Shown here in pieces: positions 1 to 64,000 of a stretch of DNA of 64,000 nucleotides. Made by a program: the position numbers and the translations under genes. This DNA is from Chitinophaga pinensis (GTDB lineage Bacteria > Bacteroidota > Bacteroidia > Chitinophagales > Chitinophagaceae), in contig CAMDVD010000006.1 of NCBI GenBank assembly GCA_945878115.1, positions 1 to 64,000 on the forward strand, in the 5' to 3' direction. Below the pieces are notes generated by a model that ran no database searches, was not told the DNA's origin, and saw only the letters and a program-made list of their open reading frames with translations. Each line of letters opens with the position of its first letter. Within the stretch, counting starts at the first letter, position 1.

Positions 1-1174
1 ATGTAGATGTAACCGAAATATTGTTGCCAACTAATCCACCATTATCAAATACAGCAGATAAAGTCAAGCTTACATTATCAGGAGGAATTACTCCGGAAAG
101 TGTTCCATTGATAGTAGCATTTGCAAAACCATCATACACTTTATTGTCGACCGAAGCACCAGCAATAGTAAGCGCTAATGGATTTACTACGCTAGCAAGC
201 GTTGGTAAATCCACTGGTGTTGCACCTGCACTCGTGCAAGTGATATTACCACTATAAGGTGAATTGGCTACAAGTGCATTTGCTTTTAAACGAACATAAA
301 TATTTGTTGCTGCAATATTACCAGCAGCACCTAATGTAAAACTATTTGCAAAACCACTACTTGCAGATGTAGAAATTTCAAAACCTGTAGGGGCAGTTAA
401 TAAGATTCCTGCTGTTAAACTTGTAGCTGAAATAGAAAAAGTAGTATTGCTTGAAGCTGTGCCATAGGTCGTACTTAATGCACTAAGTGGAGTGCCACTC
501 ACTGCTATAACTGGACTTGTACTATAGGAAGCAGTAGTTCCATTCAATTGAACATTCACTACATTTGAATTAATATCCAAACCGGCAGTACCTGTTGTTG
601 CTGTTGCATTATAGCCGTATAATCTAAAAGTAGTTGCAACGTTTAATGCAGTCAAACCTGAAATCGTAATCGTATTTGCTGCAAATGCACTAGTGACAAT
701 ACCGCTTACAGTTCCCAAGTCAGAAACAAATCCATCGGCAGAAGATCGCAATGTCACAGAGGACGGACCTGTACTTGAACGATCCCAATTAAATACAAAA
801 GATGTTGGTGTAAATGAAAATCCGCTATTTGGGGTAACAATAAATTGAATATAATTATTTCCAGCTATTGCATTTGCTAAGGTGGAAGGATTTGAATTAC
901 CAGCATCAAACCAGCCACTACCACCAAGACGATTAGAATTTGCCGTTGGTGTAATTCCACTTAATGTAAGATTGGCTGAGGCAATATTGGGGTCATTAAA
1001 TATACTAGGCTCTGTTGTTTCAGTTCCAGCATTCGCAAAGGTATTCCATCGGAGTAGTTGCGCATTTCCTGCATTTGCCAAGAAGCAAGCGAAGAAAAGG
1101 AGAGATAAGAATTTTGTCAGATTGTGACGGTAAAAACGGGTAGGTGATTGGTTTGTGCTTAAAATCTGTTTCAT
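1..1174 (-). CDS. YDG-domain secreted surface protein, C-terminus outside window
   Basis: The frame is open from an ATG at 1174 to the left edge, giving about 391 codons; the rest of the gene lies outside the window. Residues 1-39 form a long signal peptide: a basic start, then the hydrophobic FLSLLFFACFLANAG, ending in an AQ cleavage site. The mature part is rich in T, S, N, G and A with almost no charge, typical of stacked beta-sandwich surface proteins. Close to the edge it contains NKVYDGFANATINGTLSG, the hallmark of the YDG domain, which usually occurs in tandem in very large secreted Bacteroidota proteins. I infer an exported adhesin-like or structural protein, probably T9SS cargo; the C-terminal sorting domain that would prove this is not in view. 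Confidence 0.8.
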   Translation of the reverse strand, partial: MKQILSTNQSPTRFYRHNLTKFLSLLFFACFLANAGNAQLLRWNTFANAGTETTEPSIFNDPNIASANLTLSGITPTANSNRLGGSGWFDAGNSNPSTLANAIAGNNYIQFIVTPNSGFSFTPTSFVFNWDRSSTGPSSVTLRSSADGFVSDLGTVSGIVTSAFAANTITISGLTALNVATTFRLYGYNATATTGTAGLDINSNVVNVQLNGTTASYSTSPVIAVSGTPLSALSTTYGTASSNTTFSISATSLTAGILLTAPTGFEISTSASSGFANSFTLGAAGNIAATNIYVRLKANALVANSPYSGNITCTSAGATPVDLPTLASVVNPLALTIAGASVDNKVYDGFANATINGTLSGVIPPDNVSLTLSAVFDNGGLVGNNISVTST

Positions 1175-1412
1175 TGTTTTGGGGTTTAAGTTTTAATTTT
1201 TTTTTTGAACATAATGATTTGAGTTTGCAAAGAGAAACTATATTTATTAATATTAATCCTTAATACAAGTTTTTAATTTCCACAATAACAATAAGGTAAT
1301 GTGGATTCGTGTGTGTAATCCGAATGTTTTCGGCTAAGGATATTTGGGAATCTTCACTACAATTACAATAAATTTTTTTCATTGACTACACCAAATCATG
1401 GTGATAATGATT

Positions 1413-1502
1413 GGGCGGCACACACGTCCTGACTGTAAACGTCAGGATCCTTCCATGCCAGGGCGCATGGTACGGGCTTTCCCATCGATCGTTGCCGCAA
1501 TA
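1413..1502 (-). repeat. Structured intergenic repeat, copy A (variant arms)
   Basis: Read on the minus strand this 90-bp element starts TATTGCGGCAACGAT and ends GTGTGCCGCCC, the same termini as five other copies in the window. GCGGCA and TGCCGC can pair as a closing stem. The inner arms differ from the common 82-bp type: one hairpin CCATGC/GCATGG, and one TCCTGAC/GTCAGGA hairpin shared with copy E at 50079-50212. Confidence 0.75.
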
Positions 1503-1555
1503 CCCCTGCACCTTAATAGTAGTGAGTAGTTAATATTGAGAAATTCGAAAGTCAT

Positions 1556-1632
1556 TAATGGTTTTAATTTCCAAATTTTCAAATCTTCAAATTGGCTTTT
1601 GGAATTTGGAATTTTCAACTTTGGAATTTTAA
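1556..1632. repeat. AT-rich low-complexity repeat (CAAATT/GGAATTT units)
   Basis: The tract consists of short reiterated units such as TTTCAAATCTTCAAATTGG followed by TTTGGAATTT repeats, partly complementary to each other. Similar CAAATTCC-type tracts are common between genes in Bacteroidota, and a related stretch occurs inside a coding region at 45345-45405. Confidence 0.4.
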
Positions 1633-1633
1633 G

Positions 1634-2038
1634 TTAGGAATATACTCTTAATAATGTGCCTGTTAAAGTTGTATTGAATTTTTGCAAATCGGTACTGGCA
1701 GGACCTTGCAACACAGCACCAGCATCACTAAACAATGCACCATGCTTTGGACATCGAAATTTATCCGTACTAGATTGATACATAATTTCCTGACCTTCAT
1801 GTGTGCATGCTGCCGCTACTGCAACATAAGTACCTGCAATCGTCTTGGCCACAATAGCACCTTGATTGATCATATAAGCTCCATTATTCAGTAAAACTGC
1901 ATTGGCAGGAAGTGATAAATCTAGCGTAAAATCAATAGTCAAATCTGTTGATTTTTTTTTGCAAGAACTCATACAAGAAGCCACTACAGTAACTCCAGCT
2001 GTAACGCCTATTAATCCTAAAAATTCTTTTCTGGTCAT
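1634..2038 (-). CDS. Rieske [2Fe-2S] domain lipoprotein
   Basis: 134 residues. A small exported Rieske-type electron carrier. The N-terminus has basic residues, a hydrophobic stretch (residues 8-20) and a lipobox ending at Cys22 (VVASC), followed by a lysine-rich linker, so it should be a lipoprotein. The cluster ligands are visible: C78-T-H80 and C96-P-K-H99, the CxH...CxxH pattern that binds a [2Fe-2S] cluster through two Cys and two His. The spacing between the two motifs (16 residues) is normal for the family. The protein is only the Rieske module, with no oxygenase catalytic domain and no cytochrome b partner next to it. It is flanked by repeat-bearing gaps and appears to be a single-gene unit. 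Its redox partner cannot be inferred from this context. Confidence 0.85.
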   Translation of the reverse strand: MTRKEFLGLIGVTAGVTVVASCMSSCKKKSTDLTIDFTLDLSLPANAVLLNNGAYMINQGAIVAKTIAGTYVAVAAACTHEGQEIMYQSSTDKFRCPKHGALFSDAGAVLQGPASTDLQKFNTTLTGTLLRVYS

Positions 2039-2172
2039 TTGTGCAATTATTAATCTGCCTTAAAAGTAAAGGTTCATGCACTATGGTAGCAAGAAATTAA
2101 TCCCACTATTTTGTTAAATAATTTTAGCTAAACAAAAAATAGTATGAAAGTTATAGTTTTTAGGTGCTGTTG

Positions 2173-2254
2173 TATTGCGGCAACGATAGAATGGAAATCC
2201 TTTTTTGCTTGCTCTGAAGCAAAAAAGATTGGAATGATAGCGTGTCTGCCGCCC
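2173..2254 (+). repeat. Structured intergenic repeat, copy B (82 bp)
   Basis: Starts TATTGCGGCAACGAT and ends CTGCCGCCC; outer stem GCGGCA/TGCCGC. The inner hairpin is CTTTTTTGCTT-gctctg-AAGCAAAAAAG. Compared with copies D and F the stem changes on both sides (CTT/AAG against CTG/CAG, six T/A pairs against five), which is compensatory. Confidence 0.8.
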
Positions 2255-2260
2255 AAATGA

Positions 2261-2301
2261 TACCTATAGCATTTATTTTTTTGTCAAAAAATACTATGGT
2301 A
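2261..2301. repeat. AT-rich hairpin repeat next to copy B
   Basis: TACCTATAG at 2261 pairs with CTATGGTA ending at 2301 apart from one unpaired base; the inside is T-run then A-run (ATTTATTTTTTT/AAAAAATA). The same design occurs at 40564-40604, abutting copy D, and at 63875-63961. Confidence 0.6.
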
Positions 2302-2337
2302 GAACTCTCACAATAAATTTAGTTTTGTAATAATTTT

Positions 2338-2739
2338 TTACGATGCTTCCATGCACAATTCAACCAAAACGCCGTTTGTATTTTTAGGATGCAAAAAACA
2401 AACCCATTTATTATCGGCTCCTCGTTTTGGTTCTTCCTGCAACAATGTGAATCCAGCTTGCACTAATCTTTTCATTTCTGCTCGAATATCGTCTACTGCA
2501 AAAGCGATATGGTGCATGCCTTCTCCTTTTTTTTCAATGAACTTTGCAATAACGCCATCTGCTGTAGCTGATTCTAGAAGTTCAATTTTTGATTCCCCTT
2601 GCTGAAAAAAAGCAGTATTCACTTGTTCACTTTCAACCATTTCCGTTTTATAACATGTTGTATTCAGGAGGATTTCAAACAAGGGAATTGATATATCCAA
2701 GGATTTAACGGCAATACCTATATGTTCAATTTTTTGCAT
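2338..2739 (-). CDS. mce: Methylmalonyl-CoA epimerase
   Basis: 133 residues, the normal length. It interconverts (2S)- and (2R)-methylmalonyl-CoA, linking propionyl-CoA to succinyl-CoA metabolism in the cytoplasm. The protein is a single VOC-superfamily unit with two beta-alpha-beta-beta-beta modules. It has the family start EHIGIAV, the central GMHHIAF motif and C-terminal VLVELC; metal ligands are expected at His6, one of His76/His77, and Glu127. The mutase genes are not in the window, so the gene stands apart from its pathway partners. Structured repeat B lies between its 3' end and the upstream end of the Rieske gene. No frameshift or truncation is visible. The assignment rests on the close family match across the whole length. 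Confidence 0.92.
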   Translation of the reverse strand: MQKIEHIGIAVKSLDISIPLFEILLNTTCYKTEMVESEQVNTAFFQQGESKIELLESATADGVIAKFIEKKGEGMHHIAFAVDDIRAEMKRLVQAGFTLLQEEPKRGADNKWVCFLHPKNTNGVLVELCMEAS

Positions 2740-2839
2740 GAATAAAAAAGTTTAGTGTTTTGCATTGGCAAATAAAATTCAAATCTATACAACATGAAAA
2801 GATAATTCATATTTTAAATCGGTTTATAGAGTTTTAAAA

Positions 2840-2847
2840 TATATTTG
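2840..2847 (+). promoter_or_regulatory. Bacteroidota -7 promoter element (TATATTTG) for iscS-like gene
   Basis: Exact match to TAnnTTTG, 76 nt before the ATG at 2923. No convincing -33 TTTG is seen. Confidence 0.45.
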
Positions 2848-2922
2848 CCAACTCTGAAAGTCTCCCTCTACATCCTAGTGGCAGTATTTTCCCTTCCAAT
2901 AAAAAAATAAAACACTTAGAAT

Positions 2923-4137
2923 ATGAATTTCCCAATATACTTCGACAATAATGCTACTACCCCTTGTGACCCGAGAGTAGTCGACACGATGATTCCTTTT
3001 TTTACGCAAAATTTCGGTAACGCAGCAAGTCGCAACCACTCCTTTGGTTGGTCGGCTGAAGAGGCTGTTGATTATGCTCGCGAACAAGTGGCTAAATTAA
3101 TCGGAGCAGATCCAAAAGAAATTATTTTTACTTCTGGCGCAACGGAAGGAGATAACTTGGCTATTAAAGGCGTATATGAAATGTATGCTTCTAAAGGCAA
3201 TCATATTATTACCACTACGATTGAGCATAAAGCGGTTTTGGATACTTGTAAACATTTAGAAAAATTAGGTGCTGAAGTTACCTATTTACCTGTGGATGCA
3301 GAAGGTATGATTAACCTGCGTGATTTAGAAAAAGCAATAACACCAAAAACAATTCTATTGGCTATCATGTATGCCAATAATGAAGTTGGTACTGTCAATC
3401 CCATGCGCGAAATATCTGCCATTGCAAAGAAACATGGCGTATTACTTTTTAGCGATGCCGTTCAAGCAGTTGGTAAAATACCTGTGGATGTCAATAAAGA
3501 TGGTATAGACCTCATGGCATTTACTGCACATAAAATGTACGGCCCTAAAGGTGTTGGTGCATTGTATGTACGTCGCAAAAACCCACGTGTAAAAGTTACA
3601 GCGCAACTTGATGGTGGCGGTCATGAACGTGGCATGCGCAGTGGTACTTTGAATGTGCCAGGCATAGTTGGTTTCGGTAAAGCTTGTGAAATTTGTATGC
3701 AAGAAATGGCTTCTGACACGGAACGTATAACCAAGCTTCGTAATAAATTAGAAACGGAATTATTAAAAGTAGAAGAAAGTTATTTGAATGGTCATAAAAC
3801 AAATCGCTTACCACATGTTGCAAACATTTCATTTAAACATGTAGAAGGTGAAGGCTTACTCATGGGTATCAATAAATTTATTGCATTGAGTAGTGGTAGT
3901 GCTTGTACATCGGCTTCTTTGGAACCTTCCTATGTATTGAAAGCATTGGGTTTGGGCGATGACCTTGCACATAGTTCCCTTCGTTTTGGACTTAGTCGTT
4001 TCTCTACAGAAGAAGAAGTAGATTATACTATTAAAGCCGTTTCAGATACAGTACACAAACTAAGAGAAATGAGTCCTCTTTGGGAAATGTATAAAGAAGG
4101 CATTGATTTGAATGCCATTGAATGGGCAGCGCATTAA
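2923..4137 (+). CDS. iscS: Cysteine desulfurase, IscS type
   Basis: 404 residues, the expected size. A PLP enzyme that removes sulfur from cysteine and passes it as persulfide to Fe-S cluster and tRNA-thiolation acceptors. Visible landmarks are YFDNNATTP near the N-terminus, the EHKAVLD motif (His102), SDAVQAVG, the PLP Schiff-base lysine in TAHKMYGPKG (Lys204), and the mobile catalytic loop SSGSACTSASLEPSYVL with Cys328. That long loop with the LEPS sequence is typical of IscS rather than SufS. No iscU, iscA or fdx follows; the next gene is a cupin-GNAT fusion 71 bases downstream, so this is a stand-alone desulfurase that may serve several acceptors. A TATATTTG element lies upstream. Confidence 0.93.
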   Translation: MNFPIYFDNNATTPCDPRVVDTMIPFFTQNFGNAASRNHSFGWSAEEAVDYAREQVAKLIGADPKEIIFTSGATEGDNLAIKGVYEMYASKGNHIITTTIEHKAVLDTCKHLEKLGAEVTYLPVDAEGMINLRDLEKAITPKTILLAIMYANNEVGTVNPMREISAIAKKHGVLLFSDAVQAVGKIPVDVNKDGIDLMAFTAHKMYGPKGVGALYVRRKNPRVKVTAQLDGGGHERGMRSGTLNVPGIVGFGKACEICMQEMASDTERITKLRNKLETELLKVEESYLNGHKTNRLPHVANISFKHVEGEGLLMGINKFIALSSGSACTSASLEPSYVLKALGLGDDLAHSSLRFGLSRFSTEEEVDYTIKAVSDTVHKLREMSPLWEMYKEGIDLNAIEWAAH

Positions 4138-4208
4138 TGGATAGCGTATTATTGAATTCTTCTGCCTTACTTTTAGAATTAAACATTTCTTATTAAGGAC
4201 ATTGTTCT

Positions 4209-5000
4209 ATGAACCTTTTTCAAATTACAAATTGGGACCAAATAGTTGCAAAGGAAACAAAAGGTGAGACTGGTTTTTCACGCATTAAAACTACTTGGCT
4301 GCAGGATATTCAAATTCGTATGGTTGAATATTCTGCAAATTATAAAGCCGACCATTGGTGTAGTAAAGGTCATATTGTTTATTGTATAAATGGTTCGTAT
4401 ACTTTGCATTTTAAAGATGGAAGCAGTTATGCATTAGCAAGTGGCAGCAGTTATCAGACTGTAGATAATGAAGACAATCCACACTTATCTATATCTCAAG
4501 ATGGTTGCCAACTTTTTATTGTTGATGGTGGCTTTTTACAATCTAAAAAAATAAGTATAAAAAGAACCGACGCCAAGAATCCGCATTATCAAAAACTTAT
4601 CATCGAACTTGATGCTTTGTTACAAATTTTGGATGGGGATGAACATTCCTTTTATGCGCAATACAATACATCTGACGATATAAAATATGTGGCTATTGCT
4701 TATGAAGATGGCGTGGCTGTAGCTTGTGGCGCCATTAAGGAATATGCGCAGGATACCATGGAGATAAAAAGAATGTATACTATACCATCTAAAAGAGGCC
4801 AAGGAATTGCTACACAAATGCTTTCTGCATTGGAAAATTGGGCGCAAGAATTAGGGTTTCAAAAATGTATTTTAGAAACTGGCAATCAACAAATAGAAGC
4901 CATTGCATTATATCATACATGTGCTTATCAAATTATTCCAAATTATGGACAATACACGAATGTCGAAAACAGCATTTGCTTCGAAAAAATATTGAGTTGA
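4209..5000 (+). CDS. DHCW-type cupin fused to GNAT N-acetyltransferase
   Basis: 263 residues in two domains. Residues 1-112 match the DHCW-motif cupin family: GETGFSRIKT, RMVEYSANYKADHWCSKGH, then HIVYCINGSYTLHF and a closing LFIVDGGFL. These are small single-domain cupins of unknown biochemical role in other bacteria. Residues about 125-263 form a GNAT acetyltransferase with an acetyl-CoA loop RGQGIATQM, a preceding EIKRMYTIP strand and a C-terminal ALYHTCAYQIIPNYGQY segment typical of the fold. The reading frame is continuous across the junction and no start codon is favoured between the domains, so I read it as a real fusion. The acceptor substrate is unknown. The cupin may sense or bind the small molecule that is acetylated, which is inference only. 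The stop codon is TGA. Confidence 0.82.
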   Translation: MNLFQITNWDQIVAKETKGETGFSRIKTTWLQDIQIRMVEYSANYKADHWCSKGHIVYCINGSYTLHFKDGSSYALASGSSYQTVDNEDNPHLSISQDGCQLFIVDGGFLQSKKISIKRTDAKNPHYQKLIIELDALLQILDGDEHSFYAQYNTSDDIKYVAIAYEDGVAVACGAIKEYAQDTMEIKRMYTIPSKRGQGIATQMLSALENWAQELGFQKCILETGNQQIEAIALYHTCAYQIIPNYGQYTNVENSICFEKILS

Positions 5001-5116
5001 TGAACAAGTCCTTTCATATCCTTATTTGAAAAATTAATTATCGAAGTCTCTTACTAAAATCTTAAACCTTAAATTCATCACGTTCAATTCAAAATTAAAT
5101 TGCGATATTTGGCACA

Positions 5117-6949
5117 ATGAAAAAAGGATTGTCCATATTATACTTTTTGTTACTCGCTTTCACTATGCAAGCCCAAGATCAATTGGTGCAAGTAGCAAAA
5201 CAATATTTACTCAAAGGTGAATTTGATAAGGCCGCAGCCACCTATAAACAACTTCTAGATTATAGTCCAAATGATGCTGAGTTGCAACAATCTTATTTGC
5301 TTTGTTTGTTGGGCATGAAAGATTATACGAATGCTGAAAAATTAGTTAAGAAACAAATTAAATCAGATCGCTCTAATCAAAAATTACAATACAGCTTAGC
5401 AAAAATTTATAAAGCAGAAGGTGAAGAAAAAAAAGCCACCAAATTATTCACTTCCATCATTGATAACTTAAAACCATTGGATGAAGAAATAAGATATTAT
5501 GCAGATCAATTTGAGAAAGATAATATGTTAGATTATGCAATTGCTACTTATGAAAAAGCAAGAACCTTACAAAAAGAAAATACTTATTTATACGCCGAAG
5601 AACTAGCTATATTATTTGATAAAAAAGGAGATAAGGATAAGGCACTTAATAATTTATTAGACCTTTATATTTCTCATCCAGAAAAATCGGAAGACATTAG
5701 GGCAACCTTTCAACGCATCATGGATAAGCCAGAAAAGTTGGCGAGCTTGCAACAGAAAGTACGCACACGAATTGCTGTAGATACCAACCAGATGGGCTTT
5801 CCAGATTTAATGGCATGGATGTTTATTCAACAAAATAAATATGATAGTGCTTTCATACAAATCAAAACTATCGACAACAAATTGAATGAAAGAGGATTGC
5901 GTGTATTGGATTTTGCAAGAATATCTCTTCGTGAAAAACAATTTTCAGCCGCTTTATCAGGGTATAATTTTGTAATTGCAAAAGGTGTTGAAGAACCATT
6001 TTATGCAGTAGCTAGAAGTGAGAAACTTACTTGCTTAAATGAACAAATTCAACAGCTTCCAAATTATACCATTGCAGATGTTACAAAAATTGCAACCGAA
6101 TATGCCGATTTTTTAGAAGCATTTCCTGCCTTCAAATTAAAAGAAACCATGCGTGAGTATGCACAGTTTGAAGCAAAATATGTACACGATATTCAAAAGG
6201 CAATAGGCATATTGAATGAAGTAGTTGCCGCCAATAATGTAGACAAAACTTTTAAAGGCTATTGCAAATTAGACATGGGTGATTACCAATTAATCAATAA
6301 TGATATTTGGGAAAGTTCCTTATTGTATTCACAAGTTGACAAAGAATTTAAACAAGATATGCTTGGCGAAGAAGCGCGTTTTAAAAATGCAAAACTATCT
6401 TATTACACTGGAGATTTTGTTTGGGCACAAGGTCAACTCGATGTGTTGAAGGCCTCTACATCCGAATTGATTGCCAATGACGCCTTAAATTTATCTGTAC
6501 TCATTACAGAAAATAATCCGCCAGCAGACAGCAACAGTGCGCCTTTGCTTATGTATGCACATGCTGATTTATTAGAATTTCAAAATAAAAATGATGAAGC
6601 ACTTGTTGTATTAGATAGCATCACCGCAGAATATCCTAAACATCCTTTACTAGATGATATACTCATGGCTAGAGCTTTTATTTCCATCAAAAAACAAGAA
6701 TTTAATGATGCAGCGATGTACTTGCAAAAGATTGTTACCAATTATGGTGAAGATGTATTAGCAGATGATGCTTTGTATAATCTTGCATTAATCAATGAAA
6801 ATAGATTCAATAATAAAGACGAAGCTAAACGACTTTTTGAAGAATTAATTCTAAAATATCCAGGCAGTACTTACATCAATGAAGCACGCAAAAACTTCAG
6901 AAGATTGCGTGGCAATAAGTCGGACATGGATGCTTCTACAACATTCTAA
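5117..6949 (+). CDS. Secreted tetratricopeptide-repeat protein
   Basis: 610 residues. A signal peptide is evident (residues 1-19, MKKGLSILYFLLLAFTMQAQ). The mature protein is almost entirely helical TPR-like repeats: clear units near the N-terminus (YLLKGEFDKAAATYKQLLDYSPNDAEL, here cited only as location 28-54), further pairs at about 90-200, and another cluster at 480-600 resembling outer-membrane assembly TPRs (ADDALYNLALINENRF). TPR arrays bind peptides or partner proteins; no catalytic motif is present. The protein probably sits in the periplasm, where it could act as a scaffold. rsgA follows with only 10 bases between the TAA at 6947-6949 and its likely start, suggesting co-transcription, though the two jobs are not obviously related. 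Confidence 0.8.
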   Translation: MKKGLSILYFLLLAFTMQAQDQLVQVAKQYLLKGEFDKAAATYKQLLDYSPNDAELQQSYLLCLLGMKDYTNAEKLVKKQIKSDRSNQKLQYSLAKIYKAEGEEKKATKLFTSIIDNLKPLDEEIRYYADQFEKDNMLDYAIATYEKARTLQKENTYLYAEELAILFDKKGDKDKALNNLLDLYISHPEKSEDIRATFQRIMDKPEKLASLQQKVRTRIAVDTNQMGFPDLMAWMFIQQNKYDSAFIQIKTIDNKLNERGLRVLDFARISLREKQFSAALSGYNFVIAKGVEEPFYAVARSEKLTCLNEQIQQLPNYTIADVTKIATEYADFLEAFPAFKLKETMREYAQFEAKYVHDIQKAIGILNEVVAANNVDKTFKGYCKLDMGDYQLINNDIWESSLLYSQVDKEFKQDMLGEEARFKNAKLSYYTGDFVWAQGQLDVLKASTSELIANDALNLSVLITENNPPADSNSAPLLMYAHADLLEFQNKNDEALVVLDSITAEYPKHPLLDDILMARAFISIKKQEFNDAAMYLQKIVTNYGEDVLADDALYNLALINENRFNNKDEAKRLFEELILKYPGSTYINEARKNFRRLRGNKSDMDASTTF

Positions 6950-6959
6950 TATTTTATTA

Positions 6960-7889
6960 TTGAAGGCACTCATTTACAAATCGACAGGAAGCTGGTATAT
7001 CGCTAAATGCGAAGATGGTATCTTTCGGAATTGTCGTATTAAAGGCAAATTAAAATTAGATAGGTATATTACTTCCACGAATCCAATTGCAGTTGGTGAT
7101 CATGTGATTGTCGAATTAGAATCGAACCCAGAAGATACTGCCATGATTGCTGCAATCGAAACAAGAAGTAATTATTTGGTACGCACATCACCACATAGTA
7201 AATTTCAAAAACATATTGTTGCTTCCAATCTTACCCAAAGCATTATTCTTGCTACTTTAAAAGATCCGAAAACATCCCTTGGATTTATTGATCGCTTTTT
7301 GGTGACCTGTGAAGCCTATCATATTCCAGCAATAATTGTTATTAATAAATCAGATACTTTAGATGAGATAGATAAAATGTATTACCAAGATATCTATTCC
7401 ATTTATACAAAAATTGGATATCCAGTACATTTAATTTCTGCCGAAAAAAAAATCAATATGGAGACACTCCATCACTTGATGAAAGATAAAATAACGCTAC
7501 TGACTGGACATAGTGGCGTTGGCAAATCAACCCTCATTAACCAACTCATACCTGCACAAGACATACGTGTTCAAGAAGTATCCGATTGGAGTGGCAAAGG
7601 CATGCATACCACAACCTTTGCGCAAATGTATGATTTGCCACAAGGGGGTCAATTAATAGACACACCAGGTATTCGCGAACTGGGTATAGTGGATATAAAC
7701 CGAGCTGAACTCTCTGGCTATTTTCCAGAAATGAAACGCATTTTACAAGCTTGCAAATACAATAATTGTAATCATTTTAACACGCCACATTGCGCAGTGA
7801 AGCAAGCGGTAATAGATGGCAGTATTTCTCAAGAAAGATATATTAGCTATGCGAAAATTTTTGAGAGTATTGATGAAAAATCCTATTAA
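6960..7889 (+). CDS. rsgA: Ribosome small-subunit-dependent GTPase A
   Basis: 309 residues from a TTG start. A circularly permuted GTPase that acts late in 30S ribosome assembly. It has an N-terminal OB fold (residues 1-65), then G4 NKSD, G1 GHSGVGKST and G3 DTPGIRE in the permuted order, and a C-terminal zinc motif with the ligands in CKYNNCNHFNTPHC. I chose the TTG at 6960 because the family begins with the KALIYKSTGSWY strand and this removes overlap with the TPR gene. In-frame ATGs at 6930 and 6879 lie inside that upstream gene and remain possible. There is no clear ribosome-binding site. All motifs are intact, so the protein should be active. Confidence 0.93.
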   Translation: MKALIYKSTGSWYIAKCEDGIFRNCRIKGKLKLDRYITSTNPIAVGDHVIVELESNPEDTAMIAAIETRSNYLVRTSPHSKFQKHIVASNLTQSIILATLKDPKTSLGFIDRFLVTCEAYHIPAIIVINKSDTLDEIDKMYYQDIYSIYTKIGYPVHLISAEKKINMETLHHLMKDKITLLTGHSGVGKSTLINQLIPAQDIRVQEVSDWSGKGMHTTTFAQMYDLPQGGQLIDTPGIRELGIVDINRAELSGYFPEMKRILQACKYNNCNHFNTPHCAVKQAVIDGSISQERYISYAKIFESIDEKSY

Positions 7890-7959
7890 GCTTTCAAAGC
7901 CAATGCCTTTCCTAATGTCAATTCAGAACTATTTTTACATAGAATAAAGTACAATACAC

Positions 7960-8382
7960 ATGACCAATTCTATTTATGCTTGCCTATGGTTTGATGGTAA
8001 CGCAAAAGAAGCTGCAAGCTTTTATTGTGCTATTTTTAAAGATGGTAAAATACATTCTGAAAATCAAATGGTGGTTATTTTTGAAATCAATAACACCAAA
8101 TTTATGGGACTAAATGGTGGACCGCTTTTCAAATTTAATGAGACCGTTTCATTTGTGGTAGAATGTGCAACACAAGAAGAAATAGATCATTACTGGGAAA
8201 GGCTATGTGAAGGTGGTTCTGAAAGTAGATATGGATGGCTCAAAGATCAGTATGGTGTATCTTGACAAATTATACTAAAAAATCTTGGCAAACTAATGAG
8301 CAATCCCGAAAAAGCACAACGTGTTGGGAATGCCATTATGCAAATGAATAAACTCATTATGGAAATTTTGAACAATGCTTAG
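7960..8382 (+). pseudogene. VOC/PhnB-like protein interrupted by in-frame TGA
   Basis: The first frame runs 7960-8265 (101 residues) and stops at a TGA at 8263-8265. The same frame continues directly for 38 more codons to a TAG at 8380-8382, and these codons encode the expected family C-terminus (NPEKAQRVGNAIMQMNKL). Members of this PhnB/3-demethylubiquinone methyltransferase-like VOC family normally read GVSWQ at this point, so TGA has replaced the TGG tryptophan codon by one base change. The family fold is a dimeric glyoxalase-like barrel of uncertain substrate. The truncated product would lack the last helix. It is either a young pseudogene, a sequencing error or low-level read-through; TGA is a normal stop elsewhere in the window. 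Confidence 0.82.
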
Positions 8383-8473
8383 TCTAACAAAATTACATAA
8401 CGGAATAAAAAAAATTCTAATTCTCTAATTTTAGAAAAGTTATAATAATACAGAATATTTTTTTAGAAGACCC

Positions 8474-8481
8474 TATATTTG
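8474..8481 (+). promoter_or_regulatory. -7 promoter element (TATATTTG)
   Basis: Exact TAnnTTTG match 28 nt upstream of the TTG start at 8510. It supports transcription of the small gene and possibly the TonB receptor behind it. Confidence 0.45.
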
Positions 8482-8509
8482 TGACTCGCACGAATGGAAG
8501 ACTACCACT

Positions 8510-9019
8510 TTGTATAGGAATAAAAAAATATTATCTTTTTCACTACTCGGGTTATTTATCTTGATGCACATTGCGTCTGTTTTGTGCAACCTTCAAATTC
8601 AATATCATAAATTTTCTGTCCTAAAAAATATATCCACCTCAAACCATTTGCAAAGTATTTCATTGACTAATAAGCAATGGACTGATTTGGATAAAATAGG
8701 CAATCATGAAATACTCATTCATGGTAAATTATTTGATATTCATTCCATTCATCAAAATGCAAATGATGTAGTACTTCTGGGACAATATGATGAACAGGAA
8801 GATAAATTAATAGAGAATGCGAAATTAGCAGACAAAAAAAATGATGTGCAAAAAAATGAAACTACACCCTATTTTTTTTGGGTAGTATTCGCCAATAAGC
8901 CTGTTGAGTATACCTTTGAACAAACAATAGGTATCTTCAACAAAATAAAGACGAACAACGCATGTAGCATTCATTCCGGTTATTTGCAATTAGACTCACC
9001 GCCTCCACAATTAGCCTAG
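8510..9019 (+). CDS. Small membrane-anchored or secreted protein upstream of TonB receptor
   Basis: 169 residues from a TTG start; an exact -7 element 28 nt upstream supports it. An in-frame ATG only occurs inside the hydrophobic segment. Residues 5-27 are hydrophobic (ILSFSLLGLFILMHIASVLC), either an uncleaved anchor or a signal peptide. The rest has several histidines (HEILIHGKLFDIHSIH) and a weakly conserved pattern, HGKLFDI followed by a D-E-Q-E-D-K-L stretch, which I associate with small proteins found next to metal or heme TonB receptors in Bacteroidota. That association is memory-based and not proven here. The gene ends 240 bases before the receptor. A role in metal or heme acquisition is inference from position and histidine content. 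Confidence 0.6.
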   Translation: MYRNKKILSFSLLGLFILMHIASVLCNLQIQYHKFSVLKNISTSNHLQSISLTNKQWTDLDKIGNHEILIHGKLFDIHSIHQNANDVVLLGQYDEQEDKLIENAKLADKKNDVQKNETTPYFFWVVFANKPVEYTFEQTIGIFNKIKTNNACSIHSGYLQLDSPPPQLA

Positions 9020-9259
9020 TTTATTTATTAACTTAGAAGTATATATAGAAAGGCAATTCTATCCTTGAGATGAAACAATAGTTTCCTCATTGCAGCTTAG
9101 CATTTAAAAAATAAATGGATAGTCCTTCATGGACCTATGCTGTAATTATTTCCTATCCTTCATGCACAATAGAATCCTCTATTTCTTCTATTCATTTTCC
9201 TTCGAATTAATTCAAATTTTACAACCACATACAACATGTATAATTTAAAAAACTAACAA

Positions 9260-11476
9260 ATGAAAAAACTAATATTCACCATATCCTCCATATTTATACT
9301 TACAAACACATACGCACAAACACAAGAACAAAAAGATTCTATCAAAAATGTTTCGCTACATGAGGTCGTTATTTCTGCTTATAAATTTGTAGAAAAAAAG
9401 AAAAATACCGTTCAAAAAATAGATATTATATCTTCCAAGGAATTACAAAGCATGAATGCACAAAGCACTGCTGATGCATTAATCAATACTGGTCAAATAT
9501 TTGTTCAAAAAAGTCAACAAGGTGGTGGAAGCCCTGTATTACGTGGCTTTGAAGCAAGTCGCATTCAACTCAATATTGATGGAATTCGCATGAACAATGC
9601 TATTTATAGAGCAGGCCATTTACAAAATATCATTACAGTAGATAACAATATGCTTGATCGTATGGAAGTAATGTATGGCCCAGCTTCAACCATACATGGT
9701 AGTGATGCGTTGGGTGGTGTTATTTTATTAAAAACAAAAGATCCTAAATTAGCTAGAACTTCAAAATATGAAGTAACAGGTGCTAATGCTTTGGTTCGCT
9801 ATTCAACAGCCAACCAAGAAAAAACAGCAGGTGTTGGCATTACATTTGGCAATAATCAATTTGCATCCTTAACCAATCTAACTTTTTCTCAATTCGAAGA
9901 TTTAGTACAAGGAAAAAACGGTGTAGATTCTATCATGGATTTTTGGAAAAAGAAATTTATTGTACAACACATTAATGGTGTTGATACCATGATTCGTAAT
10001 TCTGATCCGTATAAACAAGTAGCTACAGGCTACAAACAAATGGATTTATTACAAAAGTTTACCATCATGCAAAATAAAAATATCAAGCATGGTTTTAATT
10101 TTCAATTGTCCACTTCTAGTGATGTACCTCGTTATGATAGACTAACGGAAACCAGCGGTGGCATTGCTAAAAATGCAGAATGGTATTATGGTCCGCAAAA
10201 CAGAACCTTAGCTGCTTACTCCTTAGATGTTGTAAAAATGAAAGGCTTCTTCAATGACCTAACTGGTACATTGAGCCATCAATATATCGAGGAAAGTCGC
10301 CATAACCGAGGCTATAAAAAATCTGCGACTAATCACCGTATGGAACATGTAAATGTATTGGGTTATAATTTAGCCTTACGCCATAAAGATGATAGGAATG
10401 AAATCACAATTGGAACAGATGCGCAATTCAATATGTTGAAATCTACTGCGAACAAAACAGATATCCATACTGGCGCAGAAACAAAAATTGATACACGATA
10501 TCCGGATGGAAAAAATAATATGAATTTATTTGGTTTCTTCTTTCAACACACGTTAAAATTAGATGAAGATAGAGTGGTTATCAATGATGGCGTTCGTTTC
10601 AATTATACTTCTTTGCATTCTACATTGGTAGATACTGCGATTCAATTCAAATTACCTATTACTGATTTGCAACAAAAAAATAAATCGCTAACTGCAAACT
10701 TAGGTGTTGCTTATATGCCTGATGACAATTTACGTTTAACGGCTAATTTTTCTAGTGGATTCCGTTCTCCTAATTTCGATGATATGACTAAAATTTTTGA
10801 ATCCATAAGTGGCCAAAGTATTATCGTTCCGAATGTAGATTTGAAACCAGAATATACCAACAATTTCGAAGCTGGTATTCACTATAATGATGGTGTAGTG
10901 GACATTGATGCTTATGGATTTTATACAAACTATACGAATGCCATTGTAACAGATGCATTTACGTATAATGGTAAAGATTCCTTACTATATGATGGTGCTA
11001 TGACCAAAGTGTATGCAAGCCAAAACAAAGCAAAAGCATTTATTTATGGCGGTGGTGTACAAGCTATTTACAGACCAATGTTACATTTTTCTATCTATGC
11101 TAGTACCAACTATACTTACGGAAGATTCAATAATGACACCGTTCTTATGCCTTTAGATCATGTACCACCTATCACAGGTCGTATTGGTATTAAATACGAA
11201 ACTACAAGATGGATGACGGAATTATACAGTTTGTATAATGGCAAAAAACGTTTGTTTGATTACAATCCAAATGGAGAAGATAATATTCAGTACAGCACAC
11301 CGCTTGGAACACCAAGTTGGTATACTATTAATTTTAAAACAGCTGTGAATGTTTCTGATAATGTGAAAGTACAAGCTGGCGTTGAAAATATTTTAGATAA
11401 AAACTATCGCTATTTTGCTTCTGGGATGAGTGCTCCAGGACGTAATTTTGTACTAGCTGTTCGTTACAATTATTAA
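9260..11476 (+). CDS. TonB-dependent outer-membrane receptor, heme/hemoglobin type
   Basis: 738 residues, a typical size. Signal peptide at residues 1-19, then a plug domain (about 40-170) and a 22-strand barrel ending in an aromatic residue (RNFVLAVRYNY). The plug carries SPVLRGFEASRIQLNIDGIR and NNAIYRAGHLQN, the pattern of the hemoglobin/heme receptor group (HmuR/HutA-like). It takes up a bulky ligand through the outer membrane using TonB energy. It lacks the N-terminal CarboxypepD_reg domain found in SusC-type receptors. The TonB-box region may be near SLHEVVISAY. The small upstream gene may work with it. No heme-processing or ABC genes follow in the window, so the heme assignment is family-level only. 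Confidence 0.85.
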   Translation: MKKLIFTISSIFILTNTYAQTQEQKDSIKNVSLHEVVISAYKFVEKKKNTVQKIDIISSKELQSMNAQSTADALINTGQIFVQKSQQGGGSPVLRGFEASRIQLNIDGIRMNNAIYRAGHLQNIITVDNNMLDRMEVMYGPASTIHGSDALGGVILLKTKDPKLARTSKYEVTGANALVRYSTANQEKTAGVGITFGNNQFASLTNLTFSQFEDLVQGKNGVDSIMDFWKKKFIVQHINGVDTMIRNSDPYKQVATGYKQMDLLQKFTIMQNKNIKHGFNFQLSTSSDVPRYDRLTETSGGIAKNAEWYYGPQNRTLAAYSLDVVKMKGFFNDLTGTLSHQYIEESRHNRGYKKSATNHRMEHVNVLGYNLALRHKDDRNEITIGTDAQFNMLKSTANKTDIHTGAETKIDTRYPDGKNNMNLFGFFFQHTLKLDEDRVVINDGVRFNYTSLHSTLVDTAIQFKLPITDLQQKNKSLTANLGVAYMPDDNLRLTANFSSGFRSPNFDDMTKIFESISGQSIIVPNVDLKPEYTNNFEAGIHYNDGVVDIDAYGFYTNYTNAIVTDAFTYNGKDSLLYDGAMTKVYASQNKAKAFIYGGGVQAIYRPMLHFSIYASTNYTYGRFNNDTVLMPLDHVPPITGRIGIKYETTRWMTELYSLYNGKKRLFDYNPNGEDNIQYSTPLGTPSWYTINFKTAVNVSDNVKVQAGVENILDKNYRYFASGMSAPGRNFVLAVRYNY

Positions 11477-11496
11477 TACTTTTTTGTTGTTTATTT

Positions 11497-11532
11497 AAAA
11501 AGGCTCTTTGCGCAAGCAAGGGGCTTTTTTTT
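11497..11532 (+). terminator. Possible intrinsic terminator after TonB receptor
   Basis: AAAAAGGCTCTTTGC and GCAAGGGGCTTTTTTTT can form an imperfect stem followed by a T run, 20 bases after the stop codon. Confidence 0.5.
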
Positions 11533-12077
11533 GTTTGAGGGGTTTGATAACAACAGCATAGAAAGTTTACTCTTCATTGTATACGGAACCGATGTTTACA
11601 AAATAGTAAATAAAGACACGGGCTTGCATACACTCAAACTCATGCACTAAGTTTCCAGCGATTGATGTTACTTTCTATTCTTTGAAACTAGGTGGGAAGT
11701 GAATTTTTATTTGCATTGATTATTACTTTTAAAGAATTTGACTTTTACTTTGATTACATTACTTGAGAATAATTTGCTTGTATGCAATGGGGTAATTTGT
11801 TAAGTACAATTATATGGTTTCTATTATTTGAATGAAGATAAAATACTAGAATAGATTAATAATACAGGATGACGATTTAATATCTTGGTTGCATTATTTT
11901 TTATTCTATACCTTTATTCAATAATTGAAAAAATTGTTTTATTAAAAAACAAATTGACAATTGAAAAGTGTTACAATTTTATTAATAGAAGTTTAGGCGA
12001 AAGACGAAAGAGTTAGAATTGAAAAAATGGACTTATTGGTATTAAATTATTTTTATTAACTATAAAAAAATCACACC
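11533..12077. other. Gene-free AT-rich gap
   Basis: About 545 bases without a supportable gene. A short frame open to a TAA at 11648-11650 could be a coding remnant but matches no family I recognise. No repeat or RNA structure stands out. Confidence 0.5.
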
Positions 12078-15000
12078 ATGAAAAAATTATTTATTCTTTG
12101 CAGTTTGCTATTTAGCACAGAAGCTATATTAGCTCAATTTTTGCCACAAGATAGTACACTAAGTTTGACCAATCCCGGTTATGCGTACTTACGTTATTTA
12201 AAATATTATGCCGACCAAGCAGATGGAAAACCAGAATCCAGTATGGAAAAAGAAATGCAAAGAGAGTTTGAATTTTGGCAATATCGACTTCCTCAAGGAG
12301 AAGGGGTATTAGATCCTTTTTATCAATATGCCAAAGCCTTAAAAACAGCTGGAGCAACAGGCAATAATTGCATACCTGCCGCAGGAGATTTTAATGGAAA
12401 TTGGCGATTTATTGGACCAAAAACTGAAGCACAAACAGCAGGAGAAGTATTTGCAATAAGTGTAGACCCAAATAATCCTGCCAATATTGCAATTGGAGTA
12501 TCTGACGGGGGATTATGGACAACCACAACTGCAACTACAACAACGGGAGGTACTTGGAATTGTGTGAGTGATAATTTTTTAAACAATGGAAGCATTGGTA
12601 TAAAATCAATTGCTCGTAGCCCATTTGGAAATAAAGATGAATTGTATGCGGTTACTGATATTTCAACATCGGGTAATCGAGGGGGAGTTACATGGGGTTA
12701 TGGTCAAGGCATTTGGAAGAGTGTAGATAATGGAGTATCATGGACTTTAGAATCAGGAGGTATTGCTAATGATTTTACATCTGGTACTTCGATAGAATTT
12801 TGTCCATTTAAAGTAAATGGAGGTACTGATGAAATGATTATTATAACTGACGGAGAAAAGGTATATCAAAAAATCGGTGGAAGTGCATGGACAAATATTA
12901 CACCAACTGCCGCTATTCCTGAATACCACCGCCCATTTCGAGACATAACCTTTGGACCAAATGGAAAAATATATTTAAGTACAGATTTAAATTGGGTAAA
13001 TAATGGCACCTTACAACTCTTGCCGAATGTATATGAATTAAATTATAATAATTTGGGCATTGTAACAGCATGGAGTATATTAATTGATGGTACTAATTTT
13101 GGGAATCAATTTTTATTTACTTCAACACCTGGTCAGCCGCTTTCTATTGATTACCATGATGTTGCTATATGTTTTGAAACTGCATATGCTGGTAATGGTC
13201 AACTTTATGTGATTTGTGCCGCAATGAATGGCAATTCAATTCCACCAATCCCTCCTTTTGGAGGCCCTGACCCATTAGTTAACTACCAAAATTTACCCGA
13301 AGAAGGTCATTATTGCCTAATGAAGTATGATATAAATAATCTAAACTGGAATTTGGAATATTCAATTCCTTGGGTTTGGCAACAGACTAGACATACAATG
13401 AGCATAGAAGTAAGTCCAATTAGCCCGAATGTCATTTATTTGGGTTCAGAGCAACCTAGTAGATTGGTAAAAAATTCATCTGGAAATTGGACAAGGACGT
13501 TCTTAGCAACATATGGATCTTCTGTTTATCATGCGGACACAAGGATAATTAAAATTTACCACTCAGAAAACACACCCAACAACCCTGGAAGTAATGATAT
13601 AGTTTATTGGGGAAATGATGGAGGAATAAGTAAATCTATAGGCAATACAATGTATAATTTTAATGGAATAGGTTTTAATACCAATGAAATTAATGACGTA
13701 GATGTTTCTGAAACAGGGAACTTAAGAATTGCAGCTGCTATGCACAATCATTTTTTTAATACAACCAATACCCCACTTTGGCAAAACCCGGGTGTAGGTG
13801 ATGGCTATAATTCAATTTATGACAAAAGATTTGGGACTTCATTAGGTCAAAAGGTATTATTTCACGAAGAGGATTGGGATGTTTATGGACAAAATGCAAA
13901 TGGAAATACAGGTACTTACCCAGGTCCAGTTTTTAATCCACCATATTTTACTAACACAATAGATACTAAACGTGCGGGGTATTTCCCTCGAGGGTTTAAT
14001 GACGATTTAATGTATATCGGCAATCGTAATTTATTTGAATCGCACTCCAATGATTATACGTGGGATAAGATTTCTGTTGGAGGGTATCTAAATAATGATG
14101 GGAAAATTAAAGAAATTTGTAAAGCTATTGTAATACCACAAAAAAACCCAGAGCGGAAATATTATGCTTTAAAATCGTGGCATGATAAAGGATATGATAA
14201 AACAGTATTTGTGTACAAAAACTTTACTTTAAAATGGGTTGACATTACACCTAGTGTAGTTTATACGGATAAATTTACAGTAACTGATATGGTTGGAGAT
14301 AGTAAGGATGAAAAGAGAGTATTTATTAGTTTAGGTTTTGTAAAATGGAATAACCCAGGTATGGATAGAGTAATTGTAAGTAGTGATGAAGGGAGTACTT
14401 GGAGTACTAATACGAATAATAATATGAGTAGTGGGCTTACTGAGCTACCTGTTACAAAATTAGTTTATCAAGAAGGTAGTGATGATATCATCTATGCAGG
14501 TACAGATGCAGGTGTGTATAGATGGGACAAACCACAACAATGTTGGGTAAAATTTAATGGCGGTATAGACCCCAATATTAAAATGCCAAATATGCTTATC
14601 ACCGATTTGAAAATTGATTATTGTAAAGGAACTTTGGTTGCAAGTAGTTTTGGTCGTGGTATCTGGGAAACAGAATTGTATAATCCGAATGTGATTCCAC
14701 CTGTGACTGAGACAATATCTGTAAATACAACATGGGGCACACTTACAGGTACTACAACGGATAAACATATTAAAGGTAGCATTCTCATTCAATCTGGTGC
14801 AACACTTACCATTGAAGGTATAACCCCTAACGCAAATTTGCCACTTCAAACCTCAACAAATATTTATATGCCTAAATACGGTACTATATATGTAGAGCAA
14901 GGAGCTCGCTTAGAGGTAAGAAACTCCACCATAACGAATGATTGTGCCATGTGGTATGGAATCCAAGCTTTTGGAAATAGTTTGGCAAAACAAGATATGG

Positions 15001-17351
15001 TAACACAATCTACTGGCTTAGATCCAAATCATGGAGAAGTGATTTTACTAAAAGCTATCATTAGCAATGCCGAAGAAGCGTTTAGTAATGGAGGCGGTCC
15101 AGGTCCATTTAATAATGGTACGAATAATACTGGAGGTATAATACAAGCAAGCGGAAGTACTTTTATTAATAATTGGAGATCGGCAGCATTTGGCAAATAT
15201 TCAAATGTAGGATTGCCTCTATTTATTTTACAAAAGGATTTGTCCTATTTCAATGATTGTTTGTTCACCCAAAATGATGATTCAAAACAAGGGTTTTATT
15301 GTCACATTTCTATGTGGGGAGTACGCGGCATATTACTCTTAAATAATCAATTCGAAAACCTGCGTAACTTAGAAACAAGCCATGAAAGGGCATTATACAC
15401 AATAGACGCAACCTATGATTTGATAGGAGGCACTCCGAGTAAATCTAAAGTAGATGGATTTTATACAGGCGTAGAGTCTGTAGATTTTTCTTGGGTAAAA
15501 AATGTAGACCTTTATCCAATTACCATTTCACATACACTATTTGATAAAAATGAAATCGGATTATCTATGGGTAGTATAGAAAATCCAATCATTAATGATA
15601 ATACATTTACTATTGGGTTGAAACAAACCCCAGTTCCTAGTCTTCCATCTTGGAGCTATTTTTCTTTAGGTACTAAATTAGTAAATACAAGTAATTTTTC
15701 TTATTGCGGTAATACGCATACTTATTTGTCAAGCCCTTATCAAAATACAGTATTTCAATATACTGCTGGAACGGAAATACAAAATGCAGGAGCAAATAAT
15801 GTAGTAGTAAAAAATAATTCGTATCACAATTTGCTCATTGGTAATGATTGTGATTATAAGAATGCGGATCCTTCAGGAGCTATCGGAATTACGTATAGAT
15901 ACAATACCAATACTGGTAATAAGCGGTATGATTTTATTTTTCAAGCAAATGCAGAAATCAAAGAAAATCAAAGTGACGGCGGTGGAAATGCAACTGAAAA
16001 TATTTTTTCACAAACAACTGGTGTAGTAAATTGGGATCATAATAATGGTAACCACAATGCGGTTACATACAGATATGAAAACGTAATAAATCAAACGCCA
16101 AATGCAGCTAGTAGTACTTTTACTAAACAAGTTGCTAATCCAGCAAATGCAACAGCTTGCATCTATGCAAAAGTGGGGCTGTCCAAAAATGATGCATTTC
16201 AATTGAGTGATTTAACTGGTTTGAAATCAAATTATGATTTAGCAGAATTAGAGTACAATAATTACAAGGAGATTTATGATCAATTAATAGATGCTGGTAA
16301 TACCCAAGGAACTTTAGAGGATATAGAAAATAATGTCCTTTCTGAAGCGATGCAAATAAGAACACTTATGCTATCTCGTTCACCATATGTTTCTGAAGAA
16401 GTGCTTCGCGCATTAGTTGATGAAAATTCATTACCTCCTGCCATATTATTAGAAATATTAGCAGCAAATCCTGACGCAACAAGAAACGAAGATTTTATTG
16501 AATATATTCAATTTGGTTGCCCAAATCCATTGCCAACCTACATGATTAATATTATTAAAGCAACATGGGATGGCACAACAATTAGAACAGTTTTAGAAAA
16601 TAATATAGGGGATGCCCATGAAAAAATGTCTGACAGTAGAAATGAAATTTTAATGCTTTACGCCGTTGAACCTTCCATCTATAATGACGACAGTATTATG
16701 GTTTGGATGAATAAAGTGAAGACATTAAGAAATCAATATAGCGTAGTAGAACACTTACTGAATAATAAAGAATATGAAAATGCAGAAGAGCTTTTAAGTA
16801 CTTTTCAAACTACATATAAAATGAATGAATTTGAAAAAGCTGAGTATGATGCATACATAGAATTATATAATTTCAAAAAGGGTCTATTAGAAAATGATAT
16901 TGAAATCAATGCATTGGATTCAATACGACTTGGGCAATTGAAAGTGATAGCCGATAATACACATTTTAGTTTTGCTCGCGATATGGCAAGAAATGCTTTA
17001 TGTTTCTTTTATCATATTTGCTATCCTGATTTAGTGAGGACATTACCTGAAGAAACATCCAATAAAACACATCCTACATTATCTAAAGTGGAAGATAAAA
17101 AAGAGGTTACCGTTTATCCTAATCCTGCTAAAGACTATGTAGTATTTTATTATAATTTGTTGCATGGCAATGCTGCATCTAAATTAATTGTCACAGATAT
17201 GTTGGGTAAATTGAAGTACAAAATAGATATTACCGGTACACAGAGTCAACATATTTGGGATACAAGAAATTATGTTAACGGAAACTATATTTATACCCTT
17301 ACCACAACAAACGGCAAGAAGTATACCGGAAAGCTGAGTATCATTAAATAA
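12078..17351 (+). CDS. Large T9SS cargo: sialidase/VPS10-like propeller plus beta-helix
   Basis: 1757 residues. Signal peptide (1-19). Residues about 105-880 are a beta-propeller-like region of the sialidase/VPS10 type, with blades such as ISVDPNNPANIAIGVSDGG and Asp-box-like SVDNGVSWTLE and SSDEGSTWS. Residues about 900-1330 look like a right-handed parallel beta-helix (GTIYVEQGARLEVRNSTI, then many N- and G-rich turns). A helical stretch spans 1370-1660. The last 80 residues are a T9SS type A sorting domain: VTVYPNPAKDYVVF, then the VNGNYIYTLTT strand and GKLSIIK. I infer a cell-surface or secreted protein that is cleaved and anchored by the T9SS. No catalytic residues can be named. The N-terminal layout is paralogous to the protein at 55429-58272. 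Another cargo gene follows after 38 bases. Confidence 0.85.
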   Translation: MKKLFILCSLLFSTEAILAQFLPQDSTLSLTNPGYAYLRYLKYYADQADGKPESSMEKEMQREFEFWQYRLPQGEGVLDPFYQYAKALKTAGATGNNCIPAAGDFNGNWRFIGPKTEAQTAGEVFAISVDPNNPANIAIGVSDGGLWTTTTATTTTGGTWNCVSDNFLNNGSIGIKSIARSPFGNKDELYAVTDISTSGNRGGVTWGYGQGIWKSVDNGVSWTLESGGIANDFTSGTSIEFCPFKVNGGTDEMIIITDGEKVYQKIGGSAWTNITPTAAIPEYHRPFRDITFGPNGKIYLSTDLNWVNNGTLQLLPNVYELNYNNLGIVTAWSILIDGTNFGNQFLFTSTPGQPLSIDYHDVAICFETAYAGNGQLYVICAAMNGNSIPPIPPFGGPDPLVNYQNLPEEGHYCLMKYDINNLNWNLEYSIPWVWQQTRHTMSIEVSPISPNVIYLGSEQPSRLVKNSSGNWTRTFLATYGSSVYHADTRIIKIYHSENTPNNPGSNDIVYWGNDGGISKSIGNTMYNFNGIGFNTNEINDVDVSETGNLRIAAAMHNHFFNTTNTPLWQNPGVGDGYNSIYDKRFGTSLGQKVLFHEEDWDVYGQNANGNTGTYPGPVFNPPYFTNTIDTKRAGYFPRGFNDDLMYIGNRNLFESHSNDYTWDKISVGGYLNNDGKIKEICKAIVIPQKNPERKYYALKSWHDKGYDKTVFVYKNFTLKWVDITPSVVYTDKFTVTDMVGDSKDEKRVFISLGFVKWNNPGMDRVIVSSDEGSTWSTNTNNNMSSGLTELPVTKLVYQEGSDDIIYAGTDAGVYRWDKPQQCWVKFNGGIDPNIKMPNMLITDLKIDYCKGTLVASSFGRGIWETELYNPNVIPPVTETISVNTTWGTLTGTTTDKHIKGSILIQSGATLTIEGITPNANLPLQTSTNIYMPKYGTIYVEQGARLEVRNSTITNDCAMWYGIQAFGNSLAKQDMVTQSTGLDPNHGEVILLKAIISNAEEAFSNGGGPGPFNNGTNNTGGIIQASGSTFINNWRSAAFGKYSNVGLPLFILQKDLSYFNDCLFTQNDDSKQGFYCHISMWGVRGILLLNNQFENLRNLETSHERALYTIDATYDLIGGTPSKSKVDGFYTGVESVDFSWVKNVDLYPITISHTLFDKNEIGLSMGSIENPIINDNTFTIGLKQTPVPSLPSWSYFSLGTKLVNTSNFSYCGNTHTYLSSPYQNTVFQYTAGTEIQNAGANNVVVKNNSYHNLLIGNDCDYKNADPSGAIGITYRYNTNTGNKRYDFIFQANAEIKENQSDGGGNATENIFSQTTGVVNWDHNNGNHNAVTYRYENVINQTPNAASSTFTKQVANPANATACIYAKVGLSKNDAFQLSDLTGLKSNYDLAELEYNNYKEIYDQLIDAGNTQGTLEDIENNVLSEAMQIRTLMLSRSPYVSEEVLRALVDENSLPPAILLEILAANPDATRNEDFIEYIQFGCPNPLPTYMINIIKATWDGTTIRTVLENNIGDAHEKMSDSRNEILMLYAVEPSIYNDDSIMVWMNKVKTLRNQYSVVEHLLNNKEYENAEELLSTFQTTYKMNEFEKAEYDAYIELYNFKKGLLENDIEINALDSIRLGQLKVIADNTHFSFARDMARNALCFFYHICYPDLVRTLPEETSNKTHPTLSKVEDKKEVTVYPNPAKDYVVFYYNLLHGNAASKLIVTDMLGKLKYKIDITGTQSQHIWDTRNYVNGNYIYTLTTTNGKKYTGKLSIIK

Positions 17352-17389
17352 AAAATTGAATTATCTATTTATCATTTAAAAACCTTTTT

Positions 17390-19033
17390 ATGAACAAAAA
17401 TATATTATGCCTATTGTTATTTTTTACAAGCAGTCTATTGCATGCACAACCTAATATTACACGCAGCATTTATTTTAAAGAAAAAAAATGTTTGGGATAT
17501 GAGAATTATATGATTAGGGCTCTGCAACATAGTGGAGGTAGTATATTTGGGGTATCGGTATTTTCAAAAACCACTACCAATGCGGATTCAAGATTATATA
17601 AATTAAATGCACAATTGGATACAGTGTGGCGAATAAATTATGGTGGTAGTAATGACGATGATTTAAGATTTATTCATGAATTACCTAATGGGCATTTATT
17701 ATTATCAGGTAAAACCCAAAGTAAAGATGGCGATGTACCCTATGGTCATACTTATTCTGCAGGAGAAATTTGGTTATTGGAAGTAGATACCATGGGAATA
17801 ATTATTAAAGGCAGAACTTTTGGCGGTAGTAATGGTAGCGATTTAGCAAATACTATAATAAGTAGCGATGGCATGATATATATGTGTGGGAGCACCATAG
17901 CCAATGATTATGATTTTGCCCATGTCAATTTTGGTACATTTGATAGTGATGCTTGGATTGTTAAATTAGATACAGCATTTAATTTGATATGGGTAAAAGT
18001 ATATACTGGAAATAGCAATGAAGGTGCTGATGACATACAAGAAGTCAGTTCCAATCGGCTTGTAGTTGGTATTACTACAGAAGCTACGAATATAGAAATG
18101 GCAGGTTCACAGGCAAAAGGGCAGACTGATTTATTGGCTATATTTATAGACACTAGTAGCAATGAAATATGGAAAAAAAGATATGGCGGAAAGGGGCGAG
18201 ATGGAGGAAACTATATATGTATAGATACGCTTAGTAAATATATATATATGGTTGCTACAAGCGGTTCTGGTGATGGGGATATTACATACCATACAAACAC
18301 ATGGAGCAATTTACCTTTTGATACAATAAATTATAATAACGATGTTTGGATTTTGAAAATAGATACTTTGGGGACTATATTGGGTTCTAAAGTATATGGA
18401 AGTATAGCTGGTCCAAATGATGATACAATTCCGTTTGATGCCCAATTGTATGAAGGTAATATATGGGTAGCTTCTTGGGTACAAGGTGGCGATGGGGATT
18501 GCGATTCCAATAATGACGGATCATTAATGAATTCATGGATAGCAATAATTGATACTGGCAATGTAAATTTAATTGGAAAATATACTATTGCTGGTAATTA
18601 TGCTGATTACTTGATGGATTTTTTTTATATAGATAATGTATTAACGGCCTTAGGAATTTCAACTAAGGATGTCGTTGCCTTTCAAGGGTTGAATACTTTT
18701 AGTTGTGATACTACCATGGATTTTGGTTTTATTTTAAAATTGGGAGATGCACCATTAGGGATAAATGATATAACAAAAAGTAACCATGCAGAAATATTTT
18801 CACTTTATCCCAATCCATCGGATAGTAAAGTGAATATACAATTGAATGAACTATATAAAACGGAAAAATATACATTGAGTATTTATACTCTTGATGGCAA
18901 AAAAATATTTCGGAAAAAAGGAAATGCAGAAACCGAAAGTATCGATTGTAGTACTTGGGCAAAAGGAACTTATTATGTAACTATGGAATTAAAAAATGGA
19001 CTCAAACAAACGAAGCAATTTGAAAAGCAATAA
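17390..19033 (+). CDS. T9SS cargo with SBBP-like propeller repeats
   Basis: 547 residues with a signal peptide (residues 1-19). The body consists of repeated blades with the pattern WRINYGGSNDDD...LPNGHLLLSGKTQSKDGD and WKKRYGGKGRDGGN, each ending in a phrase such as WLLEVDTMG or WILKIDTLG. These resemble SBBP-type beta-propeller repeats common in exported Bacteroidota proteins. The C-terminal 80 residues form a type A sorting domain: FSLYPNPSDSKVNIQL, LSIYTLDGKKIF and WAKGTYYVTMELKNG. No enzyme motif is visible. It starts 38 bases after the 1757-residue cargo gene in the same direction, so the pair may be co-transcribed. The gene ends at a strong hairpin shared with the convergent gene. Confidence 0.82.
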   Translation: MNKNILCLLLFFTSSLLHAQPNITRSIYFKEKKCLGYENYMIRALQHSGGSIFGVSVFSKTTTNADSRLYKLNAQLDTVWRINYGGSNDDDLRFIHELPNGHLLLSGKTQSKDGDVPYGHTYSAGEIWLLEVDTMGIIIKGRTFGGSNGSDLANTIISSDGMIYMCGSTIANDYDFAHVNFGTFDSDAWIVKLDTAFNLIWVKVYTGNSNEGADDIQEVSSNRLVVGITTEATNIEMAGSQAKGQTDLLAIFIDTSSNEIWKKRYGGKGRDGGNYICIDTLSKYIYMVATSGSGDGDITYHTNTWSNLPFDTINYNNDVWILKIDTLGTILGSKVYGSIAGPNDDTIPFDAQLYEGNIWVASWVQGGDGDCDSNNDGSLMNSWIAIIDTGNVNLIGKYTIAGNYADYLMDFFYIDNVLTALGISTKDVVAFQGLNTFSCDTTMDFGFILKLGDAPLGINDITKSNHAEIFSLYPNPSDSKVNIQLNELYKTEKYTLSIYTLDGKKIFRKKGNAETESIDCSTWAKGTYYVTMELKNGLKQTKQFEKQ

Positions 19034-19038
19034 ATATT

Positions 19039-19078
19039 GCCACGAACGCACTAATGTTTTTATTCGTGCATTCGTGGC
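19039..19078. terminator. Hairpin between convergent genes
   Basis: GCCACGAACGCACTAAT (19039-19055) pairs with ATTCGTGCATTCGTGGC (19062-19078) apart from two mismatches, around a GTTTTT loop. It lies between a plus and a minus gene and may terminate both. The sequence also resembles a dispersed GCCACGAAT.../ATTCGTGGC repeat seen in many genomes. Confidence 0.6.
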
Positions 19079-19161
19079 TATGTAACTCGGATATTCAGCT
19101 GTTCAACTTTCACACAATAAAGCGAACCTTCATTAAAAAAATTTATGAGCTATCCTTACAC

Positions 19162-20802
19162 TTACTTCAATTGAACACTTTTCAATTCAATCATATTCAA
19201 ACTATTGGTCTTGAAATTTCGAACACGCTTGTTCAGAAAATGCATCACCTCATCATAAAACAAAGGCACACAAGGCGCTTCTTCAATGATGATTCTATCC
19301 ATTTGTTGGTAAAGTGCAATTTTCTTTTGTTCATCCGCTTCTTCCAAACATTGTTCATACAAGCGATCATAGGTTTCATTCTTGAACCGAGTATAATTTG
19401 GCGGTGCTGTATTCTTACCATAAAACATCGTGAGGTAACTTTCTGCATCTGGGTAATCGGCTATCCATGTCCCCCAAAAAAAAGATGCTTTAGACAAACT
19501 CATTTGTTCACGCAATAAAGAAGGTTGCATAATTTCAACTTGAATGGGTAAACCAAGCGAATTCAATTGTGAGGCAATAAAATTGCAACGGTCTGAATAA
19601 TTATCATTCGATAACAATGTGATAGTTGGTATTTGACCGAACTCCTTTTTCACTTCATCTATTAATTGTCTGGCTTTTTCTGGTTGAAAAGTATAGCCTT
19701 TAACAAGTGTACTATCGAAACCTGGCAAACCAATTGGTATAAAGCCAGCATTCGCTGCAACACCAATATTGTTGCGCAAATAAGTCACTAGTTTTTTTCT
19801 ATCAAAACCATAATTGATGGCTTGCCTTATTTTTTTTTGTAATAAAGTCTTTTGTGGATTCAATGAATCTATCTGTAAAATACCTAAATATTCCACATTC
19901 AAATAAGCGTGTTTTTGCAAAGCAATTTTTCCTTGAAAATCTGGTTTCAACGTACCATTTTTAGTCAATACTTGATCCTTAAACGACACGTCAATTCCAT
20001 TCATAAAATCTAAATCGCCTTGCATAAATAATAAAAACTCAGTGGCTTTGCTATCGATAAAAGTCGCCTTGATTCCATCCATATAGGGCAAGGAATTTCC
20101 AGCTGAATCCTTCTCCCAATAATGTTCATTTTTTCGATAGGTGATGACAACACCTTCCTCCCAATCTTGAAATACAAAAGCGCCAGTACCACATGGATGC
20201 GCGCGAAAATCTTTACCCCATTTCTCCACCACTTCCTGCGGAACAATAGACGCATATTGCATACTGAGTATACCCAACATCGGATTAAATGGACGCAACA
20301 TGTTTAATTGAAATGTAGTATCGTCTATTGCAACAAACGGTGCAATCGTATCTACCCTATCATGAAATATCCAAGCTCCTGGAGAAGCAGTTTTTTCATC
20401 CAAAATACGATCAAAGCTATAGACCACATCTTTTGACGTCATACGTCTTCCTTTGCCATTTGGGAACACTTCACTGTCATGAAAAAAAACATCGGATCGT
20501 AAATGAAAAGTATAGGTCTTTCTGTCGGCCGACAATTGCCATGAAGTTGCCAAAGACGGGCGAACTTGTCTATTTTCATCATACTCAATTAAACGATTAT
20601 AGAGCGTATGCACATGCCACATGATATTCAAATTCTTCGCGAATGCAGGGTCTAGAGATTCGACACCTTGCACTTGATTCAGCCTAAATATTTTTTTATC
20701 ATTATGAAAAGATGTACAAGCACACAGCGTATGTAGTACAAACAATATGAGCAAAAGCGATTTATATTTTTGAATAAAGTTGTGCATCAGTTTTGGATCC
20801 AT
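19162..20802 (-). CDS. Peptide/oligopeptide ABC transporter substrate-binding lipoprotein
   Basis: 546 residues of the SBP_bac_5 (OppA/DppA) family. The signal peptide ends in a lipobox HTLCAC, so it is lipid-anchored. Family features are present in order: SLDPAFAKN near the N-terminus, LATSWQLSADRKTYTFHLR, FHDSEVFPNGKGRRMTSKDV with VYSFDRI, the CGTGAFVF turn, KIRQAINYGFDRK, and the C-terminal FWGTWIADYPDAESYL. It binds peptides or similar ligands and hands them to a permease, but no permease or ATPase gene is nearby. It lies 10 bases after mqnA on the same strand, so the two are probably one operon. In-frame Met6 is an alternative start, close to the hydrophobic core. Confidence 0.88.
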   Translation of the reverse strand: MDPKLMHNFIQKYKSLLLILFVLHTLCACTSFHNDKKIFRLNQVQGVESLDPAFAKNLNIMWHVHTLYNRLIEYDENRQVRPSLATSWQLSADRKTYTFHLRSDVFFHDSEVFPNGKGRRMTSKDVVYSFDRILDEKTASPGAWIFHDRVDTIAPFVAIDDTTFQLNMLRPFNPMLGILSMQYASIVPQEVVEKWGKDFRAHPCGTGAFVFQDWEEGVVITYRKNEHYWEKDSAGNSLPYMDGIKATFIDSKATEFLLFMQGDLDFMNGIDVSFKDQVLTKNGTLKPDFQGKIALQKHAYLNVEYLGILQIDSLNPQKTLLQKKIRQAINYGFDRKKLVTYLRNNIGVAANAGFIPIGLPGFDSTLVKGYTFQPEKARQLIDEVKKEFGQIPTITLLSNDNYSDRCNFIASQLNSLGLPIQVEIMQPSLLREQMSLSKASFFWGTWIADYPDAESYLTMFYGKNTAPPNYTRFKNETYDRLYEQCLEEADEQKKIALYQQMDRIIIEEAPCVPLFYDEVMHFLNKRVRNFKTNSLNMIELKSVQLK

Positions 20803-20812
20803 AACCCTACAC

Positions 20813-21559
20813 TTAATTCATCTCTGCTAATAATTTCAAAAACATGGTCAATCCTTTTTGCATGTCGTCATCCAAATGATAACTTATATTTTCTGTATAA
20901 TAAGTTTTCAAATCATACAAGGGAAAAGGATTATTGGCAATGATGGTATCTAAGTGTTGCAAACCCATGGCATTGGCTTCATTAAATTCTTCTATGAAAC
21001 TAGCATCTATTTCCTTATTTGCAACCCATGCTGCAAACACAAATGGCAATTGTGTATAATCATTCCATGCCTCTGCAAGGTCATAGATATAAGGGAATTT
21101 GTCATTGTTTTCTAAAGCTCTATCGCCAATAATTAAGCCAGCGGTTTTATCTTTAATTTGCGTAATATAATTTTCATCCCCTTCAAACAATGATGGGCGC
21201 ACATGCCAAAAATTTCGCAATAAAATACGCAATAAGGCTATACTAGTTCGAGATTGATAATCTAAATAAATTTGTTGAATGTCTTCAATAGGTACTTGGC
21301 TATATAAAGCTACCGACGCTACTTTACGGTGAGTTCCAATACAATATTTTCCAATGATTTGTGCATCTATTATGGATGAAATAGAAGCAACTGGCAACAA
21401 GGCAATATCTAATTTATTTTTTTGTAAAAGCGAAGAAAGATGGGATGGATAATCCAAAATCAAATCCATTTTGCCTTCCATCTTACCTTGTTCAAAACCA
21501 AATATCAAAGGTTTGGTATTTAAATAACTTACTGCTCCTACGCGAATCTTCTTTTGCAT
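20813..21559 (-). CDS. mqnA: Menaquinone biosynthesis protein MqnA (chorismate dehydratase)
   Basis: 248 residues. The first enzyme of the futalosine route to menaquinone, converting chorismate to 3-enolpyruvylbenzoate. The protein is a periplasmic-binding-protein-like fold with the diagnostic start VGAVSYLNTKPLI; MqnD, the paralogue, has a different opening motif. Other expected pieces are DIALLPVASI, IYLDYQSRTS, AGLIIGDRAL and LPFVFAAWVA. There is no signal peptide, which fits a cytoplasmic enzyme. It heads an operon with the peptide-binding lipoprotein. An exact minus-strand TAnnTTTG element at 21569-21576 sits only nine bases before the ATG, implying a very short leader. Other menaquinone genes are not in the window. 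Confidence 0.9.
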   Translation of the reverse strand: MQKKIRVGAVSYLNTKPLIFGFEQGKMEGKMDLILDYPSHLSSLLQKNKLDIALLPVASISSIIDAQIIGKYCIGTHRKVASVALYSQVPIEDIQQIYLDYQSRTSIALLRILLRNFWHVRPSLFEGDENYITQIKDKTAGLIIGDRALENNDKFPYIYDLAEAWNDYTQLPFVFAAWVANKEIDASFIEEFNEANAMGLQHLDTIIANNPFPLYDLKTYYTENISYHLDDDMQKGLTMFLKLLAEMN

Positions 21560-21568
21560 AAACTTTTA

Positions 21569-21576
21569 CAAATATA
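21569..21576 (-). promoter_or_regulatory. -7 promoter element for mqnA operon (TATATTTG)
   Basis: Exact consensus on the minus strand, nine bases before the mqnA ATG, so the transcript would be nearly leaderless. Confidence 0.5.
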
Positions 21577-21666
21577 AATGGAAGGAATGGGAATACCATT
21601 TTGAAATACAAAAAAACAGCGCATGGTGGAAAACTATTCCTTAGTTTCATCTCATCTTTCTATGCC

Positions 21667-21674
21667 TATATTTG
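21667..21674 (+). promoter_or_regulatory. -7 promoter element for YkgJ gene (TATATTTG)
   Basis: Exact match 22 nt before the ATG at 21697. It lies inside the longer possible reading frame starting at 21601 and therefore favours the shorter protein. Confidence 0.5.
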
Positions 21675-21696
21675 TGCTCTACCAAAATATAGATTC

Positions 21697-22212
21697 ATGG
21701 CGATTTCGTTACTCAATGCTTTCAAAAAAAACCTTCCAAAACAGAGAAAATCCTTAATTCTTTTTTTAAAAAAATTCGATAAAAAATTTGTTTATGGAAT
21801 TCAAAAGCATATCGACAAAGCGAGTGATGAAACTTGGGCTGAAACGGATTGTTTAAGCTGTGCCAATTGTTGCAAAGTGATGACGCCGACTTTTACGAAA
21901 TCAGATTTAAAAAGAATTTCTGCACATTTCAATATGACGGAAAAAGAATTTTATGATAAATGGCTGGAAACGGATAAAGATAATGGCGATAAGGTCAATA
22001 GAGTGCAGCCTTGTCAGTTTCTTGACTTACAAACAAACAAATGTAATATCTACGAAATCCGTCCGGAAGACTGCGCTAAGTTTCCGCATTTCAAACGCAA
22101 ACCCTTTGGTGATTTCAACCATATTCATACGCAAAATATAGAGTATTGTCCGGCTACATTTAAATTTATTAGCAAGCTCCAACAAAGTATAGAAGAAAAA
22201 TATAACTGGTAA
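21697..22212 (+). CDS. YkgJ-family cysteine cluster protein
   Basis: 171 residues from the ATG at 21697. The frame also extends to a TTG at 21601, but an exact -7 element between the two argues for the later start. The family signature is eight or so cysteines that probably bind zinc or an Fe-S cluster: the DCLSCANCCK motif (CxxCxxCC) at about residue 53, QPCQFLD, NKCNIY, EDCAKFP and EYCPAT. The family is cytoplasmic and found throughout bacteria, but its biochemical role is unknown. The gene is alone on the plus strand between two minus-strand blocks. All cysteine motifs are intact and the length is normal. Confidence 0.88.
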   Translation: MAISLLNAFKKNLPKQRKSLILFLKKFDKKFVYGIQKHIDKASDETWAETDCLSCANCCKVMTPTFTKSDLKRISAHFNMTEKEFYDKWLETDKDNGDKVNRVQPCQFLDLQTNKCNIYEIRPEDCAKFPHFKRKPFGDFNHIHTQNIEYCPATFKFISKLQQSIEEKYNW

Positions 22213-22252
22213 TTCATTCGACATTGAATACTTGCATATCCTTCTATCGATA

Positions 22253-22906
22253 TCAAGATAAAGTTGCCAGTATTTTTTGAATACAATTGCTCACAGACTT
22301 GGCATGCGTCACTATCATAAAGTGTCCGCCGTTTTGAATGATATAATCTGGTTTACAATTACTAATAGGAAAAATCAAATCTGCAGTGCCGTGAATATGT
22401 GCTACTTGTGGCATTTTTTCTTTTTGTCTCCAGTTAGCAATTTGATCTAATGACCATTGCAAATAATTGTCTGTTGTTTTTGACATTCGATCAAACAAAT
22501 ATTCTTTGAGCTTAGATTCTTTAACCCCAAATAATTTGGATGCTAACAATTTATTGCGCAATAATTTACCCAAATCTGGTATTTTTTGTACATGTAAAAA
22601 CCCAGCAATTTTATAATACATAGGCAATTCGCTATCGTTTGAAATACTAGATATTAAAATGATTTTTTTGACCTTCATCAACTTTGCAATTTCAATACTC
22701 ATGATACCACCAAAAGACAAACCTACTAAAAGGATTTCTTGCGTTTGGTCAATATCCTTAGCCATTCGCTTTGCATATTGTGCTAAAGTTTCATGTTGTA
22801 CAGGTTCTATCCAATCTATAAAATGAACCTCATAATTAATTGGGAAATTTAATTTATCAAAAGCTTGTTTGTCGGCACCTAAACCACTAATGCAATAAAT
22901 AGGCAT
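22253..22906 (-). CDS. Alpha/beta hydrolase
   Basis: 217 residues. A compact alpha/beta-hydrolase fold protein. It has the opening strand YCISGLGADKQAF with an oxyanion-like GLG, the nucleophile elbow GLSFGG (Ser at about residue 64), and a late histidine in NGGHFMIV. The acid is probably the Asp in HGTADLIFP. This is a complete Ser-Asp-His triad, so an esterase or lipase-like activity is likely, but the substrate is not predictable. There is no signal peptide. The start codon is five bases from the feoA stop, which makes it the last gene of a coiled-coil/feoA/hydrolase operon on the minus strand. A regulatory connection with iron is not implied by its sequence. Confidence 0.85.
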   Translation of the reverse strand: MPIYCISGLGADKQAFDKLNFPINYEVHFIDWIEPVQHETLAQYAKRMAKDIDQTQEILLVGLSFGGIMSIEIAKLMKVKKIILISSISNDSELPMYYKIAGFLHVQKIPDLGKLLRNKLLASKLFGVKESKLKEYLFDRMSKTTDNYLQWSLDQIANWRQKEKMPQVAHIHGTADLIFPISNCKPDYIIQNGGHFMIVTHAKSVSNCIQKILATLS

Positions 22907-22911
22907 ACCAA

Positions 22912-23148
22912 CTATAAAATTTGAACCATAATTTTTTCGGCCTCTTCTTTGCGTAAACTCAATTGATATCCTGCAACTTGAATGGCTATTGGATCACCGA
23001 GTGGAGCGGATAATTCTACAGAGATTTCTTCTTCGGGAATGCAACCCATTTCTAATAATTTCACATACAAATCTGAATCTCCAAAGGACTTGATGATGGC
23101 TTTTTGTTTATAGGGAAGTTCTGTTAATTTAATTATTTTCATGTACAT
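22912..23148 (-). CDS. feoA: FeoA-domain protein
   Basis: 78 residues, a single SH3-like FeoA domain. It contains the family features IIKLTELPYKQKAIIKSF, LLEMGCIPEEEISV, APLGDPIAIQVAGYQLSLR and ends after the last strand. FeoA normally assists FeoB, the inner-membrane ferrous-iron transporter, by regulating or stabilising it. Here no feoB is adjacent: the flanking genes are a coiled-coil protein 14 bases upstream and a hydrolase five bases downstream. It is therefore an orphan FeoA, which may act on a FeoB encoded elsewhere or have another role. An in-frame ATG two codons later (23142) is an equally good start. Confidence 0.88.
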   Translation of the reverse strand: MYMKIIKLTELPYKQKAIIKSFGDSDLYVKLLEMGCIPEEEISVELSAPLGDPIAIQVAGYQLSLRKEEAEKIMVQIL

Positions 23149-23162
23149 CTAAGCGAAAGGAA

Positions 23163-23486
23163 TCAATGATTCATCTCTAGTTTTTTCAATCGTTGTTCCA
23201 CATTATCTATTCGTTTACTGTCTTCAGCTAGCTTCATTGTCGACAAGTTGACTTGTTGTAGCATTAAGTTTGTTTTCGCTTGACTTCTTTCCAATTTATC
23301 TACTTTCTTCTCGAAGCGTTCATTAAAACTTCTTTGCTCTTCATTGAAAATTCCTTGTCTTTCAATAAATTTTTTCTGCTTCTCAAAAAACGATTCGTGT
23401 TTACTTGAGGATTCCGTCAATTTTCTTAAAGTCAACCCCATATCCAATAGGAGGTTGTAAATTACATCTAATTCTGTATTTTTCAT
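23163..23486 (-). CDS. Small coiled-coil protein
   Basis: 107 residues, no recognised family. After a short helical start (LDVIYNLLLDMGLTLRKL) the sequence is strongly charged and heptad-like from about residue 30 to the end: many K, E, Q, R and F residues such as FFEKQKKFIERQ and RIDNVEQRLKKLE. A long parallel coiled coil is the most likely structure. There is no signal peptide or membrane segment. It is the first gene of a three-gene minus-strand unit with feoA and the hydrolase, and an exact -7 element lies 20 bases before its start. Nothing in the sequence names a function. Confidence 0.7.
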   Translation of the reverse strand: MKNTELDVIYNLLLDMGLTLRKLTESSSKHESFFEKQKKFIERQGIFNEEQRSFNERFEKKVDKLERSQAKTNLMLQQVNLSTMKLAEDSKRIDNVEQRLKKLEMNH

Positions 23487-23505
23487 ATAACATATTTTTG
23501 TGCAA

Positions 23506-23513
23506 CAAATATA
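23506..23513 (-). promoter_or_regulatory. -7 promoter element for coiled-coil/feoA/hydrolase operon
   Basis: TATATTTG on the minus strand, 20 nt before the start codon at 23486 and directly after the hutH stop. Confidence 0.5.
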
Positions 23514-24983
23514 CTATACAATACCATTATATTCCTGCATAAATTGAACGCTTTTTTGAATGTCATCATGTATAATTCTATCGTGATGGATGAATGAAAT
23601 TTGTTGACGATAGGCATGCAATAATTGTTCTATTATTGGAGATGATTTTTTAGGTCCACGGAATTCAATGGCTTGTGTTGCGTTCAATAATTCGATAGCC
23701 AATATGAGTTCTACATTGTTTACGATTTCATATAATTTAGTTGCTGCGTTGGCACCCATACTCACATGGTCTTCTTGGCCATTGCTACTCACAATGCTAT
23801 CTATACTTGCTGGCGTACACAATTGTTTGTTTTTACTCACAATAGATGCGGCGGTGTATTGGGCAATCATTAAGCCACTATCCAGCCCTGCGCTTTGAAT
23901 TAAAAATGGTGGAAGTTGTCGTTGTCCACTAATTAATAAATACGTTCTTCTTTCCGAAATACTTCCCAATTCTGCAATGGCGATAGCCAAATAATCTAAA
24001 TTAATGGCAAGTGGTTGACCATGAAAATTACCTCCACTCAATATCAAATCTTCATCAGGGAAAATGAGTGGATTATCCGTCACAGCATTTATTTCTTGTT
24101 CTACAATTTTTTCTACATGTGCTACTGCATCACGGGTTGCACCATGTACTTGTGGTATACAACGAAAACTATAAGGATCTTGTACTTGGGTTTTTGTGGC
24201 AGTTGCTAATTTACTTCCTTCCAGAATGCGCAACATATTTTTTGCCACAGCAATTTGCCCTTCATGTTTACGTATGGTATGTATTGAAGCGGTGAATGGT
24301 TCGAGCTTTGCATCAAATCCTTCAAATGAAATGGCTGCAATCAGGTCTGCCCATTGTACCAATTTTTTTATTTTCAATAAACACCAAACGGCATAACTAC
24401 TCATAAATTGGGTACCGTTGAGTAATGCAAGTCCTTCTTTGCTTTGTAATTTTAATGGTGAAAAAGGTAAACTATTTGCCTTCTGTTTAATGCCATTGTG
24501 ATAAACCTCACCATGGTTTAAAAGTGGCAAACTCAAATGTGCTAAGGGTGCTAAATCACCACTCGCTCCTAAGGAGCCCAATTGATAAACGACTGGTAAA
24601 ATATTTTGATTATAAAACGAAATCAATCGATTTGTTACTTCCAGACTAATACCGCTATTGCCATAAGTAAAGTTCTTTATCTTCAATAACAGCATCAATT
24701 TTACAATGTCTTGTGGCACTTCATTACCTAATCCACAAGCATGCGACAAGACTAAATTCGTTTGTAACTGTTCAATATCCTCTGGTGATATTTTTACATT
24801 GCATAAAGAACCAAAACCAGTATTAATCCCATAATACGTTTTGTCTTCTTCTTGCATTTTTTTATCCAAATACAATCTACATTTTACAATATTTTCCAAG
24901 CTAGTTTGGTGTAGCTCGAGTGGCTGCGATAATAAATTTTCGATATCTTCAATAGATAAATTATCAGTCGTTAGTTGATGCAT
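23514..24983 (-). CDS. hutH: Histidine ammonia-lyase
   Basis: 489 residues, slightly shorter than typical HutH but complete. It converts histidine to urocanate and ammonia. The MIO prosthetic group forms from Ala140-Ser141-Gly142 in GSLGASGDLAPLAH. Other active-site elements are YYGINTGFG (Tyr51), the NGTQ motif, and QDPYSFRCIPQVHGATRD. The C-terminal helical half is intact with SSNGQEDHVSMGANA. No hutU, hutI or hutG is nearby, so a complete degradation operon is absent here and other aromatic amino-acid lyase specificities cannot be excluded. It starts seven bases after the AAA/DUF4143 ATPase gene and is probably co-transcribed with it. Confidence 0.9.
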   Translation of the reverse strand: MHQLTTDNLSIEDIENLLSQPLELHQTSLENIVKCRLYLDKKMQEEDKTYYGINTGFGSLCNVKISPEDIEQLQTNLVLSHACGLGNEVPQDIVKLMLLLKIKNFTYGNSGISLEVTNRLISFYNQNILPVVYQLGSLGASGDLAPLAHLSLPLLNHGEVYHNGIKQKANSLPFSPLKLQSKEGLALLNGTQFMSSYAVWCLLKIKKLVQWADLIAAISFEGFDAKLEPFTASIHTIRKHEGQIAVAKNMLRILEGSKLATATKTQVQDPYSFRCIPQVHGATRDAVAHVEKIVEQEINAVTDNPLIFPDEDLILSGGNFHGQPLAINLDYLAIAIAELGSISERRTYLLISGQRQLPPFLIQSAGLDSGLMIAQYTAASIVSKNKQLCTPASIDSIVSSNGQEDHVSMGANAATKLYEIVNNVELILAIELLNATQAIEFRGPKKSSPIIEQLLHAYRQQISFIHHDRIIHDDIQKSVQFMQEYNGIV

Positions 24984-24990
24984 GTTACGG

Positions 24991-26154
24991 TTACAATTTT
25001 ATTTTTTCCAATTCTTTCCATCCTACAATTTCTATATCACTTCTTTTCTGGTAAGGATGATCGCCCAAAAGTAAATAGTTATTTCCTTTTGGCATTTTTT
25101 CTTGTGCATTAAATATATTTATGTTTTGCATAAAGCTACTGTCAAAAGTATTACTGTATTTCATTTCTAGTCGATGCAATTTTAATCCATCTTCAATCAA
25201 TAAATCAATTTCTTTTCCATTGCTTTCTCGCCAATAATAGAACTCAGGCTTTTCTCCCTTATTATACATGGTTTTCATGAGTTCAAGTAGGAGTGCATTT
25301 TCAAAAAGTCCGCCCTTCAAGTAATGCTCATGCAATTGTTCTTTCCTTTTTAGATTTAATAGATTACAAGCTAAACCAGTATCATAAAAATAGATTTTGG
25401 TTGATTTTATTAATCTCTTATTGAAATTATTATGATAAGGTCTGAGTTGAAATAAGATATAGCTACTTTCTAAAATACTCAACCAATTTTTCACAGTAGG
25501 TGCGCTAATGCCCACATCATTTGCTAATGAATGCATGTTTAATACTTGCCCAATTCGTCCAGCACACAGTTTGAGAAAAGTTCTAAACTTTCCCAAATCA
25601 CCAATGTTAGCCAATTGCCGAACATCCCGTTCTACAAAGGTTTCAATGTAGTCGGCATAATATTGTGTTTCTGCTAATTTTTTATCATACAGTCGAGGAT
25701 ACATCCCTTTAAATAAAAATTCTTCAGTTGTTTTAGGATACCATTTGGTATTTTGTAATTCTTGTAATGAAAATGGTAATAATTTAAATAAAGCCACACG
25801 CCCCGCAAGAGATTGTGATATATTATGCAACAATAAAAAATTTTGTGACCCACTTAAAATGTATTGACCAGATTTATTCGTTTCATCTACATGACTTTGC
25901 AAATAAGAAAATAAAGATGGCACCTGTTGCGCTTCATCAATGATTGTCTTACTTGGATATCTAGCTAAAAATCCCCTAGGGTCTTTCGCTGCAAATTCAC
26001 GATTATCCATCGACTCTAAGGAAACGTATTCATATGTCGGAAAACTGTTTTTTAGAAAGGTACTCTTACCCGATTGTCGTGGACCAGTAATCGCAACAAT
26101 TGGATATTTCTTGATTAATTTATTGACGACTGCAAATAATTGTCGTTGTATCAT
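24991..26154 (-). CDS. AAA (AAA_14) / DUF4143 ATPase
   Basis: 387 residues. N-terminal AAA_14 ATPase: Walker A GPRQSGKST at about residue 28, Walker B TIIDEAQQVP, and the sensor-like YILSGSQNF. The C-terminal DUF4143 domain has a winged-helix-like part (NDVGISAPTVKNWLSILE) and a nuclease-like fold ending with FYYWRESNGKEIDLLIEDG, resembling PD-(D/E)XK nucleases. This family is widespread and fast-evolving; its biological role is not established. I start it at the ATG at 26154 because a -7 promoter element (26160-26167) lies inside the longer frame that begins at 26193. A similar but distinct ATPase is at 35949. hutH follows after seven bases. Confidence 0.88.
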   Translation of the reverse strand: MIQRQLFAVVNKLIKKYPIVAITGPRQSGKSTFLKNSFPTYEYVSLESMDNREFAAKDPRGFLARYPSKTIIDEAQQVPSLFSYLQSHVDETNKSGQYILSGSQNFLLLHNISQSLAGRVALFKLLPFSLQELQNTKWYPKTTEEFLFKGMYPRLYDKKLAETQYYADYIETFVERDVRQLANIGDLGKFRTFLKLCAGRIGQVLNMHSLANDVGISAPTVKNWLSILESSYILFQLRPYHNNFNKRLIKSTKIYFYDTGLACNLLNLKRKEQLHEHYLKGGLFENALLLELMKTMYNKGEKPEFYYWRESNGKEIDLLIEDGLKLHRLEMKYSNTFDSSFMQNINIFNAQEKMPKGNNYLLLGDHPYQKRSDIEIVGWKELEKIKL

Positions 26155-26159
26155 GTATG

Positions 26160-26189
26160 CAAATGTAAAGTTCAATTTTAGATTTACAT
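26160..26189 (-). promoter_or_regulatory. -7 element with overlapping inverted repeat before ATPase gene
   Basis: TACATTTG on the minus strand (26160-26167) is the -7 element, five bases before the ATG. The inverted repeat ATGTAAA/TTTACAT (26163-26169 and 26183-26189) overlaps it and could be an operator. Confidence 0.45.
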
Positions 26190-26247
26190 ACATTTAGAAG
26201 AAAAATCATTAGCGAATTAGCGTAAGATCTATTTAAAATTGACTATT

Positions 26248-27540
26248 TTATTTATTCAAACTGAAGGTAATTGGCAATGTAAAATTCACATTCACCGATT
26301 TCCCATTTTGTTGACCAGGTTTCCATTTCGGCATTTTGCTTACTACTCTTAAAGCTTCCTTCCCAAGTTCTTCACCTTTATCTGGCGTTCGTACTACTAT
26401 TATGTCAGCAATTTCTCCATCACTTTTCACTGTAAAACTTAATATAACTCTACCTTGAATATTATTATTTCCGGCGCTTACTGGATATTGAATATGATCC
26501 GATAAATATTTCATCAATGCAGTTTCTCCTCCATTGAATTCTGGCATACTCTCCACATACTTATAAATAATGTCGCCATCGTGTTTAGCCACTCTCGTAT
26601 CTAAATTTCCATTTGGCATTTCTACCGCTACTGTATCATTTGGATGCTTCTTTATTTCATATTTTGATTTGCTGTTTGTTTGTGCAACACTTTGCATACA
26701 CAAAAGGGTCAAACTTATTATTATTCCTGCTATTACAACAGTAGTTTTTTGCACGAATGAATTTTTAGGATTTTTGTATAACATGGCAATTCTTGTTTTT
26801 ATGGGATGATGAAAAAAAGGGTGAACTAATAAAGTTGGTGTTTGTGCATAAGAAATAACTTGTAGCAAATTGTTGATATAATCTTCATTTGCAATTTGTT
26901 CTGTCGTAAAAGCATCGGCTTCAAATTCATGTACCAATTCGATTTCTTTATGGTAGAAGTATACAAATGGATTCATCCAACAAATAGCTTGTAATAAAGA
27001 AAAGTATATTTTATCACGACTATGGTGCAGATGCACGTGTGCTAATTCGTGTCGAATAATGACAGGCAGAATTTCTTTTTTTCTACAATTTTCTGGAATA
27101 AAAATACTTTTGAAAAAGGAAAAAGGCGATTCGATGGATTGGCTAAAATATACATTTCCTTCCGCAGAAATTTCCTTTTTTGCATGTTCCTTTACGCGAT
27201 AAATAATCACAAATCCTAATGCCATGCGTAATAAACCCCAGAGTAAACCTACTGTATACATACCCAAAATGATCTTAGCAAAATCAAACTCCTTTTGTTG
27301 TAAAGCCTGACTATAATTAACTAAATTTTGCAAGGCATGCACAAAATGAATATTCAGCTGTAACGCCCGTAAAATAAATGTTTCAGGCAAAGAAATCAAT
27401 GGTAAAACGACGGCTAAAACCGAACTGATAATTAGGTATATTCTATTCCATCGAACTATTTTTTCGCCTTTCAGAAGGAGGGTATACAACGCATAAAATA
27501 TGCCTAAGAGTAAAATGGTTTTTAGAAAATAGAATATCAA
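26248..27540 (-). CDS. M56 (BlaR1-type) peptidase with C-terminal TonB domain
   Basis: 430 residues. The N-terminal part has membrane segments (about residues 5-22, 35-52, 90-115) and a cytoplasmic zinc metalloprotease domain with HELAH at 164-168 and the downstream glutamate in HEFEAD. Another membrane segment is near residue 270. The C-terminal 110 residues form a TonB-type domain: PEFNGGETALMKYLSDHIQYP, VILSFTVKSDGEI, MPKWKPGQQNGK. BlaR1-like proteins sense an external signal and cleave a BlaI-type repressor. Fusion to a TonB domain is common in Bacteroidota. No blaI/mecI regulator is adjacent in this window, which is unusual for the family; the target may be encoded elsewhere. Confidence 0.85.
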   Translation of the reverse strand: MIFYFLKTILLLGIFYALYTLLLKGEKIVRWNRIYLIISSVLAVVLPLISLPETFILRALQLNIHFVHALQNLVNYSQALQQKEFDFAKIILGMYTVGLLWGLLRMALGFVIIYRVKEHAKKEISAEGNVYFSQSIESPFSFFKSIFIPENCRKKEILPVIIRHELAHVHLHHSRDKIYFSLLQAICWMNPFVYFYHKEIELVHEFEADAFTTEQIANEDYINNLLQVISYAQTPTLLVHPFFHHPIKTRIAMLYKNPKNSFVQKTTVVIAGIIISLTLLCMQSVAQTNSKSKYEIKKHPNDTVAVEMPNGNLDTRVAKHDGDIIYKYVESMPEFNGGETALMKYLSDHIQYPVSAGNNNIQGRVILSFTVKSDGEIADIIVVRTPDKGEELGKEALRVVSKMPKWKPGQQNGKSVNVNFTLPITFSLNK

Positions 27541-27671
27541 AGTTTCAATTTTGTATGGTAAATAGTATTTAGTGTATTACGTAGGTTGCGGCTTGCAAGT
27601 TATAGTAAATGTGCGCAATGATTTAGCATCAAGTCGACAAATGTATACATCCTAATTAAGCATCCATTAAT

Positions 27672-28643
27672 TTACTCCCAACGTTTACCAAATCTAAAGT
27701 CTGCATAAATATTGTAGAAGTTCGATATGTTATCTGTCGACACCATAATTGGAATTTTTTGCGTGTACAATTCAGCAGAGGCGCCTATTTCAACACCTAA
27801 AAAAGTTTTGCGTGAAGTAGCATAATCAAAATAAAATCCAGAACGTATAGCAAGCCCAGGTTGCAATTTACTGGCACCTATACCTTTTGTGAAATCGCTG
27901 CCTCCTAAAATTGTTCCTTGGTTATTTAAGTCTAAAAAGTATACTTTATTCTGCTCCGTATACTTATCATATTTACGAACATATCCTGTTCCTTCTGGCA
28001 ATAACAGATCTAAGTAATATGGTTTAAGAATGCCCAATGACAATGCAGCGGCGTATGACCAATGTATGACTACACTTTTTTTATCTAAGCGACCTGTAAT
28101 CGGAACAGAGTTGCCATATCCAATTTTCAGCTGATAGAAATTATTTATTTTGCCATACTTATACGAAACGGGCTTTGGTTCGTTCGGGAAAACAATTGAA
28201 AAATTTTCATTGATGGTTTTGGATTCTTTCGGGCTCTTTTTTTCTGATATATCGAACCAAAGAAAATTAGTATGTGGCTTTTCGGGATCTTCTATTTTCA
28301 TAAAACCTCGTTGCACCAAGAAGGACCAACCATCGCTATTCAATCGGAAACCAAAAGCCATTTCTTGTGTAAGTGGTTGAATTTTTATTCTACGTGCAGC
28401 GCGTAAACGCTCATTTTTTTCTTCCAACGCCATCCTTCTTTTTTCCAACTCATTCTCATGCATTGCCTTTAATGAATCTCTGGTTCTGGTGGTTGCCGTT
28501 CGTACAGAATCTGTATATGCACGACGAACAGCACTCAATGAGTCCACTCTTGCCCTTGCTGCAATAGCCGATGAGGACTGGGCTATCGTCTGCAAAGACA
28601 ATGCAAATTGCAAGAAAATTAATATGGATAAAAAGGGTTTCAA
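27672..28643 (-). CDS. Secreted protein, probable outer-membrane beta-barrel
   Basis: 323 residues from a TTG codon that follows a -7 element by seven bases. Signal peptide at residues 1-21 ending SLQTIAQ. Residues 25-85 are charged and helical (ARVDSLSAVRR, DSLKAMHENELEKRR), probably a periplasmic coiled coil. The remainder alternates hydrophobic and polar residues with repeated strand-like segments (MAFGFRLNSDGWSFLVQRG, YQLKIGYGNSV, GLAIRSGFYFDY) and ends in an aromatic-rich strand, YADFRFGKRWE. This suggests a small outer-membrane barrel. I recognise no characterised family. It is divergent from the OsmC gene. Confidence 0.65.
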   Translation of the reverse strand: MKPFLSILIFLQFALSLQTIAQSSSAIAARARVDSLSAVRRAYTDSVRTATTRTRDSLKAMHENELEKRRMALEEKNERLRAARRIKIQPLTQEMAFGFRLNSDGWSFLVQRGFMKIEDPEKPHTNFLWFDISEKKSPKESKTINENFSIVFPNEPKPVSYKYGKINNFYQLKIGYGNSVPITGRLDKKSVVIHWSYAAALSLGILKPYYLDLLLPEGTGYVRKYDKYTEQNKVYFLDLNNQGTILGGSDFTKGIGASKLQPGLAIRSGFYFDYATSRKTFLGVEIGASAELYTQKIPIMVSTDNISNFYNIYADFRFGKRWE

Positions 28644-28650
28644 GGAATAC

Positions 28651-28658
28651 CAAAACTA
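28651..28658 (-). promoter_or_regulatory. -7 promoter element (TAGTTTTG)
   Basis: TAnnTTTG match on the minus strand, seven bases before the TTG at 28643. The transcript would have almost no leader. Confidence 0.4.
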
Positions 28659-28686
28659 GTGTATTTTTACGAAAATTCACATAAAT

Positions 28687-29094
28687 ATGACAGCGGAAAT
28701 AAGCTATGCCGGCGACTTAAGAACGGTTGCCACACATACACAAAGTGGAACGGTAATAGAAACAGATGCACCAAAGGACAATCAAGGTAGAGGCGAAAAA
28801 TTTAGCCCGACCGATTTACTAGCCAGTGCCTTAGGCTCTTGTATGCTAACGATCATGGGCATTGCAGCACGTACACACGACATTGATTTGATAGATACAA
28901 AATTAGAAATTGAAAAAATAATGGTTGCTAATCCATTGCGTAGAATCGGTGAAATCAAAATAAATTTTCATTTCCCAATGGGTAAAAATTATTCAGATAA
29001 AGAAAAAACAATTTTAGAACGTAGCGCCCTGACTTGCCCTGTCTATTTGAGTTTGCATGCAGATGTACAAAAAACAGTGGTGTTCAATTGGTAG
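28687..29094 (+). CDS. OsmC-family peroxidase/redox protein
   Basis: 135 residues, normal for the OsmC/Ohr group. These proteins reduce organic hydroperoxides with two active-site cysteines. The first is in ALGSCMLTIMGIAA (about residue 52); the second is in ALTCPVYLSLH near residue 117, and both are present. The typical preceding phrase KFSPTDLLASALGSC is intact. There is no signal peptide, fitting a cytoplasmic protein. It is a single gene: its upstream neighbour is divergent and the downstream DUF3078 gene is convergent. A close-to-consensus TATTTTTA sequence precedes the start. Which OsmC subgroup it belongs to cannot be fixed from the sequence alone. Confidence 0.9.
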   Translation: MTAEISYAGDLRTVATHTQSGTVIETDAPKDNQGRGEKFSPTDLLASALGSCMLTIMGIAARTHDIDLIDTKLEIEKIMVANPLRRIGEIKINFHFPMGKNYSDKEKTILERSALTCPVYLSLHADVQKTVVFNW

Positions 29095-29138
29095 GGAGAT
29101 GACATTTAACTCCCCAAAGAAGTAAGTGGTAATAAAAA

Positions 29139-30106
29139 CTAAAATTTATACGAAAATCCAATCCCAATTACTTCTTTGAATTGCGTACGAGGTCCAATCG
29201 CTTCGGGAATTCCATCACCGTTTTTATCAATCGAAATTTTAATATCATCATCATAAAGCAAATGAGTGGTGATGGTTGCAGAAATATATTTATTTACTTT
29301 AAAACCGATAATGCTTTCCCAACTCACATCAACGTTTGATGGATTGTGCAGGTAATTTGAAAACAAATCTAACCTTGATAATAATGAAACGCTTTTATCT
29401 TTGAAGAAAGTGCTTTGATAAACTAATCTGATATATCCGCCAAACTCACTTTTCATTGTTTTGCCATGCGTGAGCAATACGCCTGCAGAGTCATATGTTG
29501 CTTTGTCAACGCCAAACGCGCCAGCATCTGCAAGCAAGGCATTATTAACTATAGTATTCTTAATCGTTAAGGGTGCTATGAAAGCTGAAAAATGGCCATT
29601 CGGTTTATAGTCCATGCCGAGCGCGCCAACCAAATAGGCAGGTGCTAATAAATCAGAAATTTTTGTTGAATCATCTGGATAATTATAACCTGGTGTCATT
29701 TGTGTTAAAAAATTTATCAATGCGGCATAATACCAATTTTCGAGGCTGCTCTACCAAACTTAGAAGAAAAATCTACTTTGTCATCCGTCTTAATTAAGCC
29801 TCCCTTTTTTCCTTGTTTCAGCAAGCCATATCCAACATTAAGCATATTGTCACAAGAGGATTTACCTTTTTTATAGTTTGCATAAACGCTTATTAGTCCG
29901 TTTATTGAGATTGAGTTTTCTCCGCCCGAAGCCCAGTTATTAAATGATGCTTGTGAAAAACCTAGCCCGACTACTCCACCTTTCTTCCAACCAATTGTCG
30001 TGTCAGAACGTGTTGAACGGAGATTTTTTTCTGCTTCTGTTGTTTGTCCAAAAGTGATTTGACTAAAGAGTGTTGCTATAAAAATAAGTATAACTTTTGC
30101 TTTCAT
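29139..30106 (-). pseudogene. DUF3078 outer-membrane protein, frameshifted
   Basis: Two overlapping frames together encode one DUF3078 protein. The first (start ATG 30106) gives a signal peptide and SQASFNNWASGGENSISI, then KVDFSSKFGRAASK, and goes out of frame. The second frame, ending at 29139, continues with NWYYAALINFLTQMTPGYNYP and runs to the barrel end GIGFSYKF. The joint is a run of four A (T on the plus strand, 29737-29740); five would restore the frame exactly. DUF3078 proteins are about 320 residues, matching the sum. The spliced length is 968 bases, one short of a multiple of three. It is either a recent pseudogene or a homopolymer sequencing error. Confidence 0.85.
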
Positions 30107-30225
30107 CCTGTGCGCTATTTTATTTATTTTAAAAATTAAACCGCAAATAAACAAAAGCAAAAAATAAAATTACAAGCATTTTACTCATTTAATTTATTGC
30201 TAACTCCCCGTAGAGTATTCGCCTC

Positions 30226-30300
30226 CGAACTCTTTAGTTTTGGAACTAAGAACAAAGAAAATTCACGCAGAGTCCCGAGGCGGAGACTCTGCGAAGAAAA
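30226..30300. repeat. Inverted repeat CGCAGAGTC/GACTCTGCG
   Basis: CGCAGAGTC (from 30265) and GACTCTGCG form a perfect 9-bp stem around a CCGAGGCGGA loop. The sequence resembles short GC-rich palindromes scattered in Bacteroidota genomes and overlaps the 3' end of the small lipoprotein frame. Confidence 0.45.
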
Positions 30301-30478
30301 AAAATCTTTCGAATTTCCAATCGACATTATTATATGAACCGTAAATGCAAGCAACACTATCATCAAAGATTTGCCTTATTTCATGTTCACTAATTTTTAC
30401 ATCATTTTTAGTTTTGCAACCAAGTGTGATGAATATTATTCCTAAAAGTATGGTTGTCGCTTGTGATTTAAAAGTCAT
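30263..30478 (-). CDS. Possible small lipoprotein
   Basis: 71 residues. The N-terminus has a convincing lipoprotein signal: basic start MTFKSQ, hydrophobic ATTILLGIIFITLG and a Cys at position 21 followed by KTKND. The next 35 residues (VKISEHEIRQIFDDSVACIYGSY) look like a normal coding sequence. The last 20 residues run through a phenylalanine-rich stretch and a palindromic repeat, and therefore may not be the original C-terminus; a repeat insertion or frameshift is likely. The gene lies 28 bases downstream of the PQQ-propeller lipoprotein on the same strand. I recognise no family, and the frame could also be a remnant. Confidence 0.45.
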   Translation of the reverse strand: MTFKSQATTILLGIIFITLGCKTKNDVKISEHEIRQIFDDSVACIYGSYNNVDWKFERFFFFAESPPRDSA

Positions 30479-30506
30479 GATACTTTTTAAACAAACACTC
30501 CTCCTC

Positions 30507-31649
30507 CTAATACTTACTCATCCCACTTACACTTGGGAAGATGCCATTGGCTAAATCATCTACGATAGGGGAGCTTTGAGAATTGCCGTTCATAAAGGAT
30601 TTCCATATGAGGCGACCATCACGGATATCTACGCAATAGATATATCGATCAAAGGAAGTGAAATACACATAAAAACCATAAACTACTGGTGAAGATTTTA
30701 TCAAACTACCAGCAGGGTATTTCCAACGAAGAGCACCTGTAACGTGGTCGATAGCATATAAATTAAAATCATAACTGCCTACCAAAACTGTATTGGATGT
30801 TTCATGTACCGTTGGTGATGAAGAAACTCTTTCTGCTGTTTGGTATTCCCAACGAAGCAAACCAGAGGTAGTATCTATACAATAAATTCCAAAATCATCA
30901 CTGCCTACTATACACATACCACCATACACCATTGGCGAAGATTGTACTTTATCTGTAGTGCTAAATTGCCATTTAGACGAACCATTTATTTCATAAATAG
31001 CATATACAAAATTATCCGTACCACCATAATATACCACGCTATTACTCACACTTGGAGAAGATACTACTGGACCAAATGCAATCGGGTTAGATTGCCAATT
31101 CAATAAACCGGTAGTAGCATTCACTGAAATACATCGGCCCGCTACACCTGCACCATTGTTTACATCTATACCTACAAATACAAATCCATTCACAACCGTA
31201 GGTGAAGTTTTACAAGGGACAGTTGGATCATAAGACCAAATTTGTACACCCGACAAATTCAAACAATATAATTTAGAAGAAGATAAATAGATTTTGTCAT
31301 TATTGATCGCAATGGATGTTGAACTTTCTGGAATGATACCAATATTTGTTTCAATTAAAGCTTTTCCAGTCAAAATATCTACGGCATAAAAATAGCCAGT
31401 CTTGGTAACAAAATAAATTTTTTCTTTGTACAATACTGGCGTCCCTTCGCAATTGCCTTTGGTTATCACTTCCCAATTTTTTACGCCTGTATACACACCG
31501 TAACTGAGTAAAGTGCCATTGTCTGTTGTGATATAAACAGATTCTAATCTCACTTTTGGCAAAGGCAAATCCGTGCTTTTGGTTTTACTACAAGATATCA
31601 TTGTCGTTATCAAACAAAAAGCGGCAATAGAAAATAGAATATGTTTCAT
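30507..31649 (-). CDS. PQQ-type beta-propeller lipoprotein
   Basis: 380 residues. The signal peptide ends in a lipobox (TTMISC, Cys20), so it is lipid-anchored. The mature protein is made of PQQ-like beta-propeller blades, visible as a repeated pattern of strand, then VxAxDxxTGxxxW: GYFYAVDILTGKALIE, FGIYCIDTTSGLLRWEY, FNLYAIDHVTGALRWKY, RYIYCVDIRDGRLIWKS. About seven or eight blades are present. It resembles BamB in fold, but there is no evidence here of a role in outer-membrane assembly, and no dehydrogenase active site is evident, so it is more likely a binding or scaffold protein. An exact -7 element is at 31766-31773, about 117 bases upstream. Confidence 0.85.
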   Translation of the reverse strand: MKHILFSIAAFCLITTMISCSKTKSTDLPLPKVRLESVYITTDNGTLLSYGVYTGVKNWEVITKGNCEGTPVLYKEKIYFVTKTGYFYAVDILTGKALIETNIGIIPESSTSIAINNDKIYLSSSKLYCLNLSGVQIWSYDPTVPCKTSPTVVNGFVFVGIDVNNGAGVAGRCISVNATTGLLNWQSNPIAFGPVVSSPSVSNSVVYYGGTDNFVYAIYEINGSSKWQFSTTDKVQSSPMVYGGMCIVGSDDFGIYCIDTTSGLLRWEYQTAERVSSSPTVHETSNTVLVGSYDFNLYAIDHVTGALRWKYPAGSLIKSSPVVYGFYVYFTSFDRYIYCVDIRDGRLIWKSFMNGNSQSSPIVDDLANGIFPSVSGMSKY

Positions 31650-31765
31650 GTGTTTATTTTAATTGTCCTTGGTTTACTACATCGGTATTTGGAATGCCAT
31701 CTTTGGCGCACTACAATCTAGAGCAGTTTTGACTTGCATTTTAATACAGTACAAAAAGAACGAAA

Positions 31766-31773
31766 CAAATATA
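31766..31773 (-). promoter_or_regulatory. -7 promoter element (TATATTTG)
   Basis: Exact consensus on the minus strand, 116 nt before the propeller lipoprotein start. Confidence 0.4.
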
Positions 31774-31896
31774 AAAGAAAGATGTGACATAATTTGCTTT
31801 GCGCAAACTATTTTATAGCTATAACTAAATCTAATCCACGTAAAATCGAAGCCAACAAAAACATATACCGCGAATCAGCACTTTCTTTGGTGACTG

Positions 31897-31978
31897 CATT
31901 GCGGCAACGATTGCAACGGAAATCCTTTTTGCTGCGGAGCAAGAAAAAAGATTGAAGTGGAAAGCGTGTACGCCGCCC
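31897..31978 (+). repeat. Structured intergenic repeat, copy C (82 bp)
   Basis: Begins CATTGCGGCAACGATTG and ends CGCCGCCC. The inner arm is CTTTTTGCT/AGCAAGAAAAAAG, an imperfect version with extra bases on the right side. Total length equals copies B, D and F. Confidence 0.75.
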
Positions 31979-32007
31979 TAATTATTTTTAAACTTTTTTG
32001 AATAGTT

Positions 32008-33447
32008 TTAAATATAGCCCAATATCTTCAACATGCTTTGGAAGCTTTGTTCTTTGGCGTATAACCAGTCTATTAATTTCCCATTTTTATCATACTCCAC
32101 TACCACATGTTTTGGCGAAGGAATCATGCAGTGTTTAATACCACCATAGCCAGCCAATTGATCTTGATAGGCGCCTGTATGAAAAAATCCGATATACAAA
32201 GGTTCTTTTGCTTCTGTAGCCGGAGTTGTACTTAATGGCAAATCATCTGGTTTACTTTTGGGCAAAAATACGGCATTGATATGTTCCTCTGACGTATAGA
32301 AATCATGGCTATCGCAGGTAAGTCCACCAAGATGTACCTCTTGGTATTCTTCATCCCATTTATTGATCGGTAACATCAAAAACTTTTCACCAATGCCCCA
32401 TGTATCTGGCAATGTAGTGATGAAAGAGCTATCTATCATATACCAAATCTCTCTGTCATTTTGTTTTTTCTCATCCAAAACGCTGTAAATTATAGCGCCA
32501 GATTCGCCAACGGTAAATGAACCAAATTCAGTATAAATATTGGGTACATCCACCTTGTTTTTCTTGCATACTTTTTTAATGGTTGCCACAATTTCATTGG
32601 TCATGTAATTGTAGTCGTAATCAAAACCTAAGGAATGTTTAATTGGAAATCCACCACCAATATTCAAACTATCTAACTCGGGTGCAATCTTTTTTAACTG
32701 GCAATACAAATTCAAAACCTTATTCAATTCACTCCAATAATAGATATCATCTTTGATACCTTTATTCATAAAGAAATGCAACATCTTCAATTGGAATCTT
32801 TCGTTGCCTTTTAATTTATCGACATAAAATTCTAAAATATCTCTGGTGCGAATACCCAAACGTGAGGTATAAAAATCGAAGGAAGCCTCTTCTTCTGCTG
32901 CGATGCGAATGCCTATCTTTACTGGATTCTTCACCCGAATAGACTTTTTATAATCGTCGAATTCATTTTTATTATCCAATACGGGTATCACATTGGTAAA
33001 TCCCGAATTGATGAGGTAGGCAATATTCTTGGTATAAGCTTTGGTTTTAAAACCATTGCAAATGATAAATTTATCCTTCGTGATTTTTTTGCGTTGGTAC
33101 AAATTTTTTATAATCTCCAAATCATACGCGAAGGATGTTTCTAAATGCACATTATGCTTCACCGTTTCTTCTACAATAAATGAAAAATGGGAACTTTTGG
33201 TACAATAGCAATAAAAGTACTCTCCATCATATTTCTGTTTCTTGATGGCATCATTAAACATCTTTTTCGCTTTGGCAATTTGCATGCCTATTTTGGGCAA
33301 AAAAGTAATCTTCAGTGGTGTGCCATATTTATCGATCAATTTTTTTAAATCGACATCATTGAATTGCAAATAATTGTCTTTTACGTTAAAACCTTCTTGC
33401 GGAAAATCAAACGTTTGTTTTACGAGGTCAGTGTATGTATTGCTCAT
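32008..33447 (-). CDS. speA: Arginine decarboxylase, fold-III PLP type
   Basis: 479 residues. A fold-III (alanine-racemase-like) PLP decarboxylase. The PLP lysine is in YCTKSSHFSF near residue 84, followed by the barrel with HLETSFAYDL and NIGGGFPIKH. The C-terminal half has TEFGSFTVGESGAIIY and GLTCDSHDFY, the catalytic-loop region with the cysteine that acts across the dimer. Bacteroidota encode a short form of about 470 residues usually annotated as arginine decarboxylase. It would make agmatine, the first step towards polyamines; closely related enzymes can prefer other basic amino acids. No other polyamine gene is nearby. A TACATTTG element is 35 bases upstream. Confidence 0.82.
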   Translation of the reverse strand: MSNTYTDLVKQTFDFPQEGFNVKDNYLQFNDVDLKKLIDKYGTPLKITFLPKIGMQIAKAKKMFNDAIKKQKYDGEYFYCYCTKSSHFSFIVEETVKHNVHLETSFAYDLEIIKNLYQRKKITKDKFIICNGFKTKAYTKNIAYLINSGFTNVIPVLDNKNEFDDYKKSIRVKNPVKIGIRIAAEEEASFDFYTSRLGIRTRDILEFYVDKLKGNERFQLKMLHFFMNKGIKDDIYYWSELNKVLNLYCQLKKIAPELDSLNIGGGFPIKHSLGFDYDYNYMTNEIVATIKKVCKKNKVDVPNIYTEFGSFTVGESGAIIYSVLDEKKQNDREIWYMIDSSFITTLPDTWGIGEKFLMLPINKWDEEYQEVHLGGLTCDSHDFYTSEEHINAVFLPKSKPDDLPLSTTPATEAKEPLYIGFFHTGAYQDQLAGYGGIKHCMIPSPKHVVVEYDKNGKLIDWLYAKEQSFQSMLKILGYI

Positions 33448-33481
33448 TCCTACAGAAGTAAAATTGTTTTTTTATAGAGTA

Positions 33482-33489
33482 CAAATGTA
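33482..33489 (-). promoter_or_regulatory. -7 promoter element for arginine decarboxylase (TACATTTG)
   Basis: Exact TAnnTTTG on the minus strand, 34 nt before the start codon. Confidence 0.5.
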
Positions 33490-33519
33490 TATCGGTTTTT
33501 ATTTTTTTAGGTATCTATT

Positions 33520-34146
33520 TTAGGTATTCTGCAAGAGATTTAAGCTCGGCCTACCGCCACAAAATAACAAGTCCAATATACTGGTATTGTGTATGAATCC
33601 TAAGCGCTCTTCAAATACCTGCACATAGTGTGGCAAGTGGGTATACGTTGCAAAATTCTTAGCCATAAATTTTTGTCGATTATCCTTTATTTCTTCACTA
33701 GACTTTTCTTCATATTGAACGGACAAAGAAAATGGTTTTTCAATTTTCAATAAGCGATTTACTATTTCTATACCATGCAAATTGACATCCATTAAAAATG
33801 CAAATTTGGTTTCAAAAAAAGGCCGCAAATCGTCCTCAAAGTATTCAAAATAGGGCGATCTACGGTAACATGCTTGCAAGGTTTTCCAATGTAAGGCTTG
33901 CCAATTTTCGTGATTACAAACGCGTACATCTTTCATGAAGCTTCGTTGGTTACGCCCATGTTCCAACGGAATACTCAAGGTAATGGTTCCGTTTGGACCC
34001 ACTATGTAACAACGATTGCGCAAGCTAGTCCGCACAAAATGTTCATATTGTTCGATAACACATTGTTCGGCAAGTAAATACTCTTGATACCAAGCGATGC
34101 ATGGAAAATATTCACTATCGAAAAGTGTAGATATTATTGGACACAT
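33520..34146 (-). CDS. WbqC-family protein
   Basis: 208 residues, typical for the WbqC family. Family motifs are visible: SEYFPCIAWYQEYL near the start, then RTSLRNRCYIVGPNGTITLSIPL, MKDVRVCNHENWQALHWKTL and RRSPYFEYFEDDL. WbqC was named from an O-antigen gene cluster and is thought to have a role in polysaccharide biosynthesis, but its reaction is not known. No glycosyltransferase or polysaccharide genes are close by. There is no signal peptide. The start codon is only 14 bases from the divergent GWxTD gene, so the two promoters must overlap their neighbour's transcription unit. Confidence 0.88.
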   Translation of the reverse strand: MCPIISTLFDSEYFPCIAWYQEYLLAEQCVIEQYEHFVRTSLRNRCYIVGPNGTITLSIPLEHGRNQRSFMKDVRVCNHENWQALHWKTLQACYRRSPYFEYFEDDLRPFFETKFAFLMDVNLHGIEIVNRLLKIEKPFSLSVQYEEKSSEEIKDNRQKFMAKNFATYTHLPHYVQVFEERLGFIHNTSILDLLFCGGRPSLNLLQNT

Positions 34147-34160
34147 AGTATTTTTACAAA

Positions 34161-35228
34161 ATGGGGATAAAGGTAATCATTAGAATAATAGTTGTACTCT
34201 TACTTATTCCTTTCTTTTGCTCGGCACACAAACAAGATTCTATCCGAGTTGTTCAACTCTACAATACAGAACTAGCAGCCACTTCAACGGCTTACGTAGA
34301 AAATCCATTTTTTGATGTGGATGCGAAAACACTGTATTTTAGTATCGATATGCAACGAAGCAATCCAGCCGATTCTTCTTTTCTGTTTATAGAAATTAAA
34401 AAGAAAACGGTCATGCAATATAAATTGCGTCCCATCTGCACTAAAAAAATCTCGCTTAGTGCACACTCTGTAAACCCAATTCGAGATAGTATACCCTTAG
34501 ACGACTCCTTATTTGCTTCGGGAAATTTTGAGCTTATCGCCAATTTTATGCAAGATTCTGCTACGGTATTGGATGTAAAAAAAGCTCGTTTCCAAGTATT
34601 ACGTAATACTGATCAAAAAGTGAAAGACGAATTTTTATCTGTTGCCAGTGATTTGGATAAGCAAATTGTAGACATGTCCAAAACATTCGTTGCCAAATAC
34701 GATATCACACAATTACATAAAAATATCAATGCACTATCCCCATTGGCGAGAGGTGCTGAAATCAAGGTAATACGTGCCATTGCAGAAAATAACGACACTT
34801 CCTTTTTGCAACATTTTTTGTATAATTTTTGGTACAACCGAAATGCTACAAATCCAGAAAATGCTTGGCTAGAATATGTTGAGAAACTAAATTATGTTGC
34901 AAAACAATATGGTTCGGTTAGCCAACTTGGATTTGAATCCGATAGAGGTAGAATCTATTTGGTGTATGGAGAGCCCGACAAACTAGATCGTATGGCGAAT
35001 GAAAAAGGTGCATTGCCTTACGAGGTGTGGTATTACAATAACGTCGAAAATCGTGGTATCGTTAAGTTTTTATTTTATCAACCTGGGATGTTGGGTTCAC
35101 AAATGTTTTTATTGACTTCTTCTGAATCGGATGAAGGAATAGATCCCTATTGGAAAAGTAAATTATTGCGTGATCCAAATGACAGTGATAATAAATTGAC
35201 GCATCGCGTATTTGAATATTTTAAATAA
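34161..35228 (+). CDS. GWxTD-domain exported protein
   Basis: 355 residues. Signal peptide at residues 1-22. The C-terminal third holds the GWxTD domain: the variant GFESDRGRIYLVYGEPD followed by EVWYYNN and FLFYQPG. The middle part is helical with FWYNRNATNPENAWLEY. The family is found in Bacteroidota and related phyla as exported proteins of unknown function. Here the motif reads GFESD rather than GWxTD, but the surrounding strand pattern is complete. It is followed after five bases by an LEA-type lipoprotein, suggesting an operon. Divergent wbqC begins 14 bases away. I infer a periplasmic location from the signal peptide only. Confidence 0.85.
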   Translation: MGIKVIIRIIVVLLLIPFFCSAHKQDSIRVVQLYNTELAATSTAYVENPFFDVDAKTLYFSIDMQRSNPADSSFLFIEIKKKTVMQYKLRPICTKKISLSAHSVNPIRDSIPLDDSLFASGNFELIANFMQDSATVLDVKKARFQVLRNTDQKVKDEFLSVASDLDKQIVDMSKTFVAKYDITQLHKNINALSPLARGAEIKVIRAIAENNDTSFLQHFLYNFWYNRNATNPENAWLEYVEKLNYVAKQYGSVSQLGFESDRGRIYLVYGEPDKLDRMANEKGALPYEVWYYNNVENRGIVKFLFYQPGMLGSQMFLLTSSESDEGIDPYWKSKLLRDPNDSDNKLTHRVFEYFK

Positions 35229-35233
35229 ATAAC

Positions 35234-35692
35234 ATGAAAAAAATACAAAATTTCTGCTTAATGGCAATGGCATTTGTTCTCTTACAATCTGGCGGTTGCA
35301 ATAAAATAAAAGAGCTTGATTATAAAGGCATCAAAAATGCAAAATTGGAATCCATCAATTTTCACAATACGGCGATTCGTATCAACTTGTCTTATTTCAA
35401 TCCGAATAATTTTAGTATTGATGTGAAAGAAACCAACTTAAGTATTTTTCTAGATGATCAATTTGTGGCGCTAGCGGATCAGCCTGAAAAAACAAAAATT
35501 CCCAAGAATGCGCTTTTTGAATTTCCGATTGTTGCTCATTTTGATCCCTTAAAAATTATGGGACCTGCCTTAAAAAGTATTTTTGCAAAAACCACCAAAC
35601 TCAGGCTACAAGGCACGGCTAAGCTCGGCAAGGATGGTATCTTTATTAAAGTGCCATTGGATATTGTAGAGGAGATTAATTTAAGAAATTGA
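35234..35692 (+). CDS. LEA-type-2 (WHy-like) lipoprotein
   Basis: 152 residues. The N-terminus has a hydrophobic segment ending near Cys22 (LLQSGGC), a lipobox-like site. The mature domain is a small beta-sandwich of the LEA type 2 family: KNAKLESINFHNTAIRINL, YFNPNNFSIDVKETNLSI, then FVALADQPEKTKIPKNALFEFP and TTKLRLQGTAKLGKDGIF. In plants LEA-2 proteins relate to desiccation; in bacteria the role is unknown and a lipid-anchored structural role is only inference. The start is five bases behind the GWxTD stop, so the two are almost certainly co-transcribed. Downstream is a repeat-rich gap before the ATPase gene. Confidence 0.82.
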   Translation: MKKIQNFCLMAMAFVLLQSGGCNKIKELDYKGIKNAKLESINFHNTAIRINLSYFNPNNFSIDVKETNLSIFLDDQFVALADQPEKTKIPKNALFEFPIVAHFDPLKIMGPALKSIFAKTTKLRLQGTAKLGKDGIFIKVPLDIVEEINLRN

Positions 35693-35759
35693 TGAGAATA
35701 ATACAATAGTGAAATTAATCATGAAGAATTCGTTTTTTTATGTTAGACCTCATCCCCAA

Positions 35760-35781
35760 CCCTTCTCCTCTAGGAGAAGGG
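35760..35781. repeat. Palindrome CCCTTCTCCT/AGGAGAAGGG
   Basis: Perfect 10-bp stem with a two-base loop, in a context (CCTCATCCCCAACCC...GGGAGCC) that recurs widely as a dispersed repeat in bacterial genomes. Confidence 0.5.
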
Positions 35782-35853
35782 AGCCGTAATGCTTACTAGA
35801 CAAGTTTTTCAAGCGACGGTGCTTTTTCTACCAATAAAATAGTTGCTATACTA

Positions 35854-35948
35854 TTACACCTTTTAGGAACATATAATGTGTCAAATTACACCTTTTAGGA
35901 ACATAAAATGTGTAATATTGCACATAATCGGAACATAATATTTTATTT
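35854..35948 (+). repeat. Three phased 32-bp direct repeats before ATPase gene
   Basis: Copies start at 35854, 35886 and 35918, exactly 32 bases apart, and end at the start codon. Copies 1 and 2 share TTACACCTTTTAGGAACATA; copy 3 keeps TTGCAC and GGAACATAA. In copy 2 TTACAC and GTGTAA (35886-35891, 35910-35915) form an inverted pair. Likely protein-binding sites. Confidence 0.7.
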
Positions 35949-37277
35949 ATGCAATTTAAAAGGGACATTTTACCAGAGTTAATTAAATGGAAGAATTCAA
36001 AAGATCGAAAGCCATTATTACTTAAAGGTGCAAGACAGGTTGGAAAAACTTCCTTATTGAAGGAGTTTGGTAAAGACGCTTTTAAAGAAGTTGCTTATTT
36101 TAATTTCGAAGAAAATCCAGGTCTCAAACAATTTTTTGAAAATACCAAAGATGTAAAACGAATCATAAATAATTTATCGCTGGTGCATGGCAGTAGTATT
36201 CAAGCCCAAGACACTTTAATTATTTTTGATGAAATTCAAGAATGTAATCTAGCCCTCAACACTTTAAAATACTTTTGTGAAAATGCACCCGAATATGCGA
36301 TTGCAAGTGCAGGTTCATTATTGGGGATTACACTCGGAAAAGAAGCATCGTTTCCTGTTGGTAAGGTTGATTTTATCGACATTTATCCATTGACGTTTAT
36401 TGAATTTCTGAATGGTTTCGAACCTAAGCTCGCAGAATATATGATGCATGCAAGCCATACTGAACCCATTCCAGATATCTTCTTTCATTCTCTTCTTGAA
36501 AAATTTAAAATGTATTTTATTTCAGGAGGAATGCCCGAGGCTGCGAGAAAACTAGTTGCGGAGAAAAGTGTTACATCCACACAACATATTTTGAAAACCA
36601 TATTGACTGGTTATGCATTAGACTTTTCAATACATGCACCTTCAAAAGATATTGCTCGAATTGGATATGTCTGGAATTCTATACCTTCTCATTTGGCTCG
36701 AGAAAATAAAAAATTTCTATATCAAACAGTGAAGCCAGGCGCCAAATCAAGAGAATATGAAGATGCTTTGCTATGGCTTATTCAAGCGGGTTTGATTTAT
36801 AAAGTTAGTCGATGTGCTAAACCCAACTTACCCTTATCTGCTTATGATGACTTATCTGCTTTTAAATTATATTTATTTGATATTGGATTGTTGCGCAATT
36901 TGGCTCAATTAGATCATGAAGTCATTAGCAATGGTAATACATTATTTACAGAGTTTAAAGGTTCACTTAGTGAAAATTATATTCTGCAAAGTTTAATTTC
37001 TCAATTTGATAGTATACCCCGATACTGGACATCAGAAGGGAAGGCAGAAATAGATTTTATTCTTCAATATAAAAATATAATTATTCCGATTGAGGTAAAA
37101 TCAGATGAAAATATACGAAGCAAGAGCATGACTTTTTATCATCAAAAATATGACCCTAGCATTCGAATTCGGTTTTCATTACGGAACTTTTCATTCAAAG
37201 AAGGCTTGCTCAATATTCCTTTGTTTATGGCAGATCAAACAAAGAGGATATTGGAAAATGTATTAACAGAAATTTGA
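35949..37277 (+). CDS. AAA / DUF4143 ATPase
   Basis: 442 residues. N-terminal AAA ATPase with Walker A LLKGARQVGKTS near residue 28, Walker B LIIFDEIQEC, and a sensor region EYAIASAGSLLG. The C-terminal half is DUF4143: GALLWLIQAGL-like segment (DALLWLIQAGLIYKVSRC), then LYLFDIGLLRNLA and the nuclease-like YWTSEGKAEIDFILQYKN with a following PIEVKSDEN. It differs enough from the ATPase at 24991 to be a separate subfamily. Their function is not established; fast turnover and repeat-flanked settings suggest selfish or defence-associated roles, but that is speculation. Three 32-bp repeats end at its start codon, hinting at autoregulation. Confidence 0.88.
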   Translation: MQFKRDILPELIKWKNSKDRKPLLLKGARQVGKTSLLKEFGKDAFKEVAYFNFEENPGLKQFFENTKDVKRIINNLSLVHGSSIQAQDTLIIFDEIQECNLALNTLKYFCENAPEYAIASAGSLLGITLGKEASFPVGKVDFIDIYPLTFIEFLNGFEPKLAEYMMHASHTEPIPDIFFHSLLEKFKMYFISGGMPEAARKLVAEKSVTSTQHILKTILTGYALDFSIHAPSKDIARIGYVWNSIPSHLARENKKFLYQTVKPGAKSREYEDALLWLIQAGLIYKVSRCAKPNLPLSAYDDLSAFKLYLFDIGLLRNLAQLDHEVISNGNTLFTEFKGSLSENYILQSLISQFDSIPRYWTSEGKAEIDFILQYKNIIIPIEVKSDENIRSKSMTFYHQKYDPSIRIRFSLRNFSFKEGLLNIPLFMADQTKRILENVLTEI

Positions 37278-37316
37278 ACGAAAACAAAAAAGTTGTACCC
37301 GTAATTTCCTTTGTAA

Positions 37317-38663
37317 CTACTCTCTATCAAACTTTAATCGAAGTCCCGATTCATCGCTACAAATTTGTCCATCATGGTATACCCTATTTCCATTCACAAA
37401 AGTACTGTTGATGGAAGAATGAAAAGTGTGTCCTTCAAATGGACTCCAAGCACATTTATATAAAATATTTTCTTTGTTTACGGTATAGGATTTTTTCATA
37501 TCAATCAGCACACAATCAGCATAATAACCTTCGCGAATATAACCTCGTTCAGCAACTTGAAAACATTCGGCCGGTGCGTGACAAGCTTTCTCTACTATTT
37601 TCTCCAAACTAATTCTTCCTTCGGCATACGCTTCTAATAAAATCAATAAGCTATGTTGCACCAAAGGCACGCCAGCTGGAGCTTCTAGATAAAGCTTTTG
37701 CTTTTCTTCCCAAGTATGTGGCGCATGATCTGTGGCAATAATATCCAAACGATCATCTAATAAAGCTTTCCATAAAGCTTCCTTATTTTCCTTTTCTTTT
37801 ATGGCAGGATTGCATTTGATCAAATTACCATATTGCGCATAATCATCTGCTGTAAAATGCAAATGATGTACACAAACTTCCGCTGTTATTCTCTTTTCTT
37901 TTAAGGGAAATAAATTGGTAAACAATTGCAACTCTTTTTCTGTACTGATGTGCAAAATATGTAATCGAGTATTGTGTTTTTTTGCCAATTGAATTGCAGA
38001 AATGGAAGACTCATAACAGGCTTCTACATCACGTAGGATCGGATGAAATCGAGCATGATTTATATCTATATTTTGTGCTTTTAATCGTTCTAAATTTTCG
38101 CGTATGATGCCTTCTTTTTCACAATGGGTAGCAATCAATACTTCACTTTCTGCAAAGATGGTTTCGAGCGTAATAATATTATCCACCAACATATTACCCG
38201 TACTAGAACCCATGAATATTTTTAAGCCACAAATCTCTTTTTTGTGTTTATTTATTTGCAAAGCATCTTGGATATTATCGTTTGAAACCCCTAAAAAAAA
38301 CGAATGATTCGCCAAAGAACCATGCGCTGCAATGGCAAATTTTTCTTCGAGCAATTGCAAATTCAACGTTGGTGGAATCACATTTGGCATTTCCATGAAA
38401 CTGGTTACACCGCCTGCTACCGCTGCACGTGCTTCAGAAGCAATAGTTGCCTTATGGGTTAATCCTGGTTCTCTAAAATGCACTTGATCATCAATCAAAC
38501 CGGGTATCAAATGCAGTCCTTCTCCATCGATTTCGATAAAGCCGCCCGCTGGATTAATAGAGGCATCTATCTTTTCAAAGCGACCATTTTTTATCCAAAC
38601 ATCTTGTTGTTTGATATTGCCTTCATTGACAACTTGTACATTCTTTATTAGGTAATTTTTCAT
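37317..38663 (-). CDS. pyrC: Dihydroorotase
   Basis: 448 residues from the ATG at 38663. It cyclises carbamoyl aspartate to dihydroorotate in pyrimidine synthesis. An amidohydrolase with GLIDDQVHFREPGLTHK, GGVTSFMEMPN, the late metal-site IATDHAPHT and CVLIDMKKSY. The usual HxH metal motif reads QVH, with Gln in place of the first His; Bacteroidota members share this, so it is probably a normal variant and not decay. A -7 element at 38679-38686 overlaps a possible upstream TTG start at 38681 and therefore supports the ATG. The gene is convergent with the ATPase gene and divergent from the Wzi-like gene. Confidence 0.9.
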   Translation of the reverse strand: MKNYLIKNVQVVNEGNIKQQDVWIKNGRFEKIDASINPAGGFIEIDGEGLHLIPGLIDDQVHFREPGLTHKATIASEARAAVAGGVTSFMEMPNVIPPTLNLQLLEEKFAIAAHGSLANHSFFLGVSNDNIQDALQINKHKKEICGLKIFMGSSTGNMLVDNIITLETIFAESEVLIATHCEKEGIIRENLERLKAQNIDINHARFHPILRDVEACYESSISAIQLAKKHNTRLHILHISTEKELQLFTNLFPLKEKRITAEVCVHHLHFTADDYAQYGNLIKCNPAIKEKENKEALWKALLDDRLDIIATDHAPHTWEEKQKLYLEAPAGVPLVQHSLLILLEAYAEGRISLEKIVEKACHAPAECFQVAERGYIREGYYADCVLIDMKKSYTVNKENILYKCAWSPFEGHTFHSSINSTFVNGNRVYHDGQICSDESGLRLKFDRE

Positions 38664-38678
38664 AGCTTGATTCTTTTG

Positions 38679-38686
38679 CAAATGTA
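38679..38686 (-). promoter_or_regulatory. -7 promoter element for dihydroorotase (TACATTTG)
   Basis: Exact match on the minus strand, 15 nt before the ATG at 38663. Confidence 0.5.
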
Positions 38687-38727
38687 ATTTGAATTAAATT
38701 TACGACTTATAAAAATAAGTAAACAAC

Positions 38728-40422
38728 ATGAAAAAAATATTTCTGCTTGTAGCCCTTTCGATTGCTGCTATTAATTCTCATGCACAATCTGGTTTTATGA
38801 AAAGGAATGCAGATGATGCTTTTCTTATTGACAGATTAGACGTGCTTAGTGGTCGACTTTCCGATTCTTTATATACAACCTTACAAGGAATGCCTCGGAA
38901 AGATGTGGTACAGTTTGTAGAAAAATATTTAAGTGCACATGAGTATTCTTTAACCGAAAATGAAAAGTACGATTTGAAACTTATCCTGTCCAAAAATGGA
39001 GAATGGACTATTAGTGGAGAAGGTGCTATTAACGCTAAAAAGCCCATCCGAGGTCAATTGTATGAAAAGAAACCAGACATGCTTAATATCCATAAAGATG
39101 AGTTTGACCTTATTATTAATCCAATTATTTATTATCAACAAACAGCAGAGAAGGGGAATTTAAAAGAAATATTATTTGTGAATACGAAAGGTATAGAAGT
39201 GCGTGGAAATATTGGAAAACGAATTGGTTTTTATTCTACCTTCACGGATAATCAAGAACGTGGACCTTTGAATCACCAGAATTATGTAGCACATTATAGT
39301 GCAGTTCCAGGTGGACCAACGTATTACAAAGATTTTAAAATTGGCAAACCAGGTATTGCGCAAGATTATTTAAACGCAACTGGTTATGTAGATTTGAATG
39401 TATACAAAAATAAAATCACAGCCGCTTATGGTCAAGATCATTTTCAAATTGGTGATGGCTATCGAAGTTTATTCTTAAGTGATTTTGGCAGCAATTATAC
39501 CTTTTTCAAATTGAATACTAGGTTTTGGAAATTCAATTACCAAAATTTATACATGGAACTTACGCCACAATTTAAACGTGGTGGAGACAAATTATTAAGT
39601 AAGAAATATGCGACTATGCATCACTTGAGTATCAATGTGACTAAAAAATTAAATGTTGGTGTTTTTGAAAGCATCACCTTTGGTCGACAAAATTTTTATG
39701 ATTTCTCCTACATTAATCCTGTTATTTTCTTGCGTAGTATGGAGCAAAAAAATGGTAGTCCTGACAATGCCATGTTGGGTTTAAATTTTAAAGCAAGCAC
39801 CCCTTTTCATTCTGTAGTTTACGGACAAGTAATATTAGACGAATTTAAACTAGCAGAAATAAAAGCACGCAATGGTTGGTGGGGAAATAAGTACGGTATT
39901 CAATTAGGATGTAAGATTGCGGATCCATTCCGTATTAAAAATTTATTGGTGCAAGGAGAGATCAATATGGTAAGACCATTCACGTATACCTTCCGTGATT
40001 CGGTTGCCAATTACACGCATTATAATCAAGTGCTTGCTCATCCTTATGAAGCTAATTTTATTGAAGCGAACTTCATTGTGAGTTACAAACCATTCAAGAA
40101 AACATATATCACTTTCAAAACCTTCTATAATCGCCATGGTAGAGATTCGGTAAATGCACCAAAAACCTACGGCGGTAATATTTTCACTTCGTATTCTAAT
40201 CTAAAATCGAAATATGGCAATAGCCTATTACAAGGTTATGTTTCGAAGGTTATGTATGGCAATTTAAATTTGTCTTACGAACTAAGAAATAGTTTATTCT
40301 TAGATTTTGGATTGACCTATAGATCGGAAAGTTCGACAACCAAATCGAATCCTACTTTCAACAGTACACAAGTGTATACAGGTCTTCGTTTGAATGCGCT
40401 TCGTAGACAATATGATTATTAG
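38728..40422 (+). CDS. Outer-membrane barrel, Wzi/capsule-assembly-like
   Basis: 564 residues. Signal peptide at residues 1-19 (ending NSHAQ). Residues 20-110 include a helical segment (DDAFLIDRLDVLSGRL) and then the protein continues as a long series of amphipathic strands to the final LRLNALRRQYDY. Strand hallmarks include KGIEVRGNIGKRIGFYSTF, AAYGQDHFQIGDGYRSLFL and YQNLYMELTPQF. The layout, with the long N-terminal helix and about 18 strands, resembles the Wzi capsule-assembly barrel family. I hold that assignment only moderately since I cannot compare profiles. No capsule genes are adjacent. It is followed by repeat copy D. Confidence 0.6.
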   Translation: MKKIFLLVALSIAAINSHAQSGFMKRNADDAFLIDRLDVLSGRLSDSLYTTLQGMPRKDVVQFVEKYLSAHEYSLTENEKYDLKLILSKNGEWTISGEGAINAKKPIRGQLYEKKPDMLNIHKDEFDLIINPIIYYQQTAEKGNLKEILFVNTKGIEVRGNIGKRIGFYSTFTDNQERGPLNHQNYVAHYSAVPGGPTYYKDFKIGKPGIAQDYLNATGYVDLNVYKNKITAAYGQDHFQIGDGYRSLFLSDFGSNYTFFKLNTRFWKFNYQNLYMELTPQFKRGGDKLLSKKYATMHHLSINVTKKLNVGVFESITFGRQNFYDFSYINPVIFLRSMEQKNGSPDNAMLGLNFKASTPFHSVVYGQVILDEFKLAEIKARNGWWGNKYGIQLGCKIADPFRIKNLLVQGEINMVRPFTYTFRDSVANYTHYNQVLAHPYEANFIEANFIVSYKPFKKTYITFKTFYNRHGRDSVNAPKTYGGNIFTSYSNLKSKYGNSLLQGYVSKVMYGNLNLSYELRNSLFLDFGLTYRSESSTTKSNPTFNSTQVYTGLRLNALRRQYDY

Positions 40423-40481
40423 GGAGGGAATAAAAAATAAATACAAAACACTTAGTTAGAAAAAGATTTGTTAGGTGGATG

Positions 40482-40563
40482 TATTGCGGCAACGATTGCA
40501 GTGGAAATCCTTTTTGCTGGCTTTGCAGCAAAAAGATTGGAACGTAAAGCGTGCCTGCCGCCC
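40482..40563 (+). repeat. Structured intergenic repeat, copy D (82 bp)
   Basis: Begins TATTGCGGCAACGATTG and ends CCTGCCGCCC. Inner hairpin CTTTTTGCTG/CAGCAAAAAG is perfect around a GCTTTG loop. Lies between convergent genes and directly abuts an AT-rich hairpin. Confidence 0.8.
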
Positions 40564-40604
40564 TACTGTAGCATTAATTTTTTTTCAAAAAATACGCTAC
40601 AGTA
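40564..40604. repeat. AT-rich hairpin repeat abutting copy D
   Basis: TACTGTAGC (40564-40572) pairs perfectly with GCTACAGTA (40596-40604); inside are T and A runs. A degenerate second copy follows at 40606-40648 (TACAATGTAAC ... TACATTTCGGTA). Confidence 0.6.
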
Positions 40605-40690
40605 TTACAATGTAACATTCATTTTTTTTCAAAAAATACATTTCGGTAGAACGCTCATTCTATTATACTATTATCAAAATAAACTGCTTA

Positions 40691-41020
40691 TTACTGTACT
40701 TGCTCTGTGAGCTCCGCCATATTTATTCCTGAATGACTTTCATCATAAACGCATTCCCCATTTTTAATTAATAGCAATTGAGGCGATTCATGATGTACCT
40801 GAAAACGTTCGGCAATCAAATGAGAAATGTTTCGGAATTTTAATAAATCCAAATAATAAAAATCTACAGAATCTGGTGCTGGCCCACGTTCCATACGTGC
40901 AAGCGCAACACTACTAATTGAACAGCGTGTACTGTGTTTGAAAATAACGATAGGCTTTGTGTGACTAGCAAGGGTTATATCATCCAATTGCTTTTCTTCC
41001 ACCAAGGGCAACCAAGTCAT
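40691..41020 (-). CDS. ytxJ: YtxJ-like bacillithiol-system protein
   Basis: 109 residues, the usual length. A monothiol bacilliredoxin-like protein with a thioredoxin fold. The single conserved cysteine lies in IVIFKHSTRCSISSVAL (about residue 33), the family signature, and the fold continues with PDSVDFYYLDLLKF and ESPQLLLIKNGEC. Family members are thought to act in de-bacillithiolation or related redox repair in organisms that make bacillithiol. The gene is preceded, 12 bases away, by a 42-residue lipoprotein; both probably share the promoter at 41193-41200. No bacillithiol synthesis gene is in the window, so production of the thiol is inferred from this gene only. Confidence 0.87.
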   Translation of the reverse strand: MTWLPLVEEKQLDDITLASHTKPIVIFKHSTRCSISSVALARMERGPAPDSVDFYYLDLLKFRNISHLIAERFQVHHESPQLLLIKNGECVYDESHSGINMAELTEQVQ

Positions 41021-41032
41021 ATTGGTTTTTAA

Positions 41033-41161
41033 TTAAAGGCCCAAAAGCTTTTGAATAGAAATATGTTGCGGACAACCATACTTTTTCTTGGTAGCGCAGG
41101 AAGAGAAAACGGTTGCGCAAATAACTGCCACTAGGAATATTTTATAAGTTGTTCTTTTCAT
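41033..41161 (-). CDS. Small lipoprotein (42 residues)
   Basis: A short gene, easily missed. It begins with MKRTTYKIFLVAVICATVF, a good signal peptide, followed by the lipobox FSSC with Cys22, then ATKKKYGCPQHISIQKLLGL. Small Bacteroidota lipoproteins with a KKYGCP-type tail after the anchor are familiar to me as unnamed proteins. The predicted mature peptide is only 21 residues, with one further cysteine (Cys30) that could be redox-active or bind metal. It is 12 bases upstream of ytxJ on the same strand and has an exact -7 element 31 bases before its ATG, so transcription is plausible. Function unknown. Confidence 0.72.
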   Translation of the reverse strand: MKRTTYKIFLVAVICATVFSSCATKKKYGCPQHISIQKLLGL

Positions 41162-41184
41162 TCTTTTAATTATTTATTAGATTA

Positions 41185-41192
41185 TACCTTTG
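41185..41192 (+). promoter_or_regulatory. -7 element for saccharopine dehydrogenase-like gene (TACCTTTG)
   Basis: Exact TAnnTTTG, 33 nt before the ATG at 41226. It directly abuts the divergent element at 41193. Confidence 0.55.
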
Positions 41193-41200
41193 CAAATGTA
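41193..41200 (-). promoter_or_regulatory. -7 element for small lipoprotein/ytxJ (TACATTTG)
   Basis: Exact minus-strand consensus, 31 nt before the lipoprotein ATG. With 41185-41192 it forms the near-palindrome TACCTTTGCAAATGTA. Confidence 0.55.
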
Positions 41201-41225
41201 CATTTTTTAATAAAAAAAACTATTA

Positions 41226-42548
41226 ATGACCAATATATTAGTTTTCGGGGCTGGCAAATCATCCGCATATCTGATCAAGTATTTGTTAGAACACGCCACA
41301 AAATATTTTTGGCAAGTAACTGTGGCGGATGCAGATATTAATTTAGCATTGAAACGTGTGGGTGATCATAATTTTGGAACAGCATGTCAACTCAATATTC
41401 ACGAAGATGCCATTAGACGAAGAATGATTGGCAATGCAAATATTGTCATTTCTTTATTACCACCCGACTTGCATATAGTCGTTGCAAAGGATTGTATTTT
41501 ACTCAAGAAACATTTAATCACTGCTTCTTATGTTTCGCCCGAAATAAGAGCACTACACGAAGAGGCAAGAGATGCCGGACTGATTTTCATGAATGAAATA
41601 GGTTTGGATCCTGGCATAGATCATATGAGTGCCATGAAAATAATTGATGAAGTAGAAAGATTAGGTGGCGATATCTATTCCTTTAAATCTTATTGTGGTG
41701 GATTGGTTGCTCCAGCCTGTGATACAAATCCTTGGCATTATAAAATATCTTGGAACCCTAGAAATATTGTGCTTGCTGGCAAATCAGGTGCGCACTTTCT
41801 TCGGGATGGTATTGAAAAAACAATTGACTATTCTGCCTTATTCCATGAAATAGAAAAAGTAAAAGTTCCCGATTTTGGTTTTTTATCTGCTTATGCAAAT
41901 CGTGATAGTTTGGGCTATCAAAATTTATATGGATTGCAACATGTGAAAACCATGCTGCGAGCCACCTTTAGACATGAAGCTTTTTGTATTGGATGGGATA
42001 GTATTGTGCATCTTGGATTAACCAATGAAACTGACCAGCACCAAGCTTATGTGATGACGTATAAAGATTGGTTCATGGCGGTGACTGCAAACATTAAAGG
42101 TTCAACACCGAAGGAACGTATAGAGCATGTTTCTAAAAATGCTAAACAATCTTTGGAGTTATTAGAATGGTTAGGCATTTATGAGAATGAAAAAATCAAT
42201 CTGCCTTCGCCATCGTCTAGCGCCGATATTTTGTTGAAACGTATCGACGAAAAGTGGGCAATGTTACCAACTGATAGAGATATGATAGTGATGCACCATG
42301 AGTTTGAATACGGTCGTAAAAATATTGATGCAAAATTGTCGAGCACGCTTATTGTAGAAGGTGAAGACAAAACCTATACCGCCATGGCAAAGACGGTTGG
42401 TTTACCGATGGCAATTTTTGCAAAAAATTTATTGACTGGCAAAGTCAAAAATCAATATGGCGTCATGATTCCCATCTCTAAAAATATTTACAAGCCTATT
42501 CTGAAGGAACTGAGCACTTATGGTATTGAGTTTACGGAATTGGTGTAG
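41226..42548 (+). CDS. Saccharopine dehydrogenase-like enzyme
   Basis: 440 residues. N-terminal Rossmann domain starts NILVFGAGKSSAYLIKYLL; further motifs are VISLLPPDLHIVVAKDC, LITASYVSPEIR and NEIGLDPGIDHMSAM. The substrate domain contains SYCGGLVAPACDTNPWHYKISWNP, and the C-terminus returns to a Rossmann-linked helix (KNQYGVMIPIS). This matches LYS9-type saccharopine dehydrogenases that form or cleave saccharopine in lysine metabolism. Which direction operates is unclear: a lysine-ketoglutarate reductase partner is not in the window. The protein lacks a signal peptide. Its promoter element is back-to-back with that of the divergent ytxJ unit, which may couple their expression. Confidence 0.85.
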   Translation: MTNILVFGAGKSSAYLIKYLLEHATKYFWQVTVADADINLALKRVGDHNFGTACQLNIHEDAIRRRMIGNANIVISLLPPDLHIVVAKDCILLKKHLITASYVSPEIRALHEEARDAGLIFMNEIGLDPGIDHMSAMKIIDEVERLGGDIYSFKSYCGGLVAPACDTNPWHYKISWNPRNIVLAGKSGAHFLRDGIEKTIDYSALFHEIEKVKVPDFGFLSAYANRDSLGYQNLYGLQHVKTMLRATFRHEAFCIGWDSIVHLGLTNETDQHQAYVMTYKDWFMAVTANIKGSTPKERIEHVSKNAKQSLELLEWLGIYENEKINLPSPSSSADILLKRIDEKWAMLPTDRDMIVMHHEFEYGRKNIDAKLSSTLIVEGEDKTYTAMAKTVGLPMAIFAKNLLTGKVKNQYGVMIPISKNIYKPILKELSTYGIEFTELV

Positions 42549-42649
42549 GGGGATTGATAAGCATTCGATTGGAGAATTGGTTAGTTGATGAATAAAATTG
42601 AGACTGTAGTTTGAAGATTGGCAACAATCATTTGTTATTTGCACTAAGG

Positions 42650-42657
42650 TAGATTTG
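42650..42657 (+). promoter_or_regulatory. -7 promoter element (TAGATTTG)
   Basis: Exact TAnnTTTG, 38 nt before the ATG at 42696. A TTTG at 42631-42634 is a possible -33 element at short spacing. Confidence 0.45.
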
Positions 42658-42695
42658 TAAGAAAAGTAATTATTTAATTTCGAAAAAGAATCAAC

Positions 42696-45527
42696 ATGAA
42701 AAAAACAATCTACTTTTTAATTCTTACTTTTTGTTGTATCAAAAACACTATGGCACAAATATATACTGGCTCGGCAGCCATTGGTATACGGATTGATACA
42801 CTAAATTTCACTACGCCAACCCCTATCAATAATGGACCTAGTTTAATTACTAATTTTTATCTAGACTGTGATAGCATTCCCAATATGAAAATCTATGATA
42901 ACTATTACAATTATTATTCTCCATCCTTTCACTATTATAGGGGTTCCAATTTAAGTTTTCTTGATACTAATTTACAATGTGGACTTGTTGTATTTAATCA
43001 ATCTCTACCTCCAGTAAATTTCCTACGAACAGATAGCTTAAATGCTGGCTATTTATTAAATAATAATTCTCCAATTAATTGGATTACACCAAATCAATTG
43101 GTAATCGGCAAAGATTATGCTTCATCAATTTTTGCTCAATTCTACTCAACTGGTTTTGTTAACAAATATATTGCTATCAGAAAAAAATATGGAACAGAAT
43201 ATTTATATGGCTGGATATATGTAACATCTCTCTTCAGTTCGAATTATCCCACTACCATTCATCAAATTACCAAATTCCCGAAATTAAAAGTTATCCATGA
43301 CACCTTAGCTTGTATCTCAAGCTATACCTTCTTAGATGGATTTACAATGAATAATGTTTTTCAAGATACTGTTTATGATTTTGCACTGCCATCGAGTATA
43401 ACAAATTGCGATAGTTTAGTGAGGACAAGATTGCATGCTAATTTTCAAAATTATGCTAGTAATTATGATACTGTCTGTTTTGGAACAGCCTATACATTTT
43501 TAGATGGTATTAATCAGGTAGTAACAACAAATCCAACTATTCATTTTAATAAATTTACTGCACAAAATGGATGTGATAGTATAATTAAAACCATCTTATA
43601 TGTTCGTGCAAAAGATAGTAGTGATACAACGATTTACCTACACTGTTTATCTGATTATACCTATCCCGATTTGATAAGCGTACAAAATATTTTATTTGAT
43701 ACATCTCATGTAAGTCATTTTACAAACCAATTTGGCTGTGACAGTTTAATTACCACCAACCTTATTGTAACCTACGATACAACTATTGAAGTATTTAATA
43801 TATGTAAAGGAAGTAGTTATACATTTCTTGATGCAACAGTTGTAAGTAATATCCAGACAAATATTTTTCATGTGAATCATTTTGTTTCTATGTTTGGTTG
43901 TGATAGTTTAATCATAACTAATCTTCATGTGAAGCCAACTTTTAGCCAAAACGAAACCATAAATTTATGTAGTGGAAGTAATTATACTTTTCATGATGGC
44001 GTAGTTTTAAATAATATCATTGCAGACACCTTTCATACAAGCCATTTGCTTTCTTCATTCGGGTGCGATAGTTCAATTATAACTTATCTTCATGTGAAAC
44101 CAAATTTTAGTCAAAGTGAAAGCATAAATTTCTGCATTGGAAATAATTATACTTTTCATGATGGCGTAGTTCTAAATAATATCATTGCAGACACCTTCCA
44201 TACAAGCCATTTGATTTCTTCATTCGGTTGTGATAGTGTAATTACTACTAATCTTCATGTTATTCCAACTTTTAGCCAAACAGAAAGTACTAGCTTGTGT
44301 AATGGAAGCAATTATACTTTTCATGATGGAGTAGTTTTAAATAATATCATTACAGACACATTTCATACAAGCCATTTGATTTCTTCATTCGGTTGCGATA
44401 GTGCAATTACAACTTATCTTCAAATGAATCCAACTTACAATCAAGCAGAAAGTTACAGTTTATGTAGTGGAAGTAATTTTACTTTTCATGATGGAGTAGT
44501 TTTAAATAATATCATTGCAGACACCTTTCATACAAGCCATTTGCTTTCCTCATTCAGCTGCGATAGTTCAATTACAACTTATCTTCATGTGAAACCAAAT
44601 TTCAGTCAAAGTGAAAGCATAAATTTATGCATTGGCAATAATTATACTTTTCATGATGGCGTAGTTTTAAATAATATCATTGCAGACACCTTTCATACAA
44701 GCCATTTGATTTCTTCATTCAGTTGCGATAGTGTAATTACAACTAATCTTCATGTTAATCCAACTTTTAGCCATACAGAAAGTACTAGCTTGTGTAGTGG
44801 AAGCAATTATACTTTCCTTGATGGTGTAATATTTTCCAATATTCTTTCAGACACATCACATACAAGCCATTTCATTTCTGCGCTTGGCTGCGATAGCCTC
44901 ATTACAACTCATATTCATATTAACCCGACATTTAATCAAACTGAAAATAAAGGTTTGTGTATTGGTGATAATTATACTTTCCATGATGGAACAGTATTTT
45001 CAAATATTACTGGCAACACTTCTTATGTGAGTTATCTAACTTCAATGTTTGGTTGTGATAGTAATATTGTAACTAATTTATCTCCTCTAACGGTTGATAA
45101 ATCCATTGATCAATTCAACAATTCATTCGCGGCAAATGAAGCCAATGCATCCTATCAATGGCTTTCATGCAATCCATATACTTTACTCATCGGAGATACC
45201 AACCAAAATTATTCTGCTACAAGCAATGGAGAATATGCAGTTATCATTAGTAAAAATGGTTGCGTTGATACTTCTTCCTGTTATCCAGCAAACAGCGTTT
45301 CTGTACATGATATTATCAAAGAAAATCAAATTCTGATTTACCCAAATCCAACAAATTCCAAATTCCAAATCAAATACAAAATTCCAAATTCCAAAAAAGA
45401 ATTATATAATTCAGTAGGGCAATTAATATTTACTACTTTCAAAAATGAAATTGATGTAAGTGAATTTCCAAAAGGGATCTATTATATAAAAGTTGGAAAT
45501 GCGGTGAAGAAACTAATTATTGAATAA
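42696..45527 (+). CDS. T9SS cargo with 55-residue tandem repeats
   Basis: 943 residues with a signal peptide (1-20). After a unique N-terminal region (about 200 residues) come some eleven repeats, each about 55 residues, built around CxGxNYTFHDG, DTFHTSHL, GCDSxITTxLH and a closing PTFSQTES. Conserved cysteines occur at two positions per unit, probably forming one disulfide in each. Five central repeats are nearly identical at the DNA level. A C-terminal region (ASYQWLSC, GDTNQNY, NGEYAVIIS) precedes the type A sorting domain (ILIYPNPTNSKF...FPKGIYYIKVGNAVKK). The protein is probably a cell-surface fibre or adhesin; this is inference. It shares the repeat and C-terminal module with the next gene, which begins 10 bases after its stop. 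Confidence 0.85.
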   Translation: MKKTIYFLILTFCCIKNTMAQIYTGSAAIGIRIDTLNFTTPTPINNGPSLITNFYLDCDSIPNMKIYDNYYNYYSPSFHYYRGSNLSFLDTNLQCGLVVFNQSLPPVNFLRTDSLNAGYLLNNNSPINWITPNQLVIGKDYASSIFAQFYSTGFVNKYIAIRKKYGTEYLYGWIYVTSLFSSNYPTTIHQITKFPKLKVIHDTLACISSYTFLDGFTMNNVFQDTVYDFALPSSITNCDSLVRTRLHANFQNYASNYDTVCFGTAYTFLDGINQVVTTNPTIHFNKFTAQNGCDSIIKTILYVRAKDSSDTTIYLHCLSDYTYPDLISVQNILFDTSHVSHFTNQFGCDSLITTNLIVTYDTTIEVFNICKGSSYTFLDATVVSNIQTNIFHVNHFVSMFGCDSLIITNLHVKPTFSQNETINLCSGSNYTFHDGVVLNNIIADTFHTSHLLSSFGCDSSIITYLHVKPNFSQSESINFCIGNNYTFHDGVVLNNIIADTFHTSHLISSFGCDSVITTNLHVIPTFSQTESTSLCNGSNYTFHDGVVLNNIITDTFHTSHLISSFGCDSAITTYLQMNPTYNQAESYSLCSGSNFTFHDGVVLNNIIADTFHTSHLLSSFSCDSSITTYLHVKPNFSQSESINLCIGNNYTFHDGVVLNNIIADTFHTSHLISSFSCDSVITTNLHVNPTFSHTESTSLCSGSNYTFLDGVIFSNILSDTSHTSHFISALGCDSLITTHIHINPTFNQTENKGLCIGDNYTFHDGTVFSNITGNTSYVSYLTSMFGCDSNIVTNLSPLTVDKSIDQFNNSFAANEANASYQWLSCNPYTLLIGDTNQNYSATSNGEYAVIISKNGCVDTSSCYPANSVSVHDIIKENQILIYPNPTNSKFQIKYKIPNSKKELYNSVGQLIFTTFKNEIDVSEFPKGIYYIKVGNAVKKLIIE
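43803..45085 (+). repeat. 165-bp tandem coding repeats
   Basis: The first cysteine codon of successive units lies at 43803, 43968, 44133, 44298, 44463, 44628, 44793 and 44958, an exact 165-bp period. Units from 43968 to 44792 are the most alike. The same unit recurs at 47284 and 47449 in the neighbouring gene. Confidence 0.85.
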
Positions 45528-45537
45528 AAATTAGACC

Positions 45538-48048
45538 ATGAAAAAATATTTATTTATTCTTTGTATTTTAATCTTTTGCAAATCATCTTTTGGGCAAGGT
45601 ACAAATTTTGCATGGGCAAAAAATATAGGAACAAACGCTTCGAATAATTTTTCATCAATGGATATTGATAGTGCTAGTAATATTTATGCAACTAGTACAT
45701 ATGAAGGTTTAGTAGATTTTGACCCTGGTAGTAGTACTTTCAATTTATCGGGTCAAAGTAATTTTGTAAATTTTTTTATTGTAAAATTAAACTCAAATGG
45801 AGGTTTTGTTTGGGCTAAAAGTTTTGGAGGAATAACTGGTGGTGCTGGTTATGCTCGAGCAACCTCTTTAAAAGTAAGTAATGACAATCACATTTATATT
45901 ACAGGTTATTATGACAACAATATTGATTTTGATCCGAATGCAGGGGTTCATTTAGAAACATTAAACAAGATGTTTCTTGCCAAATATGATACAGCAGGAA
46001 ATTTTATTTGGGTAAAAACTACCACAAATGGAAATTTTGAAATAAACTCAGTTACGACCGATAAAAAAAATAATGTGTATTATAGCGGAGGATTTTGGGG
46101 GCCAATTGATATGGACCCAGGAATTAATGTTTATAATATAAGTGCTGGAAATGGCACGTTTATTTGCAAATTGGATTCAAACGGAAATTTTATTTGGGCA
46201 AAGAATTTTTCTCCATCTTGCCAAAGTAAGGCTATCTTAACGGATAGTGTAGGCAACGTTTTTTGTACCGGATTATTTAATAGTACTGTAGATTTTGACC
46301 CATCAAATTCAAGTACTTACTATTTAACTAGTGGACCTCCAGTGTCTGCCTTTGTAAGTAAACTAGATTCAAACGGTAATTTCATTTGGGCAAAATCCAT
46401 ATCGAATGCGATTGGCTATTCGCTTGACACAGACAATTTGGGAAATCTTTATTCTACAGGTTCATTTATAGATACTGCTAATTTCGACCCAAATGTTTCA
46501 AATTTTTCGGATATTGCCATTGGGAGTGAAGATGCGTTTATAATAAAATATGATATAAATGGAAATTTCAATTGGGCCAAAACAATAAAAGGAACGGGCT
46601 ACCAAGATGGGTTTTCAATTCATTTGGATAATAAAAAAAATATTTATACAACTGGAATGTCCCGTTTTTCTAATTCTACTGATTTGGATCCGAACAGTGG
46701 AATATATATTCTTCAAGATACAATTGGGTTTGGGTTTTTAAGTATTTTGGATAGCATGGGTAATTTTGTTAGTGCTAAAAAATTGCCTGGAGTTATTGGT
46801 GTACGGAATTCTATTTTAGATGATAATAATAACATATTCATGTCAGGTTATCCACCTCAAGTTCCTGTAGATTACAATCCTGATACAGCAGTTTATATAC
46901 TAAATCCAATCAGCACCTCAGGTTTTGATTTTTATATCATGAAGTTGAATAGTTGCACTCCAATATTTGACTCCTTAATGATTAGCACTTGTAGTTCTTA
47001 TTTTTTCAATAACCAATTGCTTTCAACCTCTGGTATCTATCATGGTATATTTTCAAGTTCGAATGGCTGTGATAGTATTGTTACTTTAAGTTTAACAATA
47101 AATAATTCTAGTGTAAGTGCAATTAATCAAACGGCTTGTAATTCTTTCTTCTTCAACAACCAAACGCTTACTATAAGCGGTACTTATTATGATACATTGG
47201 TGAATGCAAATGGTTGCGATAGTCTTATAACTATAAATCTTTACATCACCCCAACCTATAATCAAACAGAAAATACAATTTTATGCAGCGGCAACAATTA
47301 TACTTTCTACGATGGTACAATTTTTACAAATATTAATACAGACACTTTTCATGTGAGCAATTTAGTATCAGCATTTGGTTGTGATAGTATGATAACAACT
47401 CATCTTCATATTCAACCAACCTATAACCATTCAGAAAATATAAATTTATGCAGTGGCAATAATTATACTTTCTATGATGGAGTTATATTTTCAAATATCA
47501 TTGCAGATACTTCACACGCTAGCCATTTAGTTTCGATGTTGGGTTGTGATAGTATTATTACAACATTATTGACCATTACAACAATAGACACAAGCATTAC
47601 ACAATTTGGAACTCAACTCACATCCAATGCGCAAAACATAAATTACCAATGGTTCGATTGTACAAACCAATCCATTTTAATTGGCGATACAAACCAAATT
47701 TATGTAGCTTCCCAAAATGGTACTTATGCAGTTATTTTGAACAATGGTTCGTGCACGGATACTTCCTCCTGCTATCCAGTAAGCAGCGTTTCAGCAAATA
47801 ATTTTATGCAAGAAAATCAAATTCTGATTTACCCAAATCCAGCAAATTCCATCATCAATATAGAAATTAAAAATACAAATCTTACCCTTTCCAACATGGA
47901 AGCCACATTGTGCAACACGCTCGGGGAGGTTCTTCTAATAGAAAAAATAAAACCCAATGGCAAGGCGCAGTTTAATGTTTCTGCTTTAAGTAGTGGCGTA
48001 TATTATATTCGTTGCGAAGGATATTGTAAGAAGATTATTAAAGAGTAA
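45538..48048 (+). CDS. T9SS cargo with SBBP propeller and shared 55-residue repeats
   Basis: 836 residues with a signal peptide (1-19). Residues about 20-475 are SBBP-like blades with the pattern FAWAKNIG, DIDSASNIYATS, VDFDPGSSTF and FIVKLNSNGGFVWAKSFGG, repeated eight or nine times. Residues about 480-690 hold four repeats, the last two being the same CSGNNYTFYDG type as in the preceding gene. The C-terminus repeats the neighbour's region (NYQWFDC, GDTNQIY, NGTYAVIL) and the sorting domain ILIYPNPANSI...YYIRCEGYCKK. The two genes are adjacent (10 bases), same strand, and partly homologous, so they look like mosaic products of duplication. No enzyme motif is visible; a surface role is inference. 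Confidence 0.83.
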   Translation: MKKYLFILCILIFCKSSFGQGTNFAWAKNIGTNASNNFSSMDIDSASNIYATSTYEGLVDFDPGSSTFNLSGQSNFVNFFIVKLNSNGGFVWAKSFGGITGGAGYARATSLKVSNDNHIYITGYYDNNIDFDPNAGVHLETLNKMFLAKYDTAGNFIWVKTTTNGNFEINSVTTDKKNNVYYSGGFWGPIDMDPGINVYNISAGNGTFICKLDSNGNFIWAKNFSPSCQSKAILTDSVGNVFCTGLFNSTVDFDPSNSSTYYLTSGPPVSAFVSKLDSNGNFIWAKSISNAIGYSLDTDNLGNLYSTGSFIDTANFDPNVSNFSDIAIGSEDAFIIKYDINGNFNWAKTIKGTGYQDGFSIHLDNKKNIYTTGMSRFSNSTDLDPNSGIYILQDTIGFGFLSILDSMGNFVSAKKLPGVIGVRNSILDDNNNIFMSGYPPQVPVDYNPDTAVYILNPISTSGFDFYIMKLNSCTPIFDSLMISTCSSYFFNNQLLSTSGIYHGIFSSSNGCDSIVTLSLTINNSSVSAINQTACNSFFFNNQTLTISGTYYDTLVNANGCDSLITINLYITPTYNQTENTILCSGNNYTFYDGTIFTNINTDTFHVSNLVSAFGCDSMITTHLHIQPTYNHSENINLCSGNNYTFYDGVIFSNIIADTSHASHLVSMLGCDSIITTLLTITTIDTSITQFGTQLTSNAQNINYQWFDCTNQSILIGDTNQIYVASQNGTYAVILNNGSCTDTSSCYPVSSVSANNFMQENQILIYPNPANSIINIEIKNTNLTLSNMEATLCNTLGEVLLIEKIKPNGKAQFNVSALSSGVYYIRCEGYCKKIIKE

Positions 48049-48061
48049 TAGGTTTAATATT

Positions 48062-50005
48062 TCATTCCACATTCTGCACAATTTCCTCCACCACACTCGG
48101 GTCTAACAAAGTAGAAATATCCCCCAGATTCTCTGTATCGCCTTCCGCAATTTTGCGTAAAATACGCCGCATAATTTTTCCACTTCTGGTCTTGGGCAAG
48201 CCACTTACAAATTGAATTTTATCTGGTTTCGCTATAGCACCAATCAAACGAGTAACCGTTGCTTGTATATCCTGTGCCGCATTTTTTTTATCTATTCCTT
48301 CGCCATGATAAATGATATACGCATAAATCCCTTGTCCTTTAATTTCATGCGGATAGCCAACTATCGCACTTTCAATAACGCCCGTATGGCTATTGATGGC
48401 ATTTTCTAATTCGGCTGTGCCAATGCGATGTCCACTCACATTCAGCACATCATCTACCCGACCTGTAATGCGATAATTTCCTTCTGTATCGCGCAGACAA
48501 CCATCGCCTGTAAAATAAAGATTTTTATACATCGAAAAATAAGTGGTGCGACATCTCTCGTGATCGCCATAAGTGGTGCGTATCATCGAAGGCCAAGGAA
48601 ATTTTATGGCTAAATTTCCACTCACTATTTCGCTTGGTAATGTCGCCAAGGAAGCATCACTTCCTTCTATCACTTGTCCATTTTCTTGCACCAATATGGG
48701 TTGTATCCCCGGCATGGGCAATGTGGCATAACTAGGTATTTGTGGTGTAATACCCGCAAGATTTGAAATGAGAATTCCGCCAGTTTCGGTCTGCCACCAA
48801 GTATCTACTATCGGGCATTTTTCTTTCCCAATATTTGTATGATACCAATGCCATGCTTCTTCATTTATTGGTTCTCCAACGGTCCCCAATACCTTCAAAG
48901 AACTTAAATCTTTGTCGCGCAATATTTCCGTTCCAAAGCTCATCAAGCTTCGAATAGCAGTAGGCGCAGTGTATAAAATATTCACTTTGTATTTATCTAC
49001 AATATCCCAAAACCTGCCCGCATCAGGCCATGTAGGAATTCCTTCAAACATCAAACTAGTAGCCCCAGCAGATAGTGGACCGTACACGATATAGCTATGC
49101 CCCGTTATCCAACCAATATCCGCCGTGCAAAAATGTATATCACCTGCTTGATATTGAAACACATTGATGAAAGTATAATTGGTATACACCATATAACCAG
49201 CCGAACTATGTACCACTCCTTTTGGCTTGCCTGTGCTTCCCGAAGTATATAAAATAAATAAAGGATCTTCCGCATCCATGGCTACTGCTTCAAAAAAAGT
49301 GATGCCTTGCTCTATTACTTGATGCACTTCTTCATGCCACCAACTATCTCTTCCTTTCAACATACTAATGGGCATATTATTACGTGCCAACACGATCACT
49401 TTTTGCACCGAATCACATTGAACCAAAGCCTCATCCATTACATTCTTCAGTGGAATTTCTTTGTTCCCTCGATAACCGCCATCGGCCGTAATCACTAGTT
49501 TACAAGAAGCATCATTGATTCTATCTGCTATGCTTTGCGCCGAAAATCCACCGAAAACTACCGAGTGAATAGCACCTATTCTTGCACAAGCTAAAATGGC
49601 AATTGCCAACTCAGGAACCATTGGCATGTAAATACAAATGCGATCTCCTTTTTGGATACCCTTGTTTTTTAGTACTTGTGCAAACTGGCAAACTTGCGTT
49701 AATAATTCTTGGTAAGTCAATACACGATTGGCTTCCTGCACATCATTACTTTCCCAAATCAAGGCAGGCGTATCGGATTGCGTTTCAGCCCATCGGTCCA
49801 AACAATTTTCCGTAATATTTAATTGTCCGCCTTTGAACCATTCAATTTTCGGCTCTGCAAAATTCCAATCCAACACTTGATCAAATGGCTTTTTCCAACG
49901 AAAATTGGATGCAATATCGCCCCAAAATTTTTCTGGATTTTCAATACTCTGTTTATATACTTCATGGTATTGTTCAAGCGATTTTATTTGATAAGGAATG
50001 GACAT
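48062..50005 (-). CDS. acs: Acetyl-CoA synthetase
   Basis: 647 residues, normal for AMP-forming Acs. It activates acetate to acetyl-CoA through acetyl-AMP. Motifs in order: the N-terminal region with WGDIASNFRWKKPF, the adenylation core VVFGGFSAQSIADRI, the P-loop-like LYTSGSTGKPKG, WITGHSYIVYGPL, DTWWQTETGG, YFTGDGCLRD with the hinge, GRVDDVLNVSGHR, and the C-terminal KTRSGKIMRR containing the catalytic, acetylation-controlled lysine. All are intact. The gene converges on the T9SS gene with 13 bases between the stops and is divergent from sbcD across a repeat-rich gap. Confidence 0.95.
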   Translation of the reverse strand: MSIPYQIKSLEQYHEVYKQSIENPEKFWGDIASNFRWKKPFDQVLDWNFAEPKIEWFKGGQLNITENCLDRWAETQSDTPALIWESNDVQEANRVLTYQELLTQVCQFAQVLKNKGIQKGDRICIYMPMVPELAIAILACARIGAIHSVVFGGFSAQSIADRINDASCKLVITADGGYRGNKEIPLKNVMDEALVQCDSVQKVIVLARNNMPISMLKGRDSWWHEEVHQVIEQGITFFEAVAMDAEDPLFILYTSGSTGKPKGVVHSSAGYMVYTNYTFINVFQYQAGDIHFCTADIGWITGHSYIVYGPLSAGATSLMFEGIPTWPDAGRFWDIVDKYKVNILYTAPTAIRSLMSFGTEILRDKDLSSLKVLGTVGEPINEEAWHWYHTNIGKEKCPIVDTWWQTETGGILISNLAGITPQIPSYATLPMPGIQPILVQENGQVIEGSDASLATLPSEIVSGNLAIKFPWPSMIRTTYGDHERCRTTYFSMYKNLYFTGDGCLRDTEGNYRITGRVDDVLNVSGHRIGTAELENAINSHTGVIESAIVGYPHEIKGQGIYAYIIYHGEGIDKKNAAQDIQATVTRLIGAIAKPDKIQFVSGLPKTRSGKIMRRILRKIAEGDTENLGDISTLLDPSVVEEIVQNVE

Positions 50006-50078
50006 CTTTAGTATTTTTTAGAAGAGATAAATGTACAAGGATTTAAGAGCAATACTATTTTTTTCAGAAGAGTAATTT

Positions 50079-50212
50079 GGGCGGCACACACGTCCTGACG
50101 ATAAATGTCAGGATCTGTTTCCGCTCAAAGCAGCGGAATCAAGACTTTCCATTCCAATCTTTTTGCTGCAGAGCCAGCAAAAAGGATTTCCATTTCAAAC
50201 GTTGCCGCAATG
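50079..50212 (-). repeat. Structured intergenic repeat, copy E (134 bp, three arms)
   Basis: Minus-strand reading starts CATTGCGGCAACG and ends GTGTGCCGCCC. It has the common CTTTTTGCTG/CAGCAAAAAG hairpin, an added TTCCGC/GCGGAA hairpin, and the TCCTGAC/GTCAGGA hairpin seen in copy A. It is the longest and most complex copy. Confidence 0.78.
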
Positions 50213-50243
50213 CATCCATCAAATAAACCTTTTGGTTGGCAAA

Positions 50244-50367
50244 TTTTACTTGGAGCAAAAGGAAGACTTTGTTTGGAGCGAAGGAAGGTTTTACTTAGAA
50301 CAAAAGGAAGGCTTCGCTTGGAGCGAAGGAAGGTTTTACTTAGAACAAAAGGAAGGCTTCGCTTGGA
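50244..50367 (+). repeat. 45-bp tandem repeats, about 2.75 copies
   Basis: Units starting TTTTACTT begin at 50244, 50289 and 50334. The first differs at a few positions; the last is cut short and runs into a hairpin. Confidence 0.75.
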
Positions 50368-50381
50368 GTGAAGCCTTCCTT
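50349..50381. terminator. Perfect 12-bp hairpin ending the tandem repeats
   Basis: AAGGAAGGCTTC and GAAGCCTTCCTT pair completely around a nine-base loop. It is GC-moderate and not followed by a clean T run, so termination is possible but unproven. Confidence 0.4.
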
Positions 50382-50449
50382 AAAATAATTTCATTCTTTA
50401 TTTCTATCCTGTCGTATTATTGATAGAATTTTAATAGAGAACAAAACCA

Positions 50450-51685
50450 ATGAAAATATTACATACTGCCGACTGGCATATTGGGCAACTATTTCATGAA
50501 TACGATAGAAGCGATGAGCATCAACAATTTTTATATTGGTTGACCGAAACTTTGGTGTTACAGGAAATAGATCTTTTATTAGTCAGTGGCGATGTATTTG
50601 ACAATGCCAATCCAGCCGCATCTTCTATCAAAATGTTTTATACTTTTTTACATGAAACCAGCAAGCGATTACCTCATATTCAAATGATTATCATCGCTGG
50701 CAATCATGATTCTGCATCACGATTAGAGGCGCCAAAACCTTTACTCGAATCCAGTAATATTCATATCATTGGCATGTTGGAAAGAACAGAGAATCATGCA
50801 ATAAATATCGAGAAATTATTAATCCCAATAAAAAATAAGACGAATGACATTATACTTTGGTGTATTGCTATTCCTTATTTGCGCATGGGCGACTATGCAA
50901 CTATAGAAAATGTATCTAATCCTTATACAGCAAGTGTTGTACAATTATACCAAGATGTATTTCAATTGGCAAATCAAAAAAAACAAGCAGGACAATGCAT
51001 CCTTGCTATGGGACATTTACATGCGGCTAATGTAGACATCCAAGGTCATTCAGATAAAGACCGACCTATCATGGGTGGCGTAGAATGCATACCTGCGAAT
51101 GCCTTTCATGAAGATATTGTATACACTGCACTTGGGCATATTCATAAAGCACAAAAAGTGGGTGGTCGAGAAAATGTACGCTATTCTGGAAGTCCTATTC
51201 CCATGTCGTTTTCAGAACATCAATATAAACACCAAGTGATGATGCTAGAAATAAAAGAAGATAAATTGGTGAATATGAAGGCAATAGAAATTCCAATTTT
51301 GGTACCACTATTACGACTCCCCAAACAACATGAAAAATTAGAAAATGTGTTAGATGAATTAGCCAAACTTCCAACAAAAGAAAATGAAAATAAACTTGCA
51401 CCATACTTAGAGGTACGTGTATTATTGGATGGTCCAGAACCAGCACTTCGACATCTCATAGAAAAGGCAATTGAGAATAAACAAGTCCGTCTGGCTAAAA
51501 TTGATGTACAAAAACAACAAGGCAAGGAGAATACAACGATAGAAACCTTTGACAAACTAGACACACTAAAACCAAGTGACATTTTCAGCAAAATCTATCT
51601 GAAAACATACAACGAAGAAATACCAAACACGCTACAAAAATTATTTCAAGATGTGCTTGAAGAAACGCTAAGCAAAGAAAACTAA
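50450..51685 (+). CDS. sbcD: SbcD, exonuclease subunit
   Basis: 411 residues. Mre11-type nuclease subunit of the SbcCD complex, which opens hairpins and trims DNA ends. The phosphodiesterase motifs are clear: TADWHIGQLFHEYDR (metal ligands D and H), LLVSGDVFDNANP, IIAGNHDSASRL, LAMGHLHAA and TALGHIHKAQ followed by RYSGSPIPMSFSE. The C-terminal capping domain (about 280-411) is present. sbcC begins three bases after the stop codon, so the two are co-transcribed and probably translationally coupled. Upstream lies a long inverted-repeat-rich gap. Since SbcCD cleaves hairpins, its neighbourhood with hairpin repeats is a curiosity but not evidence of a link. Confidence 0.94.
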   Translation: MKILHTADWHIGQLFHEYDRSDEHQQFLYWLTETLVLQEIDLLLVSGDVFDNANPAASSIKMFYTFLHETSKRLPHIQMIIIAGNHDSASRLEAPKPLLESSNIHIIGMLERTENHAINIEKLLIPIKNKTNDIILWCIAIPYLRMGDYATIENVSNPYTASVVQLYQDVFQLANQKKQAGQCILAMGHLHAANVDIQGHSDKDRPIMGGVECIPANAFHEDIVYTALGHIHKAQKVGGRENVRYSGSPIPMSFSEHQYKHQVMMLEIKEDKLVNMKAIEIPILVPLLRLPKQHEKLENVLDELAKLPTKENENKLAPYLEVRVLLDGPEPALRHLIEKAIENKQVRLAKIDVQKQQGKENTTIETFDKLDTLKPSDIFSKIYLKTYNEEIPNTLQKLFQDVLEETLSKEN

Positions 51686-51688
51686 ATT

Positions 51689-54600
51689 ATGAAAATACTT
51701 GCCATACGCATTAGAAATTTAGCTTCATTAGAAGGAAATATAGAAATTGATTTTACCAAAGAACCCTTACATTCAGCAGGCATATTTGCCATTACGGGTG
51801 TAACCGGTGCAGGTAAATCAACCATACTCGATGCGCTTTGTTTAGCCTTGTATGCGAAGACGCCACGATATGAACAAGCAAATGCCAAAGTGGAAGTGCA
51901 AGGCGCTGGCATTTCACAAAATGACGCAAGAGGTATACTTCGTGACGGCACCACAGATGCTTATGCAGAAGTTGAATTTGTTGGGATTGATCAAGAAATT
52001 TATGTATCCACTTGGACAGTTAGAAAAGCAAGAAATAAAGTAGATGGTAGTTTACAAGATGCGCAAATGAGTGTATGCAATAAAGAAACAAAGATTTCAT
52101 TTCCTGCAAAAAAAACAGAAACCTTAAAAGAAATTGAACGTTTAGTTGGCTTAAATTTTGAACAATTTACAAGATCCGTTTTATTGGCACAAGGTGAATT
52201 CACAGCCTTCTTAAAAGCAGATATACATGCCAAATCTTCTTTGTTAGAAAAACTAACTGGCACACATATCTACACCGAAATATCGAAATTAATTTTTGAA
52301 AAAAATAAAGAAGCACAAGAAGTTTTGCAACAATTAAGATTGCAAATGGAAGGCATAGAAATATTAAGCGAAGCCGAAATGCAAATCTTGCAAGAAGAAA
52401 AAAAGACTACTGAACAAACAATTCTTCAATTAGAAAAAGCACTCGAACAACTAGATAAAGAAATTACTTGGAAGCAAAATTGGAAAGACATTCAAGAACG
52501 AAAAAACAAACTAGAAGATGAATTACAATTTGCAATAAATCAGAAAAATGAAATTGCCGATACTGAAAAATTGTTAGTACAAGTAGAGCAAGTACAAGCT
52601 ATCAAATCTGTATTTGAAGCCAAACTACAATCCATAGGACAACAAGATGCTTTACAAGCTAGGTTCCAACAGTTACAAGAGAAAAATACGAAGCAGAAGG
52701 ATGAAATAGAATTAATGGAAAAAGAAGTTTCCATATTGGAAACACAACAAATAAAAGTAAGCGCAGAATTCGCCGATGCAAAACCTCAAATAGAAAAAGC
52801 TAAAGAATTAGACACCATTTTAATTCAAAAAGAAAATCAACTAGCGCATGCTAAAATAGATGAAAAGAATGCGCTTCTTCAGAAACAACAAACTGAAAAA
52901 AAGATAGAAGAGAACAACCTAAAAATTGTTGAATTAAAAATATGTATTCTCAAAATAACTACATGGCAAAATGAAAATATAAGCAGAGAAATTATTGCAA
53001 AAAATATAAATCTGATTGCGGATAAATTGTCTACGCTACAATCTATTCAACAGGATAATAAGAAACAAGTAGATAGCTTAGATTTAGTAGAAAAACAAAA
53101 AACTAAGCTTGTCGAACTTGTTTCAGGCTCGACATCCGAACTACAAAAAAATCAAACAGCAACAGAAGAATTACAAGAACAAATTAATAAGCAATCTCAA
53201 CAATTACAGATTTTTAAAATTGAGGATATTAAGGCAAAAGAAAATGAATACAGACAAAAAGAAAAAATAATCATTTCTGCAAATGGGCTTTGGAAAATTC
53301 TATATCAAACCGAACTAGAATGTCAGCAAAAGGCAACACTATTAGAGAAAAGAAAAACAGAGCTGGATAATTATAAACTTTCGCTGATTCAAACTAAGGA
53401 TAACCTTTCAACAGCTAAAATAAAACGAGAAGCTATTGATAAACAAGTCTCTAAAATGAAGCTGCTTATTGCAGAAAGCGTTACTGAAATGCGCTCTCAC
53501 TTAACTGATGGTGAAGAGTGTCCTGTTTGTGGAAGCAAGGAACATCCCTTTGCGCAGACAAGGGATTTACTGTCTACAAAAATGTTTGAGGAGCTTGAAG
53601 CCGAACAAAAATTACTTAGCGCCGTATTTGAAAAAATCAATAAAGAATATAATCGATTAGAACAATCCATTGAATCTTTAAGCAAGCAATTAGTGGATGA
53701 AGAGAAAGAATTAACACTTAAAAATTCTCAATTATTAAGTTACAAAAATGAGTGGCAGAACTTAGAAATATATTCAGAAATTAAAGAAATTCAAGCAGCA
53801 GAAATGTCCTCTTGTTTAAGTGCAAAAGAAACAGAATTAAATACAGCAATGGGCGAAGTGCAAATTCAATTACAAAATTTTGCGGAAGAAAATAATAAAT
53901 TAGAAATCCTAAAAAACAACTTGAATACAGTAGAAAAAAATCTACAAAAATTATCCGAACAACACCAAAGCAACATTCATCAGCAAGGAAATAATACGAA
54001 TGAAATAACTCGAATAAAAAATAGTATAGAGGAACTGGCAAATAAAACCAATACTCAAATTGCAGATTTGAATAACTATTTTCAACAACCCAATTGGATT
54101 CAACATTGGGAAAAAGATGCCAATGATTTTGAAAATAAATTAAATCTATTTGCTAAAACATGGAATGAAAATAATGAGTCATTATTGGCAAACAACAACA
54201 GCTTAAACTTAGCAACAGCAGCCATTGCACAGTATCAATCACAATACGCAAAGGATGAATTGGATTGGAAGAATAAAGTAAATAATTGCAAACAATTCCA
54301 TGATGAATACCATCAACTCTTCAACCAAAGGCAAGAAATTTTTGAAGGAAAAAAAATAGAAGCCATTGAATTGGTATTCAAAGTAGCAGTGGACAATGCC
54401 ACTGAAGAGTATGATAAAAACAATTCTCTCTTGGCTACAAGACAAATCGAGAAAGCAAAAACAGATGGTGAATGTCTACAAGTTGAAAATGAGATTAAAA
54501 AACAAAAAGAAATTATTATTCAACAAAAAGAATCCATTCAACATTGGTTGCAGAATTATAATACAAAAGCAGAAATTTTGTTGGATGAAATACAACTTTC

Positions 54601-55411
54601 ATCACTCATGCAATACACCCATGCATGGATTAACACAACAAGAAATGATCTTCAAAAAATCAATGATAAAGTAAAACATACACACGCTTTATTGCAGGAA
54701 AACAATCGTACTTTGCAAGAACATATAAACAAAAAAATATCTGACAAAGAAGAAAATATTTTATTAGAAGATAAAGAAAAGACGAAGGAAAATCTGAACA
54801 TCGCAAGAACAGATAAACACAAATTTGAATCTAGAATATTGATGCAAGCAGAGAATGAGAAGAAAGCAGGCAATTTGCAATCTCAAATAAATGAGCAGCA
54901 AATGAGTTCTTCACAATGGGCGAAGCTCAATGAGTTATTAGGTTCGGCAGATGGTAAAAAATTTAGACAATACGCTCAAGAATATACATTGGACGTATTG
55001 CTATCTTACGCTAATATTCATTTAAAAAATTTAGCCGATCGCTATCAATTATCTCGCATTCCAAATACATTGGGCTTACAAATTATGGACTGCGATATGG
55101 GCAATGAAATCCGCACGGTGTATTCATTATCTGGTGGCGAATCGTTTTTAGTTTCACTAGCGCTTGCCCTTGGTTTAGCGTCACTTTCTTCCAATAAAAT
55201 GAAAGTAGAATCCTTATTTATTGATGAAGGTTTTGGCTCCTTAGATGCAACTACATTAAGCATTGCTATGGATGCATTAGAACAATTGCATAACCAAGGT
55301 CGTAAGGTTGGTGTGATATCACATGTACAAGAAATGACAGAACGCATTCCTACGCAAATCCATATTTATAAACTATCGAATGGTAAAAGTAAGTTGGAGA
55401 TAATAGGATGA
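51689..55411 (+). CDS. sbcC: SbcC, Rad50-like ATPase subunit
   Basis: 1240 residues. The Rad50-like ATPase of SbcCD, with ATP-driven opening and tethering of DNA. Walker A is at GVTGAGKSTILDAL (about residue 38) and the ABC signature with Walker B is LSGGESFLVSLALALGLASL then SLFIDEGFGSLD near residues 1145-1190. Between them are two long coiled-coil arms, rich in E, K, Q and L, joined by the zinc hook CPVCGSKEHP at residues 611-620 (Cys611 and Cys614), which dimerises two molecules. The gene is complete. It is followed 17 bases later by a convergent T9SS gene. Confidence 0.94.
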   Translation: MKILAIRIRNLASLEGNIEIDFTKEPLHSAGIFAITGVTGAGKSTILDALCLALYAKTPRYEQANAKVEVQGAGISQNDARGILRDGTTDAYAEVEFVGIDQEIYVSTWTVRKARNKVDGSLQDAQMSVCNKETKISFPAKKTETLKEIERLVGLNFEQFTRSVLLAQGEFTAFLKADIHAKSSLLEKLTGTHIYTEISKLIFEKNKEAQEVLQQLRLQMEGIEILSEAEMQILQEEKKTTEQTILQLEKALEQLDKEITWKQNWKDIQERKNKLEDELQFAINQKNEIADTEKLLVQVEQVQAIKSVFEAKLQSIGQQDALQARFQQLQEKNTKQKDEIELMEKEVSILETQQIKVSAEFADAKPQIEKAKELDTILIQKENQLAHAKIDEKNALLQKQQTEKKIEENNLKIVELKICILKITTWQNENISREIIAKNINLIADKLSTLQSIQQDNKKQVDSLDLVEKQKTKLVELVSGSTSELQKNQTATEELQEQINKQSQQLQIFKIEDIKAKENEYRQKEKIIISANGLWKILYQTELECQQKATLLEKRKTELDNYKLSLIQTKDNLSTAKIKREAIDKQVSKMKLLIAESVTEMRSHLTDGEECPVCGSKEHPFAQTRDLLSTKMFEELEAEQKLLSAVFEKINKEYNRLEQSIESLSKQLVDEEKELTLKNSQLLSYKNEWQNLEIYSEIKEIQAAEMSSCLSAKETELNTAMGEVQIQLQNFAEENNKLEILKNNLNTVEKNLQKLSEQHQSNIHQQGNNTNEITRIKNSIEELANKTNTQIADLNNYFQQPNWIQHWEKDANDFENKLNLFAKTWNENNESLLANNNSLNLATAAIAQYQSQYAKDELDWKNKVNNCKQFHDEYHQLFNQRQEIFEGKKIEAIELVFKVAVDNATEEYDKNNSLLATRQIEKAKTDGECLQVENEIKKQKEIIIQQKESIQHWLQNYNTKAEILLDEIQLSSLMQYTHAWINTTRNDLQKINDKVKHTHALLQENNRTLQEHINKKISDKEENILLEDKEKTKENLNIARTDKHKFESRILMQAENEKKAGNLQSQINEQQMSSSQWAKLNELLGSADGKKFRQYAQEYTLDVLLSYANIHLKNLADRYQLSRIPNTLGLQIMDCDMGNEIRTVYSLSGGESFLVSLALALGLASLSSNKMKVESLFIDEGFGSLDATTLSIAMDALEQLHNQGRKVGVISHVQEMTERIPTQIHIYKLSNGKSKLEIIG

Positions 55412-55428
55412 TGAATAATACATCCCTT

Positions 55429-58272
55429 CTACTCAATCACAATCTTCCTAGTCATTTGTTGATTACCATTGATGAATTGTACATAATATAATCCTTTCGC
55501 GAAGGAGGAAGTAGGAATAGTGAAATGAAGACTTTTTAAATTATTATTTACTGTTTGTTGGGTTATCATTTTGCCGCTCGCCTGATAAATGCTATAATGC
55601 AATTTACCAATCTCTAATCCTTCCAAATGCACATTTACAAAGTCTTTTGCAGGCATTGGATATAAATTAGCTGCTAATACGGAAGAAGCAATTTGCGCAT
55701 GTACTATGATGGAGTAGTTTGATTTTCCATTCACATCTACTTGCTTAATCCGATAATAATTTATGCCATCTACTGGGACAAAATCGGTTATTGCATATTC
55801 ATTTTTTTCTTCACTATCACCAGCACCTTTCACGCTATTTATTTTTTCAAAATGGATACCATCTATACTTTTCTCTACATCAAAATGATCGCAATTCTTT
55901 TCCATTTCTGTTGACCAATGAATATCAATTTGTTTATTGTCAATCGCCAAGGCACTTACATCACCCCATACAATCGGAAGCACAGTTACGATATTAGAAC
56001 TAAACAAACCTCTACCATGTGTGGCTGCCACAAGGCGCTTATCTGCAGCTCTTACTTTAATCATATCTACACGCACATTAGCCAGTCCAGTATTGGTAGG
56101 TGCCCATGCGGTGGAAGCACCATTGATATTGTCTGTAGACCAAACGCCTAATTCCGTTGCGATAAATAATTGGTCATTATTTGACGGATTGAATACTGCC
56201 CATCGAATAGGCATATCAGGCAATGTAGCATTATCTAATGAAGTCCAAGTAGGTGTAGCTGCTGTTCCATTCGCGGTCATAACCACGCTGTTTGTTACAC
56301 CATAATTTGTCATGGTTGCAATAATGCTATCATCTAATCCACTTGTTGATTTCCAAACTTCAATACAAGATACACTGCCACTTGCCCAAGGCGAATTTAA
56401 ACTAGTAATCGTTGGAGAAGAACCAACATTTGCATTTACAATTTTATATATACCTCCACCAGTAGTACCAACATAAACGGTATTCGCATTGTTTGGTGAA
56501 ACCTTCACATGTCGCACCGCATCGCCATTGATGGCAATACTCAATATTGTTTTTGTTGGCGTCGCAAATACATTCGTCCAACGTAAAAGTTCATTTGCGC
56601 CTCTTCCTGAATACAAAATATTGGAGCCATTTGCTAAGTCCATTGGATTCACAAAGGAACCCGTATTATCGCTGGAAAGGCTATTGAAATTTGCACCACC
56701 ATCTGTTGAAGTGCTTACATTATTATAAACATAAGTCACAATTTGTTTATTGCTATTGGTTTGATCTACAAAGCAAAAACAGCCATCACCGCCATTTACA
56801 TCTATGGTGCTGTTCATACCGACCGTACTAAATTGCTGAGATCCATTGTCCTGAGCACCAGCCAAAAAATAATTTGATCCAGTAGTATTTGCAGTTGCAC
56901 AAGAATAAAACTGCGTAACATTATATCCTTTATTACCAGTTGCTCCTGTGTTTTTTTCATCAAAAGTTGGAGAGCTTACACTGGCATTTCCGGAACGAAA
57001 AATACCACCATCATTACCTATATAAAGTACACTTGAATTACCTGGTTCAAATATTGCGACATGCTGATCGGAGTGTATATATTGAAATCCAAAGCCCGCA
57101 TACCAATGAGATTGTTGCGACCATGTGCCTCCGTTATTTGTTGATTTAAACATATCTATTCCACCTATCCAAACTTTATTCGCATTGTTTGGATCTACTG
57201 CCAAAGCAAAATCATACCATGCTTGTGTTCTAGTAAATTCAGGCGTCACACCAGGATCAGCATCGGTAGGTAAAGTTTTAACCGTCCATGTAACACCACT
57301 ATTTGCCGAGTATAAAAAAGAAGAAGCACCATTGCCTGTTCCTGATTGACACACTGCATAAACAGAACTTCCATTGCAGGCAATATCTACTCGACGCACT
57401 GTACCAGCCTTTGTTGCAAAATCAGCAGAACTAGTCCAAGTTAATCCATCGTTTGCGCTTGTATAAAATTGTCCATTCGTAGTTGTGCCTTTTCCAGAAG
57501 AAGCATAAATAGTTCCACCTGCAGAAGCAATTTCGATATCGCCATAAAAGTCTGTCCCTGCGCTGACTTTCACGAAGGTAGACGCGGTTGTAACTGGCGC
57601 GGTTGTTCGCCAAATTCCTGTACTCGTTGCCACCAATACGGTACCAACAGAGGTCACCACTAATTTTTGACAATAATAAAAATCGCTATTATTTGCAGTG
57701 CTTGTAATCGAATTCCAAGTAGTACCACCATTGGTTGATATCCATACACCAAGCCCTCTTATAGCATCTCCATTTCCACGACCTTCACCTGTTGCACAAT
57801 ACATTTTTTGTACATTGCTTGGATCATAATCCATGCTACTGATTGCAAGATTATCCATGAAGTCATTATTATTTGTCCATAACGGTGTGCTTGCTGTAAT
57901 ATCTGTTGTTTTCCATAAACCACCACCAACAGAACCTGCCCATACGGTTTTTTTTGTAGCATCATTCGGATCTACCATGATGGTTCTAGTACGACCACCA
58001 ATATTATTTGGACCACGTTCTTGCCAAGTAATACCACTAATAGCGCCACGGGTCTTTTTGGCTTGCATTGTTTTTAATTGTTGCAAGGCAATTAATAATC
58101 TTTCTCTTGGTACTATTCCTAAACGGACATCCTTCGTAATTTCGTTCTCATAAGCGATTGCTTCATCTGGTTTATCGAAACTTAATTTTTTAATTTCTTT
58201 GTTTGAAATAATGGAAAATGATATTCCCAATAGAATAAATATACTAATACTCAAAATAGCGTTTTTTTTCAT
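55429..58272 (-). CDS. T9SS cargo, sialidase/VPS10-like propeller with FN3-like domain
   Basis: 947 residues from the ATG at 58272; an exact -7 element lies between this ATG and an upstream in-frame start at 58299. Signal peptide at residues 1-20. Residues about 70-760 hold sialidase/VPS10-like blades such as WQERGPNNIGGRTRTI, VWAGSVGGGLWKTTD and STNGGTTWNSI, and two blades with W-x-x-x-NNGGTW. A fibronectin-like domain follows (about 770-865, IDIHWSTEMEKNCDHFDVEK). The last 80 residues are a sorting domain, with LYPMPAKDF in place of YPNP, and FAKGLYYVQFINGNQQMTRK. Relative to the cargo at 12078 the N-terminal arrangement is paralogous. Confidence 0.84.
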   Translation of the reverse strand: MKKNAILSISIFILLGISFSIISNKEIKKLSFDKPDEAIAYENEITKDVRLGIVPRERLLIALQQLKTMQAKKTRGAISGITWQERGPNNIGGRTRTIMVDPNDATKKTVWAGSVGGGLWKTTDITASTPLWTNNNDFMDNLAISSMDYDPSNVQKMYCATGEGRGNGDAIRGLGVWISTNGGTTWNSITSTANNSDFYYCQKLVVTSVGTVLVATSTGIWRTTAPVTTASTFVKVSAGTDFYGDIEIASAGGTIYASSGKGTTTNGQFYTSANDGLTWTSSADFATKAGTVRRVDIACNGSSVYAVCQSGTGNGASSFLYSANSGVTWTVKTLPTDADPGVTPEFTRTQAWYDFALAVDPNNANKVWIGGIDMFKSTNNGGTWSQQSHWYAGFGFQYIHSDQHVAIFEPGNSSVLYIGNDGGIFRSGNASVSSPTFDEKNTGATGNKGYNVTQFYSCATANTTGSNYFLAGAQDNGSQQFSTVGMNSTIDVNGGDGCFCFVDQTNSNKQIVTYVYNNVSTSTDGGANFNSLSSDNTGSFVNPMDLANGSNILYSGRGANELLRWTNVFATPTKTILSIAINGDAVRHVKVSPNNANTVYVGTTGGGIYKIVNANVGSSPTITSLNSPWASGSVSCIEVWKSTSGLDDSIIATMTNYGVTNSVVMTANGTAATPTWTSLDNATLPDMPIRWAVFNPSNNDQLFIATELGVWSTDNINGASTAWAPTNTGLANVRVDMIKVRAADKRLVAATHGRGLFSSNIVTVLPIVWGDVSALAIDNKQIDIHWSTEMEKNCDHFDVEKSIDGIHFEKINSVKGAGDSEEKNEYAITDFVPVDGINYYRIKQVDVNGKSNYSIIVHAQIASSVLAANLYPMPAKDFVNVHLEGLEIGKLHYSIYQASGKMITQQTVNNNLKSLHFTIPTSSFAKGLYYVQFINGNQQMTRKIVIE

Positions 58273-58287
58273 GCGACTGAATTTTTC

Positions 58288-58295
58288 CAAAAATA
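58288..58295 (-). promoter_or_regulatory. -7 promoter element (TATTTTTG)
   Basis: TAnnTTTG on the minus strand, 15 nt before the ATG at 58272. It sits inside the longer frame from 58299 and so argues for the shorter start. Confidence 0.45.
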
Positions 58296-58361
58296 ACACA
58301 ATGTGTGCGCAAAAAAAAGATGGGTTTCGTTTTAATGACTATATTTATCCAATACAATGAT

Positions 58362-59078
58362 ATGAATTTAGAATGGCTACAAGGAATAGTTACAGATAGG
58401 ATAGACGAAGCCTATAATACAAAACGTATTTTTATTGAAGTACAAGGCATCGAGCAATTTGATTTTAAACCAGGTCAATTTGTAACGCTGGATTTGCCTA
58501 TTCATGAAAAAAAAAATAAACGCTGGCGCAGTTATTCCATTGCCTCAGCACCGAATGGCGGCAATACCTTTGAACTTATTATCGTTTTGCTAGAAGGTGG
58601 TTTGGGCAGTAATTTTCTTTGTAATGAAATAAAAATTGGCGACACAATTACCTTTCGTGGTCCTACTGGTGTATTTGTTTTACCGGAAACCATGGATCAG
58701 AATTATTATATGATATGCACTGGTACTGGCATTGCACCGTTTAGAAGTATGATACATCATATTCAACAACAACAAATACCGACTAAAAATATTTACCTCA
58801 TTTTTGGCACACGAACACAACATGACTTATTGTATTTTGATGAATTGAATGCGCTTCAAAACCAAATGCCACAGTTTCATTTTATACCTACACTTTCAAG
58901 AGAAGAATGGACAGGTGAACATGGATATGTACACGCTATTTATCAGCGCTTATGCAAAGAGGATCCAGATGCACAATTTTTATTATGCGGTTGGAAAAAG
59001 ATGATAGACGAAGCGCGTAATAACCTACTGACTATGGGTTATGACAAAAAACAAATTCATTTTGAACTCTATGGTTAA
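58362..59078 (+). CDS. Ferredoxin-NADP reductase-like flavoprotein
   Basis: 238 residues from the ATG at 58362. A two-domain FNR-family reductase. The N-terminal FAD barrel has FKPGQFVTLDLP, then RWRSYSIASAP (RxYSxxS), and GGLGSNFLC. The NAD(P) domain has CTGTGIAPFRSMI, IYLIFGTRTQHDLLY and the C-terminal CGWKKMIDEAR with a final FELYG aromatic residue. A longer frame from a GTG at 58305 would add a short hydrophobic segment unlike the family, so I prefer the internal ATG. It would pass electrons between NAD(P)H and a ferredoxin, Rieske or similar protein; the partner is not identified here. Confidence 0.85.
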   Translation: MNLEWLQGIVTDRIDEAYNTKRIFIEVQGIEQFDFKPGQFVTLDLPIHEKKNKRWRSYSIASAPNGGNTFELIIVLLEGGLGSNFLCNEIKIGDTITFRGPTGVFVLPETMDQNYYMICTGTGIAPFRSMIHHIQQQQIPTKNIYLIFGTRTQHDLLYFDELNALQNQMPQFHFIPTLSREEWTGEHGYVHAIYQRLCKEDPDAQFLLCGWKKMIDEARNNLLTMGYDKKQIHFELYG

Positions 59079-59105
59079 GTCCTATTTTACCTTTAATTTT
59101 ATCCC

Positions 59106-60530
59106 ATGAAAAAAATTATCTTCTTCCTATTGTTAGCATGTTCCTATTTTTCGAATGCACAAATAACAGTGTATAAAAAAATTGCGCAACGACATGACGA
59201 TTACGCAAATAATAATTGGCGTGGACAAGACTCTATTTTATTCGCGTATAATACAGATGCAGCACTTACGAATTTAACTGCGCTCAAAGGGGATTCAAAT
59301 AATGGTTGGAATAATTATTATAAATATTCTTACGTCCTAAATGCATTGGATAAAGTACTCGTACAAACCAGAGAAAATTGGAATGGTACAAGCTGGGTTA
59401 ATAATACTCGTTATACGTATACCTATGATGTGAATGGCGACAATTCATTGATAGAATACCACACATGGAATGGCAGCACATGGAATGCGGCTGGACAAAT
59501 AACCTATACAGGTTATAATGCATCCCATAAATTTCAAGACGAAATTGCCTATGTAAACTCTGCGGGCAATTGGGTTCCTTTATCTAAAAACCACCATGAA
59601 TATGTAAATAATGCGGACAAAATAAATGTGTTGGAAAAATACTTTTGGAATAGCAGTACCGCTACTTGGACAAAAAACGAACGTTACTATTACAACTACA
59701 ACCTAGATTCCATAAGCATTGCAACGCGTTCTTTACCAGATACTAATCAAGCATGGGCAACAGTAACTCGTGTTATGTATAATTATTCTACTACACCTTT
59801 TCTCCTGAATGAAACGGTAAATCAAAAATGGGATACTTCATTGGTTACACCAATTTGGGTGAATACTTCACGCATTGTAAATACCTATACAGCTTCTAAC
59901 CTCATTCAAAAAAACTTGACTGAACTTTATGTAAATGGTGCATGGAATGCCAGTGCACGTAATACATATACTTATAATGCATCCGATAAATTGATAGAAT
60001 ATTATACGGAACTTGTCAATAATGGATGGCAAAATAATGCAAGAAAAACCTATGCGTATACAAGCAATAATATCACAGAAGAATTGCAGTATATTGGCAA
60101 TGGAAATTCTTGGGACTTAGATAAAAAAATAAATTATGATTATGATATGCAAGACAATAATATCTATAAAGAACAAAATCAATATACAGGTGCTAACTAT
60201 TTGCCATTGACAAGAGATTTCTATTATTACAATATGTTTGTAGTTGGAATTCCAATTGTTTCTGATGTTAAAAATTCTTTTGTATTGTATCCAAATCCAA
60301 GCAGCAATCAAATCCATATTGAATACACCGCAGAAAAAAATAAACATATTGCTGTACATATTATTGATCAAATAGGGAAAGAAAAAATCTTCATGACACA
60401 ACCACTATTTACTGGTCAAAATAATATTAGTATTCCTTGCGAAACACTTGCTGCTGGCACCTATTACGTACAAATTACTTCATTAGAAACAGGTTTATCC
60501 CAAACAGAAAAATTCCAAATGCTAAAATAA
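59106..60530 (+). CDS. T9SS cargo with W-N-x-x-W repeat region
   Basis: 474 residues with a signal peptide (1-19). The body has about a dozen short repeats with the pattern of WNGTSWVNNTRYTYTYD and LIEYHTWNGSTW, each combining Trp, Asn and Tyr-rich strands. They resemble YD/RHS-like strands, but no RHS core or toxin domain is present. The C-terminal 80 residues are a type A sorting domain: FVLYPNPSSNQIHIEY, HIIDQIGKEKIF and LAAGTYYVQITSLETGLSQ. It begins 27 bases after the flavoprotein, in the same direction. I infer export and surface attachment; the ligand, if any, is unknown. Confidence 0.82.
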   Translation: MKKIIFFLLLACSYFSNAQITVYKKIAQRHDDYANNNWRGQDSILFAYNTDAALTNLTALKGDSNNGWNNYYKYSYVLNALDKVLVQTRENWNGTSWVNNTRYTYTYDVNGDNSLIEYHTWNGSTWNAAGQITYTGYNASHKFQDEIAYVNSAGNWVPLSKNHHEYVNNADKINVLEKYFWNSSTATWTKNERYYYNYNLDSISIATRSLPDTNQAWATVTRVMYNYSTTPFLLNETVNQKWDTSLVTPIWVNTSRIVNTYTASNLIQKNLTELYVNGAWNASARNTYTYNASDKLIEYYTELVNNGWQNNARKTYAYTSNNITEELQYIGNGNSWDLDKKINYDYDMQDNNIYKEQNQYTGANYLPLTRDFYYYNMFVVGIPIVSDVKNSFVLYPNPSSNQIHIEYTAEKNKHIAVHIIDQIGKEKIFMTQPLFTGQNNISIPCETLAAGTYYVQITSLETGLSQTEKFQMLK

Positions 60531-60577
60531 ATTTTCCTTTGACATACTAAATCCGATGCAGTGCGCGTTATGTCGCA

Positions 60578-61240
60578 ATGAAAAATATCCTCTTCCTCTG
60601 TCTTAGTATTTGCAGTTTACAAAGCAACGCACGTGTCATAGAAAAAAAGACCAGTCATGAACTTGGATTTCATATGGAGTCCTCTACTCCTCAAAGTGAT
60701 TTTTCTTTACATGGTATTGGTATTCAGTACAAAAAATGGACTAATCCTTATCACGCATTTCGATTCATGGGAAGCGTCAGTGTAGACTATCATCGAAGCA
60801 ATTTTTTACAAAAACAATACATACAAAATGATACTTCTTTTCGAGAGTTTATGCGCAATAAAAGCACTGCCTATAATGTGTCGGTGGGAAAAGAATATCG
60901 TAAAAATTTTTATAAGCATGTATACTTTTCTGCTTTTGCCGACTATCGTTTTTCTTATGCAACAGGTCAATCCAACCTTGGTATTGCCAAAACCTATAAT
61001 GCAATACATGACCAATTAAATACTACAACAAGCATCAGCAATACTGGCACAGATTATCATTCAATTCGAACTGGCATCTCGCCAGGATTATCAGCCCAAC
61101 TGGTTTTCAACAGAATGATAATTGGTATGGAAACTGCAAGCTATATTTTCTATTCTTATGAAAGTACGAGCAAGGTATCTGATTTCGAATTGAATGTGAA
61201 TAGCATGTTTCACCGAATTTATTTGTCATATCGGTTTTAA
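60578..61240 (+). CDS. Probable outer-membrane beta-barrel protein
   Basis: 220 residues. N-terminal signal peptide (residues 1-18, with SLQSNAR at the end). The mature protein consists of strand-like segments: HELGFHMESSTP, GIGIQYKKWTN, FRFMGSVSVDYHRS, YNVSVGKEYRKNFY, YFSAFADYRFSYATG, GISPGLSAQLVFNRMIIG, and a final MFHRIYLSYRF ending in Phe, a classical outer-membrane barrel terminus. Eight to ten strands fit the length. No conserved family motif lets me name it. It follows the T9SS gene after 47 bases in the same direction and may be transcribed with it. Confidence 0.62.
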   Translation: MKNILFLCLSICSLQSNARVIEKKTSHELGFHMESSTPQSDFSLHGIGIQYKKWTNPYHAFRFMGSVSVDYHRSNFLQKQYIQNDTSFREFMRNKSTAYNVSVGKEYRKNFYKHVYFSAFADYRFSYATGQSNLGIAKTYNAIHDQLNTTTSISNTGTDYHSIRTGISPGLSAQLVFNRMIIGMETASYIFYSYESTSKVSDFELNVNSMFHRIYLSYRF

Positions 61241-61318
61241 AGTACGGGGAAATAATTTTACTGTACTCCAATTATTTGAACGAGAGGGAGACTTCTCCTT
61301 CTAGTATTAGATGAATAT

Positions 61319-61372
61319 TAGCTGGCGCGAGAATGAAGCGTTGGTATTATGCGCTGGCATCTCGTGCTGTTG
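61319..61372. repeat. Imperfect palindromic repeat, left copy
   Basis: CTGGCGCGAGAATGA opens the unit and GCATCTCGTGC closes it. GCGCGAGA and TCTCGTGC can pair with one G-T pair. A similar unit is at 61718-61774, on the other side of the small membrane gene. Confidence 0.55.
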
Positions 61373-61398
61373 CTTTATAAATTAATGCACATAAATAT

Positions 61399-61689
61399 TT
61401 AGTCATTTTCTTCTTCTATTTCCTCATCTAATTCTGGCGTAGCCATTATTCTCGATATAAACCAAACTGTTCCTTTTTTAGATTTAAAAATTTTTGTCGC
61501 CAAAATAATTCCAATCAATAGTCCTAAAACGCCAATACTAATTCCAGCTATTTTACCGATCAAATTTTCGGAATTGAAATAGATAATTGCCCCAAAAATT
61601 CCACCGATTAGCGTTGGTGAAATCATTATTTCGAACCAAGCAACGATTTCAGTTATTAACTCCAATATTTTAAACCACATTATTCTCAT
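61399..61689 (-). CDS. Small membrane protein
   Basis: 96 residues. Two hydrophobic segments are evident: about residues 24-38 (MISPTLIGGIFGAIIYF) and 45-66 (IGKIAGISIGVLGLLIGIILA), connected by a short polar loop. An amphipathic N-terminal helix precedes them. The C-terminus is cytoplasmic-like and acidic (ATPELDEEIEEEND). I recognise no family with confidence. The gene is alone and is flanked on both sides by copies of the same palindromic repeat, which suggests it may have arrived as a unit or that the repeats act as terminators. The alternative start three codons later would change little. Confidence 0.6.
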   Translation of the reverse strand: MRIMWFKILELITEIVAWFEIMISPTLIGGIFGAIIYFNSENLIGKIAGISIGVLGLLIGIILATKIFKSKKGTVWFISRIMATPELDEEIEEEND

Positions 61690-61717
61690 TTTTAAAATTA
61701 AAATATCGTTTATAGTT

Positions 61718-61774
61718 CTGGCGCGAGAATGAGGCGTGGCCTTTGTGTGATGGCTTCTCGTGCCTTAGTTCTTC
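61718..61774. repeat. Imperfect palindromic repeat, right copy
   Basis: TCTGGCGCGAGAATGAGGCG and ATGGCTTCTCGTGC match the left copy in order and spacing, with several changes in the middle. Confidence 0.55.
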
Positions 61775-61955
61775 AAAGCAAATAAACTAAAAGTATAGTT
61801 CTCTATGAAATACCTTTTGTTTAATAGTTTCATCTTGTTGCCTTCAACAACACATTATTCTATCCTGTGAAAATTTCAATTTTGAAAAACAATATTTATA
61901 TAATCAATGGCTATACTAAGCATGTTATGAAAACAAAAGTACTTAGGTGCAGTTG

Positions 61956-62037
61956 TATTGCGGCAACGATAGTAGTGAAAATCCTTTTTGCTGGCTCTGC
62001 AGCAAAAAGATTGAAACGGATAGCGTGCATGCCGCCC
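61956..62037 (+). repeat. Structured intergenic repeat, copy F (82 bp)
   Basis: Begins TATTGCGGCAACGATAG and ends GCATGCCGCCC. The inner hairpin CTTTTTGCTG/CAGCAAAAAG has a GCTCTG loop. It lies about 70 bases upstream of the batB promoter element. Confidence 0.8.
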
Positions 62038-62105
62038 AAATAATTCTCACAACAAATTAAATTTATCCAAAAAAATCAGCCTTCACAAAATAGTTAAAAC
62101 TTTCT

Positions 62106-62113
62106 TAAATTTG
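62106..62113 (+). promoter_or_regulatory. -7 promoter element for batB-batC (TAAATTTG)
   Basis: TAnnTTTG match 34 nt before the ATG at 62148 and 13 nt before an alternative ATG at 62127. Confidence 0.45.
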
Positions 62114-62147
62114 AAATGCTTAGAACATGCTGCATTATTTTTGCCGC

Positions 62148-63149
62148 ATGTTACGATTTGAAAACATAGAATACTTTTGGCTATTACTATTGGTAGTACT
62201 AGTCATTGTCTTGTTTATTTTTGCCATGCTGAATAAACAATCTCGTTTAAAAAAAATTGGAGATGAATCTTTGGTACATGCATTAATACCTACTTTCAGC
62301 TCACCTCGCACTGTAATTCGTTTTATACTTTTAGGTTTAGCACTAATTATCGGAATAGTTGGTTTAGCTAATTTACAAGCAGGATCTCGTTCCGAAAAAA
62401 TAGAACGAAAAGGGATAGATGTCATGATTGCATTAGATGTGAGTAAAAGTATGTTGGCAAAAGATGTGAGTCCGAATAGATTAGAAAAAGCAAAACAATT
62501 TATTTCTAAGTTATTTGAAAAATTACCCAATGACCGAATAGGACTTATTTTATTTGCTGGCAGGGCTTATACCTCTGTTCCATTAACAATAGATTACTCT
62601 GCATTAAAAATGAATTTATTTTCTGCGAATCCATCATTGGTGCCAACACAAGGTACAGTGATAGGTGAGGCAATCAGTATGGCTAGACAAAGTTTTAATG
62701 CCAAAGAAACAAAGTACAAGAGTATTGTTTTAATCAGTGACGGAGAAGACCACGATGAGAATGCACAAGATGAAGTGAAGAAGGCTGTTGGAGAAGGCAT
62801 AATGATTAATACCATTGGCATTGGTTCTCCAGAAGGTGCTTCCATTTGGGATGAAGAATTGCAGGAGAATAAAAAAGATGAAGAAGGCAAAGAAGTAATC
62901 TCTAAATTGAATGAATCTGAATTGCAAACGATTGCAGCTGCTGGTCAAGGCGTTTATGTACGTTTAAATAATACAGATGCCGCAACAGAGTCTATTGCAA
63001 AGCAAATCAATTCGACGGAGCAGAAGAATTTTGGAGACAGTATTTTTACGGATTACAATAGTTATTTTCAGTATTTCTTGGTTGTAACTTTACTGCTCAT
63101 GCTCATCGAGTTTATTATTCCGGAACGCAAAAAACTACAAACAATATGA
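62148..63149 (+). CDS. batB: BatB-like VWA-domain membrane protein
   Basis: 333 residues from the ATG at 62148, the family-like start MLRFENIEYFW; an ATG seven codons earlier (62127) is also possible. Membrane segments lie at about residues 8-28, 58-77 and near the C-terminus (YFLVVTLLLMLIEFIIP). Between the second and third is a von Willebrand A domain with MIDAS motif DVSKS, RIGLILFAGRAYTSVPLT and SIVLISDGEDHDENA. BatB works with BatA and MoxR-type ATPases in oxidative-stress tolerance in Bacteroides; the mechanism is unresolved. Here neither moxR nor batA precedes it. Its stop overlaps the batC start by four bases (ATGA), so translation is coupled. Confidence 0.86.
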   Translation: MLRFENIEYFWLLLLVVLVIVLFIFAMLNKQSRLKKIGDESLVHALIPTFSSPRTVIRFILLGLALIIGIVGLANLQAGSRSEKIERKGIDVMIALDVSKSMLAKDVSPNRLEKAKQFISKLFEKLPNDRIGLILFAGRAYTSVPLTIDYSALKMNLFSANPSLVPTQGTVIGEAISMARQSFNAKETKYKSIVLISDGEDHDENAQDEVKKAVGEGIMINTIGIGSPEGASIWDEELQENKKDEEGKEVISKLNESELQTIAAAGQGVYVRLNNTDAATESIAKQINSTEQKNFGDSIFTDYNSYFQYFLVVTLLLMLIEFIIPERKKLQTI

Positions 63150-63874
63150 GAATTATCTTTTTTCTAATAGCCGCTTTTGTATGTTCAAATTCTATTGCAC
63201 AAACTGCCGACCAACATATTTATTCTGGCAACAAATTGTATGCAAAAGGGCAGTATAAAGCCGCTGCAGCAGAATACCAGAAAGCCTATCAAGACAAAAA
63301 AAATAGAGAAGCACAATACAATTTAGGGAATGCTTTTTACCAACAAAAGGATTATGAAAAAGCCAACAAACAATATACGGAAACAGCTTCCAACTCGAAA
63401 GATAAAAATTTAAGAGCCGCTTCTAATCACAATATTGGCAATACCTATATGGAGCAAAAAAAATGGGATGAAGCCATTCAAAATTATAAGCAATCGCTTA
63501 AACAAAATCCAGACTCAAAAGAAACAAAATATAATCTTGCTTATGCGCAGGCAATGAAAAAAAAGCATGAAAATGACGACAAGAATAAGAAGGATCAAAA
63601 CAAAGACAAGGATAAACAAGATCAAAATAAGAAAGACCAACAAGATAAACAGGACAAGCAAGACAAAGGCAAACAAGATCCAAAACAGGATGATAAAGGA
63701 GATCCGAAAGAGCCTAAAGACAAGGAGCAAGACAAACCCCAATCGCAGCCAAGCAAACTAACAAAAGATCAAGCAGATCAATTATTAAATGCCTTGAATC
63801 AAGAGGAAAAAAAGTTACGTGAAAAGAAAGACAAGGAAAAAGGACAAGCAGTAAAATTGGAAAAAGATTGGTAG
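63146..63874 (+). CDS. batC: BatC-like TPR protein
   Basis: 242 residues. Signal peptide at residues 1-19. Residues about 20-140 contain three TPR units (GNKLYAKGQYKAAAAEYQKA, LGNAFYQQKDYEKANKQY, GNTYMEQKKWDEAIQNYKQS). From about 145 the protein becomes extremely K, D and Q rich (KDQNKDKDKQDQNKK), a low-complexity linker of some 60 residues, followed by a charged C-terminal helix. This matches BatC, the TPR partner downstream of BatB. It should be periplasmic. After it there is an inverted repeat and then the window ends, so batD or batE cannot be checked. Confidence 0.85.
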   Translation: MRIIFFLIAAFVCSNSIAQTADQHIYSGNKLYAKGQYKAAAAEYQKAYQDKKNREAQYNLGNAFYQQKDYEKANKQYTETASNSKDKNLRAASNHNIGNTYMEQKKWDEAIQNYKQSLKQNPDSKETKYNLAYAQAMKKKHENDDKNKKDQNKDKDKQDQNKKDQQDKQDKQDKGKQDPKQDDKGDPKEPKDKEQDKPQSQPSKLTKDQADQLLNALNQEEKKLREKKDKEKGQAVKLEKDW

Positions 63875-63961
63875 TACCGTAGCATTTATTTTTTAATTAA
63901 AATAGACTATGGTATATTCTCATTCGTATTTGTTTTCTTAATTAAAAAATACGCTACGGTA
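63875..63961. repeat. Long AT-rich inverted repeat after batC
   Basis: The arm TACCGTAGCATTTATTTTTT continuing to AATTAA (63875-63900) pairs almost fully with TTAATTAAAAAATACGCTAC through GGTA (63938-63961). A nested partial hairpin uses TATGGTA near 63908. It starts one base after the batC stop codon and could terminate transcription. The same TACCGTAGC-type arm occurs at 2261 and 40564. Confidence 0.6.
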
Positions 63962-64000
63962 TACAACCAAGATCACTTAGTTTTCTTAATTAAAAAAAAT

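Follow-up and report, generated by a model that had tools for sequence, protein, structure and literature searches.

Copy E lies at positions 50,079 to 50,212 of the window, by which we mean the whole 64,000-nt stretch of DNA analysed here, from a draft genome of Chitinophaga pinensis (G000; 3.58 Mb, 101 contigs). It carries several hairpin arms, one of which recurs in copy A near the start of the window. The locus raises the question of whether the two belong to a modular family, with hairpins gained, lost or swapped inside a fixed frame as the original prediction proposed, and of what kind of element such a family would be. We addressed this by comparing the copies of G000 with those of a close congener, G013, which is also a draft genome (about 180 contigs).

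Arms and closing stem of copies E and A

The conserved core of copy E extends from 50079 to 50211 on the plus strand; base 50212 falls outside the conserved CAAT, and the core stops at 50211. Copy E had been described as holding a standard arm, a TTCCGC/GCGGAA arm and a TCCTGAC/GTCAGGA arm, all of which can be read directly, and the RNA fold places all three inside a GC-rich closing stem that reads GCGGC/GCCGC in the sequence. The T arm occupies 50093..50113 (plus strand; TCCTGAC-GATAAAT-GTCAGGA), the S arm about 50118..50138 (plus strand; TTTCCGC...GCGGAA) and the F arm about 50156-50188. Comparison with G013 shows that T and S together form a 52-bp hairpin cassette (50093..50144, plus strand) at the site CACG^CT. 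The plus-strand RNA fold of 50079-50212, with arms T, S and F enclosed by the closing stem, reaches -46.5 kcal/mol (z -5.1), a value that none of 200 shuffled sequences equalled.

The Rfam covariance model RF01705 (Flavo-1) matches copy E at 50145..50198 on the minus strand (model positions 13-65), scoring 44.5 bits against a gathering cut-off of 42, and the match corresponds to the F arm with its internal loops. The window contains four further copies, all on the minus strand, each an 81-bp core with the F arm only, and with Flavo-1 scores of 49.7-61.1 bits. Because the model matches these four as well as the inside of copy E, the “standard arm” is the Flavo-1 hairpin. The copy at 2174..2254 (49.7 bits) has an identical counterpart in G013, and the copy at 31898..31978 (52.1 bits) is identical to its ortholog L310 in both core and compared flanks. 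At 40483..40563 (L032; 61.1 bits) the core is adjoined by two H hairpin units of the GTAGCGTATTTTTTGAAAAAAAATTAATGCTAC type (40564..40646, minus strand), and G013 has ~1.7 kb of other sequence there. The last copy, at 61957..62037 (60.4 bits), has a right terminal repeat (CATGCTTAGTATAGCC) and differs from its ortholog L279 at four positions.

Copy A (1413..1501, plus strand) was expected to share the T arm and to differ in its other arm, and this is what direct reading and folding give: a T arm at 1427..1447 (plus strand) and a V arm (CCATGC/GCATGG) inside the same closing stem as in copy E. The fold of 1413-1502 (-33.9 kcal/mol) is more weakly supported than that of copy E, because its z is -2.1 and 8 of 200 shuffles were as good. 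The T loops are unlike (GATAAAT in copy E, TGTAAAC in copy A), so the two copies have an arm type in common and not an identical recent copy. Copy A has no match to the RF01705 model, despite the common frame.

Downstream of copy E lies a K module of tandem GGAAGGCTTCGCTT-type hairpin repeats (50245..50385, plus strand). Upstream, a possible degenerate left terminal repeat (GCAATACTA...) at 50047..50078 (plus strand) is a candidate element end; copy E thus has at best a worn left terminal repeat, and no recognisable right one. Fuzzy matches to the K-type GGAAGGCTTCGCTT also occur away from cores in the window (14899, 19135, 32894, 37197, 40077 and 48648), so that K, unlike T, may not be tied to the frame. 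Copy E is located between the starts of two divergent genes, one acetyl-CoA-synthetase-like (acs-like) and the other sbcD. Just downstream of it, sbcD and sbcC span 50450-55411 of the window; their products are subunits of a nuclease that cuts hairpins. In G013, copy E's element stands before the start of a gene that is similar to sbcD without having the same sequence.

The F core combines the GC-rich closing stem with a pair of symmetric 3x3 internal loops, which flank a 2-bp stem that covaries. Covariation was assessed in 81-bp in-register cores that passed a sequence filter (67 of 73 in G000 and 66 of 72 in G013; 118 distinct, 117 used), a set that includes related copies, which are hence not independent. 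All 117 distinct F cores have T-A or A-T at pair 17-67 (shuffle maximum 87); pair 21-63 is paired in 115 of 117 (maximum 105), and pair 22-62 in 114 of 117 (maximum 90). The internal loops read TYC/YNC with two-fold symmetry, and on the opposite strand GNR/GRA, which, we presume, could allow sheared G-A pairing. Linker letters at core positions 8-10 and in the last 2-3 bases ahead of each cassette's end (GGGCGGCANNCACG; GCGGAATNNNGA) are hypervariable, although the adjoining stems are almost invariant; of the 61 orthologous pairs of near-equal length, 27 show a change at core 8-10. As for the strand that folds, the minus-strand DNA fold of copy E keeps the three arms (z -4.0), the minus-strand RNA has a rearranged minimum and a centroid that keeps the arms, and the plus-strand RNA fold changes once flank is included. 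Given these mixed results, folds alone give no choice of strand, and wobble counts in the T arms (4 against 5) were of no help in finding the strand that folds.

The closing stem common to copies E and A is not the only frame, since Flavo-1 matches also occur in a second one. This frame reads CGTTCCCCTTCGGGTCGGGC..Flavo-1 hairpin..ATCCCTAACGC, is also written CGTTCCCCTTCGGGTCGGGCTATCACT...TTCTATCCCTAACGC, and carries its own CCCTTCGGG mini-hairpin. Twelve copies were seen in G000 (L009, L038, L084 at C4:51188, L092 at C9:12607, L103, L110, L112, L114, L129, L137, L140 and L148) and one in G013 (L161). The Flavo-1 inner hairpin therefore sits in another closing stem too.

Arm combinations and same-locus changes in two genomes

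Copy E belongs to a repeat family that is not due to chance, as indicated by 112 exact matches in G000 to the pattern GCGGC-N60..90-TTGCCGCAAT (0 for the reversed control), together with Flavo-1 and BLAST matches. RF01705 gives at least 138 matches in G000 at E<=0.001 among 150 scored of 1024 first-look candidates, and 122 of these exceed the cut-off. At least 40 BLAST matches to copy E were found among 40 scored of 170 candidates. A single extraction rule yielded 150 distinct cores in G000 and 93 in G013. Since G013 has 148 Flavo-1 matches, a good part of its copies lie outside the core set. The rule also missed 16 of 104 Flavo-1 or BLAST places checked later (104 of the 145 listed in G000), namely 10 second-frame copies and 6 copies of a mutated GGGCGGC type, TSF in 5 cases; the second-frame copies L009 and L038, beyond the 104 places, were missed as well.

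When these cores are sorted by arm content, seven combinations are seen: F, S, V, TF, TS, TV and TSF. The 150 cores of G000 comprise 96 F, 24 TSF, 9 S, 8 V, 5 TS, 4 TV and 4 TF, and the 93 of G013 comprise 87 F, 3 TSF, 2 TF and 1 V; one TS label (L134) and one TF label in each genome (L094 and L291) stand for worn TSF copies. A pattern allowing up to 3 mismatches finds the T arm at 46 places in G000, and all 46 lie within the frame, immediately downstream of ...CACG or a near match to it; one of them, L043, is without a clear closing partner. The arms are thus not found solely as neighbouring repeats outside the closing stem, and the expectation of a frame holds for T. The frame is larger than supposed, however, with outer inverted repeats, H units on the 5' side and K on the 3' side. 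At one place, L099 (G000:C12:35493-35627), a broken T+S front half runs straight into a complete F core, as two frames fused in tandem.

Change at a single locus is seen in orthologous copies. The flanks of G000 and G013 copies are about 95% identical (median 94.8%), and there are 76 orthologous copy pairs, 69 of them with both flanks matched. Arm content is unlike in 16 of the 76, and in 14 of the 69. Written as G000/G013, the differences are TSF/F in 11 pairs, V/F in 2, TS/F in 1, TF/F in 1 and F/TSF in 1, where one V/F pair (L054/L299) has one weak flank only, the F/TSF pair (L098/L247) has a single flank, and the pair L134/L293 is left out. Copy A and copy 2254, aligned later and beyond the 76, have equal arms in both genomes. 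With seven combinations among the 150 copies and 16 of 76 pairs unlike, the proposal that hairpins are gained, lost or swapped is borne out, and the changes do occur at the same locus; it needs a further amendment, in that E-type copies acquire T and S jointly, as a 51-52-bp cassette.

This cassette is present at CACG^CT in 11 TSF loci of G000 and absent from the G013 orthologs. For example, the only difference between L003 and L318, over the compared flanks and the cores, is 52 bp at CACG^CT. In addition, L158 has a 27-bp single-hairpin insert that L289 lacks, and L062 of G000 carries V where L292 of G013 carries F, within the same surrounding stems and with both flanks matched. Splitting out the cassettes (n=33) gave 27 of 52 bp, 2 of 51 bp and 4 of 27 bp. 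When the cassette is removed, the host core is identical to the ortholog in three of 13 pairs (L003/L318, L127/L268 and L158/L289); L152 has 1 mismatch, three others 3-4 mismatches without gaps, and six are gapped, with up to 8 mismatches and 2 gaps. Each host core was also compared with all other short cores of the partner set (87 in G013, 116 in G000; ortholog itself excluded). In 10 of 13 pairs no other short core beats the ortholog, and in 5 of these none ties; for L006, L060 and L080, respectively, the ortholog is outdone by 29, 7 and 9 other cores.

Other modules change as well. H unit number is unlike in 21 of 69 pairs. Copy E has T, S and F in both genomes, with two H units on its 5' side in G013 and none in G000; its F loop is GCTGCAGAGCCAGC against GCTTGCTTCGCCGC between the genomes, and the K array on its 3' side is long only in G000, with 5 K units against 0 at the G013 site. 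The T stem of copy A shows one compensating and one pair-breaking change between G000 and G013. In 22 of 28 G000 cassettes another cassette is at most 4 changes away and the rest are more worn (L134 excluded, as its near one is its own ortholog). The G000 core set has many more cassettes than the G013 set, and these may have been gained in G000 or lost in G013.

Element ends, target duplications and relatives

Outside the core lie inverted repeats (GGCTAWACTAAA...), with GGC(T)AWACTAAA on the left and TTTAGTTTAGCC on the right, and the element so bounded is mostly about 150-250 bp long. A fuzzy rule, applied to the pooled copies of G000 and G013 with some orthologs counted twice, recognised both terminal inverted repeats (TIRs) in 48 of 243 cores. 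The outer flanks of these 48 elements match best at a length of 8 bp (0.583 against 0.348 +/- 0.024 in shuffled flanks, reached in 0 of 2000), although part of the 48 are without a duplication; elsewhere in the range of 3 to 12 bp, a weak excess was seen at 11 bp alone (0.386 against 0.338, 9 of 2000). H units, AT-rich hairpins between the left repeat and the core, were found in 46 of 150 G000 copies by a fuzzy count, and in 44 of those 46 the last unit is at most 12 nt from the core.

For 73 of the 150 G000 copies, both flanks could be located in one stretch of G013, and 69 of the 73 have a core there. Among the remaining four, L014(-) faces a clean empty site with a single target copy at L264 of G013, the sole clean case; one is a ~1.7-kb replacement and two are too diverged to read. 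As further empty-site candidates, L150 and L176 were rejected for poor alignment in the middle, and L032 (window 40563) because of the 1.7-kb replacement. The marks of a miniature inverted-repeat transposable element (MITE), that is, TIRs at both ends, a target duplication of fixed length and an empty site in a relative, are found in a subset of copies, the clean empty site in one case. A two-ended search at one Flavo-1 locus from each of 11 genomes (the second-frame copy L161 of G013 and loci from 10 further genomes, including two of this genus) found no TIR with target duplication above random positions, so we keep the MITE claim to G000 and G013.

A different interspersed repeat of G000 (L172-L188, e.g., L174, L177, L180-L183, L185, L186 and L188) is bracketed by the same terminal repeat, GGCTAAACTAAAAATGTAATGAG. 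Its inside reads CTCCCTTCTCC...GGAGAAGGGTTGGGGATGAGG, also written GTTTGTTGCTCCCTTCTCC..GGAGAAGGGTTGGGGATGAGGT, so that it has ends in common with the Flavo-1 element and unrelated cargo. Regarding an autonomous parent, three IS1595-type matches (PF12762) were found in G000, none with the element's TIR, and G000's own IS1595 was rejected as parent for that mismatch; among 20 genomes searched with PF12762, no parent with a matching TIR was found. An IS1595-like insertion sequence was seen at L218 of an order-level relative (G090): it is 1074 bp long, with TIR GGCTATATTCTAT... and the perfect 8-bp duplication aatttata. The resemblance to the IS1595 family lies in this duplication length and in a TIR that begins GGCTATA; the L218 TIR is otherwise unlike, and no examined IS1595-type locus has the GGCTAWACTAAA pair around its gene.

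RF01705 matches are patchy, in 64 of 149 genomes including G000, with 1 to at least 29 copies. In other genomes, viewed at one locus each, the core motif is kept, and the closing stem, arms and flanks are unlike. The exact T hairpin was found in seven stretches of named genomes. Three are in the frame and belong to one draft genome, apparently G013 itself; the other four, in Cyclobacteriaceae, Fluviicola, Saprospiraceae and Chitinophagales MAGs, have the T hairpin alone, loop included, and none of these four loci has a Flavo-1 match over the cut-off. T is therefore an independent hairpin type, which in G000 is found only inside the frame. In the Saprospiraceae MAG (L349), the stand-alone TCCTGACGATAAATGTCAGGA hairpin lies near a second palindrome, ATGACGATAAATGTCAT, in which the loop GATAAAT sits on another stem.

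Competing readings and the biology of Flavo-1

We consider it probable, at roughly 0.7, that the copy E family consists of non-autonomous, MITE-like elements with a folded core that exchanges hairpin modules. The full element, seen in a subset of copies, is bounded by TIRs and 8-bp target duplications and has Flavo-1 as its F-type core. Its modules occupy fixed ports: H on the 5' side of the closing stem, T or T+S at CACG^CT, a terminal arm that may be F, S or V, and K on the 3' side. Modules change between orthologous loci, and in most of the tested cases the host core retains the letters peculiar to its locus. A DDE transposase that makes 8-bp duplications may move the element in trans, and an IS1595-like enzyme is our guess. 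Modules might be exchanged by short-tract, structure-prone copying among dispersed copies, for example by template switching, or by loop repair while a strand is single and folded. Paired bases would be kept since the folded strand serves the life cycle of the element and not a gene-specific regulatory RNA.

Other processes acting on DNA could also change the arms. The T+S cassette of 51-52 bp could itself be a mobile hairpin that enters Flavo-1 cores at a single site as single-stranded DNA, without target duplication, in an HUH/Y1-like manner. Such a cassette would account for the one insertion point across orthologous pairs, where no target duplication is visible, and for clean presence or absence, in 10 of 13 pairs without change of host core; the four stand-alone T hairpins in other Bacteroidota records and the 10 Y1_Tnp matches of G000 are consistent with it. 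We nevertheless think it unlikely, as a free insertion sequence should give T arms outside the frame, of which G000 has none, and as T, S and V hairpins were absent from 18 Y1-related loci (16 Y1 loci, together with L016 and L038, which are close to additional Y1 matches). Three of the 18 contain an F-type motif (L343, L338 and L016, a raw count with no chance baseline), the core at L016 lying ~0.4 kb from the Y1 match. The absence of T, S and V hairpins at these loci is also the reason why RAYT-driven REPs were rejected. Ordinary gene conversion, which would replace whole cores, arms included, with no further modular exchange, has about 150 similar dispersed copies to act on. Four of 58 equal-length orthologous pairs differ at 11, 12, 13 and 19 positions, and the three of 13 hosts that fit other cores better (L006, L060 and L080) point to conversion or decay. 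On the other hand, 10 of 13 host cores fit their ortholog at least as well as other short cores, and agreement with the ortholog at core letters 8-10 is seen in 7 of 15 pairs with different arms, compared with 34 of 61 pairs of near-equal length. These proportions, from a small sample, show no clear co-conversion, and we regard whole-core replacement as improbable. The arm differences might also be assembly artefacts of repeats, since both genomes are fragmented drafts and were compared as assemblies alone. This seems very unlikely to us: cassettes begin 14 bp from the core edge, and hence near unique flank where no H array intervenes, several sites are flanked on either side by letters specific to the locus, and the cassette borders are the same at many loci. 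Integron attC arrays we also set aside, on the assumption that dispersed copies without an array do not fit them.

Exchange of modules within a MITE-like element has, in addition, to be weighed against readings in which the hairpins act as RNA. Flavo-1 was described as a likely RNA and judged not to be cis-regulatory (Weinberg et al. 2010, PMC2864571), and a 2022 review names it in the section on the most abundant small RNAs and lists it in a table, in both places without a function (PMC9029176). A structured non-coding or cis-regulatory RNA, as in Rfam, with arms that vary as RNA arms do, would suit the RF01705 matches and the strong covariation, and several Flavo-1 matches in F. psychrophilum coincide with 5' transcribed regions (PMC9723704). 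However, that study obtained no real clue to Flavo-1 function, because matches occur in either sense and many lie outside transcribed regions (PMC9723704), observations that fit a DNA repeat. In our data, neighbouring genes show no orientation preference around 128 copies (raw counts: tandem 39 and 33, together 72; divergent 30; convergent 26), wobble mismatches in T arms have no strand preference (4 against 5), and the 8-bp duplications and the empty site likewise speak against an RNA reading, which we hold to be doubtful. Transcription terminators or 3'-end stabilisers of mRNA, the role of many REP sequences, would likewise be stable intergenic hairpins, and, among the 147 G000 copies whose flanks extend for 600 bp or more, 137 are outside ORFs of at least 100 aa (10 are inside). 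Here, divergent contexts are as common as convergent ones (raw counts without a genome background), copy E itself has divergent genes starting on either side of it, and without placement at gene ends we rejected an intrinsic terminator or 3'-UTR element; this reading we give almost no weight.

Modular repeats have been documented in other bacteria. BOX elements of Streptococcus have end modules that enclose boxB units, of which a copy may have none or several, with TIRs and target duplications; their length varies between strains, and S. suis has other module sets, boxD, E and F (PMC3049150). BOX is likewise a modular interspersed repeat, a likeness of architecture as that paper presents it, for which we claim no sequence relation (PMC3049150); the difference is that here one terminal arm takes the place of another of a different kind, and orthologous copies have or lack a fixed cassette at a single internal site. 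BrickBuilt of P. gingivalis is a Bacteroidota MITE with inner tandem units, which varies in a 23-nt tandem repeat and has irregular duplications, and BrickBuilt and 464/PgRS have similar TIRs around different interiors (PMC4596501). Inner repeats in a MITE, and common TIRs with different interiors, are also found here, but a swap of unlike hairpin arms is not described in the accessible part of that report (PMC4596501). REP/RAYT systems are high-copy palindromes too, and CGTC-tagged repeats occur in Bacteroidetes (PMC3733652). Here CGTC precedes the T stem (CACGTCC), yet the element is far longer, multi-armed, and has TIRs and target duplications, and no T, S or V hairpin is near the examined Y1 genes.

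While modular repeats are already known, here the presence or absence of arms, together with an arm swap, can be followed at the same loci of two related genomes. As arms change at the same locus and the host core is mostly unchanged, the exchange process is directly testable. A further possibility, tentative and in our view doubtful, is a two-level mobile system in Bacteroidota, in which the Flavo-1 MITE core would serve as a docking frame, the T, T+S, H, K and F/S/V cassettes would move site-specifically, and covarying closing pairs would keep them compatible; if this were true, a bacterial “small RNA” family would be a dock for mobile hairpins. In G000 and G013, Flavo-1 is the core of transposon-like DNA. 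The F-type core here is the family of Weinberg et al. (PMC2864571), with the difference that we find it as a transposon-like core with exchangeable arms; in the open-access literature we found no statement of Flavo-1 as mobile or modular. This gives a concrete reason for re-examining Flavo-1, since mobile repeats may be among the “sRNA genes” counted in Bacteroidota.
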